Assembly: GCA_024226935.1 (NCBI GenBank)
Contig: JAAELK010000152.1
Coordinates: forward strand, 62,001 to 126,000
From: Desulfobacteraceae bacterium
Lineage (GTDB): Bacteria; Desulfobacterota; Desulfobacteria; Desulfobacterales; Desulfobacteraceae
DNA: 64,000 nucleotides
Direction of reading: 5' to 3'
The notes beneath the pieces are model-generated. The model ran no database searches. It was not told the origin of the DNA and worked only from the letters and a program-made list of their open reading frames with translations. The position numbers and the translations under genes were made by a program. Positions 1 through 64,000 of this stretch are shown piece after piece; positions within the stretch are counted from its first letter, which is position 1; every line of letters begins with the position of its first letter.

Positions 1-210
1 GCAGACACAAAATCGATGATAATTGCTTTAAATGATCGTGTGACAATCCTCCTTGAGCAAAACAAGGTACTTAAAAAAAAAGTGGATGCATCCAGGGAAG
101 ACATAAAAAAGAATATGAAACATATTGCAAAGGGAAAGAAAGTAATCAACTCATATAAATCTTCAGGGTCTGTTTCAAACAAACCAAAGGTTTTAAATAT
201 TACAAATTAA
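1..210 (+). CDS. C-terminal part of a small helical protein, possibly a flagellar chaperone (FliT/FlgN-like)
   Basis: The reading frame is open from the first base of the window, so this may be the end of a longer gene; an internal ATG lies at 16. The visible 64-70 residues are charged and predicted helical, with many Lys and Glu, and end in a GKKVINSYK-type stretch. That ending is reminiscent of FliT/FlgN-type export chaperones, which often lie beside flaG and the filament-cap genes. The gene stops 13 bases before the flaG start and is probably co-transcribed with it. The family assignment is a guess from context and helical character, and I do not recognise the protein firmly. Confidence 0.45.
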   Translation, partial: ADTKSMIIALNDRVTILLEQNKVLKKKVDASREDIKKNMKHIAKGKKVINSYKSSGSVSNKPKVLNITN

Positions 211-220
211 CAAGGAGGAT
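205..220 (+). promoter_or_regulatory. Candidate CsrA-binding site overlapping the flaG ribosome-binding site
   Basis: ACAAGGA at 210-216, directly followed by GGAT, matches the core of the CsrA consensus (ACARGGA). It covers the Shine-Dalgarno sequence of flaG. Binding there would block translation, as CsrA does on flagellin leaders in Bacillus and Campylobacter. csrA and its antagonist fliW are encoded within 1.2 kb. This is a sequence match only. Confidence 0.4.
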
Positions 221-223
221 ATT

Positions 224-616
224 ATGAACGTAAATAATATAACGGCACCGAAGGAAGCCACGCCATTTGAAACAAAAATCCCTGTATCGGTACCCAACAA
301 AGTCGATGCCCCGGAAAAAATTGATAGCCGGGAATCGGAAAACAACCGTCAGGCAGCCAGGGTAAAAGAAGAACAAAAAACAGACTTTTCCGCCAGAAAA
401 GCAACAGAACTGGCAAAGCAGATGAATGAAATCATGGATGATCTCCAGACAAGACTAGGTTTTTCCGTAAGAGAAGATCTCCACAACCAGGTGATCGTAG
501 AAATAACAGACAGAGAAACAAATGAACTCATAAAGCAAATCCCTTCGGAAGAACTTCTGGCAATTAAAGAAAAGATGGAAGAGTTTTCTGGACTGCTTTT
601 TGACCAGAAAATTTAA
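224..616 (+). CDS. flaG: FlaG family flagellar protein
   Basis: The product has 130 residues. The first 60 or so are polar and low in complexity. The C-terminal half matches FlaG: a segment with LGFSV, then VIVEITDRETNELIKQIPSEELL, here split by eye into a beta-hairpin followed by a helix. FlaG proteins affect filament length and are usually encoded beside flagellin or fliD genes, which would be upstream of this window. The start is well supported by an AAGGAGG ribosome-binding site eight bases before the ATG. That site overlaps a good match to a CsrA-binding sequence. The gene converges on fliW with 36 bases between the two stops. Confidence 0.9.
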   Translation: MNVNNITAPKEATPFETKIPVSVPNKVDAPEKIDSRESENNRQAARVKEEQKTDFSARKATELAKQMNEIMDDLQTRLGFSVREDLHNQVIVEITDRETNELIKQIPSEELLAIKEKMEEFSGLLFDQKI

Positions 617-652
617 GAATCCATTAGTCTTTTTTTCAAGTGGTATTTTTTT

Positions 653-1090
653 TCAGGAAGCCTCCAGAATATTATGCTGATGGGAATAGATTGAATTGGA
701 GATGACGGCCTGAATAGCCTCATTATTTTTCATGTTTATGATGATGGGCCCGATTAAGTTTGCGGTTATTGCGCTATCTGTCTCCCCTTTGGATATATTA
801 ATAACCACATAGACCAGCAAATCCTTAATTTCAATATTTTTCCACCCCCTTGAACCAATAAACCCCTTAAGATCAATCTTATAATCAGGTTTAAAAAGAA
901 AAGGGTTCATTATAGCAAGAGCAAGGTTAGGCTCTTCCAAAGACTGAAACCAGCAAAAGGGAACGGTTTTGGGATCTTCAAGAAGAACAAATTTTTCGAA
1001 CCCGGAAAATCCAGGCAATCCCTCCGGCATAAAAAGAGTTTTGTTTTTATCAATTTCTATCTCACCAAATTTTCTGGTTTTTATCTTCAA
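653..1090 (-). CDS. fliW: Flagellar assembly factor FliW
   Basis: The product has 145 residues, the normal FliW length. It opens with the typical strand pattern (KIKTRKFGEIEIDKNKTL), followed by a MPEGLPGFSGFEKFVLLED stretch and an F-W-F-Q-SLEEP motif. FliW binds CsrA and flagellin in turn: free FliW sequesters CsrA and so relieves repression of flagellin translation until flagellin accumulates. The gene follows csrA by five bases and is the last gene of the flgN-flgK-flgL-csrA-fliW operon. The linkage to csrA supports both calls. Confidence 0.95.
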   Translation of the reverse strand: MKIKTRKFGEIEIDKNKTLFMPEGLPGFSGFEKFVLLEDPKTVPFCWFQSLEEPNLALAIMNPFLFKPDYKIDLKGFIGSRGWKNIEIKDLLVYVVINISKGETDSAITANLIGPIIINMKNNEAIQAVISNSIYSHQHNILEAS

Positions 1091-1095
1091 TTTTT

Positions 1096-1338
1096 TTACT
1101 CCTTGGACAATTTCTTTTTAAAAAGATCAGCAGCTTTTGTAATATCTTCCAACTTCTTTGCAGCAGCAGCAATATTTTCATTTTTAATCTGCTCCAAAAC
1201 TTCCATACGAAAGATGGCCACTTCCCTGGGGGCATCGATCCCTATTTTCACAACTCCTCCGTCTACACCCAGGACACTGACAACAATATTTTCGCCTATC
1301 TTAATTTTTTCCTCCACTTTCCTGGTCAAAACAAGCAT
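1096..1338 (-). CDS. csrA: Carbon storage regulator CsrA
   Basis: The product has 80 residues and starts [15 protein letters not shown], the hallmark CsrA N-terminus. The [11 protein letters not shown] segment follows and carries the conserved arginine of the RNA-binding face. CsrA dimers bind GGA motifs in mRNA leaders and repress or stabilise transcripts. The C-terminal tail of about 20 residues is longer than in the enterobacterial protein (61 residues); such tails are common in CsrA proteins that bind FliW. The gene lies 15 bases downstream of flgL, so it should be expressed from the same late promoter as the hook-filament junction genes, tying post-transcriptional control to filament assembly. 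Confidence 0.97.
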
Positions 1339-1353
1339 ATTATATTTATCCTT

Positions 1354-4300
1354 TTATAAATAATCCACAAGACTTAAATTCATAATTTTTGCAGATGAAC
1401 TTAAGGATGCTTGGTAGGCTGTTTGAAGCGACTGTAGATTCATTACGGCTTCTATGATATCAACATCTTCAATGGTGGATTTTCTTTCCGTCAAACTCAG
1501 ATCGTTAGCAGCTGTTATTCTTTGCCTGGTTAAAAGACGATTATAGGTGATACCAATATCCGCAGTCTCCGACGTAAAAGATTCAAAATGTGTTGCCAGC
1601 CTCTCTATGGTCCGTCCAATGCCATCGGCATCATTATCTTCTAAATATCCGTTAAGGTCAATAAGAGTGTCAAAAATCCCCCATGCAACCTGCCTTTCAC
1701 TTTCAACGGGGGCTGCAACATCATCTTCTGCTGCAAACCCAAGGGTCGCCCCTATACTGCCGCCGCCCCCCCCTGCTGAAACAGGTGCATTGTCCCCTGT
1801 TCCCCAAAGAAGATCAAACTGGGCAAGTTTTGTTCCACTCTCTTTGATTGTAAAATGCTTGGTATCGGAATCCCAGGTAACTGAATAATCGATATGGTTA
1901 CCATTCGTATAGGATTCTTCCTCCAGGGCTTTTTCCACCTCAAGGGCGAGCTGGGAATGGCTGGTATAGGTTTTGCCGACTTCAAGGGAGGCTGTCAGGG
2001 CATCAACTTCAATATCCTCCTCTCCTTCAAGAATTTCCATAAAATCGATCTTATTATTTGTTGAATCGATGGTGATATTTACCACCTCTTCATCACTTTC
2101 TGAAAAACTGATCTGATCATCCCCGTAAAAACCCAATAAATCGGCAGCACTCTCATCACGATTATCACCTGTCTGCCATAAAAGAGAAATGCCCTTTATA
2201 TCCTCATCACTTCCCTTGATTGTAAACTCACCGGCAGTATAATCATAGGTCACCACATACTTGACATTATTAGGAGAGGCGGCCCTGAGGGCTATCTGTA
2301 TATCTGTCGCCACATCATCAAGATCCGTATAGTCCCCTTCAGAAATCGTAATACTGATTTCATCGGACAGGGTACCGTCGATGGAAGTTTCCCTGAAATC
2401 GATCACATTATTGGTATCATCAAAGGTCATTAAAACCATATCACTGTCACCTACATAGGCGGCTGCAATACCTCCACTTGTATCGTCTGCTGGCTCAAAT
2501 CCCAGGGTTTCACCCATGGATGATCCCTGGGCATTGGCGGTACTCCATAAAAGATCAAAATCGGTTACCGCCCCGCCGCTGGAATATTGGATTGAAAACC
2601 TGTCGGTTGCATCATCATAGGAAACAGCATAGGTCGCTGAATACCCCGATGCCGCCGATGCGGCTTCCAGAGATGTTTTAACCGCCGCCTCAAGATCCGC
2701 CATATCTTTATAGGTACCTTCTGCCACGGTGCCCCACAGGATACCACTTGGGATTGCTCCTGCCGTTTCTTCAAAGGCTATGCGATTATTGGTGCTGTCC
2801 AAGGTAACATATAATTGGGATACATTATCACTTGAGGGGTAGCTTATGATATCATCCAAGGGATAATACCCGAGGGTTGCAGCCGTTGTAGAAGCGCCGG
2901 TCGTATTGCTCCAGAGAACCTGAAGTTCATTTAAGGAACTTCCGTCCTCCCTGATATTAAATTTGCTTTGTTCAACATCATAGGAAACCGCATAATTTAT
3001 ACCATTTACACTGGCGGCTTCCATACTTGATTCAATGGCAGCAGCGAGGCTATCCATATCGGTATAGGTCACAGCCGCCCCGGAGGTGAGGAGATTAAAA
3101 TCTGCTGTAAGGGTACCACTTGTTACACCGGCGGAATTTACCTCCGCAAAATCGATGGTATCGTTTGTTCCTGCGGTGATTATAAGCTCTGTAACATAAA
3201 CGCCACTCGTATCGGAGGTGGGGGGGGCATAGGTTGAATCTTCGCCGTTAAAGCCGATTTCATGTCCAAGGCTGTGATCCCCCTGGGCGGATACAATTTC
3301 AAACTCTATATATTGCCCCACCGATGTAACAGGAGTATCAAGGCTGATGGTTATATCGGCAACTCCCGATTCATCAAGATCAATACCTATATATTTATCG
3401 CTTCCTGAAATAGTTGAGGGTATAATAATATATCCTGGATTATTCTCAATTTCCCATGTATCATCTCCCAGCCAGGTGAGCCTGAAAGGTTCTGTCCCCT
3501 TGGGTTCTGGAGTGCTTATGGTAAGGGCATTTTCATTGACGACACTTAAACTGATATCATCGGGATCGATGGAAGCAATTGCAGCTATTCCCGTAACATA
3601 GGCGTCTTCTCCCGTTTCCCACATGAACTGGGTTCTTAAATAACCATCATAGGAACCATCTTCCCGGATGGAAAAAAGCTTTGTATCCTCATCATACTCA
3701 ACTTCATAGGTCATCCCATACCCATCGGTGGAAGAAGCTTCATTTAAAGCATTTTTTACGGCTACCTCAAGGGTATCAGTGGTATAGGTTCCATCATCGA
3801 TAATGGCTTCCATGACAATCTGCGAACTCGATCCATGCCCATTATCTTCCATGAATACGATGGTGTTGTTGTAAGAACTGATTTCAACCTTATCTTCCCA
3901 GAAAATTGCTTCCCCATCCCCGCCAACGGGCACAGTCATCTGGTTGTCGGTTTTTATTTCAAAGGCAGTATTGTTGCCCACATAGGAAACACTGGCGGGA
4001 TCTGTATCTTGATTATATATAAAGGGCAGGGTATCGGTCTGGGTGCCGCCAAAGATATAACTGCCATTGATCTGGGTGTTGCCTAGGGTTACGAGCTGCT
4101 CAATCATCCCGTTAACCAATCCAACGGCATCCTTTAGCTGATCGGCATTCATAGATGCATTTTCAAAGCGAATCACCTCATTCTTTATCTCCAAAATCAG
4201 ATTTTTCACACTTTCAAGGGAATTTTCGCCCCCCTTGAGCCATGAAAAACCCATATTCACATTTTTCTCAATCTGTTCCAGATTTTCCAGGGAGGTTTTC

Positions 4301-4455
4301 AGATTAAGGGCCTGGCTGAAGCCAATGGGATCATCGGAAAGATGGTTGATCCTTTTCTCGGTTGCAATCACAAGATTGGCATCCTGCAAAGCACTTGTAA
4401 GTTTACCAAGATTATATGTTGAATTAGCATAAATTGAAATATTGGGAACCCTCAT
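1354..4455 (-). CDS. flgL: Hook-filament junction protein FlgL, greatly enlarged
   Basis: The product has 1033 residues, about three times a typical FlgL. The first 150 residues match the flagellin-like helical core (MRVPN start, then a segment with RINHLSDDP and a NGSYIFGGTQTDT motif). The last 100 or so residues close the core (ADIGITYNRLLTRQRI, then VMNLQSLQTAYQASLSSSAKIMNLSLVDYL). Between them lie five degenerate repeats of about 100-120 residues. Each carries a helix (LAAAIESSMEAAS-like), a YAVSYD..TDRFSI strand pair and an F.LLW element. They would form surface domains on the junction ring. A G8 tract encodes the GGGGG near the C-terminal end. The gene follows flgK by 11 bases. Confidence 0.93.
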   Translation of the reverse strand: MRVPNISIYANSTYNLGKLTSALQDANLVIATEKRINHLSDDPIGFSQALNLKTSLENLEQIEKNVNMGFSWLKGGENSLESVKNLILEIKNEVIRFENASMNADQLKDAVGLVNGMIEQLVTLGNTQINGSYIFGGTQTDTLPFIYNQDTDPASVSYVGNNTAFEIKTDNQMTVPVGGDGEAIFWEDKVEISSYNNTIVFMEDNGHGSSSQIVMEAIIDDGTYTTDTLEVAVKNALNEASSTDGYGMTYEVEYDEDTKLFSIREDGSYDGYLRTQFMWETGEDAYVTGIAAIASIDPDDISLSVVNENALTISTPEPKGTEPFRLTWLGDDTWEIENNPGYIIIPSTISGSDKYIGIDLDESGVADITISLDTPVTSVGQYIEFEIVSAQGDHSLGHEIGFNGEDSTYAPPTSDTSGVYVTELIITAGTNDTIDFAEVNSAGVTSGTLTADFNLLTSGAAVTYTDMDSLAAAIESSMEAASVNGINYAVSYDVEQSKFNIREDGSSLNELQVLWSNTTGASTTAATLGYYPLDDIISYPSSDNVSQLYVTLDSTNNRIAFEETAGAIPSGILWGTVAEGTYKDMADLEAAVKTSLEAASAASGYSATYAVSYDDATDRFSIQYSSGGAVTDFDLLWSTANAQGSSMGETLGFEPADDTSGGIAAAYVGDSDMVLMTFDDTNNVIDFRETSIDGTLSDEISITISEGDYTDLDDVATDIQIALRAASPNNVKYVVTYDYTAGEFTIKGSDEDIKGISLLWQTGDNRDESAADLLGFYGDDQISFSESDEEVVNITIDSTNNKIDFMEILEGEEDIEVDALTASLEVGKTYTSHSQLALEVEKALEEESYTNGNHIDYSVTWDSDTKHFTIKESGTKLAQFDLLWGTGDNAPVSAGGGGGSIGATLGFAAEDDVAAPVESERQVAWGIFDTLIDLNGYLEDNDADGIGRTIERLATHFESFTSETADIGITYNRLLTRQRITAANDLSLTERKSTIEDVDIIEAVMNLQSLQTAYQASLSSSAKIMNLSLVDYL

Positions 4456-4466
4456 CTCACCCTCCT

Positions 4467-7400
4467 TTATCGCATACTTATTAGGGTATTTAGCATTTCA
4501 TCTACAACAGTAAGAAGCTTAGATGCGGCTGAATATGCATGCTGATACTCCATAAGTTTGATCATCTCCTCATCAAGGGAGACCGCCGATACCGCATTGC
4601 GCTGCTGTGTCAGATTATTTACCATAATATCGGCAAATTCCCTTGAACTCTGAATTCCTGTGGCAATAATTCCCATGGAACCCAGCATTCTGCTGTAATA
4701 TCCATCCAAAGTTGTCGTCGTCAGACTGGAGGAAGCATCCGATCCTCTGGTATAACTCCATTGTTTCACTGTGACATCCTGGTCTTGTAAAGCAGCCATG
4801 GCAAGGGCATTGGTGTTATCCCCCTGGCTTATTTCTCCTGTTTCACTGTTAATCTTTCCTGCTGCAACATAATTGGTATCCGCCAGAAGATCATTTATTT
4901 GCATTGTCGTGGCATCATATCCGTCAAAAAAAGTATTTATGCCTGCGGCGGCAAGCAGACCGGAAGTGGATGACACAGAATCATCTGAAAAGGCAAAACC
5001 CAAATCTCCTTTATTGCGTTCTTCAAAATCCAGCTGCACAGAACCTTCTCCCGATATCTGGGTGGCAAAACTGATTTCAAGATCAGCCAGACCATCTCCT
5101 GAAAAATCTATACCAAATCCGTCGTCATCCCCACCCTCTGGAATAAAAACGGCAGATCCTGTGGGATCATTCACCATGGTCCAGGTGCCCGTTGAAGACC
5201 GGGAAAATTTAAGATCATCGGCGCTAAAATTAATGGCACTCCAATCCAGAACATTTATTGACACATTTTCCTCACTAAAACCGTTGCTGCCGGAATATAC
5301 CACATCGGTAACTGGATTATAATTATTCGAAGTCTCAAACTTAAGCTGGTAATCAACTGTCGTTGATGCCGTCATTCCAGCAGACTGCCTATTAAACTGG
5401 TCAGCAAAAGAATCAATGGTCCAATGCCAGTCTGAAAGCATTTCTCCAGTAGCATTGGAACTTTCATCGGTTGAAACGGGAACCCCTGATTTATCCGTGG
5501 TAATGGTAAAAACATCGTCATCAAGAATAGTGCCCGCAGAAAATTTTAAAGTCATACCATCCACTTCCACCTCAATGGGTACATCGGGGGTAACGACAGG
5601 ATCCGCCCCCTCAAGTTCAAAGGAACCCGAAGATGTGGTTGTTTCCCATCTAATGGTGACGGTATCGTCTTCATCGGAAACAAGTTCTCCTATTGTTCCA
5701 CCTGTTGTCACCGTAAATTTATATATTTCATTTTTAGCATTGCCGGATCCCGACACCGTAAAATCCAGAAGAGCTGGACTCCCTGTTTCATCAGTATTGA
5801 TGATAAGGGTATTTCCCGCCACCAGAGTTCCCGTGGAGACATCAAAGGAAAGGGTGGTATTTCCCGATTCAACAATGGACAGGGTTCCATCTTTTTCAAC
5901 ATCTATAAGCCCATCCTCTCCTGTAAACAACCCATCATCATCATATTTTTCCCATTTGATGATTCCGGAATCTGCGTACATGGAGGCAGTTGCAAAATCC
6001 CTATAGCTATTTCCAGATTCCAGAAGATCATTTTCAGGATCACTTGCCCCCTTTCCTGTTCCTGTGGATACGGCAAGGGTAGCATCATTGCCAGTATTAT
6101 CGAGAAAATTTGTAATCTCAATGGGGTCTTCAAGCAAAGAGTTTTTTATGATTGAAACCGCAGTACCATTCTGAATTATCTCATAATCCGTACCTACCAG
6201 GGCTCCTAAATCAAGAATCAATGCTGCTGCAAGCTCTGTTGCCCTATCAAGATCGGTTGTTCCTGGTCCTAGAACCGGATAACTGATAGTGGTACCGTCC
6301 AGATCAAAGGAGACTGTGTCACCAACGTCAAAATTTGAAAACCCGCCATCCCCCCCCAGGGTCATGATGGAGCTGCCGGAATTTGCCAGATTTGCACTGA
6401 ACAATCCTCCTGCCCCTGAAACATTTGAACGAATTGACATGCCAGGTTCCATAAGAACGGTAATGGTCCCGGTAATAACCCCTGCTACCACACCTGTCGC
6501 ACTAACCTCCTCAATGGTGGCCGAAGTACCCTGCCCTGAAAAATCGATGGTATCTGTGCTTAATGTATCCGCATCAAAGGTTTCAATATCGGTACCAGTC
6601 CCGTCAAACAAAAAGGTATTATTACCTGCGGACTGGGTTGTCCCGGAAAGTTCATTTATATCCATACTTGCATCAAGGCCGGTATCATTATCTCCGTCAC
6701 TGACCGTCAGATCAGATCCATCGGTGGTCCTGAGTATGATAGAATTGGTAGAAGGATCATGCTCCACGGTAAAAGATTCATCTTCAAGGGCCAGAGTTAA
6801 GGCATCATAAAAAGCCGTTGCCATCTGGTCTTCATCACTTGTGTCACTGACAGAACTTAAATTGACTGAAATATCGGTGGTAGTTGCACTCGAAGTTCCA
6901 AACCCACTGGAGTCCAGCGTAAAAGTGACGGTATCACCACTATCAAAATTTAAAAAATTATCAATCTGGACACCGGCATTATCAACAACCTCAAAATCCT
7001 GGACACCCAAAGTACGGCCGGAGCCACTGGTAATATCAAGCCCGCTGGTAAAAAGATCCTGGTCCTCATTGATATTATTAATACTTTCGGCGGCATCCCT
7101 CAGTGCATCCTCAAACTGTTCCGCCAGGGTCCCGGAATCAGAATCTACTGTAAAACTCTGATCGTAAACCACCCCGTCCACATAGAGTGAAAACTGTACG
7201 ATGTCACCATCTTCGGCATCATTAATATTTGTAATATCAAATTGTGCTGAAACTTCCGAAGCATAGGCCTCCACCCCGTCAATGGCGGAAAGGGCTTCTG
7301 CTATTGATGCAGCAGACCTTTTGGCATCACCGCCACTATCTTGAATTGTAACCACCTCGGTGCCCGAAGGACCGTTACTCACAGTAATGGTCTGTTCTGC

Positions 7401-8684
7401 TATGGCTGAATTCAAAGCAGTGGCCGTACCGGAGGTGGAAGAAAAGACCTGGGCAAGACCTGTTCCGTCTGTCTGGACCACCTCTTTTTCACCCAGGGTT
7501 GCACCGTCCATTACGGTAAGTTTGTAACTTGTGTCCGCCGTACCGGTTCCCGTCCAATTGGATATTGCCGCCTCTGAAAGTCCCATGTCAATCTGGGTCC
7601 TCGTATACTCGGCATCCCCGGTGGTATAATCTTGCAACCACATGATAAAATCCTGGGTATAATCAATCTTATCCCCGAAAGCATAACTTGATAAAAGACC
7701 GCTTTGATCCGCCTTATAATTCCCGGTGATGGATCCTGTAAAATATTCCATACCGGCTCCCTGGGATTGCTGATAATTTGTGGCCCATGTAATCTCCCGG
7801 GCCAAAACATTGAGTTCATCTGTAAATTTAGGAATAATTGCATCCCGCATTTCAAGCCAGCCGGCAATTTTTCCACCGGTGATCTTGTCTGTGATATCTA
7901 TTTGGGACCCATAGGTACCCTGCCACATTATACTATCATTCTCTTCGGAAAGTTCATAACTGTCAATACTGTTAACCAATGTTAAACCGCCTGTGGTATT
8001 TACAATAATTGATCCGTTGGACTGCTCAAAGACATCAACTTCAATGAGGGTTCCAAGATCATCCAGAAGAGCGTTTCTCTGATCCCTTAAGTCATTTGCA
8101 GATCTATTGGCCTCAAGACCTACTATCTGACCGTTAAGAACTGCTATCTGACTGGCATAGGAATTGATCTGTTCAAGGGCGGCTTCGATCTCCCGGCTTA
8201 CATCCGTCTTCATATTGTCAAGATCACTGCTTGCAGTATTCAAACGAGCCGCAAGATTGGCACCATTTTCATACACTGCTACCCTTTCAGGAGAACCAAG
8301 GGGATTATCGGCAAGATTATGGAAAGAATTCCAAAGGGTTATCATCGCACTTGAAATACTTGCATCGGAATTTTCATCAAAATATCCTTCAAGAATATTC
8401 ATATACGCTTCGGCTTCTTCAAAGGCCGCCTGGGTACTTTTTTCATCGGTCAGCCTGGTTTCAAGGAAATAATCAACACTCTGCTCAATCTGGGCGGTAT
8501 TTACACCGGTACCAAAAAGAAGACCTGCATAGAGAGCCGGTGTCATGCTCATCTGATCGGCATTTTGCAGACTATAATCAGGATTATTTACATTGGCAAT
8601 ATTCTGTCCGGTTATGGCCAGTCCGTATTGCTGTGCATATATTGCAGTCCTGGCAATACTGAGGGTAGAAGAAAGACCACTCAT
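4467..8684 (-). CDS. flgK: Hook-filament junction protein FlgK, greatly enlarged
   Basis: The product has 1405 residues, against roughly 450-650 for common FlgK proteins. The N-terminus has the rod/hook-family helix (SSTLSIARTAIYAQQYGLAITGQNIANVNNPDYS). The C-terminus has the FlgK signature (QQRNAVSAVSLDEEMIKLMEYQHAYSAASKLL, ending LNTLISMR). The roughly 900 residues between about 330 and 1290 are Thr, Ser, Asp and Gly rich with repeated beta-strand patterns, and are probably surface-exposed domains. FlgK forms the first junction ring between hook and filament. The stop lies 11 bases before the flgL start and the start 2 bases after the flgN stop. FlgN is its export chaperone. Confidence 0.95.
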   Translation of the reverse strand: MSGLSSTLSIARTAIYAQQYGLAITGQNIANVNNPDYSLQNADQMSMTPALYAGLLFGTGVNTAQIEQSVDYFLETRLTDEKSTQAAFEEAEAYMNILEGYFDENSDASISSAMITLWNSFHNLADNPLGSPERVAVYENGANLAARLNTASSDLDNMKTDVSREIEAALEQINSYASQIAVLNGQIVGLEANRSANDLRDQRNALLDDLGTLIEVDVFEQSNGSIIVNTTGGLTLVNSIDSYELSEENDSIMWQGTYGSQIDITDKITGGKIAGWLEMRDAIIPKFTDELNVLAREITWATNYQQSQGAGMEYFTGSITGNYKADQSGLLSSYAFGDKIDYTQDFIMWLQDYTTGDAEYTRTQIDMGLSEAAISNWTGTGTADTSYKLTVMDGATLGEKEVVQTDGTGLAQVFSSTSGTATALNSAIAEQTITVSNGPSGTEVVTIQDSGGDAKRSAASIAEALSAIDGVEAYASEVSAQFDITNINDAEDGDIVQFSLYVDGVVYDQSFTVDSDSGTLAEQFEDALRDAAESINNINEDQDLFTSGLDITSGSGRTLGVQDFEVVDNAGVQIDNFLNFDSGDTVTFTLDSSGFGTSSATTTDISVNLSSVSDTSDEDQMATAFYDALTLALEDESFTVEHDPSTNSIILRTTDGSDLTVSDGDNDTGLDASMDINELSGTTQSAGNNTFLFDGTGTDIETFDADTLSTDTIDFSGQGTSATIEEVSATGVVAGVITGTITVLMEPGMSIRSNVSGAGGLFSANLANSGSSIMTLGGDGGFSNFDVGDTVSFDLDGTTISYPVLGPGTTDLDRATELAAALILDLGALVGTDYEIIQNGTAVSIIKNSLLEDPIEITNFLDNTGNDATLAVSTGTGKGASDPENDLLESGNSYRDFATASMYADSGIIKWEKYDDDGLFTGEDGLIDVEKDGTLSIVESGNTTLSFDVSTGTLVAGNTLIINTDETGSPALLDFTVSGSGNAKNEIYKFTVTTGGTIGELVSDEDDTVTIRWETTTSSGSFELEGADPVVTPDVPIEVEVDGMTLKFSAGTILDDDVFTITTDKSGVPVSTDESSNATGEMLSDWHWTIDSFADQFNRQSAGMTASTTVDYQLKFETSNNYNPVTDVVYSGSNGFSEENVSINVLDWSAINFSADDLKFSRSSTGTWTMVNDPTGSAVFIPEGGDDDGFGIDFSGDGLADLEISFATQISGEGSVQLDFEERNKGDLGFAFSDDSVSSTSGLLAAAGINTFFDGYDATTMQINDLLADTNYVAAGKINSETGEISQGDNTNALAMAALQDQDVTVKQWSYTRGSDASSSLTTTTLDGYYSRMLGSMGIIATGIQSSREFADIMVNNLTQQRNAVSAVSLDEEMIKLMEYQHAYSAASKLLTVVDEMLNTLISMR

Positions 8685-8686
8685 TT

Positions 8687-9190
8687 TTACACCTGTGCCC
8701 TTATAAGATGCTTCTTATTTTTTTCCTTTGAGGCGGTACCGACATTGGTATATAGCTCACTGTTTTCAGTTCCTGTAATCGTCACAAAGATGTCATTAAT
8801 CACTGACAAATATTCATTTATATATCGTTTATTCTCCAAGGCAAGAACTATCAGTTCCTCTTTACCTATATCCAATTGGCTCTTCAGTTTTTTAAGGTTT
8901 GATTTTATTTTTGCAGAAAAGGGCAGGCGATTTATACTTTGAAATAAACTAAAACCTTTTTCACCCTTATCCATGGGAAGCTTTTTTTCTTCAAAAAGAG
9001 AAAAAATCTGCTCTCTTATCTGCAAAATTTCCGAAGAGATCTGTTTTTTTCTATCGGTTATCTTCCACAGGGAATCAACATCCATATCAACAATGTGTTT
9101 TCGTTCTTGTTCAAAAATATTTTTAAGCGTTTTATATAATGATATTTTTTTTTGAAACAAAACCTCTAATTTTTGGACAAATTTTTCCAT
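8687..9190 (-). CDS. flgN: FlgN-like export chaperone for FlgK and FlgL
   Basis: The product has 167 residues and is almost all helical, with a strong heptad character and FlgN-family features: an N-terminal helix pair (FVQKLEVLFQKKISLYKTLKNIFEQERKHIV), then a central KKQISSEILQIREQIFSLFEEK segment. FlgN chaperones hold FlgK and FlgL in the cytoplasm and deliver them to the export gate. It is the first gene of its operon and lies directly before flgK, the usual position. The start is supported by AGGAGA at the proper distance. A sigma-28 promoter lies 20-46 bases upstream. Confidence 0.85.
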   Translation of the reverse strand: MEKFVQKLEVLFQKKISLYKTLKNIFEQERKHIVDMDVDSLWKITDRKKQISSEILQIREQIFSLFEEKKLPMDKGEKGFSLFQSINRLPFSAKIKSNLKKLKSQLDIGKEELIVLALENKRYINEYLSVINDIFVTITGTENSELYTNVGTASKEKNKKHLIRAQV

Positions 9191-9209
9191 GTTGACTCTC
9201 CTTTAAGTT

Positions 9210-9236
9210 TTATCGGTATCCGCCCTTGTTTATTTA
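9210..9236 (-). promoter_or_regulatory. Sigma-28 (FliA) promoter of flgN-flgK-flgL-csrA-fliW
   Basis: Read on the minus strand it is TAAA, 15 bases, then ACCGATAA, against the consensus TAAA-N15-GCCGATAA: one mismatch and exact spacing. It ends 20 bases before the flgN start. FliA itself is encoded at 19420-20181, so these genes belong to the late flagellar class. The rest of the 240-base gap (9191-9430) is AT-rich, and I see no gene or clear terminator in it. Confidence 0.85.
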
Positions 9237-9430
9237 AGTTTTAAAACCAATGTTCAAAAAACAATAATTTTAAAAAAGCGGCAATTTTCAAAAAGGGGCA
9301 AAAATTTCCTCTCTTCCCGATTATTTGCTCTGTTATTCTATATAAAAGCAACATCCATGCCATGGAACTATTATTGATGGAATAGAAAAAAAGTCTCGGG
9401 ATTAATTAAAGAAAGAAACTAAAGATAAGT

Positions 9431-9739
9431 CTATATGGAGTCTTTCAATTGCTGGTACAAAAATTCCTTGATACCGGTGGTAGTTCCGCTTCCTGACAAT
9501 TCATCCACAAGGGATTGATCATACATGGATTGAAAAATATCCATCTCGTTGGATTCCTTGAAAAGTGCATTTCCCGGCAATGATCCACGCATGGAGGTTA
9601 CCATGCTGTTTAAAAAGATGGCTTCAAATCCGGCACAGGCTTCTTTTAGTTCCTCATCTTTGGAAGCAGAAATTTTTTCATTTCCCAATCTGTTCAGATT
9701 GGCCTTTACAAGATTTGCGTTGGTCAAATCAATGTCCAT
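9431..9739 (-). CDS. flgJ: Rod-binding protein FlgJ, N-terminal domain only
   Basis: The product has 102 residues and matches the rod-binding domain of FlgJ: helices with the LKEACAGFEAIFLNSMVTSMRGS motif, then MDIFQSMYDQSLVDELSGSG. The peptidoglycan hydrolase domain found in enterobacterial FlgJ is absent, as is usual in this phylum, so wall opening would need a separate enzyme. The protein acts in the periplasm as a rod cap or scaffold. It is the last gene of the flgF-flgG-flgA-flgH-flgI-flgJ operon and begins 15 bases after the flgI stop. Confidence 0.92.
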   Translation of the reverse strand: MDIDLTNANLVKANLNRLGNEKISASKDEELKEACAGFEAIFLNSMVTSMRGSLPGNALFKESNEMDIFQSMYDQSLVDELSGSGTTTGIKEFLYQQLKDSI

Positions 9740-9754
9740 AATTATTTCCTTTTT

Positions 9755-10813
9755 TTACATGACGACTAATTCAGCCTGAAGCGCTCCAGAGGCCTTTATG
9801 CTCTGTAAGATACTGATCAGATCCCGGGGCTTTACTCCCAGAGAATTAAGCCCGCGGACAAGTTCCCCAATGGTGGATGTTCCCGCAAGATTCATCAAAC
9901 TCTCTTCTACCTCATTTCCAGGAGTTTGTTCGATGGTCACCGACAGATTTCCATGGGCAACGGCAACACCTGCGATGGTAACATCGTTGCCGATAACCAC
10001 AGTACCGGTTCTCTCGTTTATTATCACCCTGGCTACGGTATCAGGAATCACAGACAAAGTTTCAATATCAGCAATAAATTCAGCCACATTTTTTTCCCAC
10101 ATATCATCCGGCACGTTCAACCCCAGGGCACTGCCGTCAATTATTTTAGCAATGCCCTCGCCAATGGAAGCATTAATTGTATCGGCCATCCTTCTGGCAG
10201 TGGTAAAATCCGGGGTGAACAGGGAAAGGGTCAAAAATTTTTTCCCATTCAGTTTAAAGGGAATCTCCTGCTCTACAGTGCCCCCATTGACCACCCTTCC
10301 CACTAGAAGATGGCTATCCCTGTCATTAGCGCCGCTGGGAATACCAAGACTTACCATTCCCTGGGCCAGGCCATAAACCATGTCATCGACTCCTTTCAAA
10401 GGGGTCATCAACAGGGTTCCACCCTTGAGACTCTTGGCATCCCCCAGGGAGGACACAGTTACATCTATGTTATCCCCTATTCTGGCAAAAGGGGGAATAA
10501 TAGCTGTTACCATGACCGAGGCCACATTCTTAACTTTTATATCGTTTATGGAAGGAATATTAACATTCATTCTTTCCATCAAATTCACCAAGGCTCTACG
10601 GGTAAAATGAACATTATCCTTATCACCTGTTCCGTTCAAACCCGCCACAAGTCCGTATCCTGTCAACTGATTTGAACGAATCCCCTTAATTGCGGCAAGA
10701 TCCTTTATCCTGGCAGCTTCCACCATGACAGGACAGATAAAACTACCCAATATAATAAGGGACAAAATAAGGGGCGGGACAATTTTCCTCAGAATTTTGA
10801 TTCCGATTACCAT
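9755..10813 (-). CDS. flgI: Flagellar P-ring protein FlgI
   Basis: The product has 352 residues from the preferred start. A signal peptide (about residues 1-33, hydrophobic LILSLIILGSFICPVMVEA) leads into the FlgI signature ARIKDLAAIKGIRSNQLTGYGLVAGLNGTGD. The C-terminal SLGVKPRDLISILQSIKASGALQAEL end is also typical. FlgI forms the P-ring around the rod in the peptidoglycan layer. An upstream ATG at 10840 is possible, but it overlaps flgH. The ATG at 10813 has AAGGAG seven bases before it and gives a normal signal peptide, so I chose it. The P- and L-ring genes indicate a Gram-negative envelope. Confidence 0.96.
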   Translation of the reverse strand: MVIGIKILRKIVPPLILSLIILGSFICPVMVEAARIKDLAAIKGIRSNQLTGYGLVAGLNGTGDKDNVHFTRRALVNLMERMNVNIPSINDIKVKNVASVMVTAIIPPFARIGDNIDVTVSSLGDAKSLKGGTLLMTPLKGVDDMVYGLAQGMVSLGIPSGANDRDSHLLVGRVVNGGTVEQEIPFKLNGKKFLTLSLFTPDFTTARRMADTINASIGEGIAKIIDGSALGLNVPDDMWEKNVAEFIADIETLSVIPDTVARVIINERTGTVVIGNDVTIAGVAVAHGNLSVTIEQTPGNEVEESLMNLAGTSTIGELVRGLNSLGVKPRDLISILQSIKASGALQAELVVM

Positions 10814-10827
10814 CAAATTTCTCCTTT

Positions 10828-11547
10828 TTACCACGGCCATAAATTATCAATGAGCCGGGTTCCCCATCCTGGTTTTTGTTTATCGGCAAGGGCACCCTTA
10901 CCATAATACTCGATACGGGAATCAGCAAGAAAAGTGGATTGAACCCGATTGGTGGAAGAAATATCCTGGGGTCTTATGATACCCGATACAACAATATACT
11001 GAACCTCATTATCCACCTTCATTGCCCGCCTGCCAAAAATACTTAAATTACCATTGGGCAGCGTTTCTGTCACCCTGGCAGCAATGGATGCCGTGACCTG
11101 GCCTGTTCTATCACTGGCAGCTTCTCCGCTGAATGTATTTGAAAAATCTGTACTCAGCAAATTTGTACCAGCGGTTCCTCCAAGATTTGTTTCAAAACCC
11201 AGAATATTCACTGTCGGAGTTCCCACGGTCATAGATGTTTTTCTCGCAGACTCAGTATTAACATCCATTTTTGAGGTGGAATTTTCCACTATATCCACAA
11301 TAACGGTATCCCCCACATATTTTGCCCTGGTATCCTCAAACAGATAACGCTCATTTTTAGTCCACAAAGAGCCTTCCTCTCTTCGAGACGCGGCATAATT
11401 GATGGGCAATGCAGGTTCAATACTCCCACCAGGTGGTAGAGCAAGGCCGGATCTATTCTGGTTACCCACAAAAGTGCATCCCGTGACCAGCATACCCAGG
11501 GAAAATAAAAATATTATTAATATAATAAAATTGAATTTAAACTTCAT
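10828..11547 (-). CDS. flgH: Flagellar L-ring lipoprotein FlgH
   Basis: The product has 239 residues from the ATG at 11547. A hydrophobic signal segment ends in the lipobox LVTGC, so the mature protein should start at that Cys and be lipidated, as FlgH is. Family motifs follow: SLWTKNERYLFEDTRAKYVGDTVIVDIVENSTS, and an FGRRAMKVDNEVQYIVVSGIIRPQDI block near the C-terminus. FlgH forms the L-ring in the outer membrane. A TTG at 11559 extends the frame, but GGGGGA sits just before the ATG and supports the shorter form. It lies between flgA and flgI in the usual order. Confidence 0.96.
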   Translation of the reverse strand: MKFKFNFIILIIFLFSLGMLVTGCTFVGNQNRSGLALPPGGSIEPALPINYAASRREEGSLWTKNERYLFEDTRAKYVGDTVIVDIVENSTSKMDVNTESARKTSMTVGTPTVNILGFETNLGGTAGTNLLSTDFSNTFSGEAASDRTGQVTASIAARVTETLPNGNLSIFGRRAMKVDNEVQYIVVSGIIRPQDISSTNRVQSTFLADSRIEYYGKGALADKQKPGWGTRLIDNLWPW

Positions 11548-11563
11548 TTGGTCCCCCAAAGTC

Positions 11564-12562
11564 TCAATAGATCACTTCCACGGTTGTTTTTTCCCTGACC
11601 ACACCCCGGACAACTTTGCCCGATTCAATATTTTCGACCCTGATGAGTTTATTCATATACCCATCCTCTTTTGAAATACCGGAAGTCACAATTAAAATGT
11701 TATTTTTTCTGGCAACCAGACTGACAATATCTCCTTTTTGAATCAAAGGAATCTGCTCAAGCCAGGAAGCTTTTATATAATGATCCTTCTGGATATTCGT
11801 CTTTAAAACTTTCCCATTAAGTTCCTGAATAGTTCTGACAACATCACCCCGTAAATTTGCTACTCTTTTCCGGGCAAAATAAACATCTTTTTCAAAAACA
11901 GCTTCCCCTTTTGCCAGGTTGCGTGCAACACAAAGGATTTCCTCATAAATTGCCACCTTCCCTGAAATCCGGATACTATCTTCCTTATTTCCATCTATCA
12001 AAATATCCATAAAAACAGAAAAGTTTCCTTTTTCATCCACATTACTTCTTGATACCAGGGACAGATCAAGCTCTCCTCCAGGATAAAAATCAAGTTCCCT
12101 GATCTGCATCCACTCCAATTCATATTCTTTATCCTTTAAAAAATCGGCCAGGAAAATATTCACCTGCTGTCGTATCTGCTCTTGCGTAACCTGCTGACTA
12201 TCCCGCTTAACATAGATATTTTCAGGGATCTCAATCAAAGCATCCACCGGCAAACCCTGTTGTGACTGGATCAAGGATAGAAGACGTTTTTTACGCAAAT
12301 CTTTGATTTTCCCGGGTTTAGGCGCATTCCCAATCTCAATTTTTTGTAAAACCTCTTTTAAAAAAGAATCCGCATGGATAAGGCAAATGTCCCCAAGAAA
12401 GATCTTAGGACCACGCACCAGATTTGTTTTTGCCACAATAATCTCAACCGGCCGCGACTTTTCCGTATCTGCATTGACGGGATGAACCAATAGAAAACCG
12501 CCCAGCAGCAAACCTGTAACAACACTGAAAAATCGCATCATATATGCTAAAATTTTATTCAT
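11564..12562 (-). CDS. flgA: P-ring assembly chaperone FlgA
   Basis: The product has 332 residues. A signal peptide (about 1-31, ending HPVNA) is followed by a domain of about 170 residues and then the C-terminal SAF/FlgA domain. The SAF/FlgA hallmark is visible (VARNLAKGEAVFEKDVYFARKRVANLRGDVV, then LNGKVLKTNIQKDHYIKASWLEQIPLIQKGDIVSLVA). FlgA is a periplasmic chaperone that binds FlgI and helps P-ring formation. It is somewhat longer than the enterobacterial protein (about 220 residues) because of the extra N-terminal domain, a common form in this phylum. It lies between flgG and flgH. Confidence 0.93.
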   Translation of the reverse strand: MNKILAYMMRFFSVVTGLLLGGFLLVHPVNADTEKSRPVEIIVAKTNLVRGPKIFLGDICLIHADSFLKEVLQKIEIGNAPKPGKIKDLRKKRLLSLIQSQQGLPVDALIEIPENIYVKRDSQQVTQEQIRQQVNIFLADFLKDKEYELEWMQIRELDFYPGGELDLSLVSRSNVDEKGNFSVFMDILIDGNKEDSIRISGKVAIYEEILCVARNLAKGEAVFEKDVYFARKRVANLRGDVVRTIQELNGKVLKTNIQKDHYIKASWLEQIPLIQKGDIVSLVARKNNILIVTSGISKEDGYMNKLIRVENIESGKVVRGVVREKTTVEVIY

Positions 12563-12568
12563 ATCAAC

Positions 12569-13351
12569 CTAACGCTTCAAACCGTTCGCCGTACTTAACA
12601 TGGAATCAGCCGTTTGAACCGACTTTGAATTTGCTTCGTAGGCCCGTTGGCCCACAATCATATTAACCATCTCTTCCACAATACTGACATTGGACATTTC
12701 AAGCCAATTATTCAATGTAGTTCCTGATCCATTTTCCCCGGGCGTTACCTCCACCGGATCTCCGGACCCTTCTGTCTCCCGGTAAAGATTCTGCCCCGCG
12801 GCATACAAACCACCCGGATTAATAAAAGTAGTTATCAATACGTTTTCTGTAGAAATGATAGCATTATCATTACCAAAAACCGTCAAGGTTCCATCATCTT
12901 GAAGAACTATCTCAGTAGCCTCTATGGGTATAGATATCTCGGGCTGGAGGCGATCTCCTATGGGGCTTGTAATATACCCGTCACTATCCAGGGTAAAATT
13001 ACCCGCACGGGTATACATCTCTTCATCCCCGTGGAGAACTCTGAAAAATCCCTTACCCTGGATGGCAAAATCCAATTCATTTCCAGTTTCAATATAATCT
13101 CCCTGGGTAAAGATTTTTTGAACTCCGGCAGGCTTTACCCCCATACCGATCTGGATTCCCGTAGGCACCTGACCACCACCCGGCGTTGTCTGCCCTGCAA
13201 CCAACAAAGTGTTATACATAAGATCTTCAAAACTTGCCCTGGATTTTTTAAAGCCGGTGGTACTTGCATTGGCCAGGTTGTTTGCCACTACATCGGTTTG
13301 AATCTGCTGGGCTCCCATACCGGTTGCCGCTGAATAAAGTGATCGAATCAT
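12569..13351 (-). CDS. flgG: Distal rod protein FlgG
   Basis: The product has 260 residues, the exact family length. The N-terminal rod motif (MIRSLYSAATGMGAQQIQTDVVANNLANASTTGFKKSRASFEDL) and the C-terminal end (LEMSNVSIVEEMVNMIVGQRAYEANSKSVQTADSML) are classic FlgG. The central domain has QGKGFFRVL and YTRAGNFTLDSDGYI. FlgG builds the distal rod in the periplasm. It follows flgF by 16 bases and precedes flgA by six. Confidence 0.97.
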   Translation of the reverse strand: MIRSLYSAATGMGAQQIQTDVVANNLANASTTGFKKSRASFEDLMYNTLLVAGQTTPGGGQVPTGIQIGMGVKPAGVQKIFTQGDYIETGNELDFAIQGKGFFRVLHGDEEMYTRAGNFTLDSDGYITSPIGDRLQPEISIPIEATEIVLQDDGTLTVFGNDNAIISTENVLITTFINPGGLYAAGQNLYRETEGSGDPVEVTPGENGSGTTLNNWLEMSNVSIVEEMVNMIVGQRAYEANSKSVQTADSMLSTANGLKR

Positions 13352-13367
13352 ATATTACCTCCTGGGG

Positions 13368-14063
13368 TTATCTTGGTATTCCAACCTCTGAGATTGCCTT
13401 GCTGTCAATCTCATCAAAAGTCATCATTGATTTTGTGAATGTTTCAAACATCCTGTGGTAATCAATCATTTTTACCATTTCATCCACCGCCTGGACATTT
13501 GAATTTTCCAACGTCATCTGCCTAATCACTATATTTTCAGGAAAAAGCTCATCGGCGGGATTTCCGGTGTAGGCAAAAAGATTCTGTCCTTTTTTTTCAA
13601 GCTTGTTTAAATCCTCAAATGTCACCACATCCAGAGTATCCACAATATCTCCATCCACCCGAATCTCACCTATTTCATTAATTTCAGGGCCAAGACCCTT
13701 GACATTGTCCATATCAATAAAAATAGCCCCTCCCTGGCCCAGAAGCGGGTTTCCATTTTGATCCACCACTATGCCTTCACTATTCAAAGAAAAATTTCCA
13801 CTCCGTGTATACTCAATACCTTCCCCAGTCTCGATCTTAAAAAAGCCAGGGCCTGCCAGAGCAATATCAAGGGGATTTCCCGTGACTTTAATATCTCCCT
13901 GGGAAAAATCCTTACTCAACTGGGCTTTAAATTTTCTATCAAAACTGACAACATCCTTTTTAAAAGCGGTGGTATCCACATTGGCAAGGTTATTGGACAC
14001 AGCATCCAACTTTCTTTCCTGTCTCAATCCCCCTTGAACCGGACGGGTCATTTCAAGAATCAT
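13368..14063 (-). CDS. flgF: Flagellar basal-body rod protein FlgF
   Basis: The product has 231 residues. It shows the rod-protein N-terminus (LRQERKLDAVSNNLANVDTTAFKKDVVSFDRK), the central LAGPGFFKIETGEGIEYTRSGNFSLNSEGIVVDQNG, and the C-terminal VRQMTLENSNVQAVDEMVKMIDYHRMFETFTKSM-like end. FlgF forms part of the proximal rod. It is the first gene of the operon that continues through flgJ. A sigma-54 promoter ends 39 bases upstream of the start. FlgF and FlgG are similar families; the position before flgG and the shorter length favour FlgF. Confidence 0.93.
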   Translation of the reverse strand: MILEMTRPVQGGLRQERKLDAVSNNLANVDTTAFKKDVVSFDRKFKAQLSKDFSQGDIKVTGNPLDIALAGPGFFKIETGEGIEYTRSGNFSLNSEGIVVDQNGNPLLGQGGAIFIDMDNVKGLGPEINEIGEIRVDGDIVDTLDVVTFEDLNKLEKKGQNLFAYTGNPADELFPENIVIRQMTLENSNVQAVDEMVKMIDYHRMFETFTKSMMTFDEIDSKAISEVGIPR

Positions 14064-14102
14064 GATATCTCCTATAAAATATTGCTAATCACAAATGACA
14101 AA

Positions 14103-14118
14103 TGCAATATAGATGCCA
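14103..14118 (-). promoter_or_regulatory. Sigma-54 promoter of flgF-flgG-flgA-flgH-flgI-flgJ
   Basis: Read on the minus strand it is TGGCATCTATATTGCA. The GG and GC doublets are ten bases apart as required, and TTGCA is exact. Transcription would start near 14092, leaving a leader of about 29 bases before flgF. Apart from this promoter I see no gene in 14064-14516; the rest is AT-rich and must hold the promoter of the zinc-ribbon gene on the other strand. Confidence 0.85.
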
Positions 14119-14516
14119 TGCGCATAAATTTCCTTGAAATCATCTTTCATGGGACCTGGCCTTGAACACTATCTCCCTTTGTTTGACATGTTTTTTTGTA
14201 ACTATCTGTAATTCCAGTCTATTTTTATAGAACCACTGTCGCTAAAAAAAATCTTTACTTTTTTTTCAATTAGCCAGCGCCAAAAACCCGACAACAAAAG
14301 GAGATAAATATTGACGCCGATCAGAAAAATTTTCCGGATTTTCCGGTGTCCCGTCCCGAAATTTTATCAAAATTGACCGTAAAATAGATATGATTCTCCG
14401 ATCATCCAAAGAAAATAAGCTTGCAATATTTTAAATTTAGGGCTAAACACAGTCTTTTCCGATGTAGTTAATAAGAAAAGAATTGTTTAATAACTTGAAG
14501 AGTAAAGTGAGATTCG

Positions 14517-14732
14517 ATGGGAACTGAGGTTAAAATTTACGAGAGTGTACCCCCTATTGTTCTGGACAAAATAAACGACAAGACAAATATTGAATTAACC
14601 GATTATTTTTGCCCCTTTTGCAATTACAAACTATTTCGAGGGAATGTGATAGAATTTAATATAGTCTGTTCCCAGTGCAACAAACTGGTACGAAGTGCAA
14701 TAATTTCAACCCCGGAAGAAGATTCCGAATAA
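14517..14732 (+). CDS. Small Com-like zinc-ribbon protein
   Basis: The product has 71 residues with two CxxC knuckles, Cys32/Cys35 and Cys51/Cys54, separated by 15 residues. The pattern CPFCNYKLFRGNVIEFNIVC-SQC resembles the zinc-ribbon protein Com of phage Mu, which activates translation by binding mRNA. No other phage gene is visible nearby, so a prophage remnant is not supported beyond this. The gene points away from flgF and converges on the FlhB-C gene. The ribosome-binding site is weak (AAGTGAG). RNA or DNA binding is an inference from the fold, and the target is unknown. Confidence 0.6.
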   Translation: MGTEVKIYESVPPIVLDKINDKTNIELTDYFCPFCNYKLFRGNVIEFNIVCSQCNKLVRSAIISTPEEDSE

Positions 14733-14780
14733 CGGCCATGGGCCGCCCAAGGGGTTCCATCGACTTGCCCACAACAAAAC

Positions 14781-14815
14781 ATGAAAGAATCCGATAAGTT
14801 GCTTGGTTCTTTCAT
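14781..14815. terminator. Inverted repeat between convergent genes, possible bidirectional terminator
   Basis: ATGAAAGAA at 14781-14789 and TTCTTTCAT at 14807-14815 form a perfect nine-base stem with a 17-base loop. It lies between the stop of the zinc-ribbon gene and the stop of the FlhB-C gene. On both strands the stem ends in AT-rich sequence without a strong T-run, so the terminator role is tentative. Confidence 0.4.
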
Positions 14816-14900
14816 ATAAATTGAAAGGGGCCTGTTTTCCGAAAAGCCTCTGAAATTTAAATAAATATCCAGATAATTATCGAGCATAAAAAAGCCAAGA

Positions 14901-15176
14901 TCATGGGGAACTTTTCTCCGAATTCATGGAATAAACAAAGGCCAAAAGTTCGGCCACCGCCACATAAATTTCCGAAGGGATTTCCTCATTAATTTCAAGA
15001 GATGACAACACTTCAATCAAATCAGGGTCATCTTTTATGGGGATATTATTTTTTTTTGCCAATTCGATAATATTTTGAGCAACCAGTCCCTGGCCCTTGG
15101 CTACAATCCTGGGCGCATCCTCTTTTTGCCTGTCATATTTTAATGCAACCGCTTTTTTATATATTTTTTTTGGCAT
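14901..15176 (-). CDS. Stand-alone FlhB C-terminal domain protein (FlhX/YlqH type)
   Basis: The product has 91 residues and lines up with the cytoplasmic domain of FlhB after its autocleavage site. KKAVALKYDRQKEDAPRIVAKGQGLVAQNIIELAKKNNIPIKDDPDLIEVLSSLEINEEIPSEIYVAVAELLAFVY parallels residues from about 277 to the end of the full FlhB at 24354-25424. There are no membrane segments and no NPTH motif. In Helicobacter, FlhX of this type can replace the cleaved C-terminal part of FlhB in export switching; a similar role here is an inference. It is the last gene of the long fliL operon and starts nine bases after the stop of the FliK-like gene. Confidence 0.9.
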   Translation of the reverse strand: MPKKIYKKAVALKYDRQKEDAPRIVAKGQGLVAQNIIELAKKNNIPIKDDPDLIEVLSSLEINEEIPSEIYVAVAELLAFVYSMNSEKSSP

Positions 15177-15185
15177 AAGAGACTC

Positions 15186-16244
15186 TCATATAACAATGTT
15201 CAATACAGAATCATTTTCATCTTTAAAGAGGGATTCCATTAAGACATTGGGCTCGATATCCTCCGGAACAGCAGTCATGCAATCGATATTGCCGACCGCA
15301 TATTCAATCTGTTCAAACTTGATTTTCAATTCCGGAATCATGGATTTCACATAGTCACGGATCTCATCATTTTCCAGAAGAAACCGACCTGTTATTGCCT
15401 TTTTCAATATGGAAAAATCTGCCCGGACAGGCCCCATATTTGTCATATTCAAAAGGAATGAAACACGAACAACTTTAGGGTTGTCCTTGTTTTGATCCTC
15501 CTTGTTTTCCCCTGTATCAATGAGTAATTGTCCAAAACTAAGATCTGAACCTACAAATACAGGAAAAGGCATCAGATACCGGCCTGATTCCGAAGTATGG
15601 GTGTTAAGCAACTGAAAATTTTCCAGGGTGTCCGAAAAGCCTTTGACCACTTTTTCCAGAGCTCCTCCCTTGGTTGTTGCCAGAGCCAACTGGTTTAAAA
15701 GGACCCCTTTCAAATCCTGTTTTAATAATTGATCCAGGCCTGCTCTAACCGCATCCTGCCCCCGAACATCCAGAAGAGAAGCCATTTTATTTTCCCACAG
15801 CAAACCATTTTTTTCAATTAGCCGGGGCAAAAAAGAGTCATCCCTCTTACCCGATTGCAATGCAGTTTCCTGGAGAATATTTGTTACATCAGGGATTTTT
15901 GTCCGGGCAAGATCAGACAATGCATTATTTTTTGAAAGAAAACGAATCAAGGGAACCAATTGTTTTCTTCCCATGGGCTGGGATGGCTCCAATAATTTAA
16001 GTAACACCGAATCCTTTTGCTCAACCACCTTTAACTCAAGTTCTTCTCCGGGCTTAAGAAGCAGGCCGGTTTTTGCAACCACCTGCTGCCCGTTAATCAA
16101 TAATTGGGCCTTCCCATGGGGCAATAGACTCAATACCTTTGCACTGACAAGCTGATTTTTCGTAAAAACCGGAGATGAAATATCTTTTCCACTCTCTTTT
16201 TGAAGAATCAGTCCTGGTGATGAAATATGAATCTTAGAAATCAT
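15186..16244 (-). CDS. FliK-like protein of unknown role
   Basis: The product has 352 residues with no signal peptide or membrane segment. The C-terminal third (RVSFLLNMTNMGPVRADFSILKKAITGRFLLENDEIRDYVKSMIPELKIKFEQIEYAVGNIDC) resembles the FliK C-terminal domain fold pattern: a beta-strand pair, a helix, then a strand. The N-terminal part has the short beta-rich segment LSLLPHGKAQLLINGQQVVAKTGLLLKPGEELELKVV. The main FliK is encoded at 33987-35774, so this would be a second hook-length or export regulator. It is translationally coupled to the upstream gene by a four-base overlap and sits next to the FlhB-C gene, the natural partner of FliK. The assignment is moderate. Confidence 0.6.
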   Translation of the reverse strand: MISKIHISSPGLILQKESGKDISSPVFTKNQLVSAKVLSLLPHGKAQLLINGQQVVAKTGLLLKPGEELELKVVEQKDSVLLKLLEPSQPMGRKQLVPLIRFLSKNNALSDLARTKIPDVTNILQETALQSGKRDDSFLPRLIEKNGLLWENKMASLLDVRGQDAVRAGLDQLLKQDLKGVLLNQLALATTKGGALEKVVKGFSDTLENFQLLNTHTSESGRYLMPFPVFVGSDLSFGQLLIDTGENKEDQNKDNPKVVRVSFLLNMTNMGPVRADFSILKKAITGRFLLENDEIRDYVKSMIPELKIKFEQIEYAVGNIDCMTAVPEDIEPNVLMESLFKDENDSVLNIVI

Positions 16245-16825
16245 TGGCCCCGTTCCATTGCAATAAACTTTTCTTTAAGGTCAATAACCAATTGGACCTC
16301 CCCTTTGGGGATCGAAAGTTTTTCTGCAATGGTATCAACATTTACCTTCTGGTAATAGAGATCAATAATTTGATTCTGCTGGTCCAAAACATTACTTCCC
16401 CGAAAAGAAGAATGGGCTGTCTTTAAAACAGGCTCAGTCTGCTGGATTGTGTGTTGACGATCCTCTAATTTTTTCTGGAAGGCATCAGCCCTGGATAAAA
16501 GTAAATTAATACTGATAATTCTTGTATCAAGGGCATCATTCAGATCTTTGGATAATTTTCTTTTTTCTCGAATCTGTTCACCAAAACTCAAGGCCGCCTT
16601 TCTGGATTCCATGACCAAAGGTTCCAGCATATCGATGATTTCCCTGGCAGATTCAAAGGCAGTGTTTTCTTCTGGAACATCGGAAGGGACACCAACTTTA
16701 CCGTTCCCAGAGCCCAGATTCATTTGATTGACCCTTTTAACAAACAGAACCAACAAAACCACAAGGAAAATATCAACAATAAACAAAACTGCGATCAAAA
16801 ACCCAAGAGAGGCTATATATGTCAT
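16241..16825 (-). CDS. Membrane-anchored coiled-coil protein of flagellar operons (DUF2802/DUF6115-like)
   Basis: The product has 194 residues. An N-terminal membrane segment (about 3-29, LGFLIAVLFIVDIFLVVLLVLFV) is followed by a polar coiled-coil region (about 60-150). A short C-terminal helix-turn-helix-like motif comes last (DLYYQKVNVDTIAEKLSIPKGEVQLVIDLKEKF). That C-terminal motif and topology match the DUF2802/DUF6115-type proteins found in many flagellar operons of this phylum, whose function is not known. The gene overlaps both neighbours by four bases (ATGA), pointing to coupled translation. Confidence 0.65.
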   Translation of the reverse strand: MTYIASLGFLIAVLFIVDIFLVVLLVLFVKRVNQMNLGSGNGKVGVPSDVPEENTAFESAREIIDMLEPLVMESRKAALSFGEQIREKRKLSKDLNDALDTRIISINLLLSRADAFQKKLEDRQHTIQQTEPVLKTAHSSFRGSNVLDQQNQIIDLYYQKVNVDTIAEKLSIPKGEVQLVIDLKEKFIAMERGQ

Positions 16826-17139
16826 ACAGTAGTATCCAACAACCGGCCCGGGGCATCCGGATCCAGCATCCTTTCTTCGTCCTGATTTATTTTCTTTTTT
16901 TTCTTCCTGGCTGCCTTTTGTTTTAGTTCCAACTCTCTTTTTTTCTGCTTTTCTTTTTCTTCCTTGAGACGTTCAGATTCTTCGGAGTCTTGAACCGTGG
17001 ATTCTTGAATAACCTTTTGAACCTGTTGCTGGGCAACAAGCTGGTCCGGAGAGGGTTTGAGGGTACTCCCCTGATTACTCACTTCCTGGGCGATACTCGA
17101 TTGCGGAAGTATCTGATTAAGCCCTGGAATAGTTGTCAT
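16822..17139 (-). CDS. Hypothetical Lys/Glu-rich protein in the flagellar operon
   Basis: The product has 105 residues and I do not recognise a family. The first half is Gln and Ser rich. Residues of about 53-85 form a highly charged predicted helix (SERLKEEKEKQKKRELELKQ, then AARKKKKK), and the tail is short and acidic (DEERMLDPDAPGRLLD). There is no signal peptide or membrane segment. It starts 11 bases after the stop of the repeat-bearing FliL-like gene and overlaps the next gene by four bases, so it is made with them. The charge pattern suggests binding to an acidic partner, for example the acidic repeat protein encoded just upstream, but that is speculation. Confidence 0.6.
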   Translation of the reverse strand: MTTIPGLNQILPQSSIAQEVSNQGSTLKPSPDQLVAQQQVQKVIQESTVQDSEESERLKEEKEKQKKRELELKQKAARKKKKKINQDEERMLDPDAPGRLLDTTV

Positions 17140-17150
17140 AAACGCCTCCT

Positions 17151-19403
17151 CTAACCTGCCTTAAATGATTTAAAACTCACTGCCTCTATATAATTGGAAG
17201 GCAGCACCTTTTTCAAGGTAGTTTCAATCCCCCATATCAGATCAGCCTGGGTCACCTTATTTCTTTTTTCCCATACAAGATTTTCTTGAATAGACTCGTA
17301 TATTAAATCTCTGTAAAAAGAAAGGTTATCATTTATTTCATGATATGCCCTTTGATCAGAATAATCAATAGAGATATCAACGGTAACATAAGCCATATCC
17401 TTGGATAAATCAGAGGCCAGTACAACAAAATTGGTGAGAATAATATTACCGGATTTTTTTAAATCCAACACGGTACTGCTGTTAATATCCACACTGGCCA
17501 CTTCAATCTCTCTACCAGGATCTTCCACGACCACTACGGCTGGATCTTTCACGCCCACTACGGCCGGATCTTCCACGACTATCGGAACGATTTTTTTTCC
17601 AGGAAGCGGGGCAGGGGAAGTTGAAAAGAATAAAAAATACACGGAAGGGACACAAATACCCAATACAAGCATGGCAGAAGCTGTGGCAATCACAAGCTTG
17701 GATTTATACAATTTTTCCCAACGCCGACCTGCCTGCCTGGAACTAACCTCCCTGGAACCATCCTCCTCTGCCCCGACAAGTTCTTCTCCCTCCAACACGA
17801 CCTGATCACCACCATCTCCTGAATATTCTTCCTCGTCACCCTCCAAAATATCTTCATCATCAAAATCATCATCCAGATCGATATCCATATCATCGCCTGT
17901 TAAGTCTCCGAGAAGATCCTCATCTTCCTGATCAACCGCCGTCAACAGAGTATCAATATCATCCTGGGAAATGAGAATATCATCATCGCCATCCAGGAGA
18001 TCCTCACCCTCATCTGAGTCCTGGAGCAATGCATCTATATCCTCCTGGGTTACATCATCACTGTCCAAACTTCCCGTATCAAATTGATCATCATCTAAAT
18101 CGGTATTTAACAAATCTTCAAGCCCATCGGAGGAGTCGGCAAGCCCCAGATCATCATCGCCTTGCTCCTTTGATTCTGGCTCATCCAAAGAAGTGGACTC
18201 AAGATCCTCATCCAGGACCACAGGATCAGGGGTAACATCTTCCGAATCCTTTTTTATCTCAGATTCTTCAGCTTCTGGGTCAGAATCCATTGTTGCCACA
18301 GGTTCTTGGGCTTCTGGGTCAGTATCCATTGTTGTCACAGGTTCTTGGGCTTCTGGATCAGAATCCAAAACCACAGGCTCCGGCACATCTTCGGGCTTGG
18401 GTGCATTTCGGATTAACTCATCAAGGGTTTCCTGGGTAATCAGACACTGGGACACATCCAGGGCTTGCGCATCATCAATCACATAATCATCATCCCCACC
18501 ACCGGACAAATCGGGCTCGCTTCTTTCATCGGCGACAGGTTCTTCTGAAGCAAGTTCCCGGGAGGAGGTTTCATCTGGAGGGTCAACTTCATCTTCCGAA
18601 GAGGAATCATCCCCCGAAGGATTCATCAGCTGATCAATATCACTCTGGGATATCAACTCCATATCCTGATCATCCCCCATTTCCATATCTGCATCACCGG
18701 TGATAAGATTATCTATATCATCCTGGGAAACCTCTCCTGCCTCATCTTCCGCCGGATCATCTGGCCCCATGAGACCATCTATATCGTCCTGGGAAAGCTC
18801 TCCCGCCTCATCTTCCGCCGAATCATCTGGCCCCATGAGACCATCTATATCGTCCTGGGAAAGCTCTCCCGCCTCATCTTCTGCCGGATCATCCGGCCCC
18901 ATGAGACCATCAATATCGTCCTGGGAAAGCTCTCCCGCCTCATCTTCCGCCGGATCATCTGTCCCCATGAGACCATCTATATCGTCCTGGGAAAGCTCTC
19001 CTGCCTCATCTTCCGCCGGATCATCTGTCCCCATGAGACCATCTATATCGTCCTGGGAAAGCTCTCCTGCCTCATCTTCTGCCGGATCATCTGGCCCCAT
19101 GAGACCATCTATATCGTCCTGGGAAAGCTCTCCCGCCTCATCTTCCGCCGGATCATCTGTCCCCATGAGCCCATCAATATCGTCCTGGGAAAGTTCTCCC
19201 GCCTCATCTTCTGCCGGATCATCCGGCCCCATGAGACCATCTATATCGTCCTGGGAAAGTTCTCCCGCCTCATCCAAATCAGAGCTATCATCATTCCCCG
19301 TTTCAAGCTTTCCTTCCGCTTCTTCAATGGAAGATGAATCTAAAAGCTTATCAATATCATCCTGGGATATTAAACTTTCCTCTTCTAAATTTGGATCAGA
19401 CAT
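17151..19403 (-). CDS. FliL-like membrane protein with 14 FliM-type CheY-binding motifs
   Basis: The product has 750 residues. Residues 1-560 are very acidic and carry 14 copies of the LSQDDIDxLL motif found at the N-terminus of FliM, where it binds CheY-P. The copies start at about residues 11, 49, 71, 93, 115, 137, 159, 181, 203, 225, 250, 321, 451 and 477. Those at 49-224 are eight near-identical 22-residue repeats. A basic stretch (RRWEKLYKSK) and one membrane segment (about 570-593) follow. Then comes a Pro/Val-rich linker and a C-terminal FliL-like domain (about 640-750, ILTNFVVLASDLSKDMAYVTVDISI, ending YIEAVSFKSFKAG). FliL domains sit in the periplasm beside the stator. The gene follows fliA by 16 bases. 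The motif and FliL readings are from sequence; binding of CheY-P is inferred. An ordinary FliL is also encoded at 29019-29717. Confidence 0.85.
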   Translation of the reverse strand: MSDPNLEEESLISQDDIDKLLDSSSIEEAEGKLETGNDDSSDLDEAGELSQDDIDGLMGPDDPAEDEAGELSQDDIDGLMGTDDPAEDEAGELSQDDIDGLMGPDDPAEDEAGELSQDDIDGLMGTDDPAEDEAGELSQDDIDGLMGTDDPAEDEAGELSQDDIDGLMGPDDPAEDEAGELSQDDIDGLMGPDDSAEDEAGELSQDDIDGLMGPDDPAEDEAGEVSQDDIDNLITGDADMEMGDDQDMELISQSDIDQLMNPSGDDSSSEDEVDPPDETSSRELASEEPVADERSEPDLSGGGDDDYVIDDAQALDVSQCLITQETLDELIRNAPKPEDVPEPVVLDSDPEAQEPVTTMDTDPEAQEPVATMDSDPEAEESEIKKDSEDVTPDPVVLDEDLESTSLDEPESKEQGDDDLGLADSSDGLEDLLNTDLDDDQFDTGSLDSDDVTQEDIDALLQDSDEGEDLLDGDDDILISQDDIDTLLTAVDQEDEDLLGDLTGDDMDIDLDDDFDDEDILEGDEEEYSGDGGDQVVLEGEELVGAEEDGSREVSSRQAGRRWEKLYKSKLVIATASAMLVLGICVPSVYFLFFSTSPAPLPGKKIVPIVVEDPAVVGVKDPAVVVVEDPGREIEVASVDINSSTVLDLKKSGNIILTNFVVLASDLSKDMAYVTVDISIDYSDQRAYHEINDNLSFYRDLIYESIQENLVWEKRNKVTQADLIWGIETTLKKVLPSNYIEAVSFKSFKAG
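18732..19259 (-). repeat. Eight tandem 66-base repeats coding for the CheY-binding-type motif
   Basis: Eight in-frame 66-base units encode the 22-residue unit ELSQDDIDGLMG(P/T)DDPAEDEAG. The copies differ at only a few bases: the Pro/Thr position, one Pro-to-Ser change, and silent changes. A ninth, degenerate unit follows with EVSQDDIDNLI. The near-identity of the copies suggests recent expansion, and copy number may vary between strains. Confidence 0.95.
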
Positions 19404-19419
19404 GTGTGACCTCTATTAT

Positions 19420-20181
19420 TTAAATTTCATAATCGGTAAGCCTGACTTTCAATTTGATCATAACAGCAGTATGAATCTGACAAATACGAGATTCAGTCAA
19501 AGAAAGCACCTCGCCGATCTCCTTTAAGGTTAACTCATCATAATAATAAAGCGAAACCACCATCTGCTCTTTTTTTGTAAGCGTCTGGATGGTTTTAGCC
19601 AGAACAGCTTTAAGTTCCTCCCTATCAAAATGATCGGCAGGATTGTCTTTGCCCTTTATACCGGATTCAAACCTGGTTTGGGAAAAAGTATCATTTTTTT
19701 TAGATTTAATAAATTCATCAAGGCTCAACACCACAGCCCCATGAATATTTGTGAGCATATCCTGAAAGGTTTCCAGATCTATTCCCAAGGAATCACATAT
19801 TTCCAAATCCGTTGCAGGAGAACCTTTTTCATCTTCGACCTTTTTTGTTGCCTTTGTGATATCCTGGATTTTTTTGCGCATGGATCTCGAATAGGTATCC
19901 ATACTTCGCAACTCATCTAAGATAGCCCCTTTAATTCTGTACTGGGCATAGGTTTTCAAGCTGACATCTTTTGAACTATCAAATTTATCCACCGCATCAA
20001 TAAGCCCCAAAGACCCGGCCGAGATTAATTCATCAAACAAAACACTTGTGGGAAGCCTTCTGGCAAACCTGTAAGCAATATGTTTGACAAGATAAGCGTA
20101 TTCAACAATGCTTTTTTGTCGCCATTCAAGCTGCTTTTTTGTTGCCGGTTTTTTCATATAATTTTGTATATACCCCCTCAC
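19420..20181 (-). CDS. fliA: Flagellar sigma factor sigma-28 (FliA)
   Basis: The product has 253 residues, the usual length. Region 2 (YAYLVKHIAYRFARRLPTSVLFDELISAGSLGLIDAVDKFDSSKDVSLKTYAQYRIKGAILDELRSMD) is diagnostic for FliA/WhiG-type factors. Region 4 lies near the C-terminus (LTKKEQMVVSLYYYDELTLKEIGEVLSLTESRICQIHTAVMIKLK). FliA directs transcription of late flagellar and chemotaxis genes; a fitting promoter lies before flgN. The start overlaps the flhG stop by four bases. No FlgM anti-sigma factor gene is visible in the window. Confidence 0.97.
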   Translation of the reverse strand: MRGYIQNYMKKPATKKQLEWRQKSIVEYAYLVKHIAYRFARRLPTSVLFDELISAGSLGLIDAVDKFDSSKDVSLKTYAQYRIKGAILDELRSMDTYSRSMRKKIQDITKATKKVEDEKGSPATDLEICDSLGIDLETFQDMLTNIHGAVVLSLDEFIKSKKNDTFSQTRFESGIKGKDNPADHFDREELKAVLAKTIQTLTKKEQMVVSLYYYDELTLKEIGEVLSLTESRICQIHTAVMIKLKVRLTDYEI

Positions 20182-21071
20182 ATCGCAACCTGGAACACCC
20201 TGTTCATAAAAAAAGTTAAATTCCCATCCGATCTGTTTTTATCCCCATTTTTAAGGAGATTTGAAGCAATTATTTCCAATGCATTGGCAGCCTTTGAATC
20301 CGGAAATTCATCCAGCAATAACCCTCTTTTTTGCACCGCCCTTTGCAGTTGCCGGTCAAAGGGGATATACCCAGTATATTCAAGCACAACATTTTTTAAA
20401 AATTTATCCAGAGCATTACTTAAAGAAAGATATACCCGTTTGGCTTCTTTTTCAGAATCCACCATATTAACAATCAATTTAAAATACCGGGTACCGTGTT
20501 TTTGTGACATCACCTTCATCAATGCGTAGGCATCGGTAATGGAAGTGGGTTCTGTGGTGGCAACCACGATGCATTCGTCCGCTGCCGCATTAAAATACAA
20601 TACATTGGAAGAGATTCCGGCTCCGGTATCCACAAAAATAATATCTGCCTGATCGACAAGGGTCTCAAATTCACTTAACAGGGTAAGTTTTTCTCCTTCA
20701 TTCAACTGGGTCAAATCGGAGAACCCTGACCCACCAGGGACAATACCGATACCATGATGGGTTTTAACCATAACCTGATCCAACTTTTTTTCTGCAGAGA
20801 CCACGTGACGGATACTAAATTCAGGACGCAGATTAAAAACGATATCAATATTGGCAAGTCCCACATCCGCATCAATGATAACCACCCGCTTTCCCCCCTG
20901 GGTCATAGCTACAGCCAGATTTCCCACAATATTGGTTTTGCCTACCCCTCCTTTGCCGCTGGTGACGGCAAAAACCCTGGGAAATTTTTTTGTGCGGGAT
21001 GCCATACGCCCATGACTTTTTGCCAGGGCATCTGTTTTTGCAATTTGTCGAAGTCCTTTTGCCTGATCCAC
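20178..21071 (-). CDS. flhG: Flagellar number regulator FlhG (FleN), MinD-like ATPase
   Basis: The product has 297 residues. The N-terminus DQAKGLR matches the DQAxxLR motif by which FlhG stimulates the FlhF GTPase. The deviant Walker A motif SGKGGVGKT lies at residues 38-46, followed by VVIIDADVGLANIDIVF and IIFVDTGAGIS. FlhG limits flagellar number and in some bacteria restrains the FlrA/FleQ regulator; a FlrA-like gene lies at 53527. The start codon is GTG at 21071, supported by GGAGAAG upstream. It follows flhF by two bases and overlaps fliA. Confidence 0.96.
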   Translation of the reverse strand: MDQAKGLRQIAKTDALAKSHGRMASRTKKFPRVFAVTSGKGGVGKTNIVGNLAVAMTQGGKRVVIIDADVGLANIDIVFNLRPEFSIRHVVSAEKKLDQVMVKTHHGIGIVPGGSGFSDLTQLNEGEKLTLLSEFETLVDQADIIFVDTGAGISSNVLYFNAAADECIVVATTEPTSITDAYALMKVMSQKHGTRYFKLIVNMVDSEKEAKRVYLSLSNALDKFLKNVVLEYTGYIPFDRQLQRAVQKRGLLLDEFPDSKAANALEIIASNLLKNGDKNRSDGNLTFFMNRVFQVAM

Positions 21072-21073
21072 CC

Positions 21074-22189
21074 TTATACTTCTCCTTTGGGTTCTTTTCC
21101 CAGAATAACTCTCAATAATGCCTGTTTATCCGGGACGATTAAATCTTCAGGAACTTTCTGACCATTTGTTATCAGCGAAACAGGCAGATTCAGATCATTT
21201 ACCTGGTCCAAAATTTTACCACATCTTTTAGTCTCATCTATTTTAGTAAACACATAGGTATCAGGATTAAATACCGAAAAAGCAGATGCGGCCTCCTTCA
21301 TGTTAATAGATTCAGCCGTAACACTCAAGGTTAAATGAACAGAAATCCCAAAGTCACTTTTTATCAATTGGAGAATCTCATCTATTTTCACCTTATCAAA
21401 ATGGCTGTGACCGGCCGTATCAATCAAGACCACATCCATGGATTTCATTCGTTCCAGAGCACATGAAAGATCCTGGGCGCTGAAGGCAGGAACACATAAA
21501 AGTCCCATGATAGCAGCATAGGCCTTAAGCTGTTCGAAGGCACCGATACGATAATTATCTATGGAAATCAAACCAACCTTCATTTTGCGCTTAAGACTTA
21601 AAAGAGCGGCAAGTTTTGCAATGGTGGTTGTCTTACCTACTCCCGTAGGTCCAACAAAGGCTGCCACATGGGGAACCCCGGAATAATTATTCCGATTGAA
21701 AAAATCTTTGACCGACAAACGTTTCAAACAATGGACCATGACATTTTTCTTCAGGCTTTGAATCCGTTCTGCCGGCTCGAGGTTGGAATCCAAAGATTGG
21801 CCTGCTTTTTCGATCAGGGAAATGGCCAGACGTTCACTGACCCCTGCCCTTAAAAATGAAGCCAGTACCCCCACAGATTCAAAATTATTGCATAAAACAT
21901 TCTGAATACCGCTGCCGAACCCTGCAATGGAAATCATGTCACGAATTTCAGAGATATCCCCCTTCAGAGACTCAAACAATTCATCATCTTTTTTAACTGT
22001 ATTTTTTCCATCGGCAGCATCTTTGGCCTTTATACCGGCCTCCACTTCAAACATATCTTTTGCATAGGGGTCCAGGGGTTTTCTTGGAATTTTCCGGGTG
22101 GAAAGAATCATGGCATCCGCCCCCATCTCTTCCTTGATATTTGCGAGGGCTTTCTGGATATTAGCTGCCCGAAAGATCTTTTTATTCAT
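21074..22189 (-). CDS. flhF: Flagellar placement GTPase FlhF
   Basis: The product has 371 residues. It has the SRP-type GTPase NG domain with GPTGVGKTTTIAKL (about residue 180), GLISIDNYRIGAFEQLKAYA, VVLIDTAGH and a TKIDET motif. The N-terminal B domain begins MNKKIFRAANIQKALANIKEEMGADAMILSTRKIP, which is typical. FlhF marks the cell pole and recruits early flagellar parts, working with FlhG. A polar flagellum is therefore likely. The gene overlaps the flhA end by eight bases. Confidence 0.96.
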   Translation of the reverse strand: MNKKIFRAANIQKALANIKEEMGADAMILSTRKIPRKPLDPYAKDMFEVEAGIKAKDAADGKNTVKKDDELFESLKGDISEIRDMISIAGFGSGIQNVLCNNFESVGVLASFLRAGVSERLAISLIEKAGQSLDSNLEPAERIQSLKKNVMVHCLKRLSVKDFFNRNNYSGVPHVAAFVGPTGVGKTTTIAKLAALLSLKRKMKVGLISIDNYRIGAFEQLKAYAAIMGLLCVPAFSAQDLSCALERMKSMDVVLIDTAGHSHFDKVKIDEILQLIKSDFGISVHLTLSVTAESINMKEAASAFSVFNPDTYVFTKIDETKRCGKILDQVNDLNLPVSLITNGQKVPEDLIVPDKQALLRVILGKEPKGEV

Positions 22190-24275
22190 CTTTTAAACTC
22201 ACTTTTCCAATGGCCTGTAGATTTATGTTTTCCACTATTTCAGCATGGGATATCACAAAAACAGTGGGAAGAGAAGGTTCAATCAATTTTCTAAAATGAC
22301 GTCGAAGGGTGGGAGGAGTCATTATCACCGGCTGGGTATTGATGGAAATAAGTTTTTCCACCTCCCTTGAAACAGCATTCACTACCTCTCCTACAAGGGC
22401 AGGATCCAACGCAAGATAAGATCCGTGCTCAGTACGCTTAATATTTTTGGTCAATAATTGCTCAAGATTTCCATCAAGGGTGAGTACCTGCAGTACCTTG
22501 CCTTCCTGGAGATAGGGCGCCAACATCCCCTTGGCAATCCGTTGTCGAACATATTCCGTCAAAAGATCCGGGTCTTTACCCATGGGTGCAAAATCGGCCA
22601 GGGTTTCCACAATGGAAAGAAAATCCCGGATGGATATTCGTTCCCTCAGCATATTCTGAAGCACTTTTTGCACCACTCCTATGCTCAACAGGTTGGGAAT
22701 AAGCTCTTCAACAGCCTTGGGACTGGTTTTGGCAAGATTATCCATCAAATGCTGAACCTCTTGACGACCCAGAAGATCGTAGGAATTTGCCCGGATAATT
22801 TCCGTCAAATGGGTGGCAATCACAGTGGAGTTATCCACCACCGTATAACCTGCAAATTTTGCCTCTTCTTCTTTGTCCATTGGAATCCACAGGGCAGGCA
22901 GGTTAAAGGCAGGTTCTATGGTTTTAATCCCGTCTATTTCCTGGGCGACTCCACCGGGATCCATTGCCATATAATGATTGACCATCAATTCGGTGGTGGC
23001 AGCTTCTACCCCCTTTATCATCAGCCGGTACTGGGCAGGATTCAAGTTCAGGTTATCACGGATATGAATCGGCGGAATGATGATCCCCATTTCCGTGGCA
23101 AACTGCCGCCGGATAGCCCTAATTCGACCCAAAAGCGTGCCATCCTGCTGTTTATCCACCAGGGGAATAAGTCCGTATCCCACTTCCAATTCGATGGTCT
23201 CCAGAGTTAGCAGATGATCCACCTGTTCCGGTTGCCCCGTGGTCGCTTCTTCAGCTGCGGCTTCAGCCTGGGCATCTTCCCCCTCTTTTTCATCTGTCCG
23301 CAAAAAATACCAGGTCAAAGTCCCCATGACAAGCCCCAGGGTCATGAAGGGAAGAGAAGGAAGCCCCGGGACCAATCCCAGGCAAAAGATAATCACGGCA
23401 CCAATAAATACCGGTGTGGAACTGGAAAGCAGATGTTTGACAAAGTCAGCACCCATCTTGGTCTCCGCACCGGATCGTGATACCAGAAGACCTGCGGCGG
23501 CAGATATCAACAGGGCTGGAATCTGGGAAACCAGACCATCCCCAACGGTTAAAAGGGTGTAGGTGGTTAATGCGTCGGCCATTTCCATACCCTGCTGGAG
23601 CACACCGATGACAAAACCGCCCACAATATTGATCATGGTGATCACAATACCTGCAACGGCATCCCCCCTGACAAATTTGGATGCCCCGTCCATGGCCCCA
23701 TGGAATTCCGATTCCCTGGCAATGGCCTTTCGTCTGTCCCCGGCTTCAACCTCATCTATCATACCGGCATTAAGATCTGCATCAATGGCCATCTGTTTTC
23801 CCGGCATGGCATCAAGGGTAAATCGAGCCGCCACCTCGGCGATCCTGCCCGCACCCTTGGTAATGACCATAAAATTAATCAGCACCAGAATAATAAAAAT
23901 AACCAGGCCCACCACATAATTTCCCCCCACCACAAAGCTGCCAAAGGACATGATAACAGCTCCGGCAGCCGAAGGCCCTTCACTGCCATGCAAAAGAATC
24001 AGCCTGGTGGATGCCACATTCAAGGAAAGACGAAACAGGGTCAATACCAACAATAAAGAAGGAAAAATTGCAAATTCCAATGGCTTGGTCGTATACATGG
24101 TAGTAATGAGTACCATGATGGCAAATGAGATATTCAATGCCAGGAAAAAATCTAAAACCATGGGATGGAGGGGTAAAATCATTGCCATAAGAATACCGAT
24201 AAAAGCAACGATCATTAAAATGTCAGATGCTTCGCTTTTCAAGCCGGCAAGAATGCTTGTTCCTTCTGCTGCCAT
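22182..24275 (-). CDS. flhA: Flagellar export gate protein FlhA
   Basis: The product has 697 residues, the normal length. About eight N-terminal membrane segments (residues 20-320) include the FHIPEP-family block with VVGLVIFIILVLINFMVITKGAGRIAEVAARFTLDAMPGKQMAIDADLNAG. A cytoplasmic domain follows (about 360-697, with LIPLVDKQQDGTLLGRIRAIRRQFATEMGIIIPPIHIRDN). FlhA forms the nonameric gate of the type III export apparatus and docks chaperone-substrate complexes such as FlgN-FlgK. It lies 78 bases after flhB. Confidence 0.98.
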   Translation of the reverse strand: MAAEGTSILAGLKSEASDILMIVAFIGILMAMILPLHPMVLDFFLALNISFAIMVLITTMYTTKPLEFAIFPSLLLVLTLFRLSLNVASTRLILLHGSEGPSAAGAVIMSFGSFVVGGNYVVGLVIFIILVLINFMVITKGAGRIAEVAARFTLDAMPGKQMAIDADLNAGMIDEVEAGDRRKAIARESEFHGAMDGASKFVRGDAVAGIVITMINIVGGFVIGVLQQGMEMADALTTYTLLTVGDGLVSQIPALLISAAAGLLVSRSGAETKMGADFVKHLLSSSTPVFIGAVIIFCLGLVPGLPSLPFMTLGLVMGTLTWYFLRTDEKEGEDAQAEAAAEEATTGQPEQVDHLLTLETIELEVGYGLIPLVDKQQDGTLLGRIRAIRRQFATEMGIIIPPIHIRDNLNLNPAQYRLMIKGVEAATTELMVNHYMAMDPGGVAQEIDGIKTIEPAFNLPALWIPMDKEEEAKFAGYTVVDNSTVIATHLTEIIRANSYDLLGRQEVQHLMDNLAKTSPKAVEELIPNLLSIGVVQKVLQNMLRERISIRDFLSIVETLADFAPMGKDPDLLTEYVRQRIAKGMLAPYLQEGKVLQVLTLDGNLEQLLTKNIKRTEHGSYLALDPALVGEVVNAVSREVEKLISINTQPVIMTPPTLRRHFRKLIEPSLPTVFVISHAEIVENINLQAIGKVSLKDE

Positions 24276-24315
24276 TTACACCCCTTCTTCCATCAATTTT
24301 AACGGCAATGGTTTA

Positions 24316-24337
24316 TTTTGACACCAAGATGTCAAAA
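24316..24337. repeat. Short inverted repeat between flhB and flhA
   Basis: TTTTGACA at 24316-24323 and TGTCAAAA at 24330-24337 pair perfectly around a six-base loop (CCAAGA). The repeat lies in the 78-base gap between the flhB stop and the flhA start. It may act as a weak transcript-end or processing signal inside the operon; no further evidence. Confidence 0.45.
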
Positions 24338-24353
24338 ACTTGTCGGTATCCCA

Positions 24354-25424
24354 TCACCTACTGCCTTTGAGTTTATACACATAGGCCAGTAATTCAGCCA
24401 CTGCCTGGTAATATTCAATGGGGACATCCCCCCCGATATCTACATGACTATACAAATTCCGGGCCAATTGTTTATCCTCCACCAGGGGAATCTTATTTTC
24501 CCTTGCAATCCTGCGAATATTTTCGGCCACGGGTCCTGCTCCCTTTGCCAGCACCCGGGGTGCATCCATCGTTGTTCCGTCATATTTCAGGGCAACGGCA
24601 AGCCGGGTCGGATTGGTCACCACCACATCGGCCTTGGGCACATCCGCCATCATACGTTTCCGGGCAGCTTCGTGCTGGAGTTGACGAATTCTTGACTTAA
24701 CCATGGGATCACCCTCTGTCTGTTTCATCTCGTCCTTGACCTCTTTTTTGGTCATTTTCTGATCGTCCAAAAATTTCCACTTCTGATAGGCATAATCCAA
24801 AAGGGCTACAACCATCATAATAAGACATACCTTAATAACGATCCAAAAGGAAATATTTAAGATAAACAATAGAATCTGACCCAGGGAATTATCATACAAC
24901 CGAGTAATATTGGCCAATTCATCTTTGATGGCATAATAGGCCACCATGGAGATCACACCAATTTTGACAATATTTTTCACCATCTCCACCACTGCCCGGG
25001 AGGAAAATTTTTGTTTAAACCCACTGATGGGATTAAGCTTTGAAATTTTTGGTGAGATGGCTTCCCATGAGATTGCAAAACCTACCTGGGCCACATTTGA
25101 AAGAATAGCCACCATGTAAACACCAGCAAAAAGAGGCAGGCAGATCATGAAGATTTTCTGGCCATGGACGATCAAAAGTTCCACCATTTCAGGTTGGGTA
25201 AAGCTGGGAATTTTGTCAAAATTAAAATCAAAGTGAAAGACCTGGAGTATGTTGTTATAAATATGAGCGGCAGAGGCCCACAGGGCAATCACACCACCCA
25301 TGAGAACAAAGACGGAAGGAATTTCGATACTCTTGGCAACCTGACCTTCTTCACGGGCCTTGCCAAGCTTACGCGACGATGCGTCTTCGGTTTTCTCTCC
25401 GCCACTTTCAGGATCTTCAGCCAT
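24354..25424 (-). CDS. flhB: Export gate and substrate-switch protein FlhB, with NPTR in place of NPTH
   Basis: The product has 356 residues. The N-terminus has the FlhB pattern GGEKTEDASSRKLGKAREEGQVAKSIEI. Four membrane segments lie between about 35 and 215, then a cytoplasmic domain. In the usual protein, autocleavage between Asn and Pro of NPTH switches export from hook to filament substrates. Here the motif reads NPTR at residues 271-274 (24603-24614): Asn and Pro remain and His is Arg. The rest of the C-domain is normal (ALKYDGTTMDAPRVLAKGAGPVAENIRRIARENKIPLVEDKQLAR). A separate FlhB-C-domain protein is encoded at 14901-15176. Confidence 0.97.
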   Translation of the reverse strand: MAEDPESGGEKTEDASSRKLGKAREEGQVAKSIEIPSVFVLMGGVIALWASAAHIYNNILQVFHFDFNFDKIPSFTQPEMVELLIVHGQKIFMICLPLFAGVYMVAILSNVAQVGFAISWEAISPKISKLNPISGFKQKFSSRAVVEMVKNIVKIGVISMVAYYAIKDELANITRLYDNSLGQILLFILNISFWIVIKVCLIMMVVALLDYAYQKWKFLDDQKMTKKEVKDEMKQTEGDPMVKSRIRQLQHEAARKRMMADVPKADVVVTNPTRLAVALKYDGTTMDAPRVLAKGAGPVAENIRRIARENKIPLVEDKQLARNLYSHVDIGGDVPIEYYQAVAELLAYVYKLKGSR

Positions 25425-25427
25425 CTA

Positions 25428-26216
25428 TCAACCCCCACCGATAAAAAATAACAGGTACATCAATAATTTTTTGAATCCCCCCACATATTCCCTTGTCACA
25501 ATGACAATAATATCAAGGGTGAGCCCGAAAAGAAAAAGACCCACAACAATCTTCAAGGGAAAGGCCACGATCATCACATTCATCTGGGGGGCAAACTTTG
25601 AAACCAGTCCAAACCCCACACTGACAAAAAACAGGGCAGCGATCACAGGAGCACCAATTTTTATGGCTACCAAAAAAAGTCCGCCTGCCAGATCCAGAAT
25701 TTTAACCAGCAGGACTTTTTGCATGATAAAAACCCCCACGGGCACCAAATCAAAACTATCAATCAAGGCACTAATGATAATATGATGACCGTTTAATATC
25801 AGAAAAACCACCACACAGACCCAATATCCCATTTGATCCATGATGGAAACATTGGCACCGCTCTGGGGATCAACCACATTAATCATGGCAAATCCCATTT
25901 GAAAACCGATCACCTGACCTGCCAACTGAACCGATCCAAAAAAAATCCTCAGACAAAGCCCAAGGGTAAGACCGACCATGAATTCCGCCATTATTAAAAG
26001 ACCTGTGGATATCGCATCCAAGGGGAAACGGCTCAGATCCACCGGCACAACAGAATAAAAAAGCAGGGACATCACCATGACAAAACCCATTTTCAGGGTG
26101 GCTGGAAATACATTGGATGAAAAAATGGGAAACATGAAAAGAAAGATACTGATCCTCAACAACACCAGCATATAAGTCCTGAACTGGACAGGATCTATGA
26201 TATTGAGGATTTCCAT
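25428..26216 (-). CDS. fliR: Flagellar export gate protein FliR
   Basis: The product has 262 residues from the ATG at 26216. It is a hydrophobic membrane protein with the family pattern MEILNIIDPVQFRTYMLVLLRISIFLFMFPIFSSNVFPATLKMGFVMVMSLL, and GLTLGLCLRIFFGSVQLAGQVIGFQMGFAMINVVDPQSG. FliR sits at the core of the FliPQR gate. The open frame extends upstream to 26309, but that stretch overlaps fliQ and is not FliR-like. Its ribosome-binding region is an unusual run of ten G just before the start codon. The gene ends three bases before the flhB start. Confidence 0.96.
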   Translation of the reverse strand: MEILNIIDPVQFRTYMLVLLRISIFLFMFPIFSSNVFPATLKMGFVMVMSLLFYSVVPVDLSRFPLDAISTGLLIMAEFMVGLTLGLCLRIFFGSVQLAGQVIGFQMGFAMINVVDPQSGANVSIMDQMGYWVCVVVFLILNGHHIIISALIDSFDLVPVGVFIMQKVLLVKILDLAGGLFLVAIKIGAPVIAALFFVSVGFGLVSKFAPQMNVMIVAFPLKIVVGLFLFGLTLDIIVIVTREYVGGFKKLLMYLLFFIGGG

Positions 26217-26217
26217 A

Positions 26218-26227
26218 CCCCCCCCCC
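26218..26227 (-). repeat. G10 homopolymer in the ribosome-binding region of fliR
   Basis: The plus strand has ten consecutive C at 26218-26227, read as G10 on the coding strand, ending one base before the fliR ATG (26216). It also lies just after the fliQ stop at 26230-26232. The tract replaces a normal Shine-Dalgarno sequence. Homopolymers of this length change by slipped-strand replication, which here would alter the spacing and strength of fliR translation. Confidence 0.85.
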
Positions 26228-26229
26228 GC

Positions 26230-26499
26230 CTATCGTATATACATGGGAATGTTTTCAAATACACGGGTGGTAAAGCTTGTGACCTTTTCCAACATCCAGG
26301 GGGCAGCAAATAAAAGCCCTAGAAAAACGGCAATTATCTTGGGAACAAAGGTCAATGTCATCTCCTGAATCTGGGTGACCGCCTGGAAAACACTGATGAT
26401 CAAACCGGCGGCAAGCCCCAGACCCAACATGGGCATGGAAAGATAAATGGTCAATAAAATGGCCTCTTTGGCAAATTCAACAACAAATTCAGGGGTCAT
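26230..26499 (-). CDS. fliQ: Flagellar export gate protein FliQ
   Basis: The product has 89 residues from the ATG at 26499, exactly the family length. It has two membrane segments and the pattern MTPEFVVEFAKEAILLTIYLSMPMLGLGLAAGLIISVFQAVTQIQEMTLTFVPKII. FliQ packs around FliP and FliR in the export gate. An upstream in-frame start at 26547 would overlap fliP and add non-family residues, so I rejected it. It starts two bases after the fliP stop and runs into fliR with a 13-base gap containing the G10 tract. Confidence 0.97.
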   Translation of the reverse strand: MTPEFVVEFAKEAILLTIYLSMPMLGLGLAAGLIISVFQAVTQIQEMTLTFVPKIIAVFLGLLFAAPWMLEKVTSFTTRVFENIPMYIR

Positions 26500-26501
26500 G
26501 G

Positions 26502-27278
26502 CTATACTCCAAAACTTTTGATTAAAGAGCCACAAATCAAATGCCATCCGTCCACAAGAACAAAAAGCATGAGTTTGAAGGGCAGGGATATCATAACCGG
26601 CGGCAGCATCATCATACCCATGGCCAGCAGGACAGATGCCACAACCATATCGATCACCAAAAATGGAATATACAAGACAAAACCGACAATAAAAGCGGTC
26701 TTAAGCTCGGAGATCACATAGGCCGGAATAAGCACCAGCAAGGATAAATCCTGCCGTGTCTCGGGTTTTTTCATCTCTGCTTCCTTGAGAAACAGGGCAA
26801 TATCTTTTTCCCTGGTATTGCGAAGCAAAAATTTGCGGATGGGTTTTTGTGCCTCTTCAAAAGCGGTCTCGTAGGAAATCTTTCGCTCAAGATAGGGATT
26901 TAAGGACTGGTTATACACATCCAGGGCAACGGGTTTGATGATAAAAAAAGTCATGAAAAGAGCAAGTCCCACGATCACTTGATTGGGGGGGCTGGACTGG
27001 GTACCCAGGGCCTGGCGCAGCAAATGAAATACCACCACAAGCCTTGTGAAAGGAGTCATTAAAATCAGGATGGCCGGGGCCAGGGCGATCAGGGTCAAAA
27101 GAGCAATGATTTCCAATACGACGGCAACTTCTTCCGGCTGGGTGGCCGTTGTCACATTCAATTCCAGGGAAGGGATGGGAAAGGTGATAGCAAGAGCAGT
27201 CCCCCGGGCAAAAATCAATAAAAAAAAGCCAAGAAAACACAGCTTGAAAATTTTATCAATTAAATTTTTTTCAGACAT
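26502..27278 (-). CDS. fliP: Flagellar export gate protein FliP
   Basis: The product has 258 residues. A cleavable signal peptide (about 1-28) is followed by FliP-family blocks: LIALAPAILILMTPFTRLVVVFHLLRQALGTQSSPPNQVIVGLALFMTFF, and near the end the AFIVGFVLYIPFLVIDMVVASVLLAMGMMMLPPVMISLPFKLMLFVLVDGW block. FliP pentamers form the entry of the export channel. The start overlaps the fliO stop by eight bases. Confidence 0.98.
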   Translation of the reverse strand: MSEKNLIDKIFKLCFLGFFLLIFARGTALAITFPIPSLELNVTTATQPEEVAVVLEIIALLTLIALAPAILILMTPFTRLVVVFHLLRQALGTQSSPPNQVIVGLALFMTFFIIKPVALDVYNQSLNPYLERKISYETAFEEAQKPIRKFLLRNTREKDIALFLKEAEMKKPETRQDLSLLVLIPAYVISELKTAFIVGFVLYIPFLVIDMVVASVLLAMGMMMLPPVMISLPFKLMLFVLVDGWHLICGSLIKSFGV

Positions 27279-27684
27279 CTCGCACCTTCTTTGCGTCCTG
27301 GATATTTTCTTTTGATCCGAAAGAAGACAGGTTCAGTGTCCGGCTCAAAAAATCTGAAAACCTGGAATCCGTTTCTTTGGATATCTTCCCCCTGGATCCC
27401 AAAGATAGATCAACCTTTTTTTCCATGACCGCAATCTTTGAAATCTGATTGGGGGTGACACCGATGAGGATGGTTTCCTCCAGGACATTCACCAGAACCA
27501 GTTTTTCCTTTGGTGACAGATGATGTACAGTTAAAACCTTTATGAAATCCCGACCGGCGCTCCCTGCCCTTACGGCCAGAAACCGTCGGAGCAGGTAAAA
27601 GACAAGGAGGAGCAATGCCAAAACCATGAACAAAACACCGAAGGTTCTTGCAAAGGCAAACCATATATCTGAGTCAGTACTCAA
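27271..27684 (-). CDS. fliO: Flagellar biosynthesis protein FliO
   Basis: The product has 137 residues: one membrane segment (about 12-34, TFGVLFMVLALLLLVFYLLRRF), then a cytoplasmic beta-rich domain with the FliO pattern IKVLTVHHLSPKEKLVLVNVLEETILIGVTPNQISKIAVME. FliO helps assemble the FliP ring. It starts within the last codons of fliN (four-base overlap) and overlaps fliP, the standard fliN-fliO-fliP order. Confidence 0.93.
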   Translation of the reverse strand: MSTDSDIWFAFARTFGVLFMVLALLLLVFYLLRRFLAVRAGSAGRDFIKVLTVHHLSPKEKLVLVNVLEETILIGVTPNQISKIAVMEKKVDLSLGSRGKISKETDSRFSDFLSRTLNLSSFGSKENIQDAKKVRDV

Positions 27685-28019
27685 GTTTCCTCAGCCGCCA
27701 GGGATTTAACCCTGTCTATGGGGGTGATCACATCGGTGAGCCTGACACCGAACTTTTCATTGACCACCACAACTTCTCCTCTGGCAATGAGTTTGCGATT
27801 GATATAAACCTCCAGGGGCTCTCCTGCCAGCTTATTGAGCTCGATGATAGAACCCTGCCCCAATTGAAGAAGATCATTGACAAGCATCCTGGTTTTACCA
27901 AGTTCGACGGAAAGCTCCAGGGGAATATCTAAAATAAAATCCAACTCCCTTGCTTCCTGCTCTTCATTTTTCTCGATAATTTCCTCGGACTCTTCTGTGG
28001 TCTCATTTTCATCAGCCAT
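27681..28019 (-). CDS. fliN: Flagellar switch protein FliN
   Basis: The product has 112 residues. The first 28 are acidic (ETTEESEEIIEKNEEQEAREL). The rest is the SpoA (surface presentation of antigens) domain: LDIPLELSVELGKTRMLVNDLLQLGQGSIIELNKLAGEPLEVYINRKLIARGEVVVVNEKFGVRLTDVI. FliN forms the lower C-ring and anchors FliH for export. Unlike the repeat protein at 17151-19403 it carries no LSQDDIDxLL motif. It follows fliM by two bases. Confidence 0.97.
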   Translation of the reverse strand: MADENETTEESEEIIEKNEEQEARELDFILDIPLELSVELGKTRMLVNDLLQLGQGSIIELNKLAGEPLEVYINRKLIARGEVVVVNEKFGVRLTDVITPIDRVKSLAAEET

Positions 28020-28021
28020 GA

Positions 28022-29014
28022 TTAACTCTCACAATCTGTTATTATTGTTTCTTCTATTTTAAATGCCTGAAATCCCCTTTGAACACCTATGTACCCGGTC
28101 AATTTTTCCGACCCGTCCACAAAGCAAAACAAAGGATCAGAGGCATCATTGTCCAATTGAATCACATCCCCTTCTTGCATATAAAGCACTTTTTCACCTG
28201 TTACCTCGGTCTTGCCCAACTGAATTTTAAGGGTCACTTCGGACTTGAGTATGACTTCCTTGATCATCCTGCGCCAATTGGTATCGACCTCCTCAATTTC
28301 CGCCTGAACCCCCGAGGACAATTTATTACGCATGGGCTCAATCATTGAATAGGGATAGCAAACCACCAGATTTCCTGCTGCCTGTTCCAGCTCAATTTCA
28401 AAACGGGTAACAATAACAAGATCTGTGGGCAGTACGATGGCAGTAAACTGGGGATTCATTTCCGACCTGATAAGAGATGCCTTTACAGGTTCTATGGGGG
28501 CCCAGGAAGCTTCTATATTTTTCAATACCGCAACCACGGCCTTTTGAATCATCACCTCTTCTATCCTGGTAAATTCCCTTCCTTCCACCCGGGCTTTTCC
28601 AAGGGCCTCCCCGCCGAAAAAAGTGTCTATCAAATTATAAACCAGCTGGCTTTCAAAGACTATCAATCCATGTCCCCTTAAAGGTTCCATCCTGAAAACG
28701 TGGAGACTTGTGGGCACGGGAAGACTTCTCACAAACTCTGAAAATTTCAAAGTATCAAAGGGATTGGCACTGACATCCACATTGGTCTGCAACAAAGAAG
28801 ACAAGGTGGCGCGAACTTCCCTTGAAAGTCGTTCATTGATCACATCAAAGGTGGGCATTCTCGCCCTGACCACCTTATCCTGACTTGTGAAATCATAGGC
28901 AACAATACCCCCGGCGGACTCCGGGATTTCCGGTTCTTTTTCTGTTTCAACCTCGCCTGAATCCAGACCGTCTAACAGACTGTCAACTTCATCCTGGGAT
29001 AGAATTTCACTCAT
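28022..29014 (-). CDS. fliM: Flagellar switch protein FliM
   Basis: The product has 330 residues. The N-terminus MSEILSQDEVDSLLDGL is the CheY-P binding motif (residues 3-14). The middle CheC-like domain contains ERLSREVRATLSSLLQTNVDVSA, and the C-terminal SpoA domain ends the protein (VILKSEVTLKIQLGKTEVTGEKVLYMQEGDVIQLDNDA). FliM carries the CheY-P signal into the C-ring. It lies between fliL and fliN. Its N-terminal motif is the template against which the 14 motifs of the protein at 17151-19403 can be compared. Confidence 0.98.
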   Translation of the reverse strand: MSEILSQDEVDSLLDGLDSGEVETEKEPEIPESAGGIVAYDFTSQDKVVRARMPTFDVINERLSREVRATLSSLLQTNVDVSANPFDTLKFSEFVRSLPVPTSLHVFRMEPLRGHGLIVFESQLVYNLIDTFFGGEALGKARVEGREFTRIEEVMIQKAVVAVLKNIEASWAPIEPVKASLIRSEMNPQFTAIVLPTDLVIVTRFEIELEQAAGNLVVCYPYSMIEPMRNKLSSGVQAEIEEVDTNWRRMIKEVILKSEVTLKIQLGKTEVTGEKVLYMQEGDVIQLDNDASDPLFCFVDGSEKLTGYIGVQRGFQAFKIEETIITDCES

Positions 29015-29018
29015 GGCA

Positions 29019-29717
29019 TCATCGCTGCATTATTAGATTTGTAAAATAAATATCTCGAACCATAACCTTGGGAAAAAGAGCATTAAACTTTTTGAGCAGT
29101 TCATATTTCAAGTGGATCTTGCCCTCGGGATTTCTCAACTCAAGCCATCTCATTTCCCGGACCTGCCCAATGATAATTTTGCGGATTTTTTCCTGCATTG
29201 AAACCACCTGTTCTTTATAACTAAGATCAATTAATTCCATGGAAAGATCGAGACTGACAAGCCCCATGACCGAATTTGATTTCAAACGAATACGTTCAAA
29301 GGGTTCAAGCTCAATAATATTTTCAAAGACAATGGTCGTTATAATATCGGTTTTAACCGATCCACCGGAAACCCTGGCGGCTTGTGTGACAGAAATATCA
29401 TTGGAAACATTAGAATCTTCAGGCGATCCTCCAAAAAAAAGAGATCCGACCACCCCAAGTATGACAACAAAAAAAAGTATGATCCCTGAAATTAAAACCA
29501 GTTTTTTCTTGGCACCCAGAAGTTTTTTAAGACCCCCAAGCCCCTCGGCAAAGGATTTTTTTCCCGATGATTCCTGGGATTCAACCCCATCCTTGGATTG
29601 TCCATCCGAAGTCGCTTCATCCAGAGGAGCTTCATCCAGGGATGCTTCACCCAAAGATTCATCTTCCATCTCTTCTTCCATATCATCCAGCAGATTTTCA
29701 GTCAAAATATCTCCCAC
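29019..29717 (-). CDS. fliL: Stator-associated protein FliL
   Basis: The product has 232 residues. An acidic cytoplasmic N-terminus (about 1-65, with short DEAPLDEATSD-like repeats) precedes one membrane segment (about 72-97, KLVLISGIILFFVVILGVVGSLFF) and a periplasmic FliL domain (about 120-232, ending LFPKVMVRDIYFTNLIMQR). FliL surrounds and supports the stator. The acidic N-terminus lacks LSQDDIDxLL motifs. It is the first gene of the operon leading to fliA and beyond. A sigma-54 promoter lies about 50 bases upstream of the start. Confidence 0.94.
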   Translation of the reverse strand: MGDILTENLLDDMEEEMEDESLGEASLDEAPLDEATSDGQSKDGVESQESSGKKSFAEGLGGLKKLLGAKKKLVLISGIILFFVVILGVVGSLFFGGSPEDSNVSNDISVTQAARVSGGSVKTDIITTIVFENIIELEPFERIRLKSNSVMGLVSLDLSMELIDLSYKEQVVSMQEKIRKIIIGQVREMRWLELRNPEGKIHLKYELLKKFNALFPKVMVRDIYFTNLIMQR

Positions 29718-29768
29718 TCTTTTACAGTTGGTGATCTAAACTTAAATACATGCTCAATCCATAGAAAG

Positions 29769-29783
29769 GCAATCTTTATGCCA
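29769..29783 (-). promoter_or_regulatory. Sigma-54 promoter of the fliL-fliM-...-fliA operon
   Basis: Read on the minus strand it is TGGCATAAAGATTGC, with GG and GC ten bases apart. The start would be near 29757, about 40 bases before fliL. In the rest of the gap 29718-30049 I see the flgE terminator and AT-rich sequence but no gene. Confidence 0.85.
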
Positions 29784-30005
29784 AGCCGAATCTTGTTTTG
29801 TCAAATCCCCTGGTAAGAATTCAGGATTTGATAATGATTATAGGGTGTGCCTGGAAAATTTGCAAAATATTTTATGGAAAGAAAAAAACCAGGGAAAGGC
29901 GGCACAAGCCATCTGTTCTTGGTTTTTTTAAAAAAAGTGTCAGATAAAATCAAAAAGCGTCATAATTTTGACCATCCCGGGCGGGAGAATCATGGTGATT
30001 TTTTC

Positions 30006-30043
30006 AAAAACGATTGCTGCTGCCCCCATGGGACAGCAGCAAT
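30006..30043 (-). terminator. Rho-independent terminator after flgE
   Basis: On the minus strand, ATTGCTGCTG at 30034-30043 pairs with CAGCAGCAAT at 30013-30022. A further CCC/GGG pairing closes a short loop, and then comes CGTTTTTG. A GC-rich stem followed by a T-run seven bases after the flgE stop is the classical arrangement. It separates the fliK-flgD-flgE unit from the fliL operon. Confidence 0.85.
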
Positions 30044-30049
30044 TATAAT

Positions 30050-32830
30050 CTATCGTTTCATCTGGATAACCGTGGACATCATATCATCAATGGTGGTAAT
30101 TGTTTTGGAGTTTGCCTGGAATCCTCTCTGGTTGACAATAAGGGAAACAAACTCTTCTGAGATATCAACATTTGACATTTCAAGGGAGTTGGGTGACAGG
30201 GTTCCAAGACCGTTTTCTCCTGGTTTATTTGTAATGGCGGAACCACTGGCAAGGGTTTCTGCAAAAAGGTTCCCCCCCTCGTTGGTCAATCCGTAATTGT
30301 TCAAAAACTTGGCAAGGCCGACCCTGAAAAGCGGAATCAACTGCCCGTTGGAATAGATACCTGTCATTATGCCGTCGGACCCCACATCAACCCCCTGGAG
30401 ATCTCCTGCGGAATATCCGTCCGCCTCCTGGAAAAGCGTTGAAGAAGAGCCGGCAACAGCAATGCTGGACAAAGAATCGTTGACAAAATTACTACCATCA
30501 TAGATGGTCCCGATATTGAGTTCAATATCCTGTTCCGTGGTGCCAAACTCTCCCCCCAGAAAATCTGCAGCAAAGGCAAAATATCCGTCGGAAGTCATAT
30601 CAGAAGTGGCAATATTGGTCCAGGCCGTGGACCCATCTATATCAAACTCGATTGTAACCTTGTAGTCATAGGGATCAGCACTGGCACCGCCTAACAGGTC
30701 CACACTAAAATCAAAGACTATATCATCATCATCGGAGGCTCCCCCGGAACCGTCAAGGTCGATAACCGCCTGGGAGCTATCTCCTTTTAGTGTTGCATCG
30801 TCATAATTTTCCGGGGGCACATCGGGGTCAATATCAAAAATCATGGTAAGCCCGCCATTGCTTGCAAGTCCGGTTATACCACCGCCTGCCGAAGTTTTCA
30901 TCTGTATATCCACGGCGGAATCGTCATCAAAATCGATGCCTATACCCGATGTGGTGGATCCCACAGTGGAAAGCACGGCATCGGGATATTCCGCAGGAGG
31001 AGTAGGATCAATTTTAAATGTAATGGTCTCGGAAGTGCCTCCAGCTGTCGACAATGCATCAAAATTGTACACAAAGGTGGATAATCCGCTGGAAGGTAAG
31101 ACGGACCCATCGCCCTCCCAGATATCAAACTGAACTTGGGTCTTATCACTGTTTACCGTATCGATGTTTATCAAGGTCTCCCCGCCACCGGAAGAAGGAG
31201 TCCAGGCTGATCCATCCCAAGACAAGGAAACCCAGGTGGTCGATCCCAAGCCATTGGTTGATGCCACAGCCCCCTGGCTTCCGGGGGGCTCAATAAGGGT
31301 AAGGGTGGGATCAACCGAAGTGGAAAAATTAGAATAATCGCTGGTAAAATCATCTGTTTTCATGGGCATGTTCCAATCCCATTCGCTGGTTCTATAGTCC
31401 ACCCTCAAAGTAACATCGTCGGATACCATATCCATAACACTGGCAGTGGTTACGCTTACAAAGGCTGTGGCCGCCTGGGAACTTCCCTGTAGTGTAATAC
31501 TGCTCAACAGGGTAGCGGCGGAGTTGGCCCTGTCGGGATTGCTCCAATACCAGGTTTCATCCACCGAATGCCAGGCGATACCAACTCCATCACTGTCGTG
31601 GGTCATCACGCTTGCATCATTGATGGTATAATCCTCCAATGTAGAAGTTTGCAAGTCGCCAAAGCTAGCTTTGGGCAAGCCAATTCCCTGGACATGGAGA
31701 TCTGCGGTCTTATTAATATCAAACCCCAGGGTATCGTTTGCCGAGGCAGAATTGACCAATTGTATTTTAATATCGGGATCGGTATCCGATGACAAGGCTA
31801 TGTGAATGTTGGTGGAGTCGGAATAAACAATCGATGCCCCGCTGTAATTATCCGGTATATACCCATCCACAAAATCCCAGGAGGTTCCGTCATACTCAAA
31901 CTCAAAGCCGTAGCCGTCCAGACCAAAGGCATCATAATCGTCAATAAAGTATTCAACGTCATCAACATCATTCACCCCGTCTGCATTAAAATTACCCAGC
32001 AAACCCGTAAGTTTTTGCATGGTCAAATCCATGATATCCCCGCCACTTTGACTGAAGGTGATATTGCCCTTGGCAAGAAGCCCCAAAGAACCGGTATTTT
32101 GTAGCAGATTTCGCTGGTCTTCGCCGGGGTTGCAGGTCACAATATAATCCCACTCTGTACCCGATTTTTTATCATAATAGATGGTAACATCATGGGTGCT
32201 TCCCAAAGAATCATAGGCCTTGATAACAGTCTGGTATTCATAGTTTGCAGAACCAATATAGGTATCCTCCCCGGAATCCCATTCATTGGCCAGGACAGCT
32301 GTATTACTGATGGCATCGGCATCCAGTCTGGTGATGGCCGTCACCTGGCTTGTTTTTTTGGGGGAATTTGTAAAGGCGCTCAGGACAATATCGCCAATGG
32401 AGCCTGTATCATCTCCTGTGTCCTCATCCAATGCCCACCCCTGGACGATATAACCTTCGGGATTTACAAGTTCTCCGTCTTTATTGAAGAAAAAATTTCC
32501 CGCCCTGGTATAATATGAATTTTCAGTACCGCTCTGGCGCATGACAAAAAAACCATCCCCGCCGATGGAAAGATCGGTGGTATTTCCCGTGGATTCAAAG
32601 GAACCCTGGGAAAAATTTTGTGAAACATCGCCCACGGCCATACCACGACCCATCTGGTCGGTACCGCCCTGGGTTGCTACACTCTCATACAAGGTATCTG
32701 CAAAGGTTGCTCTGCCTTTTTTAAACCCAACCGTGTTCAAATTGGCAATATTATTACCCACAACCTGCAGTGCATTGCCCATATTTTTCAAACCGCTGGT
32801 TCCTGTAAATAGTGAACTTGATAAAGACAT
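30050..32830 (-). CDS. flgE: Flagellar hook protein FlgE, greatly enlarged
   Basis: The product has 926 residues, about twice the usual length. The N-terminal motif (LFTGTSGLKNMGNALQVVGNNIANLNTVGFKKGRATFADTLYESV) and the C-terminal block (NSLEMSNVDISEEFVSLIVNQRGFQANSKTITTIDDMMSTVIQMKR) are standard. The middle (about 150-820) holds extra beta-rich domains. One contains an EF-hand or dockerin-like loop, NFNADGVNDVDD, at residues 280-291. FlgE builds the hook outside the cell, so the added domains would lie on the hook surface. It follows flgD by 43 bases and ends at a strong terminator. Confidence 0.95.
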   Translation of the reverse strand: MSLSSSLFTGTSGLKNMGNALQVVGNNIANLNTVGFKKGRATFADTLYESVATQGGTDQMGRGMAVGDVSQNFSQGSFESTGNTTDLSIGGDGFFVMRQSGTENSYYTRAGNFFFNKDGELVNPEGYIVQGWALDEDTGDDTGSIGDIVLSAFTNSPKKTSQVTAITRLDADAISNTAVLANEWDSGEDTYIGSANYEYQTVIKAYDSLGSTHDVTIYYDKKSGTEWDYIVTCNPGEDQRNLLQNTGSLGLLAKGNITFSQSGGDIMDLTMQKLTGLLGNFNADGVNDVDDVEYFIDDYDAFGLDGYGFEFEYDGTSWDFVDGYIPDNYSGASIVYSDSTNIHIALSSDTDPDIKIQLVNSASANDTLGFDINKTADLHVQGIGLPKASFGDLQTSTLEDYTINDASVMTHDSDGVGIAWHSVDETWYWSNPDRANSAATLLSSITLQGSSQAATAFVSVTTASVMDMVSDDVTLRVDYRTSEWDWNMPMKTDDFTSDYSNFSTSVDPTLTLIEPPGSQGAVASTNGLGSTTWVSLSWDGSAWTPSSGGGETLINIDTVNSDKTQVQFDIWEGDGSVLPSSGLSTFVYNFDALSTAGGTSETITFKIDPTPPAEYPDAVLSTVGSTTSGIGIDFDDDSAVDIQMKTSAGGGITGLASNGGLTMIFDIDPDVPPENYDDATLKGDSSQAVIDLDGSGGASDDDDIVFDFSVDLLGGASADPYDYKVTIEFDIDGSTAWTNIATSDMTSDGYFAFAADFLGGEFGTTEQDIELNIGTIYDGSNFVNDSLSSIAVAGSSSTLFQEADGYSAGDLQGVDVGSDGIMTGIYSNGQLIPLFRVGLAKFLNNYGLTNEGGNLFAETLASGSAITNKPGENGLGTLSPNSLEMSNVDISEEFVSLIVNQRGFQANSKTITTIDDMMSTVIQMKR

Positions 32831-32873
32831 ATCCCCCTCCTTAACTTATATGAAACTTAAAACATTATGATGT

Positions 32874-33974
32874 TTAATTAATTGCGGTGATGGAAGAAAT
32901 AGCCACCAGCCTGCCGCTATCCTTGAGCACAAGGTATTGGCTTCCATTGGCATACTCAATTCCTGAAACCTCTTCGGAAACAGAGATTGTTCCCGTTCCC
33001 GACCCTGTTTCAACCGTGTAATAATACAACCCTTCCGGCACCCCGTGGCCATCGCTGCCCACGGCATTCCAATTTTCCAGATTTTCACCCTCAACGGCAT
33101 CGTTAACTACTATTGTCTGGACCAGATTATCCCAGGGATCATAGATTCTTATGGTGGCGGCTTCATTTTCTTTGAGATCAAATTTAAGATCTTCCCCTGA
33201 TACCACCCCGTCTTTAACACTGATAATTGGTTGATTGGAACTGATGGTCTTGCCAAGATAGCTCAATATTGAATCCTGGGGTAAACCGCTACCATCAACA
33301 TCGGATACCGAAGTTAAGGAATCGGGATCAAGCAATATACCCTGGACCACAAGATAGGGTATTTCATTACTATAGGCAATGCCATCAACTACCCCTGTAA
33401 CCGAGGTGGGCATTTCCTGGTATCCGGAACCAGTATTTGCAAGAACCGAATACTTATAAGTTCCGTCGACCACAGCATCACCATCGGCATCGGTACCGTC
33501 CCATTCGATAAGATGGGCACCGGGAGGTTTTCCCCCCTGATAAAGGGTCTTAATGGTTTTCCCGGAACTGTCGCTGATATTGACAATGATATCTGCGTTT
33601 TGGGCCAGGCTGAAAAATCCACCGGAGACCCCCCCATTTTCCACCTGCATGGAATCGACATTACCCGAAACCTGCTTACCTATATAGGACATCATATCTT
33701 TTTGGGACTCGGTGGAAAAAGATGAGGCCAATGTTGTCATGGAAGCATTCAAATTCATCAATTGTTCCAATTGGGAAAACTGGGCAAGTTGGGCGGAAAA
33801 ATCCGTACCATCCATGGGATTTAAAGGATCCTGATTCTCAAGCTGGGCCACCAGCATGGTCAAAAAATCATCCTTACCAAGGGCATCGGATGTTTCTCCT
33901 GCTTTGTCTGCTTCCGACTTATAGGCATCTCTGATCGAATCGATTGATGCATTTCCCGTTGATGAAATAGTCAT
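32874..33974 (-). CDS. flgD: Hook assembly scaffold FlgD
   Basis: The product has 366 residues. The N-terminal FlgD motif LGKDDFLTMLVAQLENQDPLNPMDGTDFSAQLAQFSQLEQLMNLN lies at about residues 33-77. The C-terminal part holds two FlgD Ig-like/Tudor units instead of one: the DSSGKTIKTLYQGGKPPGAHLIEWDG type near residue 150, and the DPWDNLVQTIVVNDAVEGENLENWNAVG type near 285. That accounts for its length, against about 220-240 for simple FlgD. FlgD caps the growing hook. It follows fliK by 12 bases. Confidence 0.95.
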   Translation of the reverse strand: MTISSTGNASIDSIRDAYKSEADKAGETSDALGKDDFLTMLVAQLENQDPLNPMDGTDFSAQLAQFSQLEQLMNLNASMTTLASSFSTESQKDMMSYIGKQVSGNVDSMQVENGGVSGGFFSLAQNADIIVNISDSSGKTIKTLYQGGKPPGAHLIEWDGTDADGDAVVDGTYKYSVLANTGSGYQEMPTSVTGVVDGIAYSNEIPYLVVQGILLDPDSLTSVSDVDGSGLPQDSILSYLGKTISSNQPIISVKDGVVSGEDLKFDLKENEAATIRIYDPWDNLVQTIVVNDAVEGENLENWNAVGSDGHGVPEGLYYYTVETGSGTGTISVSEEVSGIEYANGSQYLVLKDSGRLVAISSITAIN

Positions 33975-33986
33975 GATACTTCTCCT

Positions 33987-35774
33987 TTATGCAACAAAAT
34001 GGTATGATCCATCCTGGATCTCATCGGCTAAATTACCGCCGGGGCCATTTATTCCTTCTGCATTAATTGAATCAAATATTTTTTTCCCGTTCCGATTTTT
34101 TCCATTTGAATTACCCGATTGATTTTTTGCATCGGCATAGGATTGCTTAAACTCACTATTCATTTCCACATCAAATTTATCCAGACTGATACCGGCATTT
34201 GCCAGGACGATCTTAAGCTCATTCACATTGGCGATTAAAATATCTTTAGCGGCCGGGTTTTCCGCGGCAATACTGACCTTCATACTGTTACCCTCATTAT
34301 TGATGGTCAATTGAAGGCGACCTAATTCCGCAGGTTTTAACTGAATCTTCAAGGTGTTTTCACCCTGGTTTATGGCCCGGACGATGCTTTTACCCACCTG
34401 CTTTGTCACATAGGTGGGCAGCTCCTTGAAAGTTGATTTTGTTTTCAAGACATCCCCGGGGGATCCTGTTTTAACCTCGGATGCTGCTAAAGAAGAACTC
34501 TCCCCTCCCCTGGCAGTATCCGGCTTTAAAAATTTTGTGCCTTCTTCCCCGTCTTTCAATTTGGAACCGGTGTCTCCAGGCAAATCCGATTTTCCCGACA
34601 AGATGGAATTAATTTCCTTGAAAGCCTGGTCTTGTTTTACAAGAGGTTCCCCTTGATCCTTGGAAAACAAACCTTTTTTGTTTGGTTTAAACTTATCTGG
34701 AATCAATAGATCATTTTCGAACTGATCCTCGATCTGATCCTTGGAAAATTGCGCCCCATCGGTCTTGGCAGATTGAATCTCAAGATGTTTAAAAAGTGAA
34801 TCGATCAAGGTGTTGGAAGATTTGTTACCCCCACCATCCGCCTGGTTAGTGGACCCCTTGCTCGAAAGATCTTGCGTTGACTTTCCCGAGGCCAGAATTT
34901 TTTCCTTGTGGGTCACAAGGGAGGCTATAAGATCACTCAAACTGGGTTGTGATGCCGTATTTTCAGGCAGCACAAGCCCCAATTGTTCGAGGAGCATTGG
35001 AAACGAGGTATCCCCTTCCCGGGTTTGAAAGGGCTGACCCGAATGAAGAGATTGGATTTCAATGGGCCTTAGATGATCGATGACCACATCAAGGCTGATT
35101 CCGTTCTGTCCCCTGGAAGCCTGGGATAAAATCTGGTCAACCTTCTCCCTGGGAAGGCCCAGAGAGTTTAAAATAGAGGTCAAAAAAGGAAGAGCGGAGG
35201 TGTCAATAAGGGCTTCTTCCACCGGGGTTTCATCGGAAATATCGGTGGAAAGATCAAAAAGGCTGCCCATTATCTCATCAAGGCCCAGATCTCCATCCTG
35301 GGTTTCATCGGAAAATTTTGCCATCAATTCTTCCACCCCTTCCCGGCCGAATCCATTCTTTAAGAGTATCTCTTTGAGAAAATCCAGGCCCGTGGCATCG
35401 ATGGTGATATTTTTCAAATCTCCGCCGGACAGGGATAAAAACAAAGCCTGCAATTTTGAAAGAAACTCCAACCCCTGCTCCTGATCCACTTCATCCAAAA
35501 AGAAAGTTTTTGCTTCATCCACATTTTGCAGTTTACCAAAAGCATTTTTGACGGCAACAATCGATTTATCAAAGGAGGCTTTTCCCGGGGCAATTGACCC
35601 GGAGGAAAAAGAGGCTCTGGCTGTCCTTGCCTCTTTGATCACATGGTTGAGATTATCGGCAAATAAAGATTGTGATTTTTTTGAATTATTAAATGTACCG
35701 AGTCCCACAGCCTGTGAATCTGCCTGGGTAAGATTCGAAAATGCATTGTTTATGTCGGTAAAGATCAAATTCAT
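33987..35774 (-). CDS. fliK: Hook-length control protein FliK
   Basis: The product has 595 residues from the ATG at 35774. The long N-terminal part is Ser, Gly and Asp rich and poorly conserved. The C-terminal FliK domain is clear at about residues 460-540 (TLKIQLKPAELGRLQLTINNEGNSMKVSIAAENPAAKDILIANVNELKIVLANAGISLDKFDVEM). FliK measures hook length and triggers the FlhB switch. An upstream in-frame start at 35843 would run into the sigma-54 promoter, so I prefer 35774, preceded by AAGGTG. First gene of the fliK-flgD-flgE unit. Confidence 0.93.
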   Translation of the reverse strand: MNLIFTDINNAFSNLTQADSQAVGLGTFNNSKKSQSLFADNLNHVIKEARTARASFSSGSIAPGKASFDKSIVAVKNAFGKLQNVDEAKTFFLDEVDQEQGLEFLSKLQALFLSLSGGDLKNITIDATGLDFLKEILLKNGFGREGVEELMAKFSDETQDGDLGLDEIMGSLFDLSTDISDETPVEEALIDTSALPFLTSILNSLGLPREKVDQILSQASRGQNGISLDVVIDHLRPIEIQSLHSGQPFQTREGDTSFPMLLEQLGLVLPENTASQPSLSDLIASLVTHKEKILASGKSTQDLSSKGSTNQADGGGNKSSNTLIDSLFKHLEIQSAKTDGAQFSKDQIEDQFENDLLIPDKFKPNKKGLFSKDQGEPLVKQDQAFKEINSILSGKSDLPGDTGSKLKDGEEGTKFLKPDTARGGESSSLAASEVKTGSPGDVLKTKSTFKELPTYVTKQVGKSIVRAINQGENTLKIQLKPAELGRLQLTINNEGNSMKVSIAAENPAAKDILIANVNELKIVLANAGISLDKFDVEMNSEFKQSYADAKNQSGNSNGKNRNGKKIFDSINAEGINGPGGNLADEIQDGSYHFVA

Positions 35775-35812
35775 GGGACACCTTTTTAAAATTTTATTTA
35801 TAAGACAAAGGA

Positions 35813-35827
35813 GCAATGATTGTGCCA
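35813..35827 (-). promoter_or_regulatory. Sigma-54 promoter of fliK-flgD-flgE
   Basis: Read on the minus strand it is TGGCACAATCATTGC, the best match of the five sigma-54 sites in the window (TGGCAC plus TTGC, ten bases between GG and GC). Transcription would start near 35801, with about 27 bases of leader before the fliK ATG. Confidence 0.9.
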
Positions 35828-36008
35828 AACAGGATAAAATCAAAATTAACCTTTAAAATCAGCATCTTATTTTAAAAATCTTTTTTTCCACAGGAAGAAT
35901 TGACAAAAAAAATTGGAATATATTTCCTTGGCTCAAGGGGGGTATGGGAAAATATTACCTAATTATTTTTTTATTGGGGGAGGGGGAATTTAATGGAGAC
36001 AAATCATC

Positions 36009-36037
36009 TTGACATCATTGTTTACAAAGACTAAACC
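36009..36037 (+). promoter_or_regulatory. Possible sigma-70 promoter of the beta-propeller gene
   Basis: TTGACA at 36009-36014 is a perfect -35 element. After 17 bases comes TAAACC, a poor -10. It lies about 60 bases upstream of the start at 36097. The 35828-36008 stretch is AT-rich with two G-runs, and I see no gene in it. Confidence 0.35.
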
Positions 36038-36096
36038 ATGTTCTTGTTTGCTAACAATCACTCTTAATTATCAAATTCATGAAAAAGGAGTTCAAA

Positions 36097-37869
36097 ATGA
36101 AAAAATCATTTATGGGAGCATTTAAAAAACCAGGGGGTAATTATATCTCGATAATTTTGTTTATGACCATTATCCTTGGGACAATGCCGGTTTTGGCAAA
36201 TACAATAAAGTGGAAAACTAAGGTCTGGGGCGAAGCATCTTATTCCCTTGCCCTGGGGTCGGATGAAACCATCTATGTTGTCACAAATTATCCGGGAGGT
36301 CCGCAGAGAACCAATCTTAATGCCCTCAATGCCAATGGTACCATAAAATGGGTATTGGATGAGTCCTGGCAGTTTCGTGGAACACCGACAATAGCCCCCG
36401 ACGGCACAATTTACCTGCGCAGCTATGCTAAAAAGATGTATGCCCTTGATCCCTCCGGCAAAAAAGACTGGGAGTTTCCAACTTGCAGCGATAACTTGAC
36501 CGATATGGCCCTGGATTCCGACGGGACAATTTATTTTGCAGCCGGCAGCTCTAATGACAACGATGGAACAGGCATGGTTTATGCCGTCAATCCCGACGGT
36601 TCAGAAAAATGGACCTACACCATATCTGATGTATATTATATAAAAACTTCTCCTGCCATCGGCCCGGATGGGACAATTTATATTATGATTAACAAGGTAG
36701 GAGAAGGTCAGCTCCTCCATGCTTTAAATCCAGATGGTTCCACTAAATGGATCGCCCAAGAAGAAAATTTGTCTGTTATAACCAAAAACCTGGCCATTGG
36801 CGTTGACGGCATCATTTACGCCGGGGGCTACAAAGGATTATTGGCCATCAATCCCGAAGATGGCTCCATAAAATGGCAGACTTTTACCAATGACTCTTAC
36901 AGCACCACCTCCCCGGTTATAGACTCCCAGGGCACCATATATATAGGCTCCAAGGACCATAATTTATATGCCGTTAACCCCGACGGAACAATAAAATGGA
37001 AATTTCAAACAGGCAGGAAGGTATATTCCACCCCCACCATCGCCTCCGATGGCACCATATATTTTTCCTCCTGGGATCATAACCTATATGCAGTCAGCCA
37101 GGGTGGACATCTCAAATGGTCCTGCGACATAGAAAGCGCCGCCATATCAGCCCCGGTAATAGGTTCCGACGGCACCATCTACACCGTCCAATACAGCACC
37201 GGAGGACGGTACTATGTAATTGCCATAAACGGAGATGGAAACACCCTTGCCACGGATTCGCCCTGGCCAACCATAGGCCGCAATTTTCAACACACAGCCA
37301 ATATCAGAGAATTTGTCCCCCTACCAATTTCCCCGATAAATTATCAGGTTGACCAGGGACCATCCGTTCTTTTCAATTGGGAAAAAACAGGGGAGGATTC
37401 AACCTATATATTCCAATTGGCAAATAATCCCGGTTTTCTCCAGCCCTTTTCAAGAAAGGGAAGGGAAACGGACATTTCCCTTTCGGGATTTACCCAGGGG
37501 AATCAATTTTTTTGGAGGGTGGCCATTGAATCGGCTTTTACCGATCCTGTATTTTCCAAGCCCCAAACCTTTGTTTACCAAAACCCCCTCACCCATGCAC
37601 TGATTTTTGCACCCGATTTTGGAGCCTTGGTAAAAAATCCGGTGAATCTTTCCTGGGGTTTTCCTGGAGCAGCAGAGTTTGCCTTACAAATAGCAACCGA
37701 TCCCGAATATACTCAATTTAAATTTTCCGGTTATGTTGCAGGTACAGGCGTCAATATAACCTGTGACCCCGACACGACATATTATTGGAGGGTAGGACCC
37801 GTCGATGCAGACCGTGTATTCATAGGATCATGGTCCCATAGTTATCAGTTCACAACTATAGCTCAATAA
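36097..37869 (+). CDS. Exported beta-propeller (PQQ-like repeat) protein
   Basis: The product has 590 residues. A signal peptide (residues 1-36, hydrophobic IISIILFMTIILG-like core, cleavage near VLANT) leads to at least eight repeats of about 40 residues. They are built around (D/Q)GTIY and LYAVNPDGTIKWKF, the pattern of PQQ-like propellers such as BamB. The C-terminal 180 residues (from about SPINYQVDQGPSVLFNW) look like two fibronectin-type domains. It is probably a secreted or surface protein with no enzyme motif seen. The start at 36097 has AAGGAG six bases before it; an ATG at 36079 lacks a ribosome-binding site. The gene is a lone plus-strand insertion between flagellar operons. Confidence 0.85.
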   Translation: MKKSFMGAFKKPGGNYISIILFMTIILGTMPVLANTIKWKTKVWGEASYSLALGSDETIYVVTNYPGGPQRTNLNALNANGTIKWVLDESWQFRGTPTIAPDGTIYLRSYAKKMYALDPSGKKDWEFPTCSDNLTDMALDSDGTIYFAAGSSNDNDGTGMVYAVNPDGSEKWTYTISDVYYIKTSPAIGPDGTIYIMINKVGEGQLLHALNPDGSTKWIAQEENLSVITKNLAIGVDGIIYAGGYKGLLAINPEDGSIKWQTFTNDSYSTTSPVIDSQGTIYIGSKDHNLYAVNPDGTIKWKFQTGRKVYSTPTIASDGTIYFSSWDHNLYAVSQGGHLKWSCDIESAAISAPVIGSDGTIYTVQYSTGGRYYVIAINGDGNTLATDSPWPTIGRNFQHTANIREFVPLPISPINYQVDQGPSVLFNWEKTGEDSTYIFQLANNPGFLQPFSRKGRETDISLSGFTQGNQFFWRVAIESAFTDPVFSKPQTFVYQNPLTHALIFAPDFGALVKNPVNLSWGFPGAAEFALQIATDPEYTQFKFSGYVAGTGVNITCDPDTTYYWRVGPVDADRVFIGSWSHSYQFTTIAQ

Positions 37870-37879
37870 AGAAAAACCA

Positions 37880-37934
37880 TCCCAGAGGTAATGTTTAAGA
37901 CGAAAACCTTAAACATTACCCGGGATTTTTTTTT
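37880..37934 (+). terminator. Rho-independent terminator after the beta-propeller gene
   Basis: GGTAATGTTTAAG at 37887-37899 pairs perfectly with CTTAAACATTACC at 37908-37920 around an eight-base loop. Flanking CCC/GGG bases extend the stem, and nine T follow at 37926-37934. This is a strong intrinsic terminator 18 bases after the stop codon. Confidence 0.95.
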
Positions 37935-38238
37935 CAATTGCTTTACCATTATTCTTCTGATATTTTTTTAGACACACGACCTTTATTTTTTTGTTCATTT
38001 CTATCCTAAGTTTCCACTTCTTTTATCAATGGAATCAAGAGTCGTTGTCCTTCTTCCTCTATGACTTTTTTTAGGGTGTCAGGCACCATTTTATATGTGA
38101 CAATTTTTCGAGATCTCTTTTGTTTCAAGATTGAAAATCAAATTACTCGAACACAATCGCTTGTTTCTTGGCCCATCTACTTTGTGTTGAATCAAAGGTC
38201 GAACACGTATCAACCATTTTTAAACCGGAGGTAAAATT
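37927..38238 (+). repeat. Long direct repeat, copy 1: leader of the first DUF1566 gene
   Basis: This 310-base non-coding block, from the T-run through the ribosome-binding site ACCGGAGG, is about 95% identical by eye to 39987-40298. It includes GGGTGTCAGGCACC at 38074-38087. No open frame of note lies in it. Its conservation indicates either recent duplication or a shared regulatory leader for the two DUF1566 genes. Confidence 0.9.
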
Positions 38239-39807
38239 ATGAATTTTTTAATTAAAATCCCATTAATTAAAATCCTGGTGATTCTTTCAGTATTTTTTCA
38301 GGCATCATTATTTTTCCAGGCACCAGTATTTTTCCAGGCATCAATGGTTTACGCTATTTCAATCCCCCAAACAGGGCAGACAACATGTTATGACGAGACA
38401 GGGGCTGTTATCTCCTGTACAAACACAGGGCAGGACGGAGACATTCAGGCGGGGGTTGTCTGGCCCGCCAACCATTTTGCTGACAATGGCGACGGCACCC
38501 TTACAGACGGACTTACAGGGTTGATGTGGATGCAAAACGGCAATCTTTTACAGGCCACAGGAGCAAGTCCAGCCGGAAAACTGACATGGCAACAGGCCCT
38601 GGACTTTGTGAAAGACCTCAATAGTGGGATGTACCCGCCATATAACGCAGGATACACAGACTGGCGGCTGCCCAATTACAACGAGATGGAAAGTCTGATC
38701 AATTATGAGGAGGCTCCATCTTTTTCGTGGTTAAATGCCAATGGGTTTATGGATTTAAAATCCGATATTTATTGGTCATCTACAACTAGAGTTTATCCCG
38801 GACAATTGGATGAAACGTGGGGTATTGTTATGTGGAACGGCACGCAGACAGCCCAGGATAAAGATCAGCTGTTCAACCTTATTGTTGTTCGCGGTGTCAG
38901 TGACGGTCCTGCCCAGGTGAACCGAACCGGCCAGCAAACCTGTTATGATGAAAGCGGTACTGTGATCAGTTGTGCAGGAACAGGCCAGGATGGGGAGTGG
39001 CAAACAGGGGCAACCTGGCCGATCCCCAGGTTTATAGATATGGGAAACGGCACAATAAAAGATGAGTTAACCGGCTTGATCTGGTTAAAAGACGGAGAGT
39101 GCCTTGATCTTCAGATTTGGAATGATATGTTCATAATAAAAAATGATTTTAATACGAATCCCGGAAATTATCCCTGCATGGATTATACTGCAACACACAA
39201 TGACTGGCGGATCCCAAACATCCGCGAATTATCAAGCTTGTATGATTTTTCCCAGGCTGGCCCGGGATTCCCGGCAGATCATCTGTTTATCGTGTCTGCA
39301 ATGGGATACCTAATTTACTCATATAGTAACTTTGCCGATAATAGCCTGTATACATTTGGAACCTATTTGATGGAACCAACTTCAATGATTTTATATAAAC
39401 CATGGGAAGGACGGGTGTGGCTCGTAAGAGATGCAGGTCCCGATTGCGAACCGGCCGTAAAAGTCATGCAGGTCTGGAGTGAAGATAATTCCGGGGTTTT
39501 TAATGTTGATTTTACTACGACGGATAATCTGACGACAAACAGCGCCGTCACCATTGCCGGATGTGATGCAAATACCTATAAGCTGGTCATAAAGTATCAG
39601 GTATTTGATGCCAATGGAGTGAAATATTATCTGGGAAAGCAAGTTTTTCCATCGGTTGGCATGGAAACATATTCTTCAAATTTCACAGCTGCTTTTCCAG
39701 CGGATTTTGCCGTGGGACAATCAAAAATCCAAGTTAAAGGGAAACTATATTTCGATGGAACCATACTGACAACAGATAAGCATCATGGCTGGATAGATGT
39801 GGAATAA
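38239..39807 (+). CDS. Exported protein with two DUF1566 (Lcl C-terminal type) domains, copy 1
   Basis: The product has 522 residues. The signal peptide (about 1-37) has an expanded hydrophobic core made of three 18-base repeats (VFFQAS, LFFQAP, VFFQAS). Two DUF1566 units follow, each starting TGQ(T/Q)TCYDE and containing LTGL(M/I)W, a DWR(L/I)PN motif and a VRG/VRDAG end (about 38-220 and 221-400). A C-terminal domain of about 120 residues (VMQVWSEDNSGVFNVDF to HHGWIDVE) ends the protein. DUF1566 domains occur in surface and adhesin-like proteins; their ligand is not known. It has a near-copy at 40299-41834. The leader carries ACCGGAGG eight bases before the ATG. Confidence 0.85.
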   Translation: MNFLIKIPLIKILVILSVFFQASLFFQAPVFFQASMVYAISIPQTGQTTCYDETGAVISCTNTGQDGDIQAGVVWPANHFADNGDGTLTDGLTGLMWMQNGNLLQATGASPAGKLTWQQALDFVKDLNSGMYPPYNAGYTDWRLPNYNEMESLINYEEAPSFSWLNANGFMDLKSDIYWSSTTRVYPGQLDETWGIVMWNGTQTAQDKDQLFNLIVVRGVSDGPAQVNRTGQQTCYDESGTVISCAGTGQDGEWQTGATWPIPRFIDMGNGTIKDELTGLIWLKDGECLDLQIWNDMFIIKNDFNTNPGNYPCMDYTATHNDWRIPNIRELSSLYDFSQAGPGFPADHLFIVSAMGYLIYSYSNFADNSLYTFGTYLMEPTSMILYKPWEGRVWLVRDAGPDCEPAVKVMQVWSEDNSGVFNVDFTTTDNLTTNSAVTIAGCDANTYKLVIKYQVFDANGVKYYLGKQVFPSVGMETYSSNFTAAFPADFAVGQSKIQVKGKLYFDGTILTTDKHHGWIDVE

Positions 39808-39836
39808 ACAATATTAAACTTTTTTTAAAGTTGGAC

Positions 39837-39873
39837 AGTTGCAGGATAGCCAAGCCCTGCTGATCCTGCAACT
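39837..39873. repeat. Perfect inverted repeat between the two DUF1566 genes
   Basis: AGTTGCAGGAT at 39837-39847 and ATCCTGCAACT at 39863-39873 pair over 11 bases with a 15-base loop. No T-run follows, so it is not a clear intrinsic terminator. It lies in the unique part of the gap; the second copy of the repeat unit has no equivalent at its end. Confidence 0.55.
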
Positions 39874-39986
39874 ACCCATGCAAGGGGCATGGCAAGAAAA
39901 AAACAGCACATGCTCCCCAACACCCAGGAAAATCCCATGTATTGACAGTTCATACACCCCGGCCCGACGCAATCATTCCATGATCA

Positions 39987-40298
39987 TTTTTTTTTCAATT
40001 GCTTTACCATTATTCTTCTGATATTTTTTTAGACACACGGCCTTTATTTTCTGTTCATTTCTATCCTAAGTTTCCACTTCTTTTATCAATAGAATCAGAG
40101 TCGTTGTACCTCTACCTTCAAAACTTTTTTTTAGGGTGTCAGGCACCATTTAATATGTGACAATTTTTTCAGCTCTCTTTTGTTTCAGGATTAAAAATCA
40201 AATTACTTGAACACAATCGCTTGTTTCTTGGTCCATCTACTTTGTGTTGAATCAAAGGTCGAACACGTATCAACCATTTTTAAACCGGAGGTAAAATT
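39987..40298 (+). repeat. Long direct repeat, copy 2: leader of the second DUF1566 gene
   Basis: This block matches 37927-38238 with scattered single-base changes and one or two small indels. It contains the same ACCGGAGG ribosome-binding site and GGGTGTCAGGCACC (40134-40147). With the genes that follow, it defines a tandem duplication with a period of about 2060 bases. The preceding 39874-39986 holds nothing I can identify. Confidence 0.9.
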
Positions 40299-41834
40299 AT
40301 GAATTTTTTAATTAAAATCCCATTAATTAAAATCTTGGTGATTATTTCAGTATTTTTTCAGGCATCAATGGTTTACGCTATTTCAATCCCCCAAACAGGG
40401 CAGACAACATGTTATGACGAAACAGGGGCTGTTATCTCCTGTGCCAATACAGGGCAGGACGGAGACATTCAGGCAGGGGTTGTCTGGCCTGTCAACCGTT
40501 TTACTGACAATGGCGATGGCACCCTTACAGACGCCCTTACAGGGTTAGTGTGGATGCAAAATGCTAATCTTGCCCAGACAGCCGGAGCCAGTACTGATGG
40601 GAGATTGATCTGGCAGGAGGCTCTGGACTTTGTAAAAGATCTTAATAATGGGGTGTACCCGCCGCACCATGCAGGATACACCGACTGGCGACTGCCAAAC
40701 TTAATTGAATTGGAAAGTTTGATCAATCATGAAGAGATTGATTTCTCCGCATGGTTAAATACACAGGGATTTACAGGTTTCATTAGTTTTATATATTGGT
40801 CTTCAACAACCCGGGTTCAGCCCGGACAGGAAACAGATGCATTGGCAATAGCCACCGGCAGCGGCATCCAGACTGCCCAGGATAAAGCAACCATGGAGAT
40901 GAACCTTATTATGGTACGAGGTATCAGTAATGGCCCCTCCGTCTTGCATCGTACAGGCCAGCAAACCTGTTATGACGCGACAGGCACGGTGATAAGTTGT
41001 GCAGGAACTGGCCAGGATGGTGAGTTGCAAACAGGAGCAGCCTGGCCGGTCCCAAGATTTACCGACATGGGAGAGGGCACCATAAAAGATGAGTTAACCG
41101 GCTTGCTGTGGTTAAAAGACATTGAATGCCTTGGTCCTCAAAATTGGATGAATACCTTTACTTTGACCCAGGATTTTAATACAAATCCCGGATCTTATTC
41201 CTGTAGTGAATATACTGCCGATTACGATGACTGGCGTGTTCCAAATCGCCGTGAATTGGCAAGTTTACATGATTTTTCCCAATATAATCCGAGCCTGCCG
41301 GCAGATCATCTGTTTGTTCCGATTTCCTGGGGGTATGATGTTTGGTCCTCTACCACCCTTCCCGGCTCTCCCCACCTTGCCTATACTGCAAGGTTATTAT
41401 CACCAACGATATATATAGCAAGTAAAACGGGTAACAATAGAGCCTGGCTTGTCAGGGATGCAGACCCCGATTGCGAACCGGTCGTGAATGTCATGCAAGT
41501 CTGGAGTGAAGATAGTTCCGGAATTTTTAATGTTGATTTTATGATAACAGATAATCTGACGACAAACAGCGCCGTCACCATTGCCGGATGTAATGCCGAC
41601 ACCTATAAGCTGGTCATAAAATATCATGTATTTGATGGCAATGGGGTGAAATTTCTTATAGGAAAGGAAATTTTCCTATCGGTTGGCACAGGAACATATT
41701 CTTCAAATTTTACAGCTGCTTTTCCAGCGGGTTTTGCCATGGGACAATCAAAAATCCAAGTTAAAGGAAAACTATATTTCGATGGAACCATACTGACAAC
41801 AGATAAGCATCATGGCTGGATAGATGTGGAATAA
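40299..41834 (+). CDS. Exported protein with two DUF1566 (Lcl C-terminal type) domains, copy 2
   Basis: The product has 511 residues. The first 65 and last 120 residues are almost identical to the protein at 38239-39807, while the core of both DUF1566 units has diverged strongly (for example the segments after DWRLPN and after RTGQQTCYD). The signal peptide has a single FFQAS unit instead of three. The pattern, conserved ends and divergent centre, suggests duplication followed by diversification of the putative ligand face. No reverse transcriptase or template repeat is visible, so a diversity-generating retroelement is not supported here. Same plus-strand island as the beta-propeller gene. 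Confidence 0.85.
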   Translation: MNFLIKIPLIKILVIISVFFQASMVYAISIPQTGQTTCYDETGAVISCANTGQDGDIQAGVVWPVNRFTDNGDGTLTDALTGLVWMQNANLAQTAGASTDGRLIWQEALDFVKDLNNGVYPPHHAGYTDWRLPNLIELESLINHEEIDFSAWLNTQGFTGFISFIYWSSTTRVQPGQETDALAIATGSGIQTAQDKATMEMNLIMVRGISNGPSVLHRTGQQTCYDATGTVISCAGTGQDGELQTGAAWPVPRFTDMGEGTIKDELTGLLWLKDIECLGPQNWMNTFTLTQDFNTNPGSYSCSEYTADYDDWRVPNRRELASLHDFSQYNPSLPADHLFVPISWGYDVWSSTTLPGSPHLAYTARLLSPTIYIASKTGNNRAWLVRDADPDCEPVVNVMQVWSEDSSGIFNVDFMITDNLTTNSAVTIAGCNADTYKLVIKYHVFDGNGVKFLIGKEIFLSVGTGTYSSNFTAAFPAGFAMGQSKIQVKGKLYFDGTILTTDKHHGWIDVE

Positions 41835-41909
41835 ACGATATTAAACTTTTTTTTAAAGTTGGTAACTGTTATTTTATCGATGCCTGACACCCGAATAATT
41901 TATCATCGA

Positions 41910-42527
41910 TTAAAATTGTTTTTGCTTAAAGGCCAGACGTTCACTGATTTTAGCAGCTTTTGCCGAATCAACATAGGCCAGAATCTGGGCTGCGGATGCT
42001 TCACGCATCCGCAGAAAAATCTCCTGGGCAACGTCCAGGGTCATCTGATCAACAATCAAGGCTGCGTTTTTGGGCTTCATACCGGCATACATCTTCACAA
42101 GTCTTGCAAGTTTTGCTTCGTATACAGCCTCTTTTTGCAACTGTGCCCTGGTTTTTTTTTCCTCAAGCAAAGCCATGTCATCATTTATCTGTTTTTTTAA
42201 GTTTGCCAGAGCAGACAACTTTTCATCAATTTGTTCTTCATATCTTGCCAACTCTTTTTTCTCCTGATCGAGTTCTTTTTTATTCTTCTCAATCAAAATT
42301 TTTTTATCTTCAAGTCCCCTTAAAACAACCATGGCTGTATCGGGACACTCAGGGCATTCGGGACAAGGTGTTTCACCATCTCCTTTTGCCGGGTCCGTTT
42401 CGGTCTTTTTCTCCTCTTCTTCGCCAAAGGCCTTGTTGGTAAACAGATCAAAAACATTTTTGTCCCCCAGGCCGGAAAATAAAAGACAAAGGGCGAGAAC
42501 GAGAATCATTTTTTTATTTAGTGTCAT
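41910..42527 (-). CDS. MotE-like flagellar protein with MgtE-N type domain
   Basis: The product has 205 residues from the ATG at 42527. An N-terminal signal or anchor segment (about 6-20, MILVLALCLLFSGLG) precedes a Cys/Pro stretch (CPECPECP), a long coiled coil (about 65-140) and a C-terminal helical domain. The C-terminal domain (KMYAGMKPKNAALIVDQMTLDVAQEIFLRMREASAAQILAYVD) matches the MgtE intracellular N-domain fold seen in MotE. MotE chaperones the periplasmic stator subunit MotC in Rhizobiaceae. Family members here are common after fliJ and their job is less certain. The gene overlaps fliJ by 14 bases and ends the flgB operon. Confidence 0.8.
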   Translation of the reverse strand: MTLNKKMILVLALCLLFSGLGDKNVFDLFTNKAFGEEEEKKTETDPAKGDGETPCPECPECPDTAMVVLRGLEDKKILIEKNKKELDQEKKELARYEEQIDEKLSALANLKKQINDDMALLEEKKTRAQLQKEAVYEAKLARLVKMYAGMKPKNAALIVDQMTLDVAQEIFLRMREASAAQILAYVDSAKAAKISERLAFKQKQF

Positions 42528-42972
42528 TGGCAATTTCCCTTGCTTTTTTTAAGGATGAAATCTCATCCAGCTCTTTTTGTTCCGCCGCAAGCAATTTATG
42601 ATTATATTCCTTTGCTTGACTTTCCCGTAACCGTTCCATGGCCTTTTTGTCAATAGTTCTTTTTTTCAGTGCGAGACGTTTTTGACCAAGAACCTTCCCC
42701 AATTGAATCTTCCTGTGTTTTTCCTGGGCGGTCATATCCACCAATGCTCTCAAATAACCCTGGTGCTGCGCAAATTCCTCTGCCACCACCCCTTTTTCCA
42801 CAATTTTTTCCAATCGCAGGGCCGATTGAACATGGGTAGTTTGAAGGGAGTCAATCTGTTTTTCACAGGCCGCCAATTCCATTACCGTCTTGGCCATATC
42901 CTGCTGGGCCACCCGCTCAAGGTGTTTTCTAAAATTCAGCAAGGCTTGCAGTTTAAACTCAAAACGCTTCAT
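42514..42972 (-). CDS. fliJ: Flagellar export protein FliJ
   Basis: The product has 152 residues and is one long coiled coil with the FliJ pattern (MKRFEFKLQALLNFRKHLERVAQQDMAKTVMELAACEKQIDSL, and a C-terminal RLRESQAKEYNHKLLAAEQKELDEIS). FliJ forms the central stalk of the FliI ATPase ring and links it to FlhA. It follows fliI by nine bases. Confidence 0.92.
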   Translation of the reverse strand: MKRFEFKLQALLNFRKHLERVAQQDMAKTVMELAACEKQIDSLQTTHVQSALRLEKIVEKGVVAEEFAQHQGYLRALVDMTAQEKHRKIQLGKVLGQKRLALKKRTIDKKAMERLRESQAKEYNHKLLAAEQKELDEISSLKKAREIANDTK

Positions 42973-42981
42973 AATCGTATA

Positions 42982-44319
42982 TTATTTTTTTATCTCCAAT
43001 GCCTTTTTTAGTCCATTCACACTGGCTTTATGGGCAACTTTTTGATCCATATTCTGACGCAAAAACCGATTGATTCTCGGCATAAGCTTTTTGGCCTGGT
43101 CAACCAGGGGATCAGATCCATCTACATAGGCACCAATGGTGATCATATCCTCCACACTCTTATAGGATGCCATTATAGTCACGGCTTTCTCCCTCAGGGC
43201 GATATGCTCACGTTCACTGACATCCCGCATTACCCTTGACACACTTGCCATAACATCAATGGCCGGATAATGTCCTCGATTAGCCAGATCCCTGGACAAA
43301 ACGATGTGACCATCCACGATGGAACGAACTGTATCCCCCACGGGATCATTCATATCATCCCCCTCCACAAGTACTGTATATATCCCTGTGATGGATCCGC
43401 CACTCTCCAGATTCCCGGCCCGTTCAAGCAATATCGGAATCTGAACAAAAAAGGAAGGGGTATACCCCCGGGTTGTAGGCGGCTCACCGGCTGCCAGCCC
43501 CACATCCCTGGATGACATGGCAAACCGGGTGATGGAATCCACCATGAGCAGAACATCTTTTCCCTGGTCCCTGAAATACTCTGCAATGGTGGTAGCCAGA
43601 TAGGCCCCCCGAATACGTGTCAACGGCGGCATATCCGAGGTGGCAGCCACAACCACTGCCCGTTTTAATCCCTCTTCTTGCAAGGTTTCATTGACAAAAT
43701 CCTTTACCTCACGCCCACGTTCTCCCACAAGACCTATGACCACCACATCTGCACTGGTATGCTTGGTCATCATACCCATAAGCACACTCTTACCCACACC
43801 GGAACCGGCCATGATGGCCACCCGCTGGCCTTTTCCCAGGGTAATCATACTATTAATAGCCGCCACCCCCACATCCAGGGGTTCTTTAATGGGTTTTCGC
43901 TCCATGGGGCCAATGGGTTTCCCATAAAGATGATATTGGTCAGTGGCCTTAATACTGCCCTTCCCATCAATGGGATTTCCCATGCCATCGATGACTCTGC
44001 CCAACAACAGATCCGACACCCCAACCATTGGGGAAGCTGCCACCGGGATAATCCGGCTGCCAAGGCTTATCCCCCGGATATCTCCATAGGGCATAAGCAA
44101 CGCTTTTTCCTGTTTAAACCCCACCACCTCAGCCTTTATTTGCTCACCCTGATTGTTTACAATACTGCAAATTCCACCAATTCCCAACCCCAGGCTATCC
44201 CCTTCTGCAATAAGCCCCACAACTTGAGTAATCCGGCCTTCGGGCTGCACTGTTTTTGCGTTATCCACCGCCTCAAAATACTTTTGGAAATCGATCTCTT
44301 TCAGGGTTTTTCCCTTCAT
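42982..44319 (-). CDS. fliI: Flagellar export ATPase FliI
   Basis: The product has 445 residues, the normal length. The Walker A motif GSGVGKS lies near residue 172. The blocks VVIGLVGERGREVKDFV, VLLMVDSITRFAMSSRDVGLAAGEPPTTRGYTPSFF and RGHYPAIDVMASVSRVM are diagnostic of the F1-like type III export ATPases. FliI hydrolyses ATP to unload substrates from chaperones and works with FliH and FliJ. It overlaps the fliH end by four bases. Confidence 0.98.
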   Translation of the reverse strand: MKGKTLKEIDFQKYFEAVDNAKTVQPEGRITQVVGLIAEGDSLGLGIGGICSIVNNQGEQIKAEVVGFKQEKALLMPYGDIRGISLGSRIIPVAASPMVGVSDLLLGRVIDGMGNPIDGKGSIKATDQYHLYGKPIGPMERKPIKEPLDVGVAAINSMITLGKGQRVAIMAGSGVGKSVLMGMMTKHTSADVVVIGLVGERGREVKDFVNETLQEEGLKRAVVVAATSDMPPLTRIRGAYLATTIAEYFRDQGKDVLLMVDSITRFAMSSRDVGLAAGEPPTTRGYTPSFFVQIPILLERAGNLESGGSITGIYTVLVEGDDMNDPVGDTVRSIVDGHIVLSRDLANRGHYPAIDVMASVSRVMRDVSEREHIALREKAVTIMASYKSVEDMITIGAYVDGSDPLVDQAKKLMPRINRFLRQNMDQKVAHKASVNGLKKALEIKK

Positions 44320-45308
44320 GACAAACCTGCATTTTTAACGGCATCATAGATGGCATCAAGTTTTGAGTCAGGATCAGTTGAAATAGAAGCCGTTGCCGTT
44401 TCAATCTTGCATCCCCCCTTAGTTATCAAGGGGTCAGATTTAACCGCCACATGCTTCAACGACTCAACAGCCTCAAAAAACTCATCCTTGACCATTTCAA
44501 TATACTCATAATCTTCCGCTGAAACATTTAATATTATTTCTTCCGGGGCTACAAGACTTTTCAGGGCATCCAGAATAGTATTCCTTACAATTTCATCATC
44601 CACCTTCACGCTTGCCATGACGGCCTTTTGGGAAATTTTAGAGACCAATGACAAAATCTGGACTTCATATTTTTCAACCAGGGTGTCCAATAGATGATCT
44701 GCTGTATCCAGGGCATCCTTCAAAGGGTCAAGAATCTGGACCGTTTCTTTTTGAATTTCGCCTTCGGCTTTCTTACGACCCTCCTGATAACCTTTATCAA
44801 ATCCATCGGCTTCTCCTTTTACCCCTCCTTCCAACTCCCCTTTTTTAAACCCTTCCGACTCTCCTTTTTGAAACCCCTCATCATATCCCTGGATTTTGCC
44901 CTTTTCCTCACCTTCAATCAATCCCTGGTCAAAGCCCTTTTTATGCCCTTGCTCAAATGCCTGCTCTTCCATGGAAATTTCAGGGGGAGCCTCTTGTTCG
45001 ATCTTTTTTAAATCCGTGGTTTCCGGAAGGTCCCCCTCCCCTGGGTGCCTAGGGCGAAGATCTTTAGCTGTTCTCTTAATCAAAGGTTCGAAGGGCTCGT
45101 CTTTAACGCCCTTATCAAAGGTATACAATTGCTCAAAGGAGATTGGTTCTTCTCCTTTAAGTTCTGCAGGATCAAACAACATTTTGAACCGCTCCAAATC
45201 AGGTTTGACTTCATCTGATTTTTGAGAAAGCTCATCATCAAATGAATCAAGGGTTCCTATATCTATAGGCTTGAACTCATCTTTTTCAATATCAGACAAG
45301 GACATCAT
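44316..45308 (-). CDS. fliH: Flagellar export regulator FliH
   Basis: The product has 330 residues from the ATG at 45308, longer than the 235 of Salmonella FliH because of an acidic N-terminal 120 residues. The middle (about 135-200) has the FliH GxxxG-type helix (EKGKIQGYDEGFQKGESEGF, then KKGELEGGVKGEADGFDKGYQEG). The C-terminal domain resembles the V-ATPase E subunit. FliH binds FliI and FliN. An upstream TTG at 45323 is in frame, but AAAGGA before the ATG at 45308 fits better. The gene overlaps the end of fliG. Confidence 0.92.
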   Translation of the reverse strand: MMSLSDIEKDEFKPIDIGTLDSFDDELSQKSDEVKPDLERFKMLFDPAELKGEEPISFEQLYTFDKGVKDEPFEPLIKRTAKDLRPRHPGEGDLPETTDLKKIEQEAPPEISMEEQAFEQGHKKGFDQGLIEGEEKGKIQGYDEGFQKGESEGFKKGELEGGVKGEADGFDKGYQEGRKKAEGEIQKETVQILDPLKDALDTADHLLDTLVEKYEVQILSLVSKISQKAVMASVKVDDEIVRNTILDALKSLVAPEEIILNVSAEDYEYIEMVKDEFFEAVESLKHVAVKSDPLITKGGCKIETATASISTDPDSKLDAIYDAVKNAGLS

Positions 45309-46305
45309 CTTTTCCTTTACCAAGGGTTATGGTTCCATCAGCTTCCAGTTCTTTGGCAGCCCTGATCACTGTCTGCTGGGCTTCTTCAACCTCTGTCAGA
45401 CGAACCGGCCCCATGGCCTCAAGATCATCCTTGAGCATTTCACCAGCCCTCTGGGACAGATTGGAAAATATTTTTTCTTTCATTTCTTCCGTGGCCGTCT
45501 TCAAAGCATAGGTCAACTGCTGCCCTTCCACTTTCTTAAGGATTTCCCGCATGGCTGTATCATCAATACCGGTAAGATCCTCAAAAACAAACATCAGGTT
45601 CCGGATATCATTGGCCATTTCCGCATCATCTTCCTCAACAAACTCCATGACAGCATCTTCAGTTGATTTATCAACCCCGTTAATAATGTCCACAAGAACC
45701 TCTAGGCCGCCGGCCTTTCCTCCAGGTCCTACTGCACCGCTAAGTTCCATTTTCAAGGCCCTGTCTACATCCCTCACCACATCTTCGGAAATCTGGCCTA
45801 GCTTTGCGATTCTCAAGGCGATATCTCCTTTTTGCTCATCGGGCAGACTCATCAAAATTTCAGAAGATATTTCCGAAGGCATATGGGCCAAAATCATGGC
45901 TATGGTCTGGGGATGTTCTCCTTCCACATATCCGGCAAGGGTTCCAATATTGACATTTCGACTCCAGATAAAGGGTTTATCCTGTTTCTTTCTTTCGAGA
46001 TCATTTAAAATTGCCTTGGCATCTTCTTCAGTCAATGTCTTGGAAACAATATTCTTAATAAAAGAATCCCCTTCAACGATCAGCTTTGATTCCCCCTCAA
46101 ATTTGTCAACAAAATCGAGGGAAACCGCCTTGAGCAGTTCCGGAGTGATATGCTCTACCTTTGACATTTCAAAAGCGACATCTGAGATCTCCTGTTCATT
46201 CATTTTTTCAAACACACTGGTAGCATATTCCTCACCCATTGCCATGAGAAAAACAGCGGCTTTTTGACAACCCGTCAGATTTTCAGGATCCAATAAATCT
46301 GCCAT
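45292..46305 (-). CDS. fliG: Flagellar switch protein FliG
   Basis: The product has 337 residues, the normal length. It has the N-terminal FliF-binding domain (LTGCQKAAVFLMAMGEEYATSVFEKMNEQEI), the middle EHPQTIAMILAHMPSEISSEILMSLPDEQKGDIALRIA block with the EHPQ motif, and the C-terminal motor domain with the charged helix (MREILKKVEGQQLTYALKTATEEMKEKIFSNLSQRAGEMLKDDLEAMGPVRLTEVEEAQ). FliG converts stator force into rotation. It follows fliF by five bases. Confidence 0.98.
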   Translation of the reverse strand: MADLLDPENLTGCQKAAVFLMAMGEEYATSVFEKMNEQEISDVAFEMSKVEHITPELLKAVSLDFVDKFEGESKLIVEGDSFIKNIVSKTLTEEDAKAILNDLERKKQDKPFIWSRNVNIGTLAGYVEGEHPQTIAMILAHMPSEISSEILMSLPDEQKGDIALRIAKLGQISEDVVRDVDRALKMELSGAVGPGGKAGGLEVLVDIINGVDKSTEDAVMEFVEEDDAEMANDIRNLMFVFEDLTGIDDTAMREILKKVEGQQLTYALKTATEEMKEKIFSNLSQRAGEMLKDDLEAMGPVRLTEVEEAQQTVIRAAKELEADGTITLGKGKDDVLV

Positions 46306-46310
46306 ATTTT

Positions 46311-48023
46311 TTACTCCTCTGTTTCGCTGATCCAGCCTTTAATAATATTAACACTCTTATAAAGATCTTTTCGAGCATAGTACTTGGCTTTTTCATTGAC
46401 GGACATATTACTCAGATAGGCTGCCCGCTCACTTGTTGTCATCTTCTTCATGAAGGCCTCTTTCTGGGCTTCGGTCATAAGTTCTAAAAATTCTTTTTGC
46501 TGATTAGCATCCATTTCAATGAACTTGGGTTCTTTTTCCTCTTCACCCGCAATCGCCAACTCGTCGGAGCCCGGCAATGCTTCTTGTTCCACTGTCACCC
46601 TGATATCTTTGACAGTCTTGATAATAGGACGAATCACGAAGAGAAACAAAACCAGAACCAGCAAGAGATTGGCAATAAGCCGGCCATATTCATCCTGAAC
46701 CATCCGCCATCCGCTCAAGGCTGGTGCCGCCATATCCATATCACCGATAGATGCAAAGGGAAAACATTCCATGGAAATCTGATCGCTTCGCTCTTCATTA
46801 TAGCCCATTGCCTTGACAACTATATCTTCAAATTGCTTCATCTCCGCAACTGGACGGGGCAGATATATCCGTTTTCTATTCCCGGTTTCATCCATCTTGT
46901 ATTCATATTTCCCATCAATCACCGCTGCCACGGAAAGCCGATTCAAAACTGCCATGGGTTTTCGGGTTTCCCTGACCCGCTTGCTGATCTCATAATTTAC
47001 AGTATCATCGCTTTTATTAACCTTCTCATAGAGTGGGTTTTCAGAAAAATCTTCCTCAACAATGGGATTTACACTGGAAGGAATCCCGATATCTTCCGTC
47101 ACCTCAGTCTTCTTTTCAGCCTTGTTTTTACGGCTTCGAATAAATTCCTGCCCTCTTTCAAAGGGGTCATAAATTTCTTCGTTCATACTGTTTTTTGAAA
47201 AATCCATTTCCGATGTTACCCGAACAATGGCCTTATCTTTACCCACGATCCGTTCCAGCATGGTTTGAATTCTCTTGGTAAGATTTTCTTCAAACCTCAC
47301 TTTATACTGATATTGAGCATCTGCCAGATTTTCAGCATCGATGCGGGCCTGTTCTAATTCCGATTTTCCTTCAAAAAGAATTCGGCCTGCAGTATCCACG
47401 ATGGTCACAAGCTCAGGGGTTAAATCCTGAACTGAACTTGCCACCAAATGAGCGATGGCCTTCACATTTTCCTTGGATATATCGGAATTGAGCTCCAAAA
47501 GAATTGAGGCAGAAGGTTTTTTAGTTTCCTCAACAAACACAGAATCCTTGGACAACACAATCATTACCCTGGCGCTTTTCACCTCATCAAAGGCTGCAAT
47601 GGTACGCCCCAATTCCCCATGAAGCGCCCTTTCCTTATTAATCTTTTGTACAAATTCGGTGGTCCCGAATTCTGTCTTATCAAAAATTTCATATCCAACT
47701 CCGCCTCCCTTGGGGATACCTGACTTTGCCATGGTAAGCCTGACATCATAGACAATAGATTCAGGCACCAGAATAGTGGTCCCGCCTCCGGACAGGCGAT
47801 AGGGAGTATTTGCATCTTTAAGAACCTCCACCACGTCGGCTGCATCCTCTTTTGTCAATCCAGTGTAAGCTGCTCGAAATTGGGTCTTATTTGTCCAGAT
47901 AAACATGGTGGTAAAACCAAGGACCAGAACCATGACAAAAAGCCCCAACCCAAGTTTTTTGGGAAGTGACAATTCTTTTAATATTGCGATTATTTTTTCA
48001 ATAACAGGATTCATCGGCCCCAC
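46311..48023 (-). CDS. fliF: MS-ring protein FliF
   Basis: The product has 570 residues. There are two membrane segments (about 24-45, LGLGLFVMVLVLGFTTMFIW, and about 445-468, LIANLLLVLVLFLFVIRPII). Between them lie the ring-building motifs (YTGLTKEDAADVVEVLKDANTPYRLSGGGTTILVPESIVYDVRLTMAKSGIPKGGGVGYEIFDK, and LARTIAAFDEVKSARV-type). The C-terminal end (about 495-570) would bind FliG. FliF builds the MS-ring in the inner membrane. The start is preceded by a 35-base gap after fliE. Confidence 0.97.
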   Translation of the reverse strand: MGPMNPVIEKIIAILKELSLPKKLGLGLFVMVLVLGFTTMFIWTNKTQFRAAYTGLTKEDAADVVEVLKDANTPYRLSGGGTTILVPESIVYDVRLTMAKSGIPKGGGVGYEIFDKTEFGTTEFVQKINKERALHGELGRTIAAFDEVKSARVMIVLSKDSVFVEETKKPSASILLELNSDISKENVKAIAHLVASSVQDLTPELVTIVDTAGRILFEGKSELEQARIDAENLADAQYQYKVRFEENLTKRIQTMLERIVGKDKAIVRVTSEMDFSKNSMNEEIYDPFERGQEFIRSRKNKAEKKTEVTEDIGIPSSVNPIVEEDFSENPLYEKVNKSDDTVNYEISKRVRETRKPMAVLNRLSVAAVIDGKYEYKMDETGNRKRIYLPRPVAEMKQFEDIVVKAMGYNEERSDQISMECFPFASIGDMDMAAPALSGWRMVQDEYGRLIANLLLVLVLFLFVIRPIIKTVKDIRVTVEQEALPGSDELAIAGEEEKEPKFIEMDANQQKEFLELMTEAQKEAFMKKMTTSERAAYLSNMSVNEKAKYYARKDLYKSVNIIKGWISETEE

Positions 48024-48058
48024 TCCATTTCACCATTATACCACAAATTATTCTCCAT

Positions 48059-48355
48059 TTATACTTGCATACGCATGACTTCGTTATAAGCCGTCATGGC
48101 CTTGTTTCTGACCTGGGCTAATAATTTCAAAGAGGTATTTGCCTTGCCAAGGGCCAACATACCCTCATGAATTCCCATTTCCCCCTTAATAACCGACTCA
48201 ATTGCCTCATCTCCCTCATGCTGTTTTGAATTAACATCCAGTACAGCAGCCTTAATTCTCTCTGCAAATTCAGGACTCCGTCTCTTAATTCTGTCGCCTA
48301 AAGATTCTGTATTCAAAGAGATTTTACCATTAGCTACACCATTGATATCTAGCAT
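48059..48355 (-). CDS. fliE: Hook-basal body complex protein FliE
   Basis: The product has 98 residues. The C-terminal half has the FliE pattern (GEMGIHEGMLALGKANTSLKLLAQVRNKAMTAYNEVMRMQV). FliE connects the MS-ring to the proximal rod. It follows flgC by 14 bases, the usual flgB-flgC-fliE order. Confidence 0.96.
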   Translation of the reverse strand: MLDINGVANGKISLNTESLGDRIKRRSPEFAERIKAAVLDVNSKQHEGDEAIESVIKGEMGIHEGMLALGKANTSLKLLAQVRNKAMTAYNEVMRMQV

Positions 48356-48369
48356 TTGTACCTCCTAAA

Positions 48370-48867
48370 TCATCTTCCAATTTCAAGAGCTTTGGCCACC
48401 ATATCCTTAGTCGAAGATAAGACTGTGACACTGGCATCATAACTTCTTCTGGCTACCAGCATGTCAGCTACCTCCGTTAAATGATCCACATTGGGCATTT
48501 TTACGTAGCCTGTGACAGGATCTGCATCCGGATGGGCAGGATTGAAAACCAGGGCAAAATCCTCCTGGGACTGGACAATCTGATCCACTTTCACCCCATC
48601 ACCATTATCTGCTTTTTTATCAGAATCAAATTCAATGGGGCTTAACTCAATTTCCGGGCCTTCTTTTTTTGCCTGTTTTTTCTGGATTACACTTTTAAAA
48701 GAGTCAATATTCTCCCCCTTAAACACAACCATTTTTCGCCTATAGGGACCACCTTCAGCCGTACGTGTAGTATCTACATTGGCAAGATTTTCTGCTATGA
48801 CGTTAAGCTTGGTACGATGGGCGGCCAATGCGGTACCAGAAATTTTTGCTGCATTCATAAGATCCAT
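48370..48867 (-). CDS. flgC: Proximal rod protein FlgC
   Basis: The product has 165 residues with the rod-protein N-terminus (AAKISGTALAAHRTKLNVIAENLANVDTTRTAEGGPYRRKMVVFK). The FlgC C-terminal block is also present (NPAHPDADPVTGYVKMPNVDHLTEVADMLVARRSYDASVTVLSSTKDMVAKALEIGR). FlgC forms part of the proximal rod. It follows flgB by three bases. Confidence 0.97.
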   Translation of the reverse strand: MDLMNAAKISGTALAAHRTKLNVIAENLANVDTTRTAEGGPYRRKMVVFKGENIDSFKSVIQKKQAKKEGPEIELSPIEFDSDKKADNGDGVKVDQIVQSQEDFALVFNPAHPDADPVTGYVKMPNVDHLTEVADMLVARRSYDASVTVLSSTKDMVAKALEIGR

Positions 48868-48870
48868 ATC

Positions 48871-49281
48871 TTATTTACCTCCTTCATCAATGGAATAGTT
48901 CAACATCGTCATTTTACGCAAAAGTAACTCTGCTGTAGTTTTATATTTAATATTATTTTCCATCAGGTTCATCATTTCCGTATCTATATTCACAGAGTCC
49001 AGATGATAGATATCCACTTCTTCACTATCTTCCCCATTCATTGAAAAGGAATCTTTCCCGTAAGGGGACAAATGTTTAGGATGAGTCTTGTCCAGGTAAT
49101 CGGGTTTTTTATCCCCCATGGCCCTTTGCAATGTTTTTTGAAAATCCAGGTCACTTGGTTCATATCCTATGGTATCCATATTCGCTACATTACTGGAAAT
49201 TAAATTGTGACGTTTGGCAGATATATCCATGGACTTGGCAATTACATTGTGGGTACGTCCAAAAATTCTTGAATCTGTCAT
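48871..49281 (-). CDS. flgB: Proximal rod protein FlgB
   Basis: The product has 136 residues from the ATG at 49281, typical for FlgB. Motifs: IFGRTHNVIAKSMDISAKRHNLISSNVANMDTIGYEPSDLDF, and MMNLMENNIKYKTTAELLLRKMTMLNYSIDEGG at the end. The frame is open to 49353, but that extension would cover the hairpin and the sigma-54 start point. The ATG at 49281 has GAGAGGAAA before it. First gene of the flgB-flgC-fliE-fliF-fliG-fliH-fliI-fliJ-motE operon. Confidence 0.95.
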   Translation of the reverse strand: MTDSRIFGRTHNVIAKSMDISAKRHNLISSNVANMDTIGYEPSDLDFQKTLQRAMGDKKPDYLDKTHPKHLSPYGKDSFSMNGEDSEEVDIYHLDSVNIDTEMMNLMENNIKYKTTAELLLRKMTMLNYSIDEGGK

Positions 49282-49312
49282 TTTCCTCTCCCAGTTAGAT
49301 AATAATATACAA

Positions 49313-49347
49313 ACCTCTTTGGTAGCAACACGCCATACCAAAGAGGT
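49313..49347 (-). terminator. Hairpin between the FlrC-like gene and flgB, likely terminator
   Basis: ACCTCTTTGGTA at 49313-49324 and TACCAAAGAGGT at 49336-49347 form a perfect 12-base stem with an 11-base loop. On the minus strand it is followed by TTTGTATATTATTAT. It lies 27 bases after the stop of the FlrC-like gene. The sigma-54 start point of flgB (near 49338) falls inside the upstream arm. Confidence 0.7.
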
Positions 49348-49348
49348 C

Positions 49349-49364
49349 TGCAATTTACATGCCT
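49349..49364 (-). promoter_or_regulatory. Sigma-54 promoter of the flgB operon
   Basis: Read on the minus strand it is AGGCATGTAAATTGCA. GG and GC are ten bases apart and TTGCA is exact; the first consensus T is A. The start would be near 49338, with a leader of about 57 bases before the flgB ATG at 49281. Confidence 0.8.
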
Positions 49365-49374
49365 AAACTAAAAA

Positions 49375-50742
49375 TCAGAGAGTTTCTTTATATTCGTTGA
49401 GTTTATTTCTCAAGGTTCTAACGCTTATACCAAGTATTTTTGCAGCATGGGTCCTGTTGCCCTCGGTCTGATCAAGGGTCTTAAATATCATTTTTTGTTC
49501 CATTTCCTTTAAGGAGCCCTGGGGCCCATCCAAAGTGGGTTCAGCCACAAGCTCCACAGGATACGACGGGGTGGTCATCATTCCATCCAACAAAAGATCT
49601 TCAGGCTTGATATATTCAGATTCCGCCAGAAGTACAGCCCGGTGAATAATATTTTCAAGTTCTCTGACATTTCCGGAAAAAGGATGGCCGGAAAGAAGGG
49701 CAAAGGTCCTGTTTGTCATTCCTTTGACATCCCTTCCGTCAATTTGGCAATATTTTTTTATGAAAAAGTCACACAATAGCCCAAGATCTCCAATTCGATC
49801 CCTCAGGGGAGGGATAAGCAGGGGAATGGTGTTGAGCCTATAATAAAGATCTTCGCGAAAGCTATGGTTGTCTACCGATTCTCTGGCGTTCCGGTTGGTG
49901 GTCGCAATTACCCTGACATCCACATCCACAGGTTCTGTTCCCCCCACCCGGTCCACCACTTTTTCCTGGATCACCCGCAATAGTTTGGCTTGTAAGTGAA
50001 ATTGCATCTCAGTGATTTCATCTAAAAAAAGCGTGCCCTTGTCAGCCAATTCAAACTTTCCCATTTTTCGTGATATGGCACCGGTAAATGCTCCTTTTTC
50101 ATGGCCGAACAATTCACTTTCAAGAAGATTTTCAGGAAGAGCAGCACAATTGATAGCAATAAAGGGCTGGGAATGACGACGGCTTTTTTCATGAAGATAT
50201 TTGGCAAACAACTCCTTACCCGTGCCACTTTCCCCCTGGATCAAAACAGAGGCACTGGAATCTGCTACCCGTAATGCCAGCTTTAAAAGATTCAACATTC
50301 CGGAATTCTGGGTAATAATAGCCACCTGTTTTTTTTTACCGGAAACACTTTTTCCTTCCGGTACTTTGCCGGTTTTTCTTGACAATAAAGCTCTTCTGAC
50401 ACTCAACTCCAGCTGACGTAGATCAACGGGCTTGATAAGGTAATCCATTGCCCCATACTTCATTAAACTGACTGCATAATCCACCACAGGCTCAGGCGTG
50501 ATAATAATGGTTTTACAATTTAATTGGCTGTCTACTATTTTTTTTAAAAATTCAAGGGCAGAAAAGCCGGGAGTAGCATCATCGGCAATGACAATATCCG
50601 GTTTGCTTTGGATCAAATAATCAAGGACATCGGTTCCGTCTGGAACCGCATCCACTAAAAATCCCAGATCTTCAAACAGCCTGACGTAGGCCATCCGTTC
50701 CTTGGGATTTTCCAATATAATAAAGATTCGGTGTCCGGGCAT
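49375..50742 (-). CDS. FlrC-like sigma-54 activator with degenerate receiver domain
   Basis: The product has 455 residues from the ATG at 50742. The receiver domain (1-118) keeps the phosphoacceptor-type Asp ([10 protein letters not shown]), the Thr and the Lys (YLIKPV). The Asp-Asp metal pair near the start is replaced by Leu-Glu (IILEN). The AAA+ domain follows (about 140-370) with GESGTGKE and the GAFTGA loop, then a Fis-type helix-turn-helix at the end ([21 protein letters not shown]). It should activate sigma-54 promoters such as the one just downstream before flgB. The open frame reaches 50832, but that part overlaps the TPR gene. No partner kinase gene is in the window. Confidence 0.92.
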
Positions 50743-50765
50743 ATAAAAACTTTCATTCCCATCTT

Positions 50766-53360
50766 TTAAGAATTTATCACGGTTTCTGCCAGTTTCAAGG
50801 TACTCAGACGTTGACGGGCAAGTCGTGCCCACACAGAATCATTATTGTCTGCCACCTGTTCAAAAGCCTCTTTTGCTTTGTTGATAATATTGCCCTTTTG
50901 ATAGGCATCACCAAGCAGGAATCCCAAATTAGCCTTTGCCCGGCTCCCTGTGGAAAAATTCAAGGCCTTTGAAAAAGCATCGGCCGCCTGAACATAGGAT
51001 TGCAAGCTCAGATATGTGTTACCAAGCGTCTTGTATGCGTCTGTCAAAATATCATAATTTTTGCCGGGGGCCGCAGCAAAGTCCTTTACAGCCTGGGCAC
51101 GCAATTTGGAAGCTGCCTTCAGATTTTTTTGCTCTTCGTAAATATCGGACTCTAGAATAAGGATTTTTCCCTTTTCCAGATAATTAGCTGACACAATATA
51201 AGCTTTCTTAAATTTTTGAACAGAGAGTGCAAACCGTTTTTTCTTCAAATAGATCTCTCCCATACGTGTCAGGACCGCCACCCTATGTCTGTCCTTTGGA
51301 AATCGCTTTAAAAAAGCTGCAAACAATTTCAAAGCATCGTCATCCCTGCCGGACTCATCCATAGCTACCCCCAGACCAAAAAGTAATTCAGGGGATCTTC
51401 TAGCTCTTTTATATTGTTTATAGGCATTAATCAAATGATTAAATGCCTGTTCATACAAGTTTGCCTTTAAATAAGCAATACCCACATAAAAAGCGATTTC
51501 ACGACTTCCCATCTTATCAAGCTTGGTATGCTCCGATTCATATCGCCTCAAAATTGAAGTGTACTCATCTACCTTTAACTGCTGTTTAAACAAAGCCTCA
51601 TATGCCTTTTGCATTAATTTAACCGCTTCATACCGCAACCCCCGGGGATGGGTTGATAAAAGATCCTCAATTTCCATGATACACTTATTATATTCTCCGT
51701 TTTTCTGGTAAATTTCAGCAAGCCTCATCATGGCAATCCGTGCATAGGTATTTTCAGGAAATTTGTGCTTGATCATTTCATAAATTTCAATTTTTGCAGA
51801 ATCGGTCTTCATATACCGGGCAATACCGATGGACGCATTGATGTACCCCTGGGTCTCCGGAAACATCTGTCTGACCAATTCATAAATCTTGATAGCCCTT
51901 TCCGAATTATTTTCCATCCCGTAGGTATCCCCCACATTGCTCAACACAACGTCTCTATCGGGAATCCCGGGAAACAGATTTAACACCCGCATAAAACTTT
52001 GTCTTGCCGGAAGGCTCAAGCCCAGCTCAAAATTGGCATTTGCCATATTCAGCAATAACTCCGGTGATTCATATACTTTTTTAATATCCAACTTCACCAC
52101 ATAATTAAATACAGCCAGGGCATTAAAATATTGTTTCTTTTCAAAAAGTGCTTTTCCATACCCCACACCGGCATCCGCAATATAATTATTTTCAATGGGA
52201 GATTCAAACACCTGTTTGTAATATCCCATGGCTTTATCCAGATATCCCTTTTCACTATAGATTTCTGCCAGATAATAACTAACCTCTGGCATCCCTGAAT
52301 ATTGTGGATATCCCTGTTTAACAACATTCATATATCCTTCTACAGCAGCATTATTTTTCAAAACCTTATTAATCATCCCCATGGCCGTGTAAGCAAAGGG
52401 AACATAGACAGAATCAGGAAAGGAAACCAGCACATCCTGGAATATCCTCTCCGCCTGGAATAAACGGGTATAATCTTCTCCGGAGATACTTTTATAGTAT
52501 GCATAGGCTCTGAGATAATAAGCCTGTTCCAAGCAGGAAAAATTTTCCTGAAGCAGATATTGATCCAACAGATCAAAGGCTTTTTGATACAATTTCTTTT
52601 TAATCAGAAGAATAGCATTTTCAATCTGTTTTGAGTCGCAATCGGAAAGTTCAATCATCCGGTAAAGATCACTGATATCGCCCTTATAATCACCTCTTTT
52701 CCTTGTTGGAGGGACATACTCCCGGGATATTAACTCTTTGACAATCTTTTTTTCTTTAGGAGGAATAGCCACCAGATTCCCAGATTTTGGTATTTCTTGG
52801 GGCGCAGCCTTTAAGACTGGAGCGACCTTCTTTGCTGTTTTTTTTGATTCTTGGTCTATTTTTTTTACAGGCTGGACCGGTTTGGGCTTTTGGGTTCCAA
52901 TCTTTGCCGGAGACTTGGGTATGGCTGGTTCAATTGTTTTTTGTTTTTCAAAATTAACCAGGAAGCTGGAGCCAGACTTATTAAAACCGGAACTGATATT
53001 TCCAAAGGGCAGGCGGCTTGTCACCACCACAGCCACCACATCACCGTCCAGGGTTTCGACACTGATACCGGCAATAGCCGGGTTTTGTCTACCTATAACT
53101 TTAAATCCAGGAGAAAGAGCTGCATTTTTCAATGCCACCAGCAACTCTCTTTGTTCAATTCTAATAACTTTGACAGGCACTTTATTGGTGACAAAAAACT
53201 CAAGCGCCAGGGGGTTGTCCTGGATGGCAATCTTTTTTATTATGATCTTTTGGGCCACAGCAATTTCCGGGATGGATACCAAGATCAAAATCAACAAACC
53301 CAAAACCGGCAAAACCTGCCTCTTTAACAATCCCGAATATTTAATGTTTAATTCTCTCAT
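50766..53360 (-). CDS. Exported AMIN-like/TPR repeat protein in the flagellar regulator operon
   Basis: The product has 864 residues. A signal peptide (1-36, hydrophobic VLPVLGLLILILVSIP, ending EIAVAQ) is followed by an AMIN-like beta domain (about 37-135, LALEFFVTNKVPVKVIRIEQRELLVALKNA). A Lys/Pro-rich linker follows (about 140-215), then at least ten TPR-type helical repeats to the end (for example SYYLAEIYSEKGYLDKAMGYYKQVFES). AMIN domains bind periplasmic or cell-wall targets, so a periplasmic scaffold is likely. It sits where flrB would be in a flrA-flrB-flrC locus. It has its own sigma-54 promoter and ends 24 bases before the FlrC-like ATG. Confidence 0.85.
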   Translation of the reverse strand: MRELNIKYSGLLKRQVLPVLGLLILILVSIPEIAVAQKIIIKKIAIQDNPLALEFFVTNKVPVKVIRIEQRELLVALKNAALSPGFKVIGRQNPAIAGISVETLDGDVVAVVVTSRLPFGNISSGFNKSGSSFLVNFEKQKTIEPAIPKSPAKIGTQKPKPVQPVKKIDQESKKTAKKVAPVLKAAPQEIPKSGNLVAIPPKEKKIVKELISREYVPPTRKRGDYKGDISDLYRMIELSDCDSKQIENAILLIKKKLYQKAFDLLDQYLLQENFSCLEQAYYLRAYAYYKSISGEDYTRLFQAERIFQDVLVSFPDSVYVPFAYTAMGMINKVLKNNAAVEGYMNVVKQGYPQYSGMPEVSYYLAEIYSEKGYLDKAMGYYKQVFESPIENNYIADAGVGYGKALFEKKQYFNALAVFNYVVKLDIKKVYESPELLLNMANANFELGLSLPARQSFMRVLNLFPGIPDRDVVLSNVGDTYGMENNSERAIKIYELVRQMFPETQGYINASIGIARYMKTDSAKIEIYEMIKHKFPENTYARIAMMRLAEIYQKNGEYNKCIMEIEDLLSTHPRGLRYEAVKLMQKAYEALFKQQLKVDEYTSILRRYESEHTKLDKMGSREIAFYVGIAYLKANLYEQAFNHLINAYKQYKRARRSPELLFGLGVAMDESGRDDDALKLFAAFLKRFPKDRHRVAVLTRMGEIYLKKKRFALSVQKFKKAYIVSANYLEKGKILILESDIYEEQKNLKAASKLRAQAVKDFAAAPGKNYDILTDAYKTLGNTYLSLQSYVQAADAFSKALNFSTGSRAKANLGFLLGDAYQKGNIINKAKEAFEQVADNNDSVWARLARQRLSTLKLAETVINS

Positions 53361-53408
53361 ATTCTTTTCTTAGTCCTGGGAGTTTATATCATTCAGAGAA
53401 TTAACCAA

Positions 53409-53423
53409 GCAAATAATATGCCA
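53409..53423 (-). promoter_or_regulatory. Sigma-54 promoter of the TPR protein and FlrC-like genes
   Basis: Read on the minus strand it is TGGCATATTATTTGC, with GG and GC ten bases apart. The start would be near 53397, about 37 bases before the ATG at 53360. The FlrA-like gene just upstream is the obvious activator, as in the FlrA to FlrBC step of the Vibrio hierarchy. Confidence 0.85.
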
Positions 53424-53481
53424 CAGCATATTTTCCCATAACCGTGTTAAACCATAAAAGCCTTGCCACAAAAGCTATTCA

Positions 53482-53541
53482 TTGGTCACTCAACAATAAT
53501 TCAATGACCAACACGCCAATTATTCGTCAAAAAATTGGCGT
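53482..53541. repeat. Two inverted repeats at the end of the FlrA-like gene
   Basis: ACGCCAATT at 53513-53521 pairs with AATTGGCGT at 53533-53541; the second arm lies inside the last codons of the gene and the loop is 11 bases. TTGGTCA at 53482-53488 pairs with TGACCAA at 53505-53511. Neither has a T-run. They may mark the transcript end or act as a binding site upstream of the sigma-54 promoter at 53409, a typical distance for an activator site. Confidence 0.5.
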
Positions 53542-54591
53542 TTCCATTTCAGGTTTTATATGCATTTTTTTTAACTTCTCAACCAGAGTAGTTCGGTTTA
53601 TTTTAAGCATTTCGGCTGCCCTGGCCTTAACCCACCCGCTTTCATTCAAGGCATGGGAAATCAGACTTCGCTGATAAAGATCAACCGCCTCATTAAAACC
53701 GATACCATTATTAAATATAGAAGAGACCGAAGGTATAGTATGATGGGAAGATACACTCGTTATACACTCCGGCAGATCGTGAACCTGGATATCAACTTCC
53801 TCCACAAGAACAGATAACCGTTCAACCATATTTTCAAGTTCCCGAATATTGCCGGGCCATTCATAATGCATTAAAGCCTGCTTAGCCTGGTCCGAAAACT
53901 GTTTAATCTGGTAATCATCCCTGCGTACCACCATATTATCCTGAAAATATCTGGTCAGGGGAAAGATATCCTCCCTTCGCTCCCTCAGGGGCAGGATATG
54001 CAGAGGAATAACATTGAGTCGATAATAAAGGTCCTCTCGAAATCCCCCTTTTTGAATGGCCTCAACAAGGTCTTTGTTGGTGGCTGAAATTACCCGAATA
54101 TCCACAGCAATGGTCTGGGTTCCGCCCACCCGTTCAAATTTGCGTTCCTGGATGGCCCGCAACAACTTCACCTGCAAATCCGGGCTCATATCTCCTATCT
54201 CATCCAGAAACATAGTGCCTTTATCTGCGATTTCAAACCGGCCTATCCTGGAACGATGGGCACCGGTGAAGGCCCCTTTTTCATGGCCAAACAATTCACT
54301 TTCAAGCAACTCACCCGGGATAGCACCACAATTGATAATCACCATGGGACCATCCCTCCGGCCGCTATTTCTATGAATAGCTCGTGCAATCAGCTCTTTA
54401 CCGGTACCACTTTCTCCGGTAATCAAAACAGAAGAATCTGATTTCGCAACCTTGCGGGCTGTATCTAAAACCCTGAATAAACCTTTGCTTTCTCCGGCAA
54501 TACCACTTCTATCAAATCCTTTATTGCCATCCCCCTCATCCTGCACCACAGGCTTTTCCGACGCCATTGCCGCCATGGAAACAACACTCAT
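53527..54591 (-). CDS. FlrA-like sigma-54 activator without a receiver domain
   Basis: The product has 354 residues. A short N-terminus (about 35 residues) leads straight into the AAA+ domain with GESGTGKE (near residue 58), [13 protein letters not shown], and the Walker B-like GTMFLDEIGD. A Fis-type helix-turn-helix ends the protein (VKARAAEMLKINRTTLVEKLKKM). The FleQ-type N-terminal domain of Vibrio and Pseudomonas master regulators is missing. The protein would act without phosphorylation of its own. It overlaps cheY by four bases, so CheY and the activator are made together. The TPR/FlrC-like operon with its sigma-54 site lies directly downstream. Confidence 0.9.
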   Translation of the reverse strand: MSVVSMAAMASEKPVVQDEGDGNKGFDRSGIAGESKGLFRVLDTARKVAKSDSSVLITGESGTGKELIARAIHRNSGRRDGPMVIINCGAIPGELLESELFGHEKGAFTGAHRSRIGRFEIADKGTMFLDEIGDMSPDLQVKLLRAIQERKFERVGGTQTIAVDIRVISATNKDLVEAIQKGGFREDLYYRLNVIPLHILPLRERREDIFPLTRYFQDNMVVRRDDYQIKQFSDQAKQALMHYEWPGNIRELENMVERLSVLVEEVDIQVHDLPECITSVSSHHTIPSVSSIFNNGIGFNEAVDLYQRSLISHALNESGWVKARAAEMLKINRTTLVEKLKKMHIKPEMETPIF

Positions 54592-54968
54592 CTTAAGATC
54601 TTTGAAAGTTTGTCAGAGATGGCCTCTGCCGTAAACGGCTTAACCACATAGTTGGACACTCCTGCCTGAACCGCTTCAATAACATTCTGTTTCTGGGCCT
54701 CCGCTGTTACCATCAAAAAAGGTTTTTTTGCATACTTGGAATCTGCACGTACTTTCTTCAAAAGCTCAAGACCGGTCATTTTAGGCATATTCCAATCCGA
54801 TATGATCAAATCAATTTCTTGATTTTCCAAAATATCCCAGGCTGTTGTACCATCATCAGCTTCCACAAGATTTTTAAAACCAAGTTGTTTTAAAATATTC
54901 TTAAGAATACGGCGCATGGTAGCAAAATCGTCAACAATCAAAACCTTGATGGATGTGTCCATTGCCAC
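54588..54968 (-). CDS. cheY: Chemotaxis response regulator CheY
   Basis: The product has 126 residues, a single receiver domain with all key residues: VLIVDDFATMRRIL (acid pair), IISDWNMPKMTGLELLK (phosphoacceptor Asp), VTAEA (Thr) and YVVKPF (Lys). The sequence is closest to true CheY proteins (DWNMP). CheY-P binds the FliM N-terminal motif LSQDEVDSLL to switch rotation. The same motif occurs 14 times in the protein at 17151-19403. The gene lies between cheX and the FlrA-like gene. Confidence 0.96.
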   Translation of the reverse strand: MAMDTSIKVLIVDDFATMRRILKNILKQLGFKNLVEADDGTTAWDILENQEIDLIISDWNMPKMTGLELLKKVRADSKYAKKPFLMVTAEAQKQNVIEAVQAGVSNYVVKPFTAEAISDKLSKILR

Positions 54969-55000
54969 ATTTTCCTCCTTATATGGATTAAAACTTTTTT

Positions 55001-55462
55001 TTATCTTTCAAAGCATACTTCAATCGTAAAATCACCACCATCGGTGCTAAAAGGGATTGCAATCTTGGGCCCTTCTGAGTAATGACGAATACTATGATTC
55101 CGACCGGTCACGACAGAAGGAATGGCTGCCTTAAACTCCTTACCTATAACTTCTAATTCTTTTCTTGCCTGGCCGGAAATCATATTGGTCAATTCTCCTA
55201 CGGCGTCGGTAATATCCTCATTAAGGGTTTCCATGGTTTCACCAAACATATTGGAAACAATGGCCAAGATACATTTTTCTTCGAAGGTAACTGCAATAGT
55301 ACCATTAGCGACCCCTGTCAATCCAAGGATTCCGGTAACATCCCCGACAGCAACATTGTCTTTTTTCACATAGGGTTTACCTACAGTCACCGTGATAAAA
55401 GCCATGGTTTCCAACACACTTAATGTTGCATTTATGAACGGATTGATTAAGGTCACATCCAT
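55001..55462 (-). CDS. cheX: CheX-type CheY-P phosphatase
   Basis: The product has 153 residues from the ATG at 55462. It shows the CheC/CheX fold pattern MDVTLINPFINATLSVLETMAF, then GVANGTIAVTFEEKCILAIVSNMFGE. The active-site helix ITDAVGELTNMISGQARKEL carries the conserved Glu and Asn of the ExxN motif. CheX dephosphorylates CheY-P; cheY is the next gene, 32 bases away. An upstream in-frame TTG at 55477 is less likely, since GGGGGAG sits before the ATG. Confidence 0.93.
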   Translation of the reverse strand: MDVTLINPFINATLSVLETMAFITVTVGKPYVKKDNVAVGDVTGILGLTGVANGTIAVTFEEKCILAIVSNMFGETMETLNEDITDAVGELTNMISGQARKELEVIGKEFKAAIPSVVTGRNHSIRHYSEGPKIAIPFSTDGGDFTIEVCFER

Positions 55463-55489
55463 CGTGGCTCCCCCCAAACACAGCTGCTG

Positions 55490-55843
55490 TCAATCAGAAT
55501 CATCCACGCTGTTGTAATATACAATATTTTTCAAATGCGAATAGGTATCCACGTCCATGGAGTTAAAAACAATACCAATCCCTATCTCTGTTTGTCTGAC
55601 AACCGTCCCTTCTATCGACAATTCTATTTTCTCTATTCCACCCGCCAAATATATTTTCACGAAACACAGAGTTCCTGAAGCGAATCGTTTATCCGTACTG
55701 ACAAAAAGCCCTCTCTGGCTCAAATCCTTCGAGTGACCCTCTAACTTTACTTGCTTTTCATTGACTTTGAGTACAATTTTGATTTCGGTGGCAAAACCGA
55801 CTCTGGAATACTTACGCCTGTCATCATCATTTAAAACGGCCAT
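55490..55843 (-). CDS. PilZ domain protein, c-di-GMP receptor
   Basis: The product has 117 residues, a single PilZ domain. Both binding motifs are present: RRKYSR (RxxxR) near residue 9 and DLSQRG (DxSxxG) near residue 41. It should therefore bind c-di-GMP. PilZ proteins of the YcgR group act as brakes on the motor, but this one lacks the YcgR N-terminal domain. It sits between the HD-GYP gene and cheX, a local c-di-GMP and chemotaxis group. Confidence 0.92.
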   Translation of the reverse strand: MAVLNDDDRRKYSRVGFATEIKIVLKVNEKQVKLEGHSKDLSQRGLFVSTDKRFASGTLCFVKIYLAGGIEKIELSIEGTVVRQTEIGIGIVFNSMDVDTYSHLKNIVYYNSVDDSD

Positions 55844-55924
55844 GGTAGATTTACTCCATGTTTAGTCTTATTATATGGTTACCTTCAAATCAAATTAGCA
55901 CATTTTAAATTCATGCTCAAGCCA

Positions 55925-57457
55925 TTAAAACTCATCGGGCAATTCATAATCGGCAATACTTAAAAAAGCACCAACCGCTTCGGGATCAAACTGGGTACCT
56001 GAATTATCCCTTATGATATCAAGCACAAGTCTTTTTTCCATTTTTTCCCGATAGGATCTATCCGAGGCCATGGCATCATAACAATCAGCCACAGCTAAAA
56101 TCCTGGCAAGCTTGGGAATCTGATCTCCCTTCAACCCATCGGGATATCCATTTCCATCATAACGTTCATGGTGGTGGCGGATGATTTTCATCTCCTTGTC
56201 CCATAATCCCATTTTACTGATAATTTCAGCACCGATCACAGGATGTTCCTTAATTTTTTCATACTCATCTTCGTTGAGCCGGCCTGGTTTCAGGAGAATA
56301 TCATCCCGGATACCAATTTTTCCAATATCATGAAGACTTCCGGCAAAATTAATCACATCCAGCTCTTCTTCGTTACAACCCATCTGCTTTGCAATCAAAT
56401 GGGCATATTTGGCCACCCGTGTAGAATGTTTGCGTGTATACAGATCCCGGACTTCAAGGGCCGTAACAAAGGCAAATAATGTAGAAAACAAATTTTCATA
56501 AATATTTTCATACAATGCGATATTTTCAATGGCAACCGCCGCTTTCTGGGTGATAAAATTCATATAATAGATATCTTTTTCACTAAAAGATTTGCCGTCC
56601 TGAAAAATAAATGCGCTGGCAACACCGAATATTTTTTCCCGAATTTTCAGGGGCACGACCATAAAGGAATTGACGGGCTCTCCCAGATGATTATTTTCTC
56701 CAGATTTGGACATCAAAAAGGGATTTTCATCGGATTTAAGAGAATCAATAATATAGTCTTTGGCCCTGTCCGAAATATCTTTTCCAAACCGCTTTACAAT
56801 ATCGTCGGTTTGATAATCTGAACTGGATTTTGCAACCAAGACCAGGGAAGCATCTTCCTCGGAATAGATATGAAAAAACACCTTATCCGCCTTGAGTTCT
56901 TCCACACCCAGATCAACCACCTTATTAAAAATATCATAACTGGAGTCGGTACTGGCAAAATCCTCCATGACCCGATTCAAAACATTAACCTCTTCAACCC
57001 GGCGAAGCAGCTCATCGTTCACCTCCCGGAGCCGCTCCTGCCTTTCAATCTCTTCTTTTAGAATGAGGTTTTCCACAAACAACACACGTTCCCTCAGGAT
57101 ACGCGTCAAGGTCAACTCCATCTGTTCAAGATTAACAGGTTTAATCAGATAATCCACCACACCATTTTTCAAGGTCTGAATCGAATTTTCCAGGGAAGGA
57201 TATCCTGTCATCACCACCACAGGAAGAGTGCTGTCTATATGCCTGACTTTTTCGGCAAGTTCCAATCCATCCATTATCGGCATATTGATATCAGTAAAAA
57301 TACATCCGATTTTTACCCGATTGATGATCTCAAGTGCTTCAACACCATTACTAGCAGTGTATACTTCATAGCCCTTCCTCTGGAAAAAACCTTCGCTTAC
57401 ATCCAGAATTCCTTCTTCATCGTCCACCACCAGGATCTTTATCGTATCATTTGTCAT
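55925..57457 (-). CDS. Response regulator with GAF and HD-GYP domains (c-di-GMP phosphodiesterase)
   Basis: The product has 510 residues. The receiver domain (about 5-122) has VVDDEEG, FTDINMPIMDG and a YLIKPV end. A coiled-coil linker and a GAF domain (about 165-315) follow, then the HD-GYP domain (about 325-500) with HSTRVAKYA, SLHDIGKIG and HHERYDGNGYPDGL, all catalytic motifs intact. It should hydrolyse c-di-GMP when phosphorylated. It is the first gene of the minus-strand regulator group and lies 81 bases before the PilZ gene. Its upstream region 57458-57600 is AT-rich with no clear promoter. Confidence 0.95.
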   Translation of the reverse strand: MTNDTIKILVVDDEEGILDVSEGFFQRKGYEVYTASNGVEALEIINRVKIGCIFTDINMPIMDGLELAEKVRHIDSTLPVVVMTGYPSLENSIQTLKNGVVDYLIKPVNLEQMELTLTRILRERVLFVENLILKEEIERQERLREVNDELLRRVEEVNVLNRVMEDFASTDSSYDIFNKVVDLGVEELKADKVFFHIYSEEDASLVLVAKSSSDYQTDDIVKRFGKDISDRAKDYIIDSLKSDENPFLMSKSGENNHLGEPVNSFMVVPLKIREKIFGVASAFIFQDGKSFSEKDIYYMNFITQKAAVAIENIALYENIYENLFSTLFAFVTALEVRDLYTRKHSTRVAKYAHLIAKQMGCNEEELDVINFAGSLHDIGKIGIRDDILLKPGRLNEDEYEKIKEHPVIGAEIISKMGLWDKEMKIIRHHHERYDGNGYPDGLKGDQIPKLARILAVADCYDAMASDRSYREKMEKRLVLDIIRDNSGTQFDPEAVGAFLSIADYELPDEF

Positions 57458-57595
57458 CGCATCAATGCCAATCCATTGTTACTTTATTTTTGATATCCCT
57501 TACTTTTGTAAATGTATATGAAACCATTTATTTTATCAACAAAAATCAAAGCCATCGCCACTCCGGGGTTCAAGCGAATATAATTCTCAATTTCT

Positions 57596-57615
57596 ATGTT
57601 ATATTCATATAACAT
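57596..57615. promoter_or_regulatory. Palindrome upstream of the Lrp-type gene, probable regulator site
   Basis: ATGTTATA at 57596-57603 and TATAACAT at 57608-57615 are perfect inverted arms around TTCA. It lies just upstream of the -35 element. Position, symmetry and size suit an Lrp/AsnC-type binding site. Confidence 0.5.
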
Positions 57616-57617
57616 TC

Positions 57618-57646
57618 TTGACACTGCTGTATTATGTGAATATAAT
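57618..57646 (+). promoter_or_regulatory. Consensus sigma-70 promoter of the Lrp-type gene
   Basis: TTGACA at 57618-57623 and TATAAT at 57641-57646 are 17 bases apart: both hexamers and the spacing match the consensus exactly. The start point would be near 57653. A palindrome (57627-57650) covers the spacer and -10 element, so binding there should repress it. Confidence 0.9.
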
Positions 57647-57650
57647 ACAG
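57627..57650. promoter_or_regulatory. Palindrome over the spacer and -10 element, probable operator
   Basis: CTGTATTAT at 57627-57635 and ATAATACAG at 57642-57650 are perfect nine-base arms with a six-base spacer. The lower arm covers TATAAT. The centre-to-centre distance to the upstream palindrome is about 33 bases, or three helical turns. Confidence 0.6.
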
Positions 57651-57690
57651 CTTATAGTCCTTCCCAATAAACTTTAAAGGCACAAGAGAT

Positions 57691-58150
57691 ATGGACAAAA
57701 TAGACCTTCAAATTCTTCAAATCCTTCAAAAAAAAGCAAGAATCCCAAATGTAGAGGTTGCCAGAACCATCGGAATGGCACCCTCTGCCGTACTTGAACG
57801 AATAAAAAAAACTGGAAAACCGGGGGGTAATAGAAGGGTATGAGGTCAAACTCAACCCGGAAATGTTCAATTGCTCGATGATAGCTTTTATCCACATGAA
57901 TATAGAAAATCTGTCGCAAATTACTGAAACCGGAGAGACCATAGCCGCCATTGAACAGGTGCAAGAAGTGCATTATCTGGCCGGAGAAGATTGTCTAATG
58001 GCAAAACTTAAAATTTCTGACAACAAAGAACTTGAAACTATTTTAAGAACCAGGATTGCCGGAATCACATCCATCAAAGAGATCAAAACCTTTATCGTTC
58101 TTTCCACCTACAAAGAAAACGCGAAAATCAAACTGCCGGATAACACATGA
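57691..58150 (+). pseudogene. Lrp/AsnC-family regulator, interrupted by a one-base frameshift
   Basis: The first frame, from the ATG at 57691, gives the helix-turn-helix (MDKIDLQILQILQKKARIP, then NVEVARTIGMAPSAVLERIKK) and soon stops. After an A8 run at 57804-57811 the next frame continues with KKLENRGVIEGYEVKLNPEMFN and the RAM ligand domain to VLSTYKE and the stop at 58150. Joined, they give about 152 residues, a full-length Lrp/AsnC protein. Seven A would keep the frame; eight are present. It may be a mutation, a read error, or slippage that still makes some protein. The gene has a perfect promoter and lies before a LysA-type gene that it may control. Confidence 0.85.
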
Positions 58151-58187
58151 TAATCCGGACAGCCATAAAATAAGGAAAGACAAGACC

Positions 58188-59450
58188 ATGCCGATGTCAC
58201 CTGAATTTAAAAACAGATTAGCCCCAATCTTGCCCCAAATCGTTCATAAATTTGGAACTCCCTTCCATATTTATGATGAAGCAGGCATAAACCAGACCTG
58301 TGACGAGCTCAATCTTGCCTTTGAAAAAATCCAAGGTTTCAAGGAATACTTTGCCGTAAAAGCGTTGCCCAACCCATCCATCATGACCCTTTTAAAAGAT
58401 AAGGGTTTTGGCTTTGATTGTAGTTCCATACCGGAAATCACCCTGTCCCGAAATATTGGCAGCCAGGGAGAAGAAATCATGTTCACATCCAACAATACCA
58501 GCAGTCAACAATTTCAAAAAGCCCTGGAGCAAAACGGATCTATTCTCAATCTGGATGATATATCCTTAATTTCAAAATTACCCGAGATACCGGAACTCAT
58601 TTGTTTTAGATACAACCCCGGCTCTCGACGAACCGGTAATAAAATTATCGGCAATCCCATGGAATCAAAATACGGGGTCACCCATGACCAGATCGTTACC
58701 GCCTATAAAAAAGCCCGGAACTTAGGTGTCAAACGATTTGGCATCCATACCATGCTGGCATCCAATGAACTGGACTATGAATATATGGTGGAAACCGCCG
58801 ACATGCTCCTTACCGTCATAAAGCAGATCCATGGGACGCTTGGCATCCAGTTTGATTTCATCAATATCGGTGGGGGCTTAGGAATTCCCTACACACCCGG
58901 CACACCCAAATTTAATTTATCGGCCATGGCCCTGGGTATTACCCGTTCTTTTGAGGCATTTAAAAAACAAAATGGCTGGACTCCCAAACTCTATATGGAA
59001 AGTGGCCGTTTTATCACAGGTCCCCACGGGGTGTTGGTGACCTCGGTCATCAATCACAAAGCAACCTATAGAAATTATGTAGGGGTGGACACTTCCATGT
59101 CTGCCCTCATGCGCCCGGGCATGTATGAAGCCTATCACCATATCCATATACACGGCAAAGAAAATCTCACACCCTTAAAAAAAGTAGATGTGGTAGGGGC
59201 CCTGTGCGAAAACAATGATAAATTTGCCGTTCAAAGGGATCTGCCGGCCACGGTTGAAGGCGACATTCTGGTAATCCATGATACCGGTGCCCATGGACAT
59301 GCCATGGGATTCAATTATAATGGTCAATTACGTCCCAAAGAGCTTTTATTCAAAAAAGATATGGGGGTTGAACTGATCCGCCGGGCCGAAACCATGGATG
59401 ACTATTTTGCCACCCTGAATTTTAATCCAAAAACCATGGGACCGATCTAA
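58188..59450 (+). CDS. LysA-type (diaminopimelate) decarboxylase, PLP-dependent
   Basis: The product has 420 residues from the ATG at 58188, preceded by AAGGAAAGA. It is a fold-type III PLP enzyme. The PLP-binding Lys58 is in YFAVKALPNP, a glycine-rich phosphate loop is in INIGGGLGIPY, and the substrate and catalytic Cys region reads GALCENNDKFA. The end reads GAHGHAMGFNYNGQLRPKELL, with His where most LysA proteins have Tyr in GAY. Diaminopimelate decarboxylase makes lysine from meso-diaminopimelate; another amino-acid substrate in the same family is possible. The frame extends upstream to 58056, but that part overlaps the Lrp-type gene. Confidence 0.85.
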   Translation: MPMSPEFKNRLAPILPQIVHKFGTPFHIYDEAGINQTCDELNLAFEKIQGFKEYFAVKALPNPSIMTLLKDKGFGFDCSSIPEITLSRNIGSQGEEIMFTSNNTSSQQFQKALEQNGSILNLDDISLISKLPEIPELICFRYNPGSRRTGNKIIGNPMESKYGVTHDQIVTAYKKARNLGVKRFGIHTMLASNELDYEYMVETADMLLTVIKQIHGTLGIQFDFINIGGGLGIPYTPGTPKFNLSAMALGITRSFEAFKKQNGWTPKLYMESGRFITGPHGVLVTSVINHKATYRNYVGVDTSMSALMRPGMYEAYHHIHIHGKENLTPLKKVDVVGALCENNDKFAVQRDLPATVEGDILVIHDTGAHGHAMGFNYNGQLRPKELLFKKDMGVELIRRAETMDDYFATLNFNPKTMGPI

Positions 59451-59483
59451 AACTTACCCCGTGGAAATTCAAAGGAAAATGCC

Positions 59484-59792
59484 ATGAAATATTGTATGGT
59501 CATTGTCACCTGCGCCAATGAGAGCGATGCCAAGCAACTAGCATCGGATATGGTGGAAAAAAAACTGGCGGCCTGTGTCCAGCTAAATCCCATTACCAGT
59601 ATCTATACCTGGCAAAAAAAAGTCACCACGGATCAGGAAATAAGGCTGGTCATTAAAACAAAATCCCAGCACTACAAAAATCTAGAAAAATTGATCCTGG
59701 CCCGCCATGAATATGAAGTACCTCAAATCATACAGATCCCCTTTGAAAAAGGATTAGAAACATATCTTGACTGGATTGATGAAACCACTTAA
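59484..59792 (+). CDS. cutA: CutA-type divalent cation tolerance protein
   Basis: The product has 102 residues, the normal CutA1 length. Motifs: MVIVTCANESDAKQLASDMVEKKLAACVQLNPITSIYTWQKKV, EIRLVIKTKSQHYKNLEKLIL, and HEYEVPQIIQIPFEKGLETYLDWI. CutA1 is a PII-like trimer once linked to copper tolerance; its actual role is unclear in most bacteria. It follows the LysA-type gene by 33 bases and is probably in the same transcript. Confidence 0.96.
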   Translation: MKYCMVIVTCANESDAKQLASDMVEKKLAACVQLNPITSIYTWQKKVTTDQEIRLVIKTKSQHYKNLEKLILARHEYEVPQIIQIPFEKGLETYLDWIDETT

Positions 59793-59877
59793 GTGGCAGG
59801 TCGGCACAATACCCGCTAGGATAAATTTGGGTCTTGCTCCATTTAGATATTTCCTTTATATAGTAACAATTAAAATA

Positions 59878-59909
59878 TCCATGGGGTAGCTGTAAAAAAT
59901 TCCCATGGA
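59878..59909. terminator. Inverted repeat after cutA, possible weak terminator
   Basis: TCCATGGG at 59878-59885 and CCCATGGA at 59902-59909 pair over eight bases with a 16-base loop, followed by ATAATTTTATTATT. It lies 85 bases after cutA and 45 bases before the CoA-transferase gene. Confidence 0.45.
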
Positions 59910-59954
59910 ATAATTTTATTATTGGTAAATAACAAAAAAAGTAAAAGGCTCTAA

Positions 59955-61364
59955 ATGAACAAACGACCCACAACCATCAAATTAGAAGAAATTGGTGATC
60001 TGGTTTTAAAACACCTGGGACATAAAGACTCTATCAATGGCTACATCGGATCCAATGCCGCAACCCCCACCGCAAGCATTGAGGCGTTAACTGAATTTAT
60101 CAAAAATGATTCAGAAAACCTTCCCTTCATAAAGATGCTCAGCATCCTGCTCCACGGAAACATCCCCTATGTGGAAGAAGGGCTCCAGGACAAGATAAAA
60201 TCCTATTCCATTTTTTCCGGCGGAGATATCAGGAAAGCTGCCGATGAAGGCCGTGCCTATTATCTGCCCTGCACCCTGGCCAACATGGACCGACTCATTG
60301 GAAGAGGATGCGGCTATGAAATGGATCTGGTAATCATGAAGGTACGAAAAAATGAACAAACCGGTGAATACAGCCTGGGACTTTCCGTCGATGCCATCCA
60401 TAATGCCCTTGAGACCGCAACCCTTGTAATTGCAGAGCTGGATCCGTCCATGCCCTTTACCCAGGGACAAAGCGTTATTTGCGCCCGGGATATTGATTAT
60501 ATCATTGAAGACGGTGTCAAGCCGGTCTACACCTTCGATACCCCGGATTTTGAAAATCTCCCCAATGAAGAAAGCCGTATCGGTGAGTTAATCACCGAAC
60601 ATTTTCTTGAAGATAACATGACCATCCAGGTCGGCCTTGGTAAGATCCCCGATGCAGTAGTGGGAACCATAGCAACTTCAGGCCACAAGAACCTGGGAGT
60701 CCAGACAGAACTCTATGGGGATGGTATGATGTATCTCCAGAAAAAAGGGATCATCACCAATAAGGCAAAAAGAATCAATACCGGCTATAGCACCACCAGC
60801 CTGATCATGGGCTCCCAAGCCCTGTACGACTATGTGGATATGCGGTCCCAGGTCCAGATGCGACCATGTATGTATACCAATGCCGCCGCAAAAATCCAGG
60901 CCTGCGGTCCCTTTCTTTCCCTCAACACAGCCATCGGCGTGGACTTAAGCGGCAATGTATGGGCTGATTTTATCAATCCTTTACGATATTACGGCGGTGT
61001 CGGCGGGCAACCGGACTTTGTCAGGGCCCTGAACCATAAAAAATATGGACCCCCTATCATTGCCATGAAAAGCCTTACCAATAAAGGACAATCAAAAATT
61101 GTTCCCGCCTGCCCATCTGGCATCACCCTGACTGCTTCCTCCTACGATGGAGTAATCATTGTAACCGAATACGGCATAGCCGATCTCAGAGATCTGCCCC
61201 TCGGATTCAAGGGACTTGCCATTGCCAGCATCTCCCATCCGGATCACAGGGAACAGCTTTTAAAAACCATCTATGATGACCCAAGGATGACTAAACCCAA
61301 AGGATTTTCCCTGGACAAAACTCCTCCAGGCGTGACCATGTACCGAGGAAAAATTCCAATTTAA
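59955..61364 (+). CDS. Acetyl-CoA hydrolase/transferase family CoA-transferase
   Basis: The product has 469 residues. It matches the family of acetate, butyrate and 4-hydroxybutyrate CoA-transferases: LGLSVDAIHNALETATLVIAELDPSMPFTQG, then TIQVGLGKIPDAVVG. The catalytic Glu block reads LGVQTELYGDGMM, followed by RYYGGVGGQPDFVRAL and VTEYGIADLRDLP. These enzymes move CoA between acyl-CoA and a carboxylic acid through a glutamyl-CoA intermediate; the Glu is present here. The exact acyl substrate cannot be told from sequence. A weak ribosome-binding site (AAAAGG) precedes the start. It lies next to a second family member fused to GNAT. Confidence 0.92.
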   Translation: MNKRPTTIKLEEIGDLVLKHLGHKDSINGYIGSNAATPTASIEALTEFIKNDSENLPFIKMLSILLHGNIPYVEEGLQDKIKSYSIFSGGDIRKAADEGRAYYLPCTLANMDRLIGRGCGYEMDLVIMKVRKNEQTGEYSLGLSVDAIHNALETATLVIAELDPSMPFTQGQSVICARDIDYIIEDGVKPVYTFDTPDFENLPNEESRIGELITEHFLEDNMTIQVGLGKIPDAVVGTIATSGHKNLGVQTELYGDGMMYLQKKGIITNKAKRINTGYSTTSLIMGSQALYDYVDMRSQVQMRPCMYTNAAAKIQACGPFLSLNTAIGVDLSGNVWADFINPLRYYGGVGGQPDFVRALNHKKYGPPIIAMKSLTNKGQSKIVPACPSGITLTASSYDGVIIVTEYGIADLRDLPLGFKGLAIASISHPDHREQLLKTIYDDPRMTKPKGFSLDKTPPGVTMYRGKIPI

Positions 61365-61380
61365 CCAGCAAAAGACCGTT

Positions 61381-61408
61381 CTCCCCACTAAAAAATTTTA
61401 GTGGGGAG
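61381..61408. repeat. Strong stem-loop between the two CoA-transferase genes
   Basis: CTCCCCACTAAAA at 61381-61393 and TTTTAGTGGGGAG at 61396-61408 are perfect complementary arms with almost no loop, 16 bases after the first stop. It is followed by a G-run, not T, so it is not an ordinary intrinsic terminator. It may stabilise the upstream mRNA or reduce expression of the second gene. Confidence 0.8.
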
Positions 61409-61448
61409 GGGGGCCACAACTGTATATAGATCACCAGGAGAGCTGTTT

Positions 61449-63305
61449 ATGAATTTAAGGAAAGTATGTCCGGACAAACTTCTCACCCCTGAAGCCTGCG
61501 TTAAAAAAATTCACAACGGCAGCCGAGTATTTATTGGAACCGGATGTGGAGAACCACAGCGCCTGATAAAAGCCATGATCGAAGATTTATCCGTCCAGGA
61601 TATTATCATTTATCAAATGTTTTCCTCAACCCTATCCAAATATGTGGATGACGAAAACTTTCTATCCCGATTTTCCATTAAGCTGTTTTTTATCTCCCGT
61701 CTCATGCGACAATCAGCCTTTGAAGGAAAAATTGATTATATCCCGGTATACCTGTCCCAGATCCCGAAAATATTTGAAAATCATGAAATAGGCCTGGATA
61801 TAGCTCTGATCCAGGTCTGCCCTCCAGATGAACATGGATATTGCTCCCTGGGCATTTCCGTTGACATCACTCTTTCCGGAATGAAAAATGCCGCTCTTGT
61901 TATTGCCCAGGTTAATCCGAAAATGCCCAGAACCTGGGGAGACTCAGTAGTTCACATCGATACAATCGACTTTCTGGTCGAGTATGAAGAACCCCTTTTA
62001 GAATCCCCATCTGAAACAAAGAACCAACAGGTGGTAGAACGAATAGGCCACTATGTCAATATGCTGGTGGATAACGGGGCCACTCTCCAAATCGGTTTTG
62101 GTCATCTACCCGATGCCATTCTCCCCTATCTTGCCGACAAAAAAGATCTTGGCATACACACCCAGGTCATCACCGACGGACTATTGCCCCTATTTAAAAA
62201 TAAAGTTATTAACAACCGGAAAAAAAACTATCTGCCGGACCGGGTGGTGGCAACCCTGTGCATGGGCTCCGAAGCTTTATATAAATATGTGGACAACAAC
62301 CCCATGTTTTATTTTAAATCTTCTGATTTTGTCAATGATCCCAATGTGATTGCCAAAAACGACCATTTTATTTCCATCAGTTCCGCTCTGGAAGTGGATC
62401 TCACCGGTCAGATCTGTTCCGACTCAAAGGGATACCTCTTTTACAGCGGCATCGGAGATCAGGTAGATTTTATCCGGGGCTCCTCCATGTCAAAGGGAGG
62501 ATTTTCCATTATCATCATCCCCTCAACAGCCCAGAATGGTTCCATCTCCCGCATCGTTCCACATTTAAGTGAGGGGGCGGGTGTGGCCGCCACCCGGGGG
62601 GATATTGATATCATCGTCACCGAATATGGCATTGCTGAAATGGGGCGGAAAAGCATTTTCCAACGGGTCATGGAGTTGGCACAAATCGCCCACCCAAAAT
62701 TTCGCAAAGAACTGATCCGCCAGGCAAAAAAACGGCATTATATTTTTCCTGACCAACTCCCCCCCACAAGCCAGGATCTATTATTTTTAGATTCCTATAA
62801 TTATTCCTTAAAATTAAGTAATAACAAAGGGGTCGAATTCAGACCATTATTACCTTCCGATGAATTTGAGTCCCGGCATTTTTTCTATTCCCTCCAGGAA
62901 GATTCCATCTATTATCGTTTTTTTAATAAAAGAAAAGTGTTCTCCAGAAAAATGCTCCAGCAACAATGGGCCGAGGTGGATTACAGGCGGAACATGACCC
63001 TTATCGGCCTGATGCAACTTGGTAAACGCAAACAGATAGTAGCCATCGGATCTTACGCCGATGCAGGTAACGACACAGCAGAAGTGGCCTTTCTGGTCAA
63101 AGAAAAACTCCACGGAATGGGGATTGGCAGTTTTCTTCTAAAATCTTTGGAAACCATTGCAAAAGAAAACAATTACAAACAATTTATTGCCATGGTTCTA
63201 GCGGAAAACCGAAAAATGCTCAATGTCTTCCAAAAAAGATATCCCAAAGCAAAATTTATCAGAACAGGCAGTGGCGAAGTGGAAGTAAAAATGATTTTTC
63301 CCTGA
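61449..63305 (+). CDS. CoA-transferase-like domain fused to a GNAT acetyltransferase; catalytic Glu replaced by Gln
   Basis: The product has 618 residues from the ATG at 61449 (AGGAGA before it). Residues 1 to about 450 are an acetyl-CoA hydrolase/transferase-type domain like its neighbour (LGISVDITLSGMKNAALVIAQVNPKMPRTWGDS, ATLQIGFGHLPDAIL). In the motif that normally reads HTE it has LGIHTQVITDG (CAG at 62163-62165). Residues of about 470-618 are a GNAT domain with the acetyl-CoA loop LHGMGIGSFLLKSLETIAKEN. The transferase part may therefore bind an acyl-CoA without catalysis, while the GNAT part acetylates a protein or small molecule. This fusion type is known in related anaerobes; the role stated is an inference. 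Confidence 0.88.
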   Translation: MNLRKVCPDKLLTPEACVKKIHNGSRVFIGTGCGEPQRLIKAMIEDLSVQDIIIYQMFSSTLSKYVDDENFLSRFSIKLFFISRLMRQSAFEGKIDYIPVYLSQIPKIFENHEIGLDIALIQVCPPDEHGYCSLGISVDITLSGMKNAALVIAQVNPKMPRTWGDSVVHIDTIDFLVEYEEPLLESPSETKNQQVVERIGHYVNMLVDNGATLQIGFGHLPDAILPYLADKKDLGIHTQVITDGLLPLFKNKVINNRKKNYLPDRVVATLCMGSEALYKYVDNNPMFYFKSSDFVNDPNVIAKNDHFISISSALEVDLTGQICSDSKGYLFYSGIGDQVDFIRGSSMSKGGFSIIIIPSTAQNGSISRIVPHLSEGAGVAATRGDIDIIVTEYGIAEMGRKSIFQRVMELAQIAHPKFRKELIRQAKKRHYIFPDQLPPTSQDLLFLDSYNYSLKLSNNKGVEFRPLLPSDEFESRHFFYSLQEDSIYYRFFNKRKVFSRKMLQQQWAEVDYRRNMTLIGLMQLGKRKQIVAIGSYADAGNDTAEVAFLVKEKLHGMGIGSFLLKSLETIAKENNYKQFIAMVLAENRKMLNVFQKRYPKAKFIRTGSGEVEVKMIFP

Positions 63306-63333
63306 TCTGCCCCAAAAGGTCAAATCAGGGAAA
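63297..63333. terminator. Inverted repeat between convergent genes, possible bidirectional terminator
   Basis: TTTCCCTGAT at 63297-63306 and ATCAGGGAAA at 63324-63333 are perfect ten-base arms with a 17-base loop. The left arm overlaps the stop codon of the GNAT fusion gene. The acyl-CoA synthetase gene ends 18 bases further on, on the other strand. Confidence 0.55.
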
Positions 63334-63351
63334 CCAACCAAATTTTCAATA

Positions 63352-64000
63352 TTATTGTTTGTTTTTTGAACTCAATTCGGGAAAATCCCAATAACAATAT
63401 TCTTTCATCTCATCTGTGAAATCAACTTCATTTTTATTCGCCGTCATTTCACGCAGTTCTATTCGTCGAATTTTTCCACTGATGGTCTTGGGCACTTCGG
63501 TGACAAATTCAATAATTCTGGGGATCTTAAATTTTGCCAGGATGTTCATGGTATGTTTGAACAACTCCAGGGCTAATTTCCTATTGCCCTGGTAACTGGG
63601 ATTTAAAATCACATAGGCTTTGACCAGCTGATAACGGTTTGGATCAGGGGATCCCACAACCGCAACCTCGGCAACACATGGATGCTCCAGCAAAGCGCTT
63701 TCCACTTCAAAGGGCCCGATACGATAGTCTGAAGACTTAATCACATCATCTGCCCGGCCCACAAACCACCAATAACCATCGGCATCAAAATAAGCCCTGT
63801 CACCTGTATAATAAAAATTATTCACAAATACAGAATCCATTTTTTCATGATTACCGATATATTCGGAAAAAAGGCCAATGGGTCGCCAATTATCCAATTT
63901 TAGTACAATGTGTCCCACCTGATCGGCCATAGTGATCTCATTGCCTTCATCATCAGCCAGGGCCACATCGTACATAAATGAGGGCATACCAAAGGAACCG
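63352..64000 (-). CDS. C-terminal part of an acyl-CoA synthetase (AMP-forming), cut by the window end
   Basis: About 216 residues are visible; the frame continues past base 64000, so the N-terminal two-thirds is missing. The end of the large domain shows YYTGDRAYFDADGYWWFVGRADDVIKSSDYRIGPFEVESALLEHPCVAEVAVVGSPDP, including the hinge and the A8 motif. The A10 lysine region reads VPKTISGKIRRIELR. This matches acetyl- or medium-chain acyl-CoA synthetases, which turn an acid, ATP and CoA into acyl-CoA and AMP. An internal ATG at 63987 is not the start. The gene converges on the CoA-transferase/GNAT gene and may supply acyl-CoA for the same pathway. Confidence 0.9.
   Translation of the reverse strand, partial: GSFGMPSFMYDVALADDEGNEITMADQVGHIVLKLDNWRPIGLFSEYIGNHEKMDSVFVNNFYYTGDRAYFDADGYWWFVGRADDVIKSSDYRIGPFEVESALLEHPCVAEVAVVGSPDPNRYQLVKAYVILNPSYQGNRKLALELFKHTMNILAKFKIPRIIEFVTEVPKTISGKIRRIELREMTANKNEVDFTDEMKEYCYWDFPELSSKNKQ

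Follow-up and report, generated by a model that had tools for sequence, protein, structure and literature searches.

A conserved second FliL of Desulfobacterales with a repeated FliM-type motif: a candidate docking array for CheY-P

What would a flagellar membrane protein do with fourteen copies of a CheY-binding motif that FliM, on the C-ring, carries once? The question is raised by a gene in a 64,000-nucleotide stretch of the genome of a Desulfobacteraceae bacterium (the window, by which the whole of that stretch is meant). We call its product FliL2, which is our own name for a conserved second FliL. In the usual view, CheY-P diffuses freely to the motor and acts there at FliM and FliN. Searches of the open-licence PMC literature brought up no paper on a FliL with CheY-docking motifs, as judged by titles and the starts of abstracts. 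FliL2 is a real and conserved novelty at the level of the order, built from known parts, and CheY-P is the most likely ligand of the array, with FlhG as the main rival. The features on which this account is based are collected in Table 1.

Table 1. Positions in the window of FliL2, of its parts and of the genes discussed with it
Feature	Position	Strand	Basis
FliL2 gene (750 aa: acidic motif-bearing tail, presumably cytoplasmic; one membrane segment; FliL-fold domain, presumably periplasmic)	17151..19403	minus	
Stretch with all 14 FliM-type motifs, residues 12-487	17943..19370	minus	regular expression
Eight 22-residue (66-bp) tandem units, LSQDDIDGLMG[PT]DD[PS]AEDEAGE	18732..19259	minus	TRF and codon comparison
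Predicted membrane segment, residues ~570-595, basic residues N-terminal of the segment	17619..17696	minus	hydropathy; AlphaFold2 helix 563-593
FliL-fold domain, residues ~645-750	17154..17471	minus	AlphaFold2 pLDDT; PDB matches to H. pylori and Vibrio FliL
FliA, directly upstream of FliL2	19420..20181	minus	Pfam sigma-70 regions
FlhG (MinD-like ATPase), rival ligand	20178..21071	minus	P-loop GKGGVGKT; conserved neighbour
p105 (16822-17139) and DUF6115 protein (16241-16825), downstream of FliL2	16241..17139	minus	Pfam; conserved neighbours
FliM N-terminal motif ILSQDEVDSLL, FliM residues 4-14	28973..29005	minus	FliM by Pfam
Canonical FliL gene beside fliM, motif-free	29019..29717	minus	Pfam FliL 47.6 bits; regular expression
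CheY, best candidate ligand	54588..54968	minus	Pfam Response_reg; PDB CheY alignments
CheX, CheY-P phosphatase	55001..55477	minus	Pfam CheX 96.8 bits

The FliL2 protein and its gene slot

The regular expression used for the FliM-type motif, [hydrophobic][ST]QxxhDxhh, finds the fourteen copies of FliL2 at residues 12, 49, 71, 93, 115, 137, 159, 181, 203, 225, 251, 322, 451 and 478. The 22-residue tandem units correspond to copies 2 to 9, and at the DNA level TRF reports the 66-bp array at 18711-19274, with 8.5 copies and 94% matches. Residues 1-570 are rich in acidic residues (D+E 38%, K+R 2.8%). When residues 1-560 were shuffled 5000 times, a mean of 0.0036 motifs was obtained with a maximum of one, and these shuffles, together with the strict genome pattern described below, rule out chance or composition as the source of the motifs. 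A plus-strand open reading frame overlapping the array (18700-19527) is a mirror of the repeat and was discarded as a gene candidate. The protein has one hydrophobic segment (570-595), preceded by R/K, with its most hydrophobic 19-residue window beginning at residue 570; the topology is read from charge, the basic residues ahead of the segment suggesting that the N-terminus lies inside. Modelled alone with AlphaFold2, residues 1-260 are disordered (pTM 0.13), with ten short helices of low confidence at 10 of the 11 motifs. The original prediction had described fourteen FliM-type motifs in an acidic region of about 560 residues, eight near-perfect tandem repeats of 22 residues among them, and one membrane segment after this region. 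The first point is confirmed by the regular expression, the shuffles and the composition, the second by TRF and the comparison of the units, and the third is supported by the hydropathy and by the AlphaFold2 helix.

The C-terminal domain is FliL-like, as judged from its model. In the AlphaFold2 prediction (24 sequences) the pLDDT exceeds 90 in eight of the ten ten-residue blocks of residues 650-749, and the domain matches the FliL of H. pylori (7sgn; Z 12.0, rmsd 2.7, 96 residues) and that of Vibrio (Z 11.2 and 11.1 for 6ahp and 6ahq), the best PDB row other than FliL being a prohibitin with a Z of 8.9. With Foldseek, six of the first seven matches are chains of H. pylori FliL and the other is a chain of a C. 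jejuni motor scaffold. SPFH domains, dihydroneopterin aldolase and the other PDB rows under FliL were set aside as sharing the general fold. As for sequence profiles, Pfam FliL (PF03748) gives no row for FliL2 of the window at E up to 1 and NCBIfam FliL gives no match; two orthologues match the latter weakly, far under the cut-off, and the canonical FliL of the window likewise remains under the NCBIfam cut-offs. The orthologue in genome G016 scores 26.8 bits against PF03748 in the genome search and 21.7 with hmmscan, for a cut-off of 24.6. Since the fold matches FliL but the Pfam cut-off is missed, we use the label FliL-like and claim no Pfam membership. The FliL-like domain that had been predicted is thus upheld by the fold match and weakly favoured by the orthologue profiles, but not by Pfam on FliL2 itself. 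FliL2 shares with FliL (PF03748; stator-associated, stomatin-like) the C-terminal fold, the location in a flagellar cluster and, by prediction, a single membrane segment; it differs in its long tail (about 560 residues), which holds 14 FliM motifs, and in the missing Pfam match, and a canonical FliL is encoded separately in the window. Outside the window, the same genome encodes a lipoprotein-like ORF of 287 aa (G000:C153:56278-56565; L159:1829-2692) that matches Pfam FliL at 31.4 bits, and several relatives have frames of about 300 aa that match likewise.

The gene order of the slot is flhF-flhG-fliA-FliL2-p105-DUF6115-fliK-flhB', a neighbourhood that supports the earlier assignment of FliL2 to a flagellar cluster. 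CheY and CheX had also been placed in the same locus, and the Pfam Response_reg and CheX matches bear out both names. In nearly all loci reaching far enough, flhG lies two genes upstream of FliL2; the name FlhG for the product in the window is our assignment. The p105 protein is small and lysine-rich, without a convincing family match, and its gene stands directly downstream of many motif-bearing FliL2 genes; it was found in only one of the 15 FliL2 loci with zero motifs that are described below. The window further encodes a flagellar hook-type protein of 926 aa (30050-32830) with matches to Flg_bb_rod, FlgE_D2 and Flg_bbr_C.

Specificity, distribution and origin of the motif

In the organism's own genome of 6.09 Mb, the strict DNA pattern S/T-Q-[DE]-[DE]-I-D-x-h-h has 13 matches, for 0 in the reversed control. 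Twelve of them lie inside the FliL2 gene, and the remaining one is the start of what we take to be the glycine-cleavage protein GcvPA. This start (L044:1483-2814; HTQEDIDAMLAKTG) resembles the motif, probably by chance. A broader pattern gives 25 matches, of which 12 are in FliL2, one in FliM and 12 elsewhere, for 4 in the reversed control, so that the outside matches somewhat exceed the control. Four of these twelve are in frames of 13-31 codons and one is within a receiver domain; no motility protein was recognised among them by eye. A motif common in unrelated non-motility proteins would have counted against the original prediction; in its strict form, with GcvPA as the single outside match, the motif is not common among unrelated proteins of the own genome.

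The search with FliL2 residues 560-750 gave matches in 34 of 58 genomes, including the own genome. All 29 loci of relatives drawn from it (L003-L031) carry motifs, at least three in 28 and one in the remaining locus; contig ends truncate some of them, and in L015 the FliL frame does not run on from the frame with the motifs. The same architecture beside fliA, which the original prediction had proposed to seek in relatives, is therefore present. In the four further families matched by the same search (G035, G043, G047 and G051), strict motifs number 5, 13, 12 and 5. A scan of named genomes, from Desulfobacula, Desulfobacter, Desulfotignum, Desulfospira and records named only Desulfobacteraceae, Desulfobacterales, Deltaproteobacteria or Proteobacteria, yielded 22 FliL2 loci, all with 3-9 motifs; three of them start at a contig edge and several belong to the same genomes as the L003-L031 set. 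At the level of the class, a profile search (A3) matched 108 of 291 genomes, the weak matches including ordinary FliL genes. We read 38 further matches from this search, hand-chosen mainly from other families. Thirty-four have at least one conserved neighbour, and the four with none (L216, L218, L223 and L225) are probably other FliL genes. Among the 34, at least three motifs are found in 14, one or two by the loose regular expression in five (two of these being cut by contig ends) and none in 15 (the tail of one, L206, being partly masked). FliL2 relatives thus carry from 0 to about 17 motifs. When 297 genomes of the phylum were scanned with the strict pattern, four or more matches occurred only in the own genome (12), in G054 (5), where they belong to another FliL2, and in G188 (4); this sample has only a dozen genomes from the order of FliL2 and speaks mainly for the rest of the phylum. 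From these searches, FliL2 is a conserved second FliL of Desulfobacterales, whose motif tails recur across many families of this sulfate-reducing order. The modelled fold, the motif array, the conservation and the gene slot together form the firm part of our account.

Two other loci were encountered in these surveys. In G188, a protein of 307 aa (L123:2295-3218) that lacks a strong membrane segment contains two strict motifs (SQDDIDALI and SQEEIDALL), the degenerate motifs SQEDIDAYL, NDIDALI and EHIDALL, and a further C-terminal part; its neighbours within 5.5 kb do not look flagellar by eye, and it is possibly a second, unrelated multi-motif protein. In G046 (L156:5492-7266), fliA is followed by a motif-free FliL of 190 aa (PF03748, 37.8 bits), which is itself preceded by a CheY-receiver protein whose C-terminal part is rich in repeats (TPR-like by eye).

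The motif itself was characterised on a set of 299 strict motifs from 46 non-identical FliL2 proteins. Position +4, which is free in the regular expression, is D in 252 of them, position +5 (I/L/V/M allowed) is I in 266, and position +6 (D/E allowed) is D in 288. The spacing between motifs varies, with a median of 36 residues. It could be argued that the array is an acidic spacer of no selective importance, produced by tandem duplication and with an incidental likeness to FliM; the copy number, from 1 to 14 strict motifs per protein across the 46 proteins, and the young age of the repeat at the DNA level, given its 94% matches, are both consistent with such an origin. We nevertheless consider this extremely improbable. 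The motifs are kept while the linkers change across families, and this applies to the non-tandem copies too. In the window, the ten motif codons of the eight tandem units show synonymous variation only (codons 6 and 8), and the two replacement sites both fall in the linker (codon 12, P/T; codon 15, P/S). The near confinement of the strict pattern to the FliL2 gene argues in the same direction.

At the evolutionary level, a FliA tree of 51 rows, quickly made, of moderate support and with some long branches flagged, places 35 motif-bearing rows on one side of one branch and 16 zero-motif rows on the other (SH-aLRT 88). Since all motif-bearing forms are on one side of this branch, the motif would probably have arisen in a single gain and multiplied afterwards. 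Four forms have one or two motifs; they are dispersed among the motif-rich rows, which looks like reduction.

CheY, FlhG and other receivers as candidate partners

FliL2 shares with the N-terminal CheY-binding motif of FliM (EIDAL) the form [LIV][ST]Q-acidic-acidic-I-D-x-L-[LM]. The FliM of the window (28022-29014) begins MSEILSQDEVDSLL, and its motif reads EVDSLL, as it does in all 29 readable ones of the 30 FliM loci, among them that of the own genome. The array motif DIDxL[LM] consistently differs from this FliM motif of the same genomes, DID standing against EVD in the organism itself. The prediction that both are of one class holds for the class, but this difference had not been noted; the array may be tuned differently from the FliM motif or may have another partner. 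The main FliM of FliL2-bearing genomes has EVD except in G563 (EVN), and EID is found in the second FliM of G550 and in the FliM of three genomes without FliL2; no co-variation of the FliM and array motifs, taken as a partner test, was seen. On the side of the ligand, the CheY of the window is identical to the Salmonella CheY of 2che at A90, K92, Y106, V108, F111, T112, K119 and K122, and among the other contacts I95 and A99 are replaced by V and K91 by Q; all these positions are FliM contacts of CheY. The genome thus encodes a CheY that keeps the face bound by FliM, and comparison, including that of the genomes discussed below, suggests CheY as a partner of the array. The N-terminus of FliM is reported to be used by both CheY and FlhG (PMC6946799; PMC12826062). 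Bacillus FliY and some FliN resemble FliL2 in that the motif sits on a flagellar protein that is not FliM: EIDAL motifs, full or degenerate, are reported as sporadic in FliN and FliY (PMC6946799), and FliY carries EIDAL together with CheC-like domains (PMC12826062). Unlike FliY, FliL2 carries the motif in many copies, and Pfam finds no phosphatase domain in it.

The size of the array was compared with the presence of chemotaxis genes. All 28 chosen genomes with at least three motifs have both CheA and a CheY at least 71% identical to that of the window. Over 41 rows of the tree, CheY and CheA are present together in all 21 rows with at least three motifs, and in 13 of the 20 rows with fewer (Fisher p 0.0034, kinship ignored). 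After correction for kinship there are five independent pairs, three or four of which go the same way and none the opposite way (sign p 0.125-0.25, not significant). The test leaves aside 10 of the 51 tree rows, which have no chemotaxis data, as well as G549 and G356, neither of which is represented in the FliA tree; G356 shows at least one motif beside a contig edge and matched neither CheY, at 1e-15, nor FliM. G010, with one strict motif, is outside the CheY/CheA scoring, and rows L088 and L092 were scored through G003 and G014, taken as the same genomes. The CheY of G476, although marked with a stop, was scored as intact: its residues 3-125 align free of stops, which must place the marked one immediately ahead of the start codon. 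Scoring it as broken gives p 0.020.

Several genomes with small arrays are instructive individually. G036 seems, from its sequence, to have lost chemotaxis: its CheY homologue (L261:2168-2539; 67% identical) has two in-frame stops inside the domain, and in this genome, which is 92% complete, no CheA was found, nor any chemoreceptor at E<=1e-10. It keeps the flagellar cluster, and its FliL2 has 2 motifs. G478 has a FliL2 with 1 motif and no close CheY, and is nonetheless endowed with CheA and three receptors, and G501 has 1 strict motif (2 loose) despite a CheY of 77% identity, CheA and 33 chemoreceptors. G518, 84% complete, was scored without CheA, and G394, closely related to it, carries six motifs along with CheA; given the completeness of G036 and G518, absent genes may be gaps. 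As 13 scored rows with fewer than three motifs carry both CheY and CheA, chemotactic motors manage without the array.

These same genomes bear on the main rival explanation, which the original prediction had left out of account. In it the array docks FlhG, the MinD-like ATPase acting on the C-ring by way of the FliM N-terminus while the ring is assembled, and FliL2 would serve to store or count FlhG, thereby controlling the assembly of the C-ring or the number of flagella. FlhG interacts with FliM/N through the FliM N-terminus according to a review (PMC12826062), and its gene is the near-constant neighbour two genes upstream. Moreover, the FliM motif is kept in genomes without a close CheY, two of which (G457 and G495) are also without CheA and chemoreceptors, so that this motif class has another use. 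Such retention is expected if FlhG needs the motif, but it leaves the array unexplained. FlhG is a neighbour of tails with 0 and of tails with 17 motifs alike, and the size of the array therefore does not follow FlhG. In G036, FlhG is full-length and the FliM motif is intact, yet the array is down to 2 motifs, and among the 28 tested genomes none has three or more motifs without also having CheY and CheA. We accordingly regard FlhG as a rather unlikely ligand. It can also be asked whether the motifs bind receiver-domain proteins other than the CheY of the flagellar cluster. With the CheY query, 11 matches at E<=1e-15 turn up in the own genome, and the difference between the array and FliM motifs would be compatible with such a ligand; however, only the cluster CheY is close, the next in this genome (G000) having 43% identity among the matches listed, and this explanation appears to us very improbable.

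A proposed store of CheY-P at the stator

We propose that the tail of FliL2 is a multivalent docking array for CheY-P, which would pool CheY-P at the stator, beside the C-ring, and we give this proposal an even chance. The C-terminal domain would lie in the periplasm and probably join or replace FliL at the stator, and the cytoplasmic N-terminal tail would be a disordered tether with many FliM-type CheY-docking peptides. Phosphorylated CheY would bind the motifs singly, each motif being taken up as a short helix. Each stator would then be ringed by a dense, weakly binding pool of CheY-P adjoining the C-ring; this pool would raise the local concentration of CheY-P and its rebinding to FliM and damp fluctuations, and the signal may come to depend on the number of engaged stators. 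In this scheme, we infer the topology, the dependence on phosphorylation, the location at the stator and the effect on switching.

Fragments of FliL crystallise as a ten-membered ring, and in other bacteria rings of FliL are reported to surround and stabilise stators (PMC9195833). In E. coli, more CheY-P is reported to bind the motor as the number of stators rises (PMC8440544). Considering these two observations, a stator-borne store of CheY-P is a plausible extension. If FliL2 forms such rings around stators, docking sites would be of the order of 140 per stator in this organism (10 x 14). A bolder form of the proposal, which we advance only tentatively, is that in this order of bacteria the second FliL acts as a multivalent capture array for CheY-P and couples load sensing to switching through local CheY-P; the recruitment of stators would carry along tens to hundreds of FliM-like docking sites. 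The link between stator number and CheY-P binding is common to the E. coli motor and to the FliL2 proposal, but in E. coli it is explained by force on FliM/FliN, whereas a second binding protein is proposed here (PMC8440544).

The stator-stabilising rings of FliL (PMC9195833), and the same domain and motif evidence, would also suit an array that binds CheY-P to brake or release stator units, with no effect through FliM. Beyond the FliL fold, no sequence feature couples the tail to the stator, and the stator-dependent binding of CheY-P in E. coli is put down to torque on FliM/FliN (PMC8440544). We judge this alternative unlikely.

If the proposed store of CheY-P at the stator is real, a stator-side protein would add a local store or relay between the chemosensory signal and the motor. 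How load and switching are linked would become testable through one deletable tail. FliL2 would in addition give a clear example of a signalling motif spread by tandem duplication.
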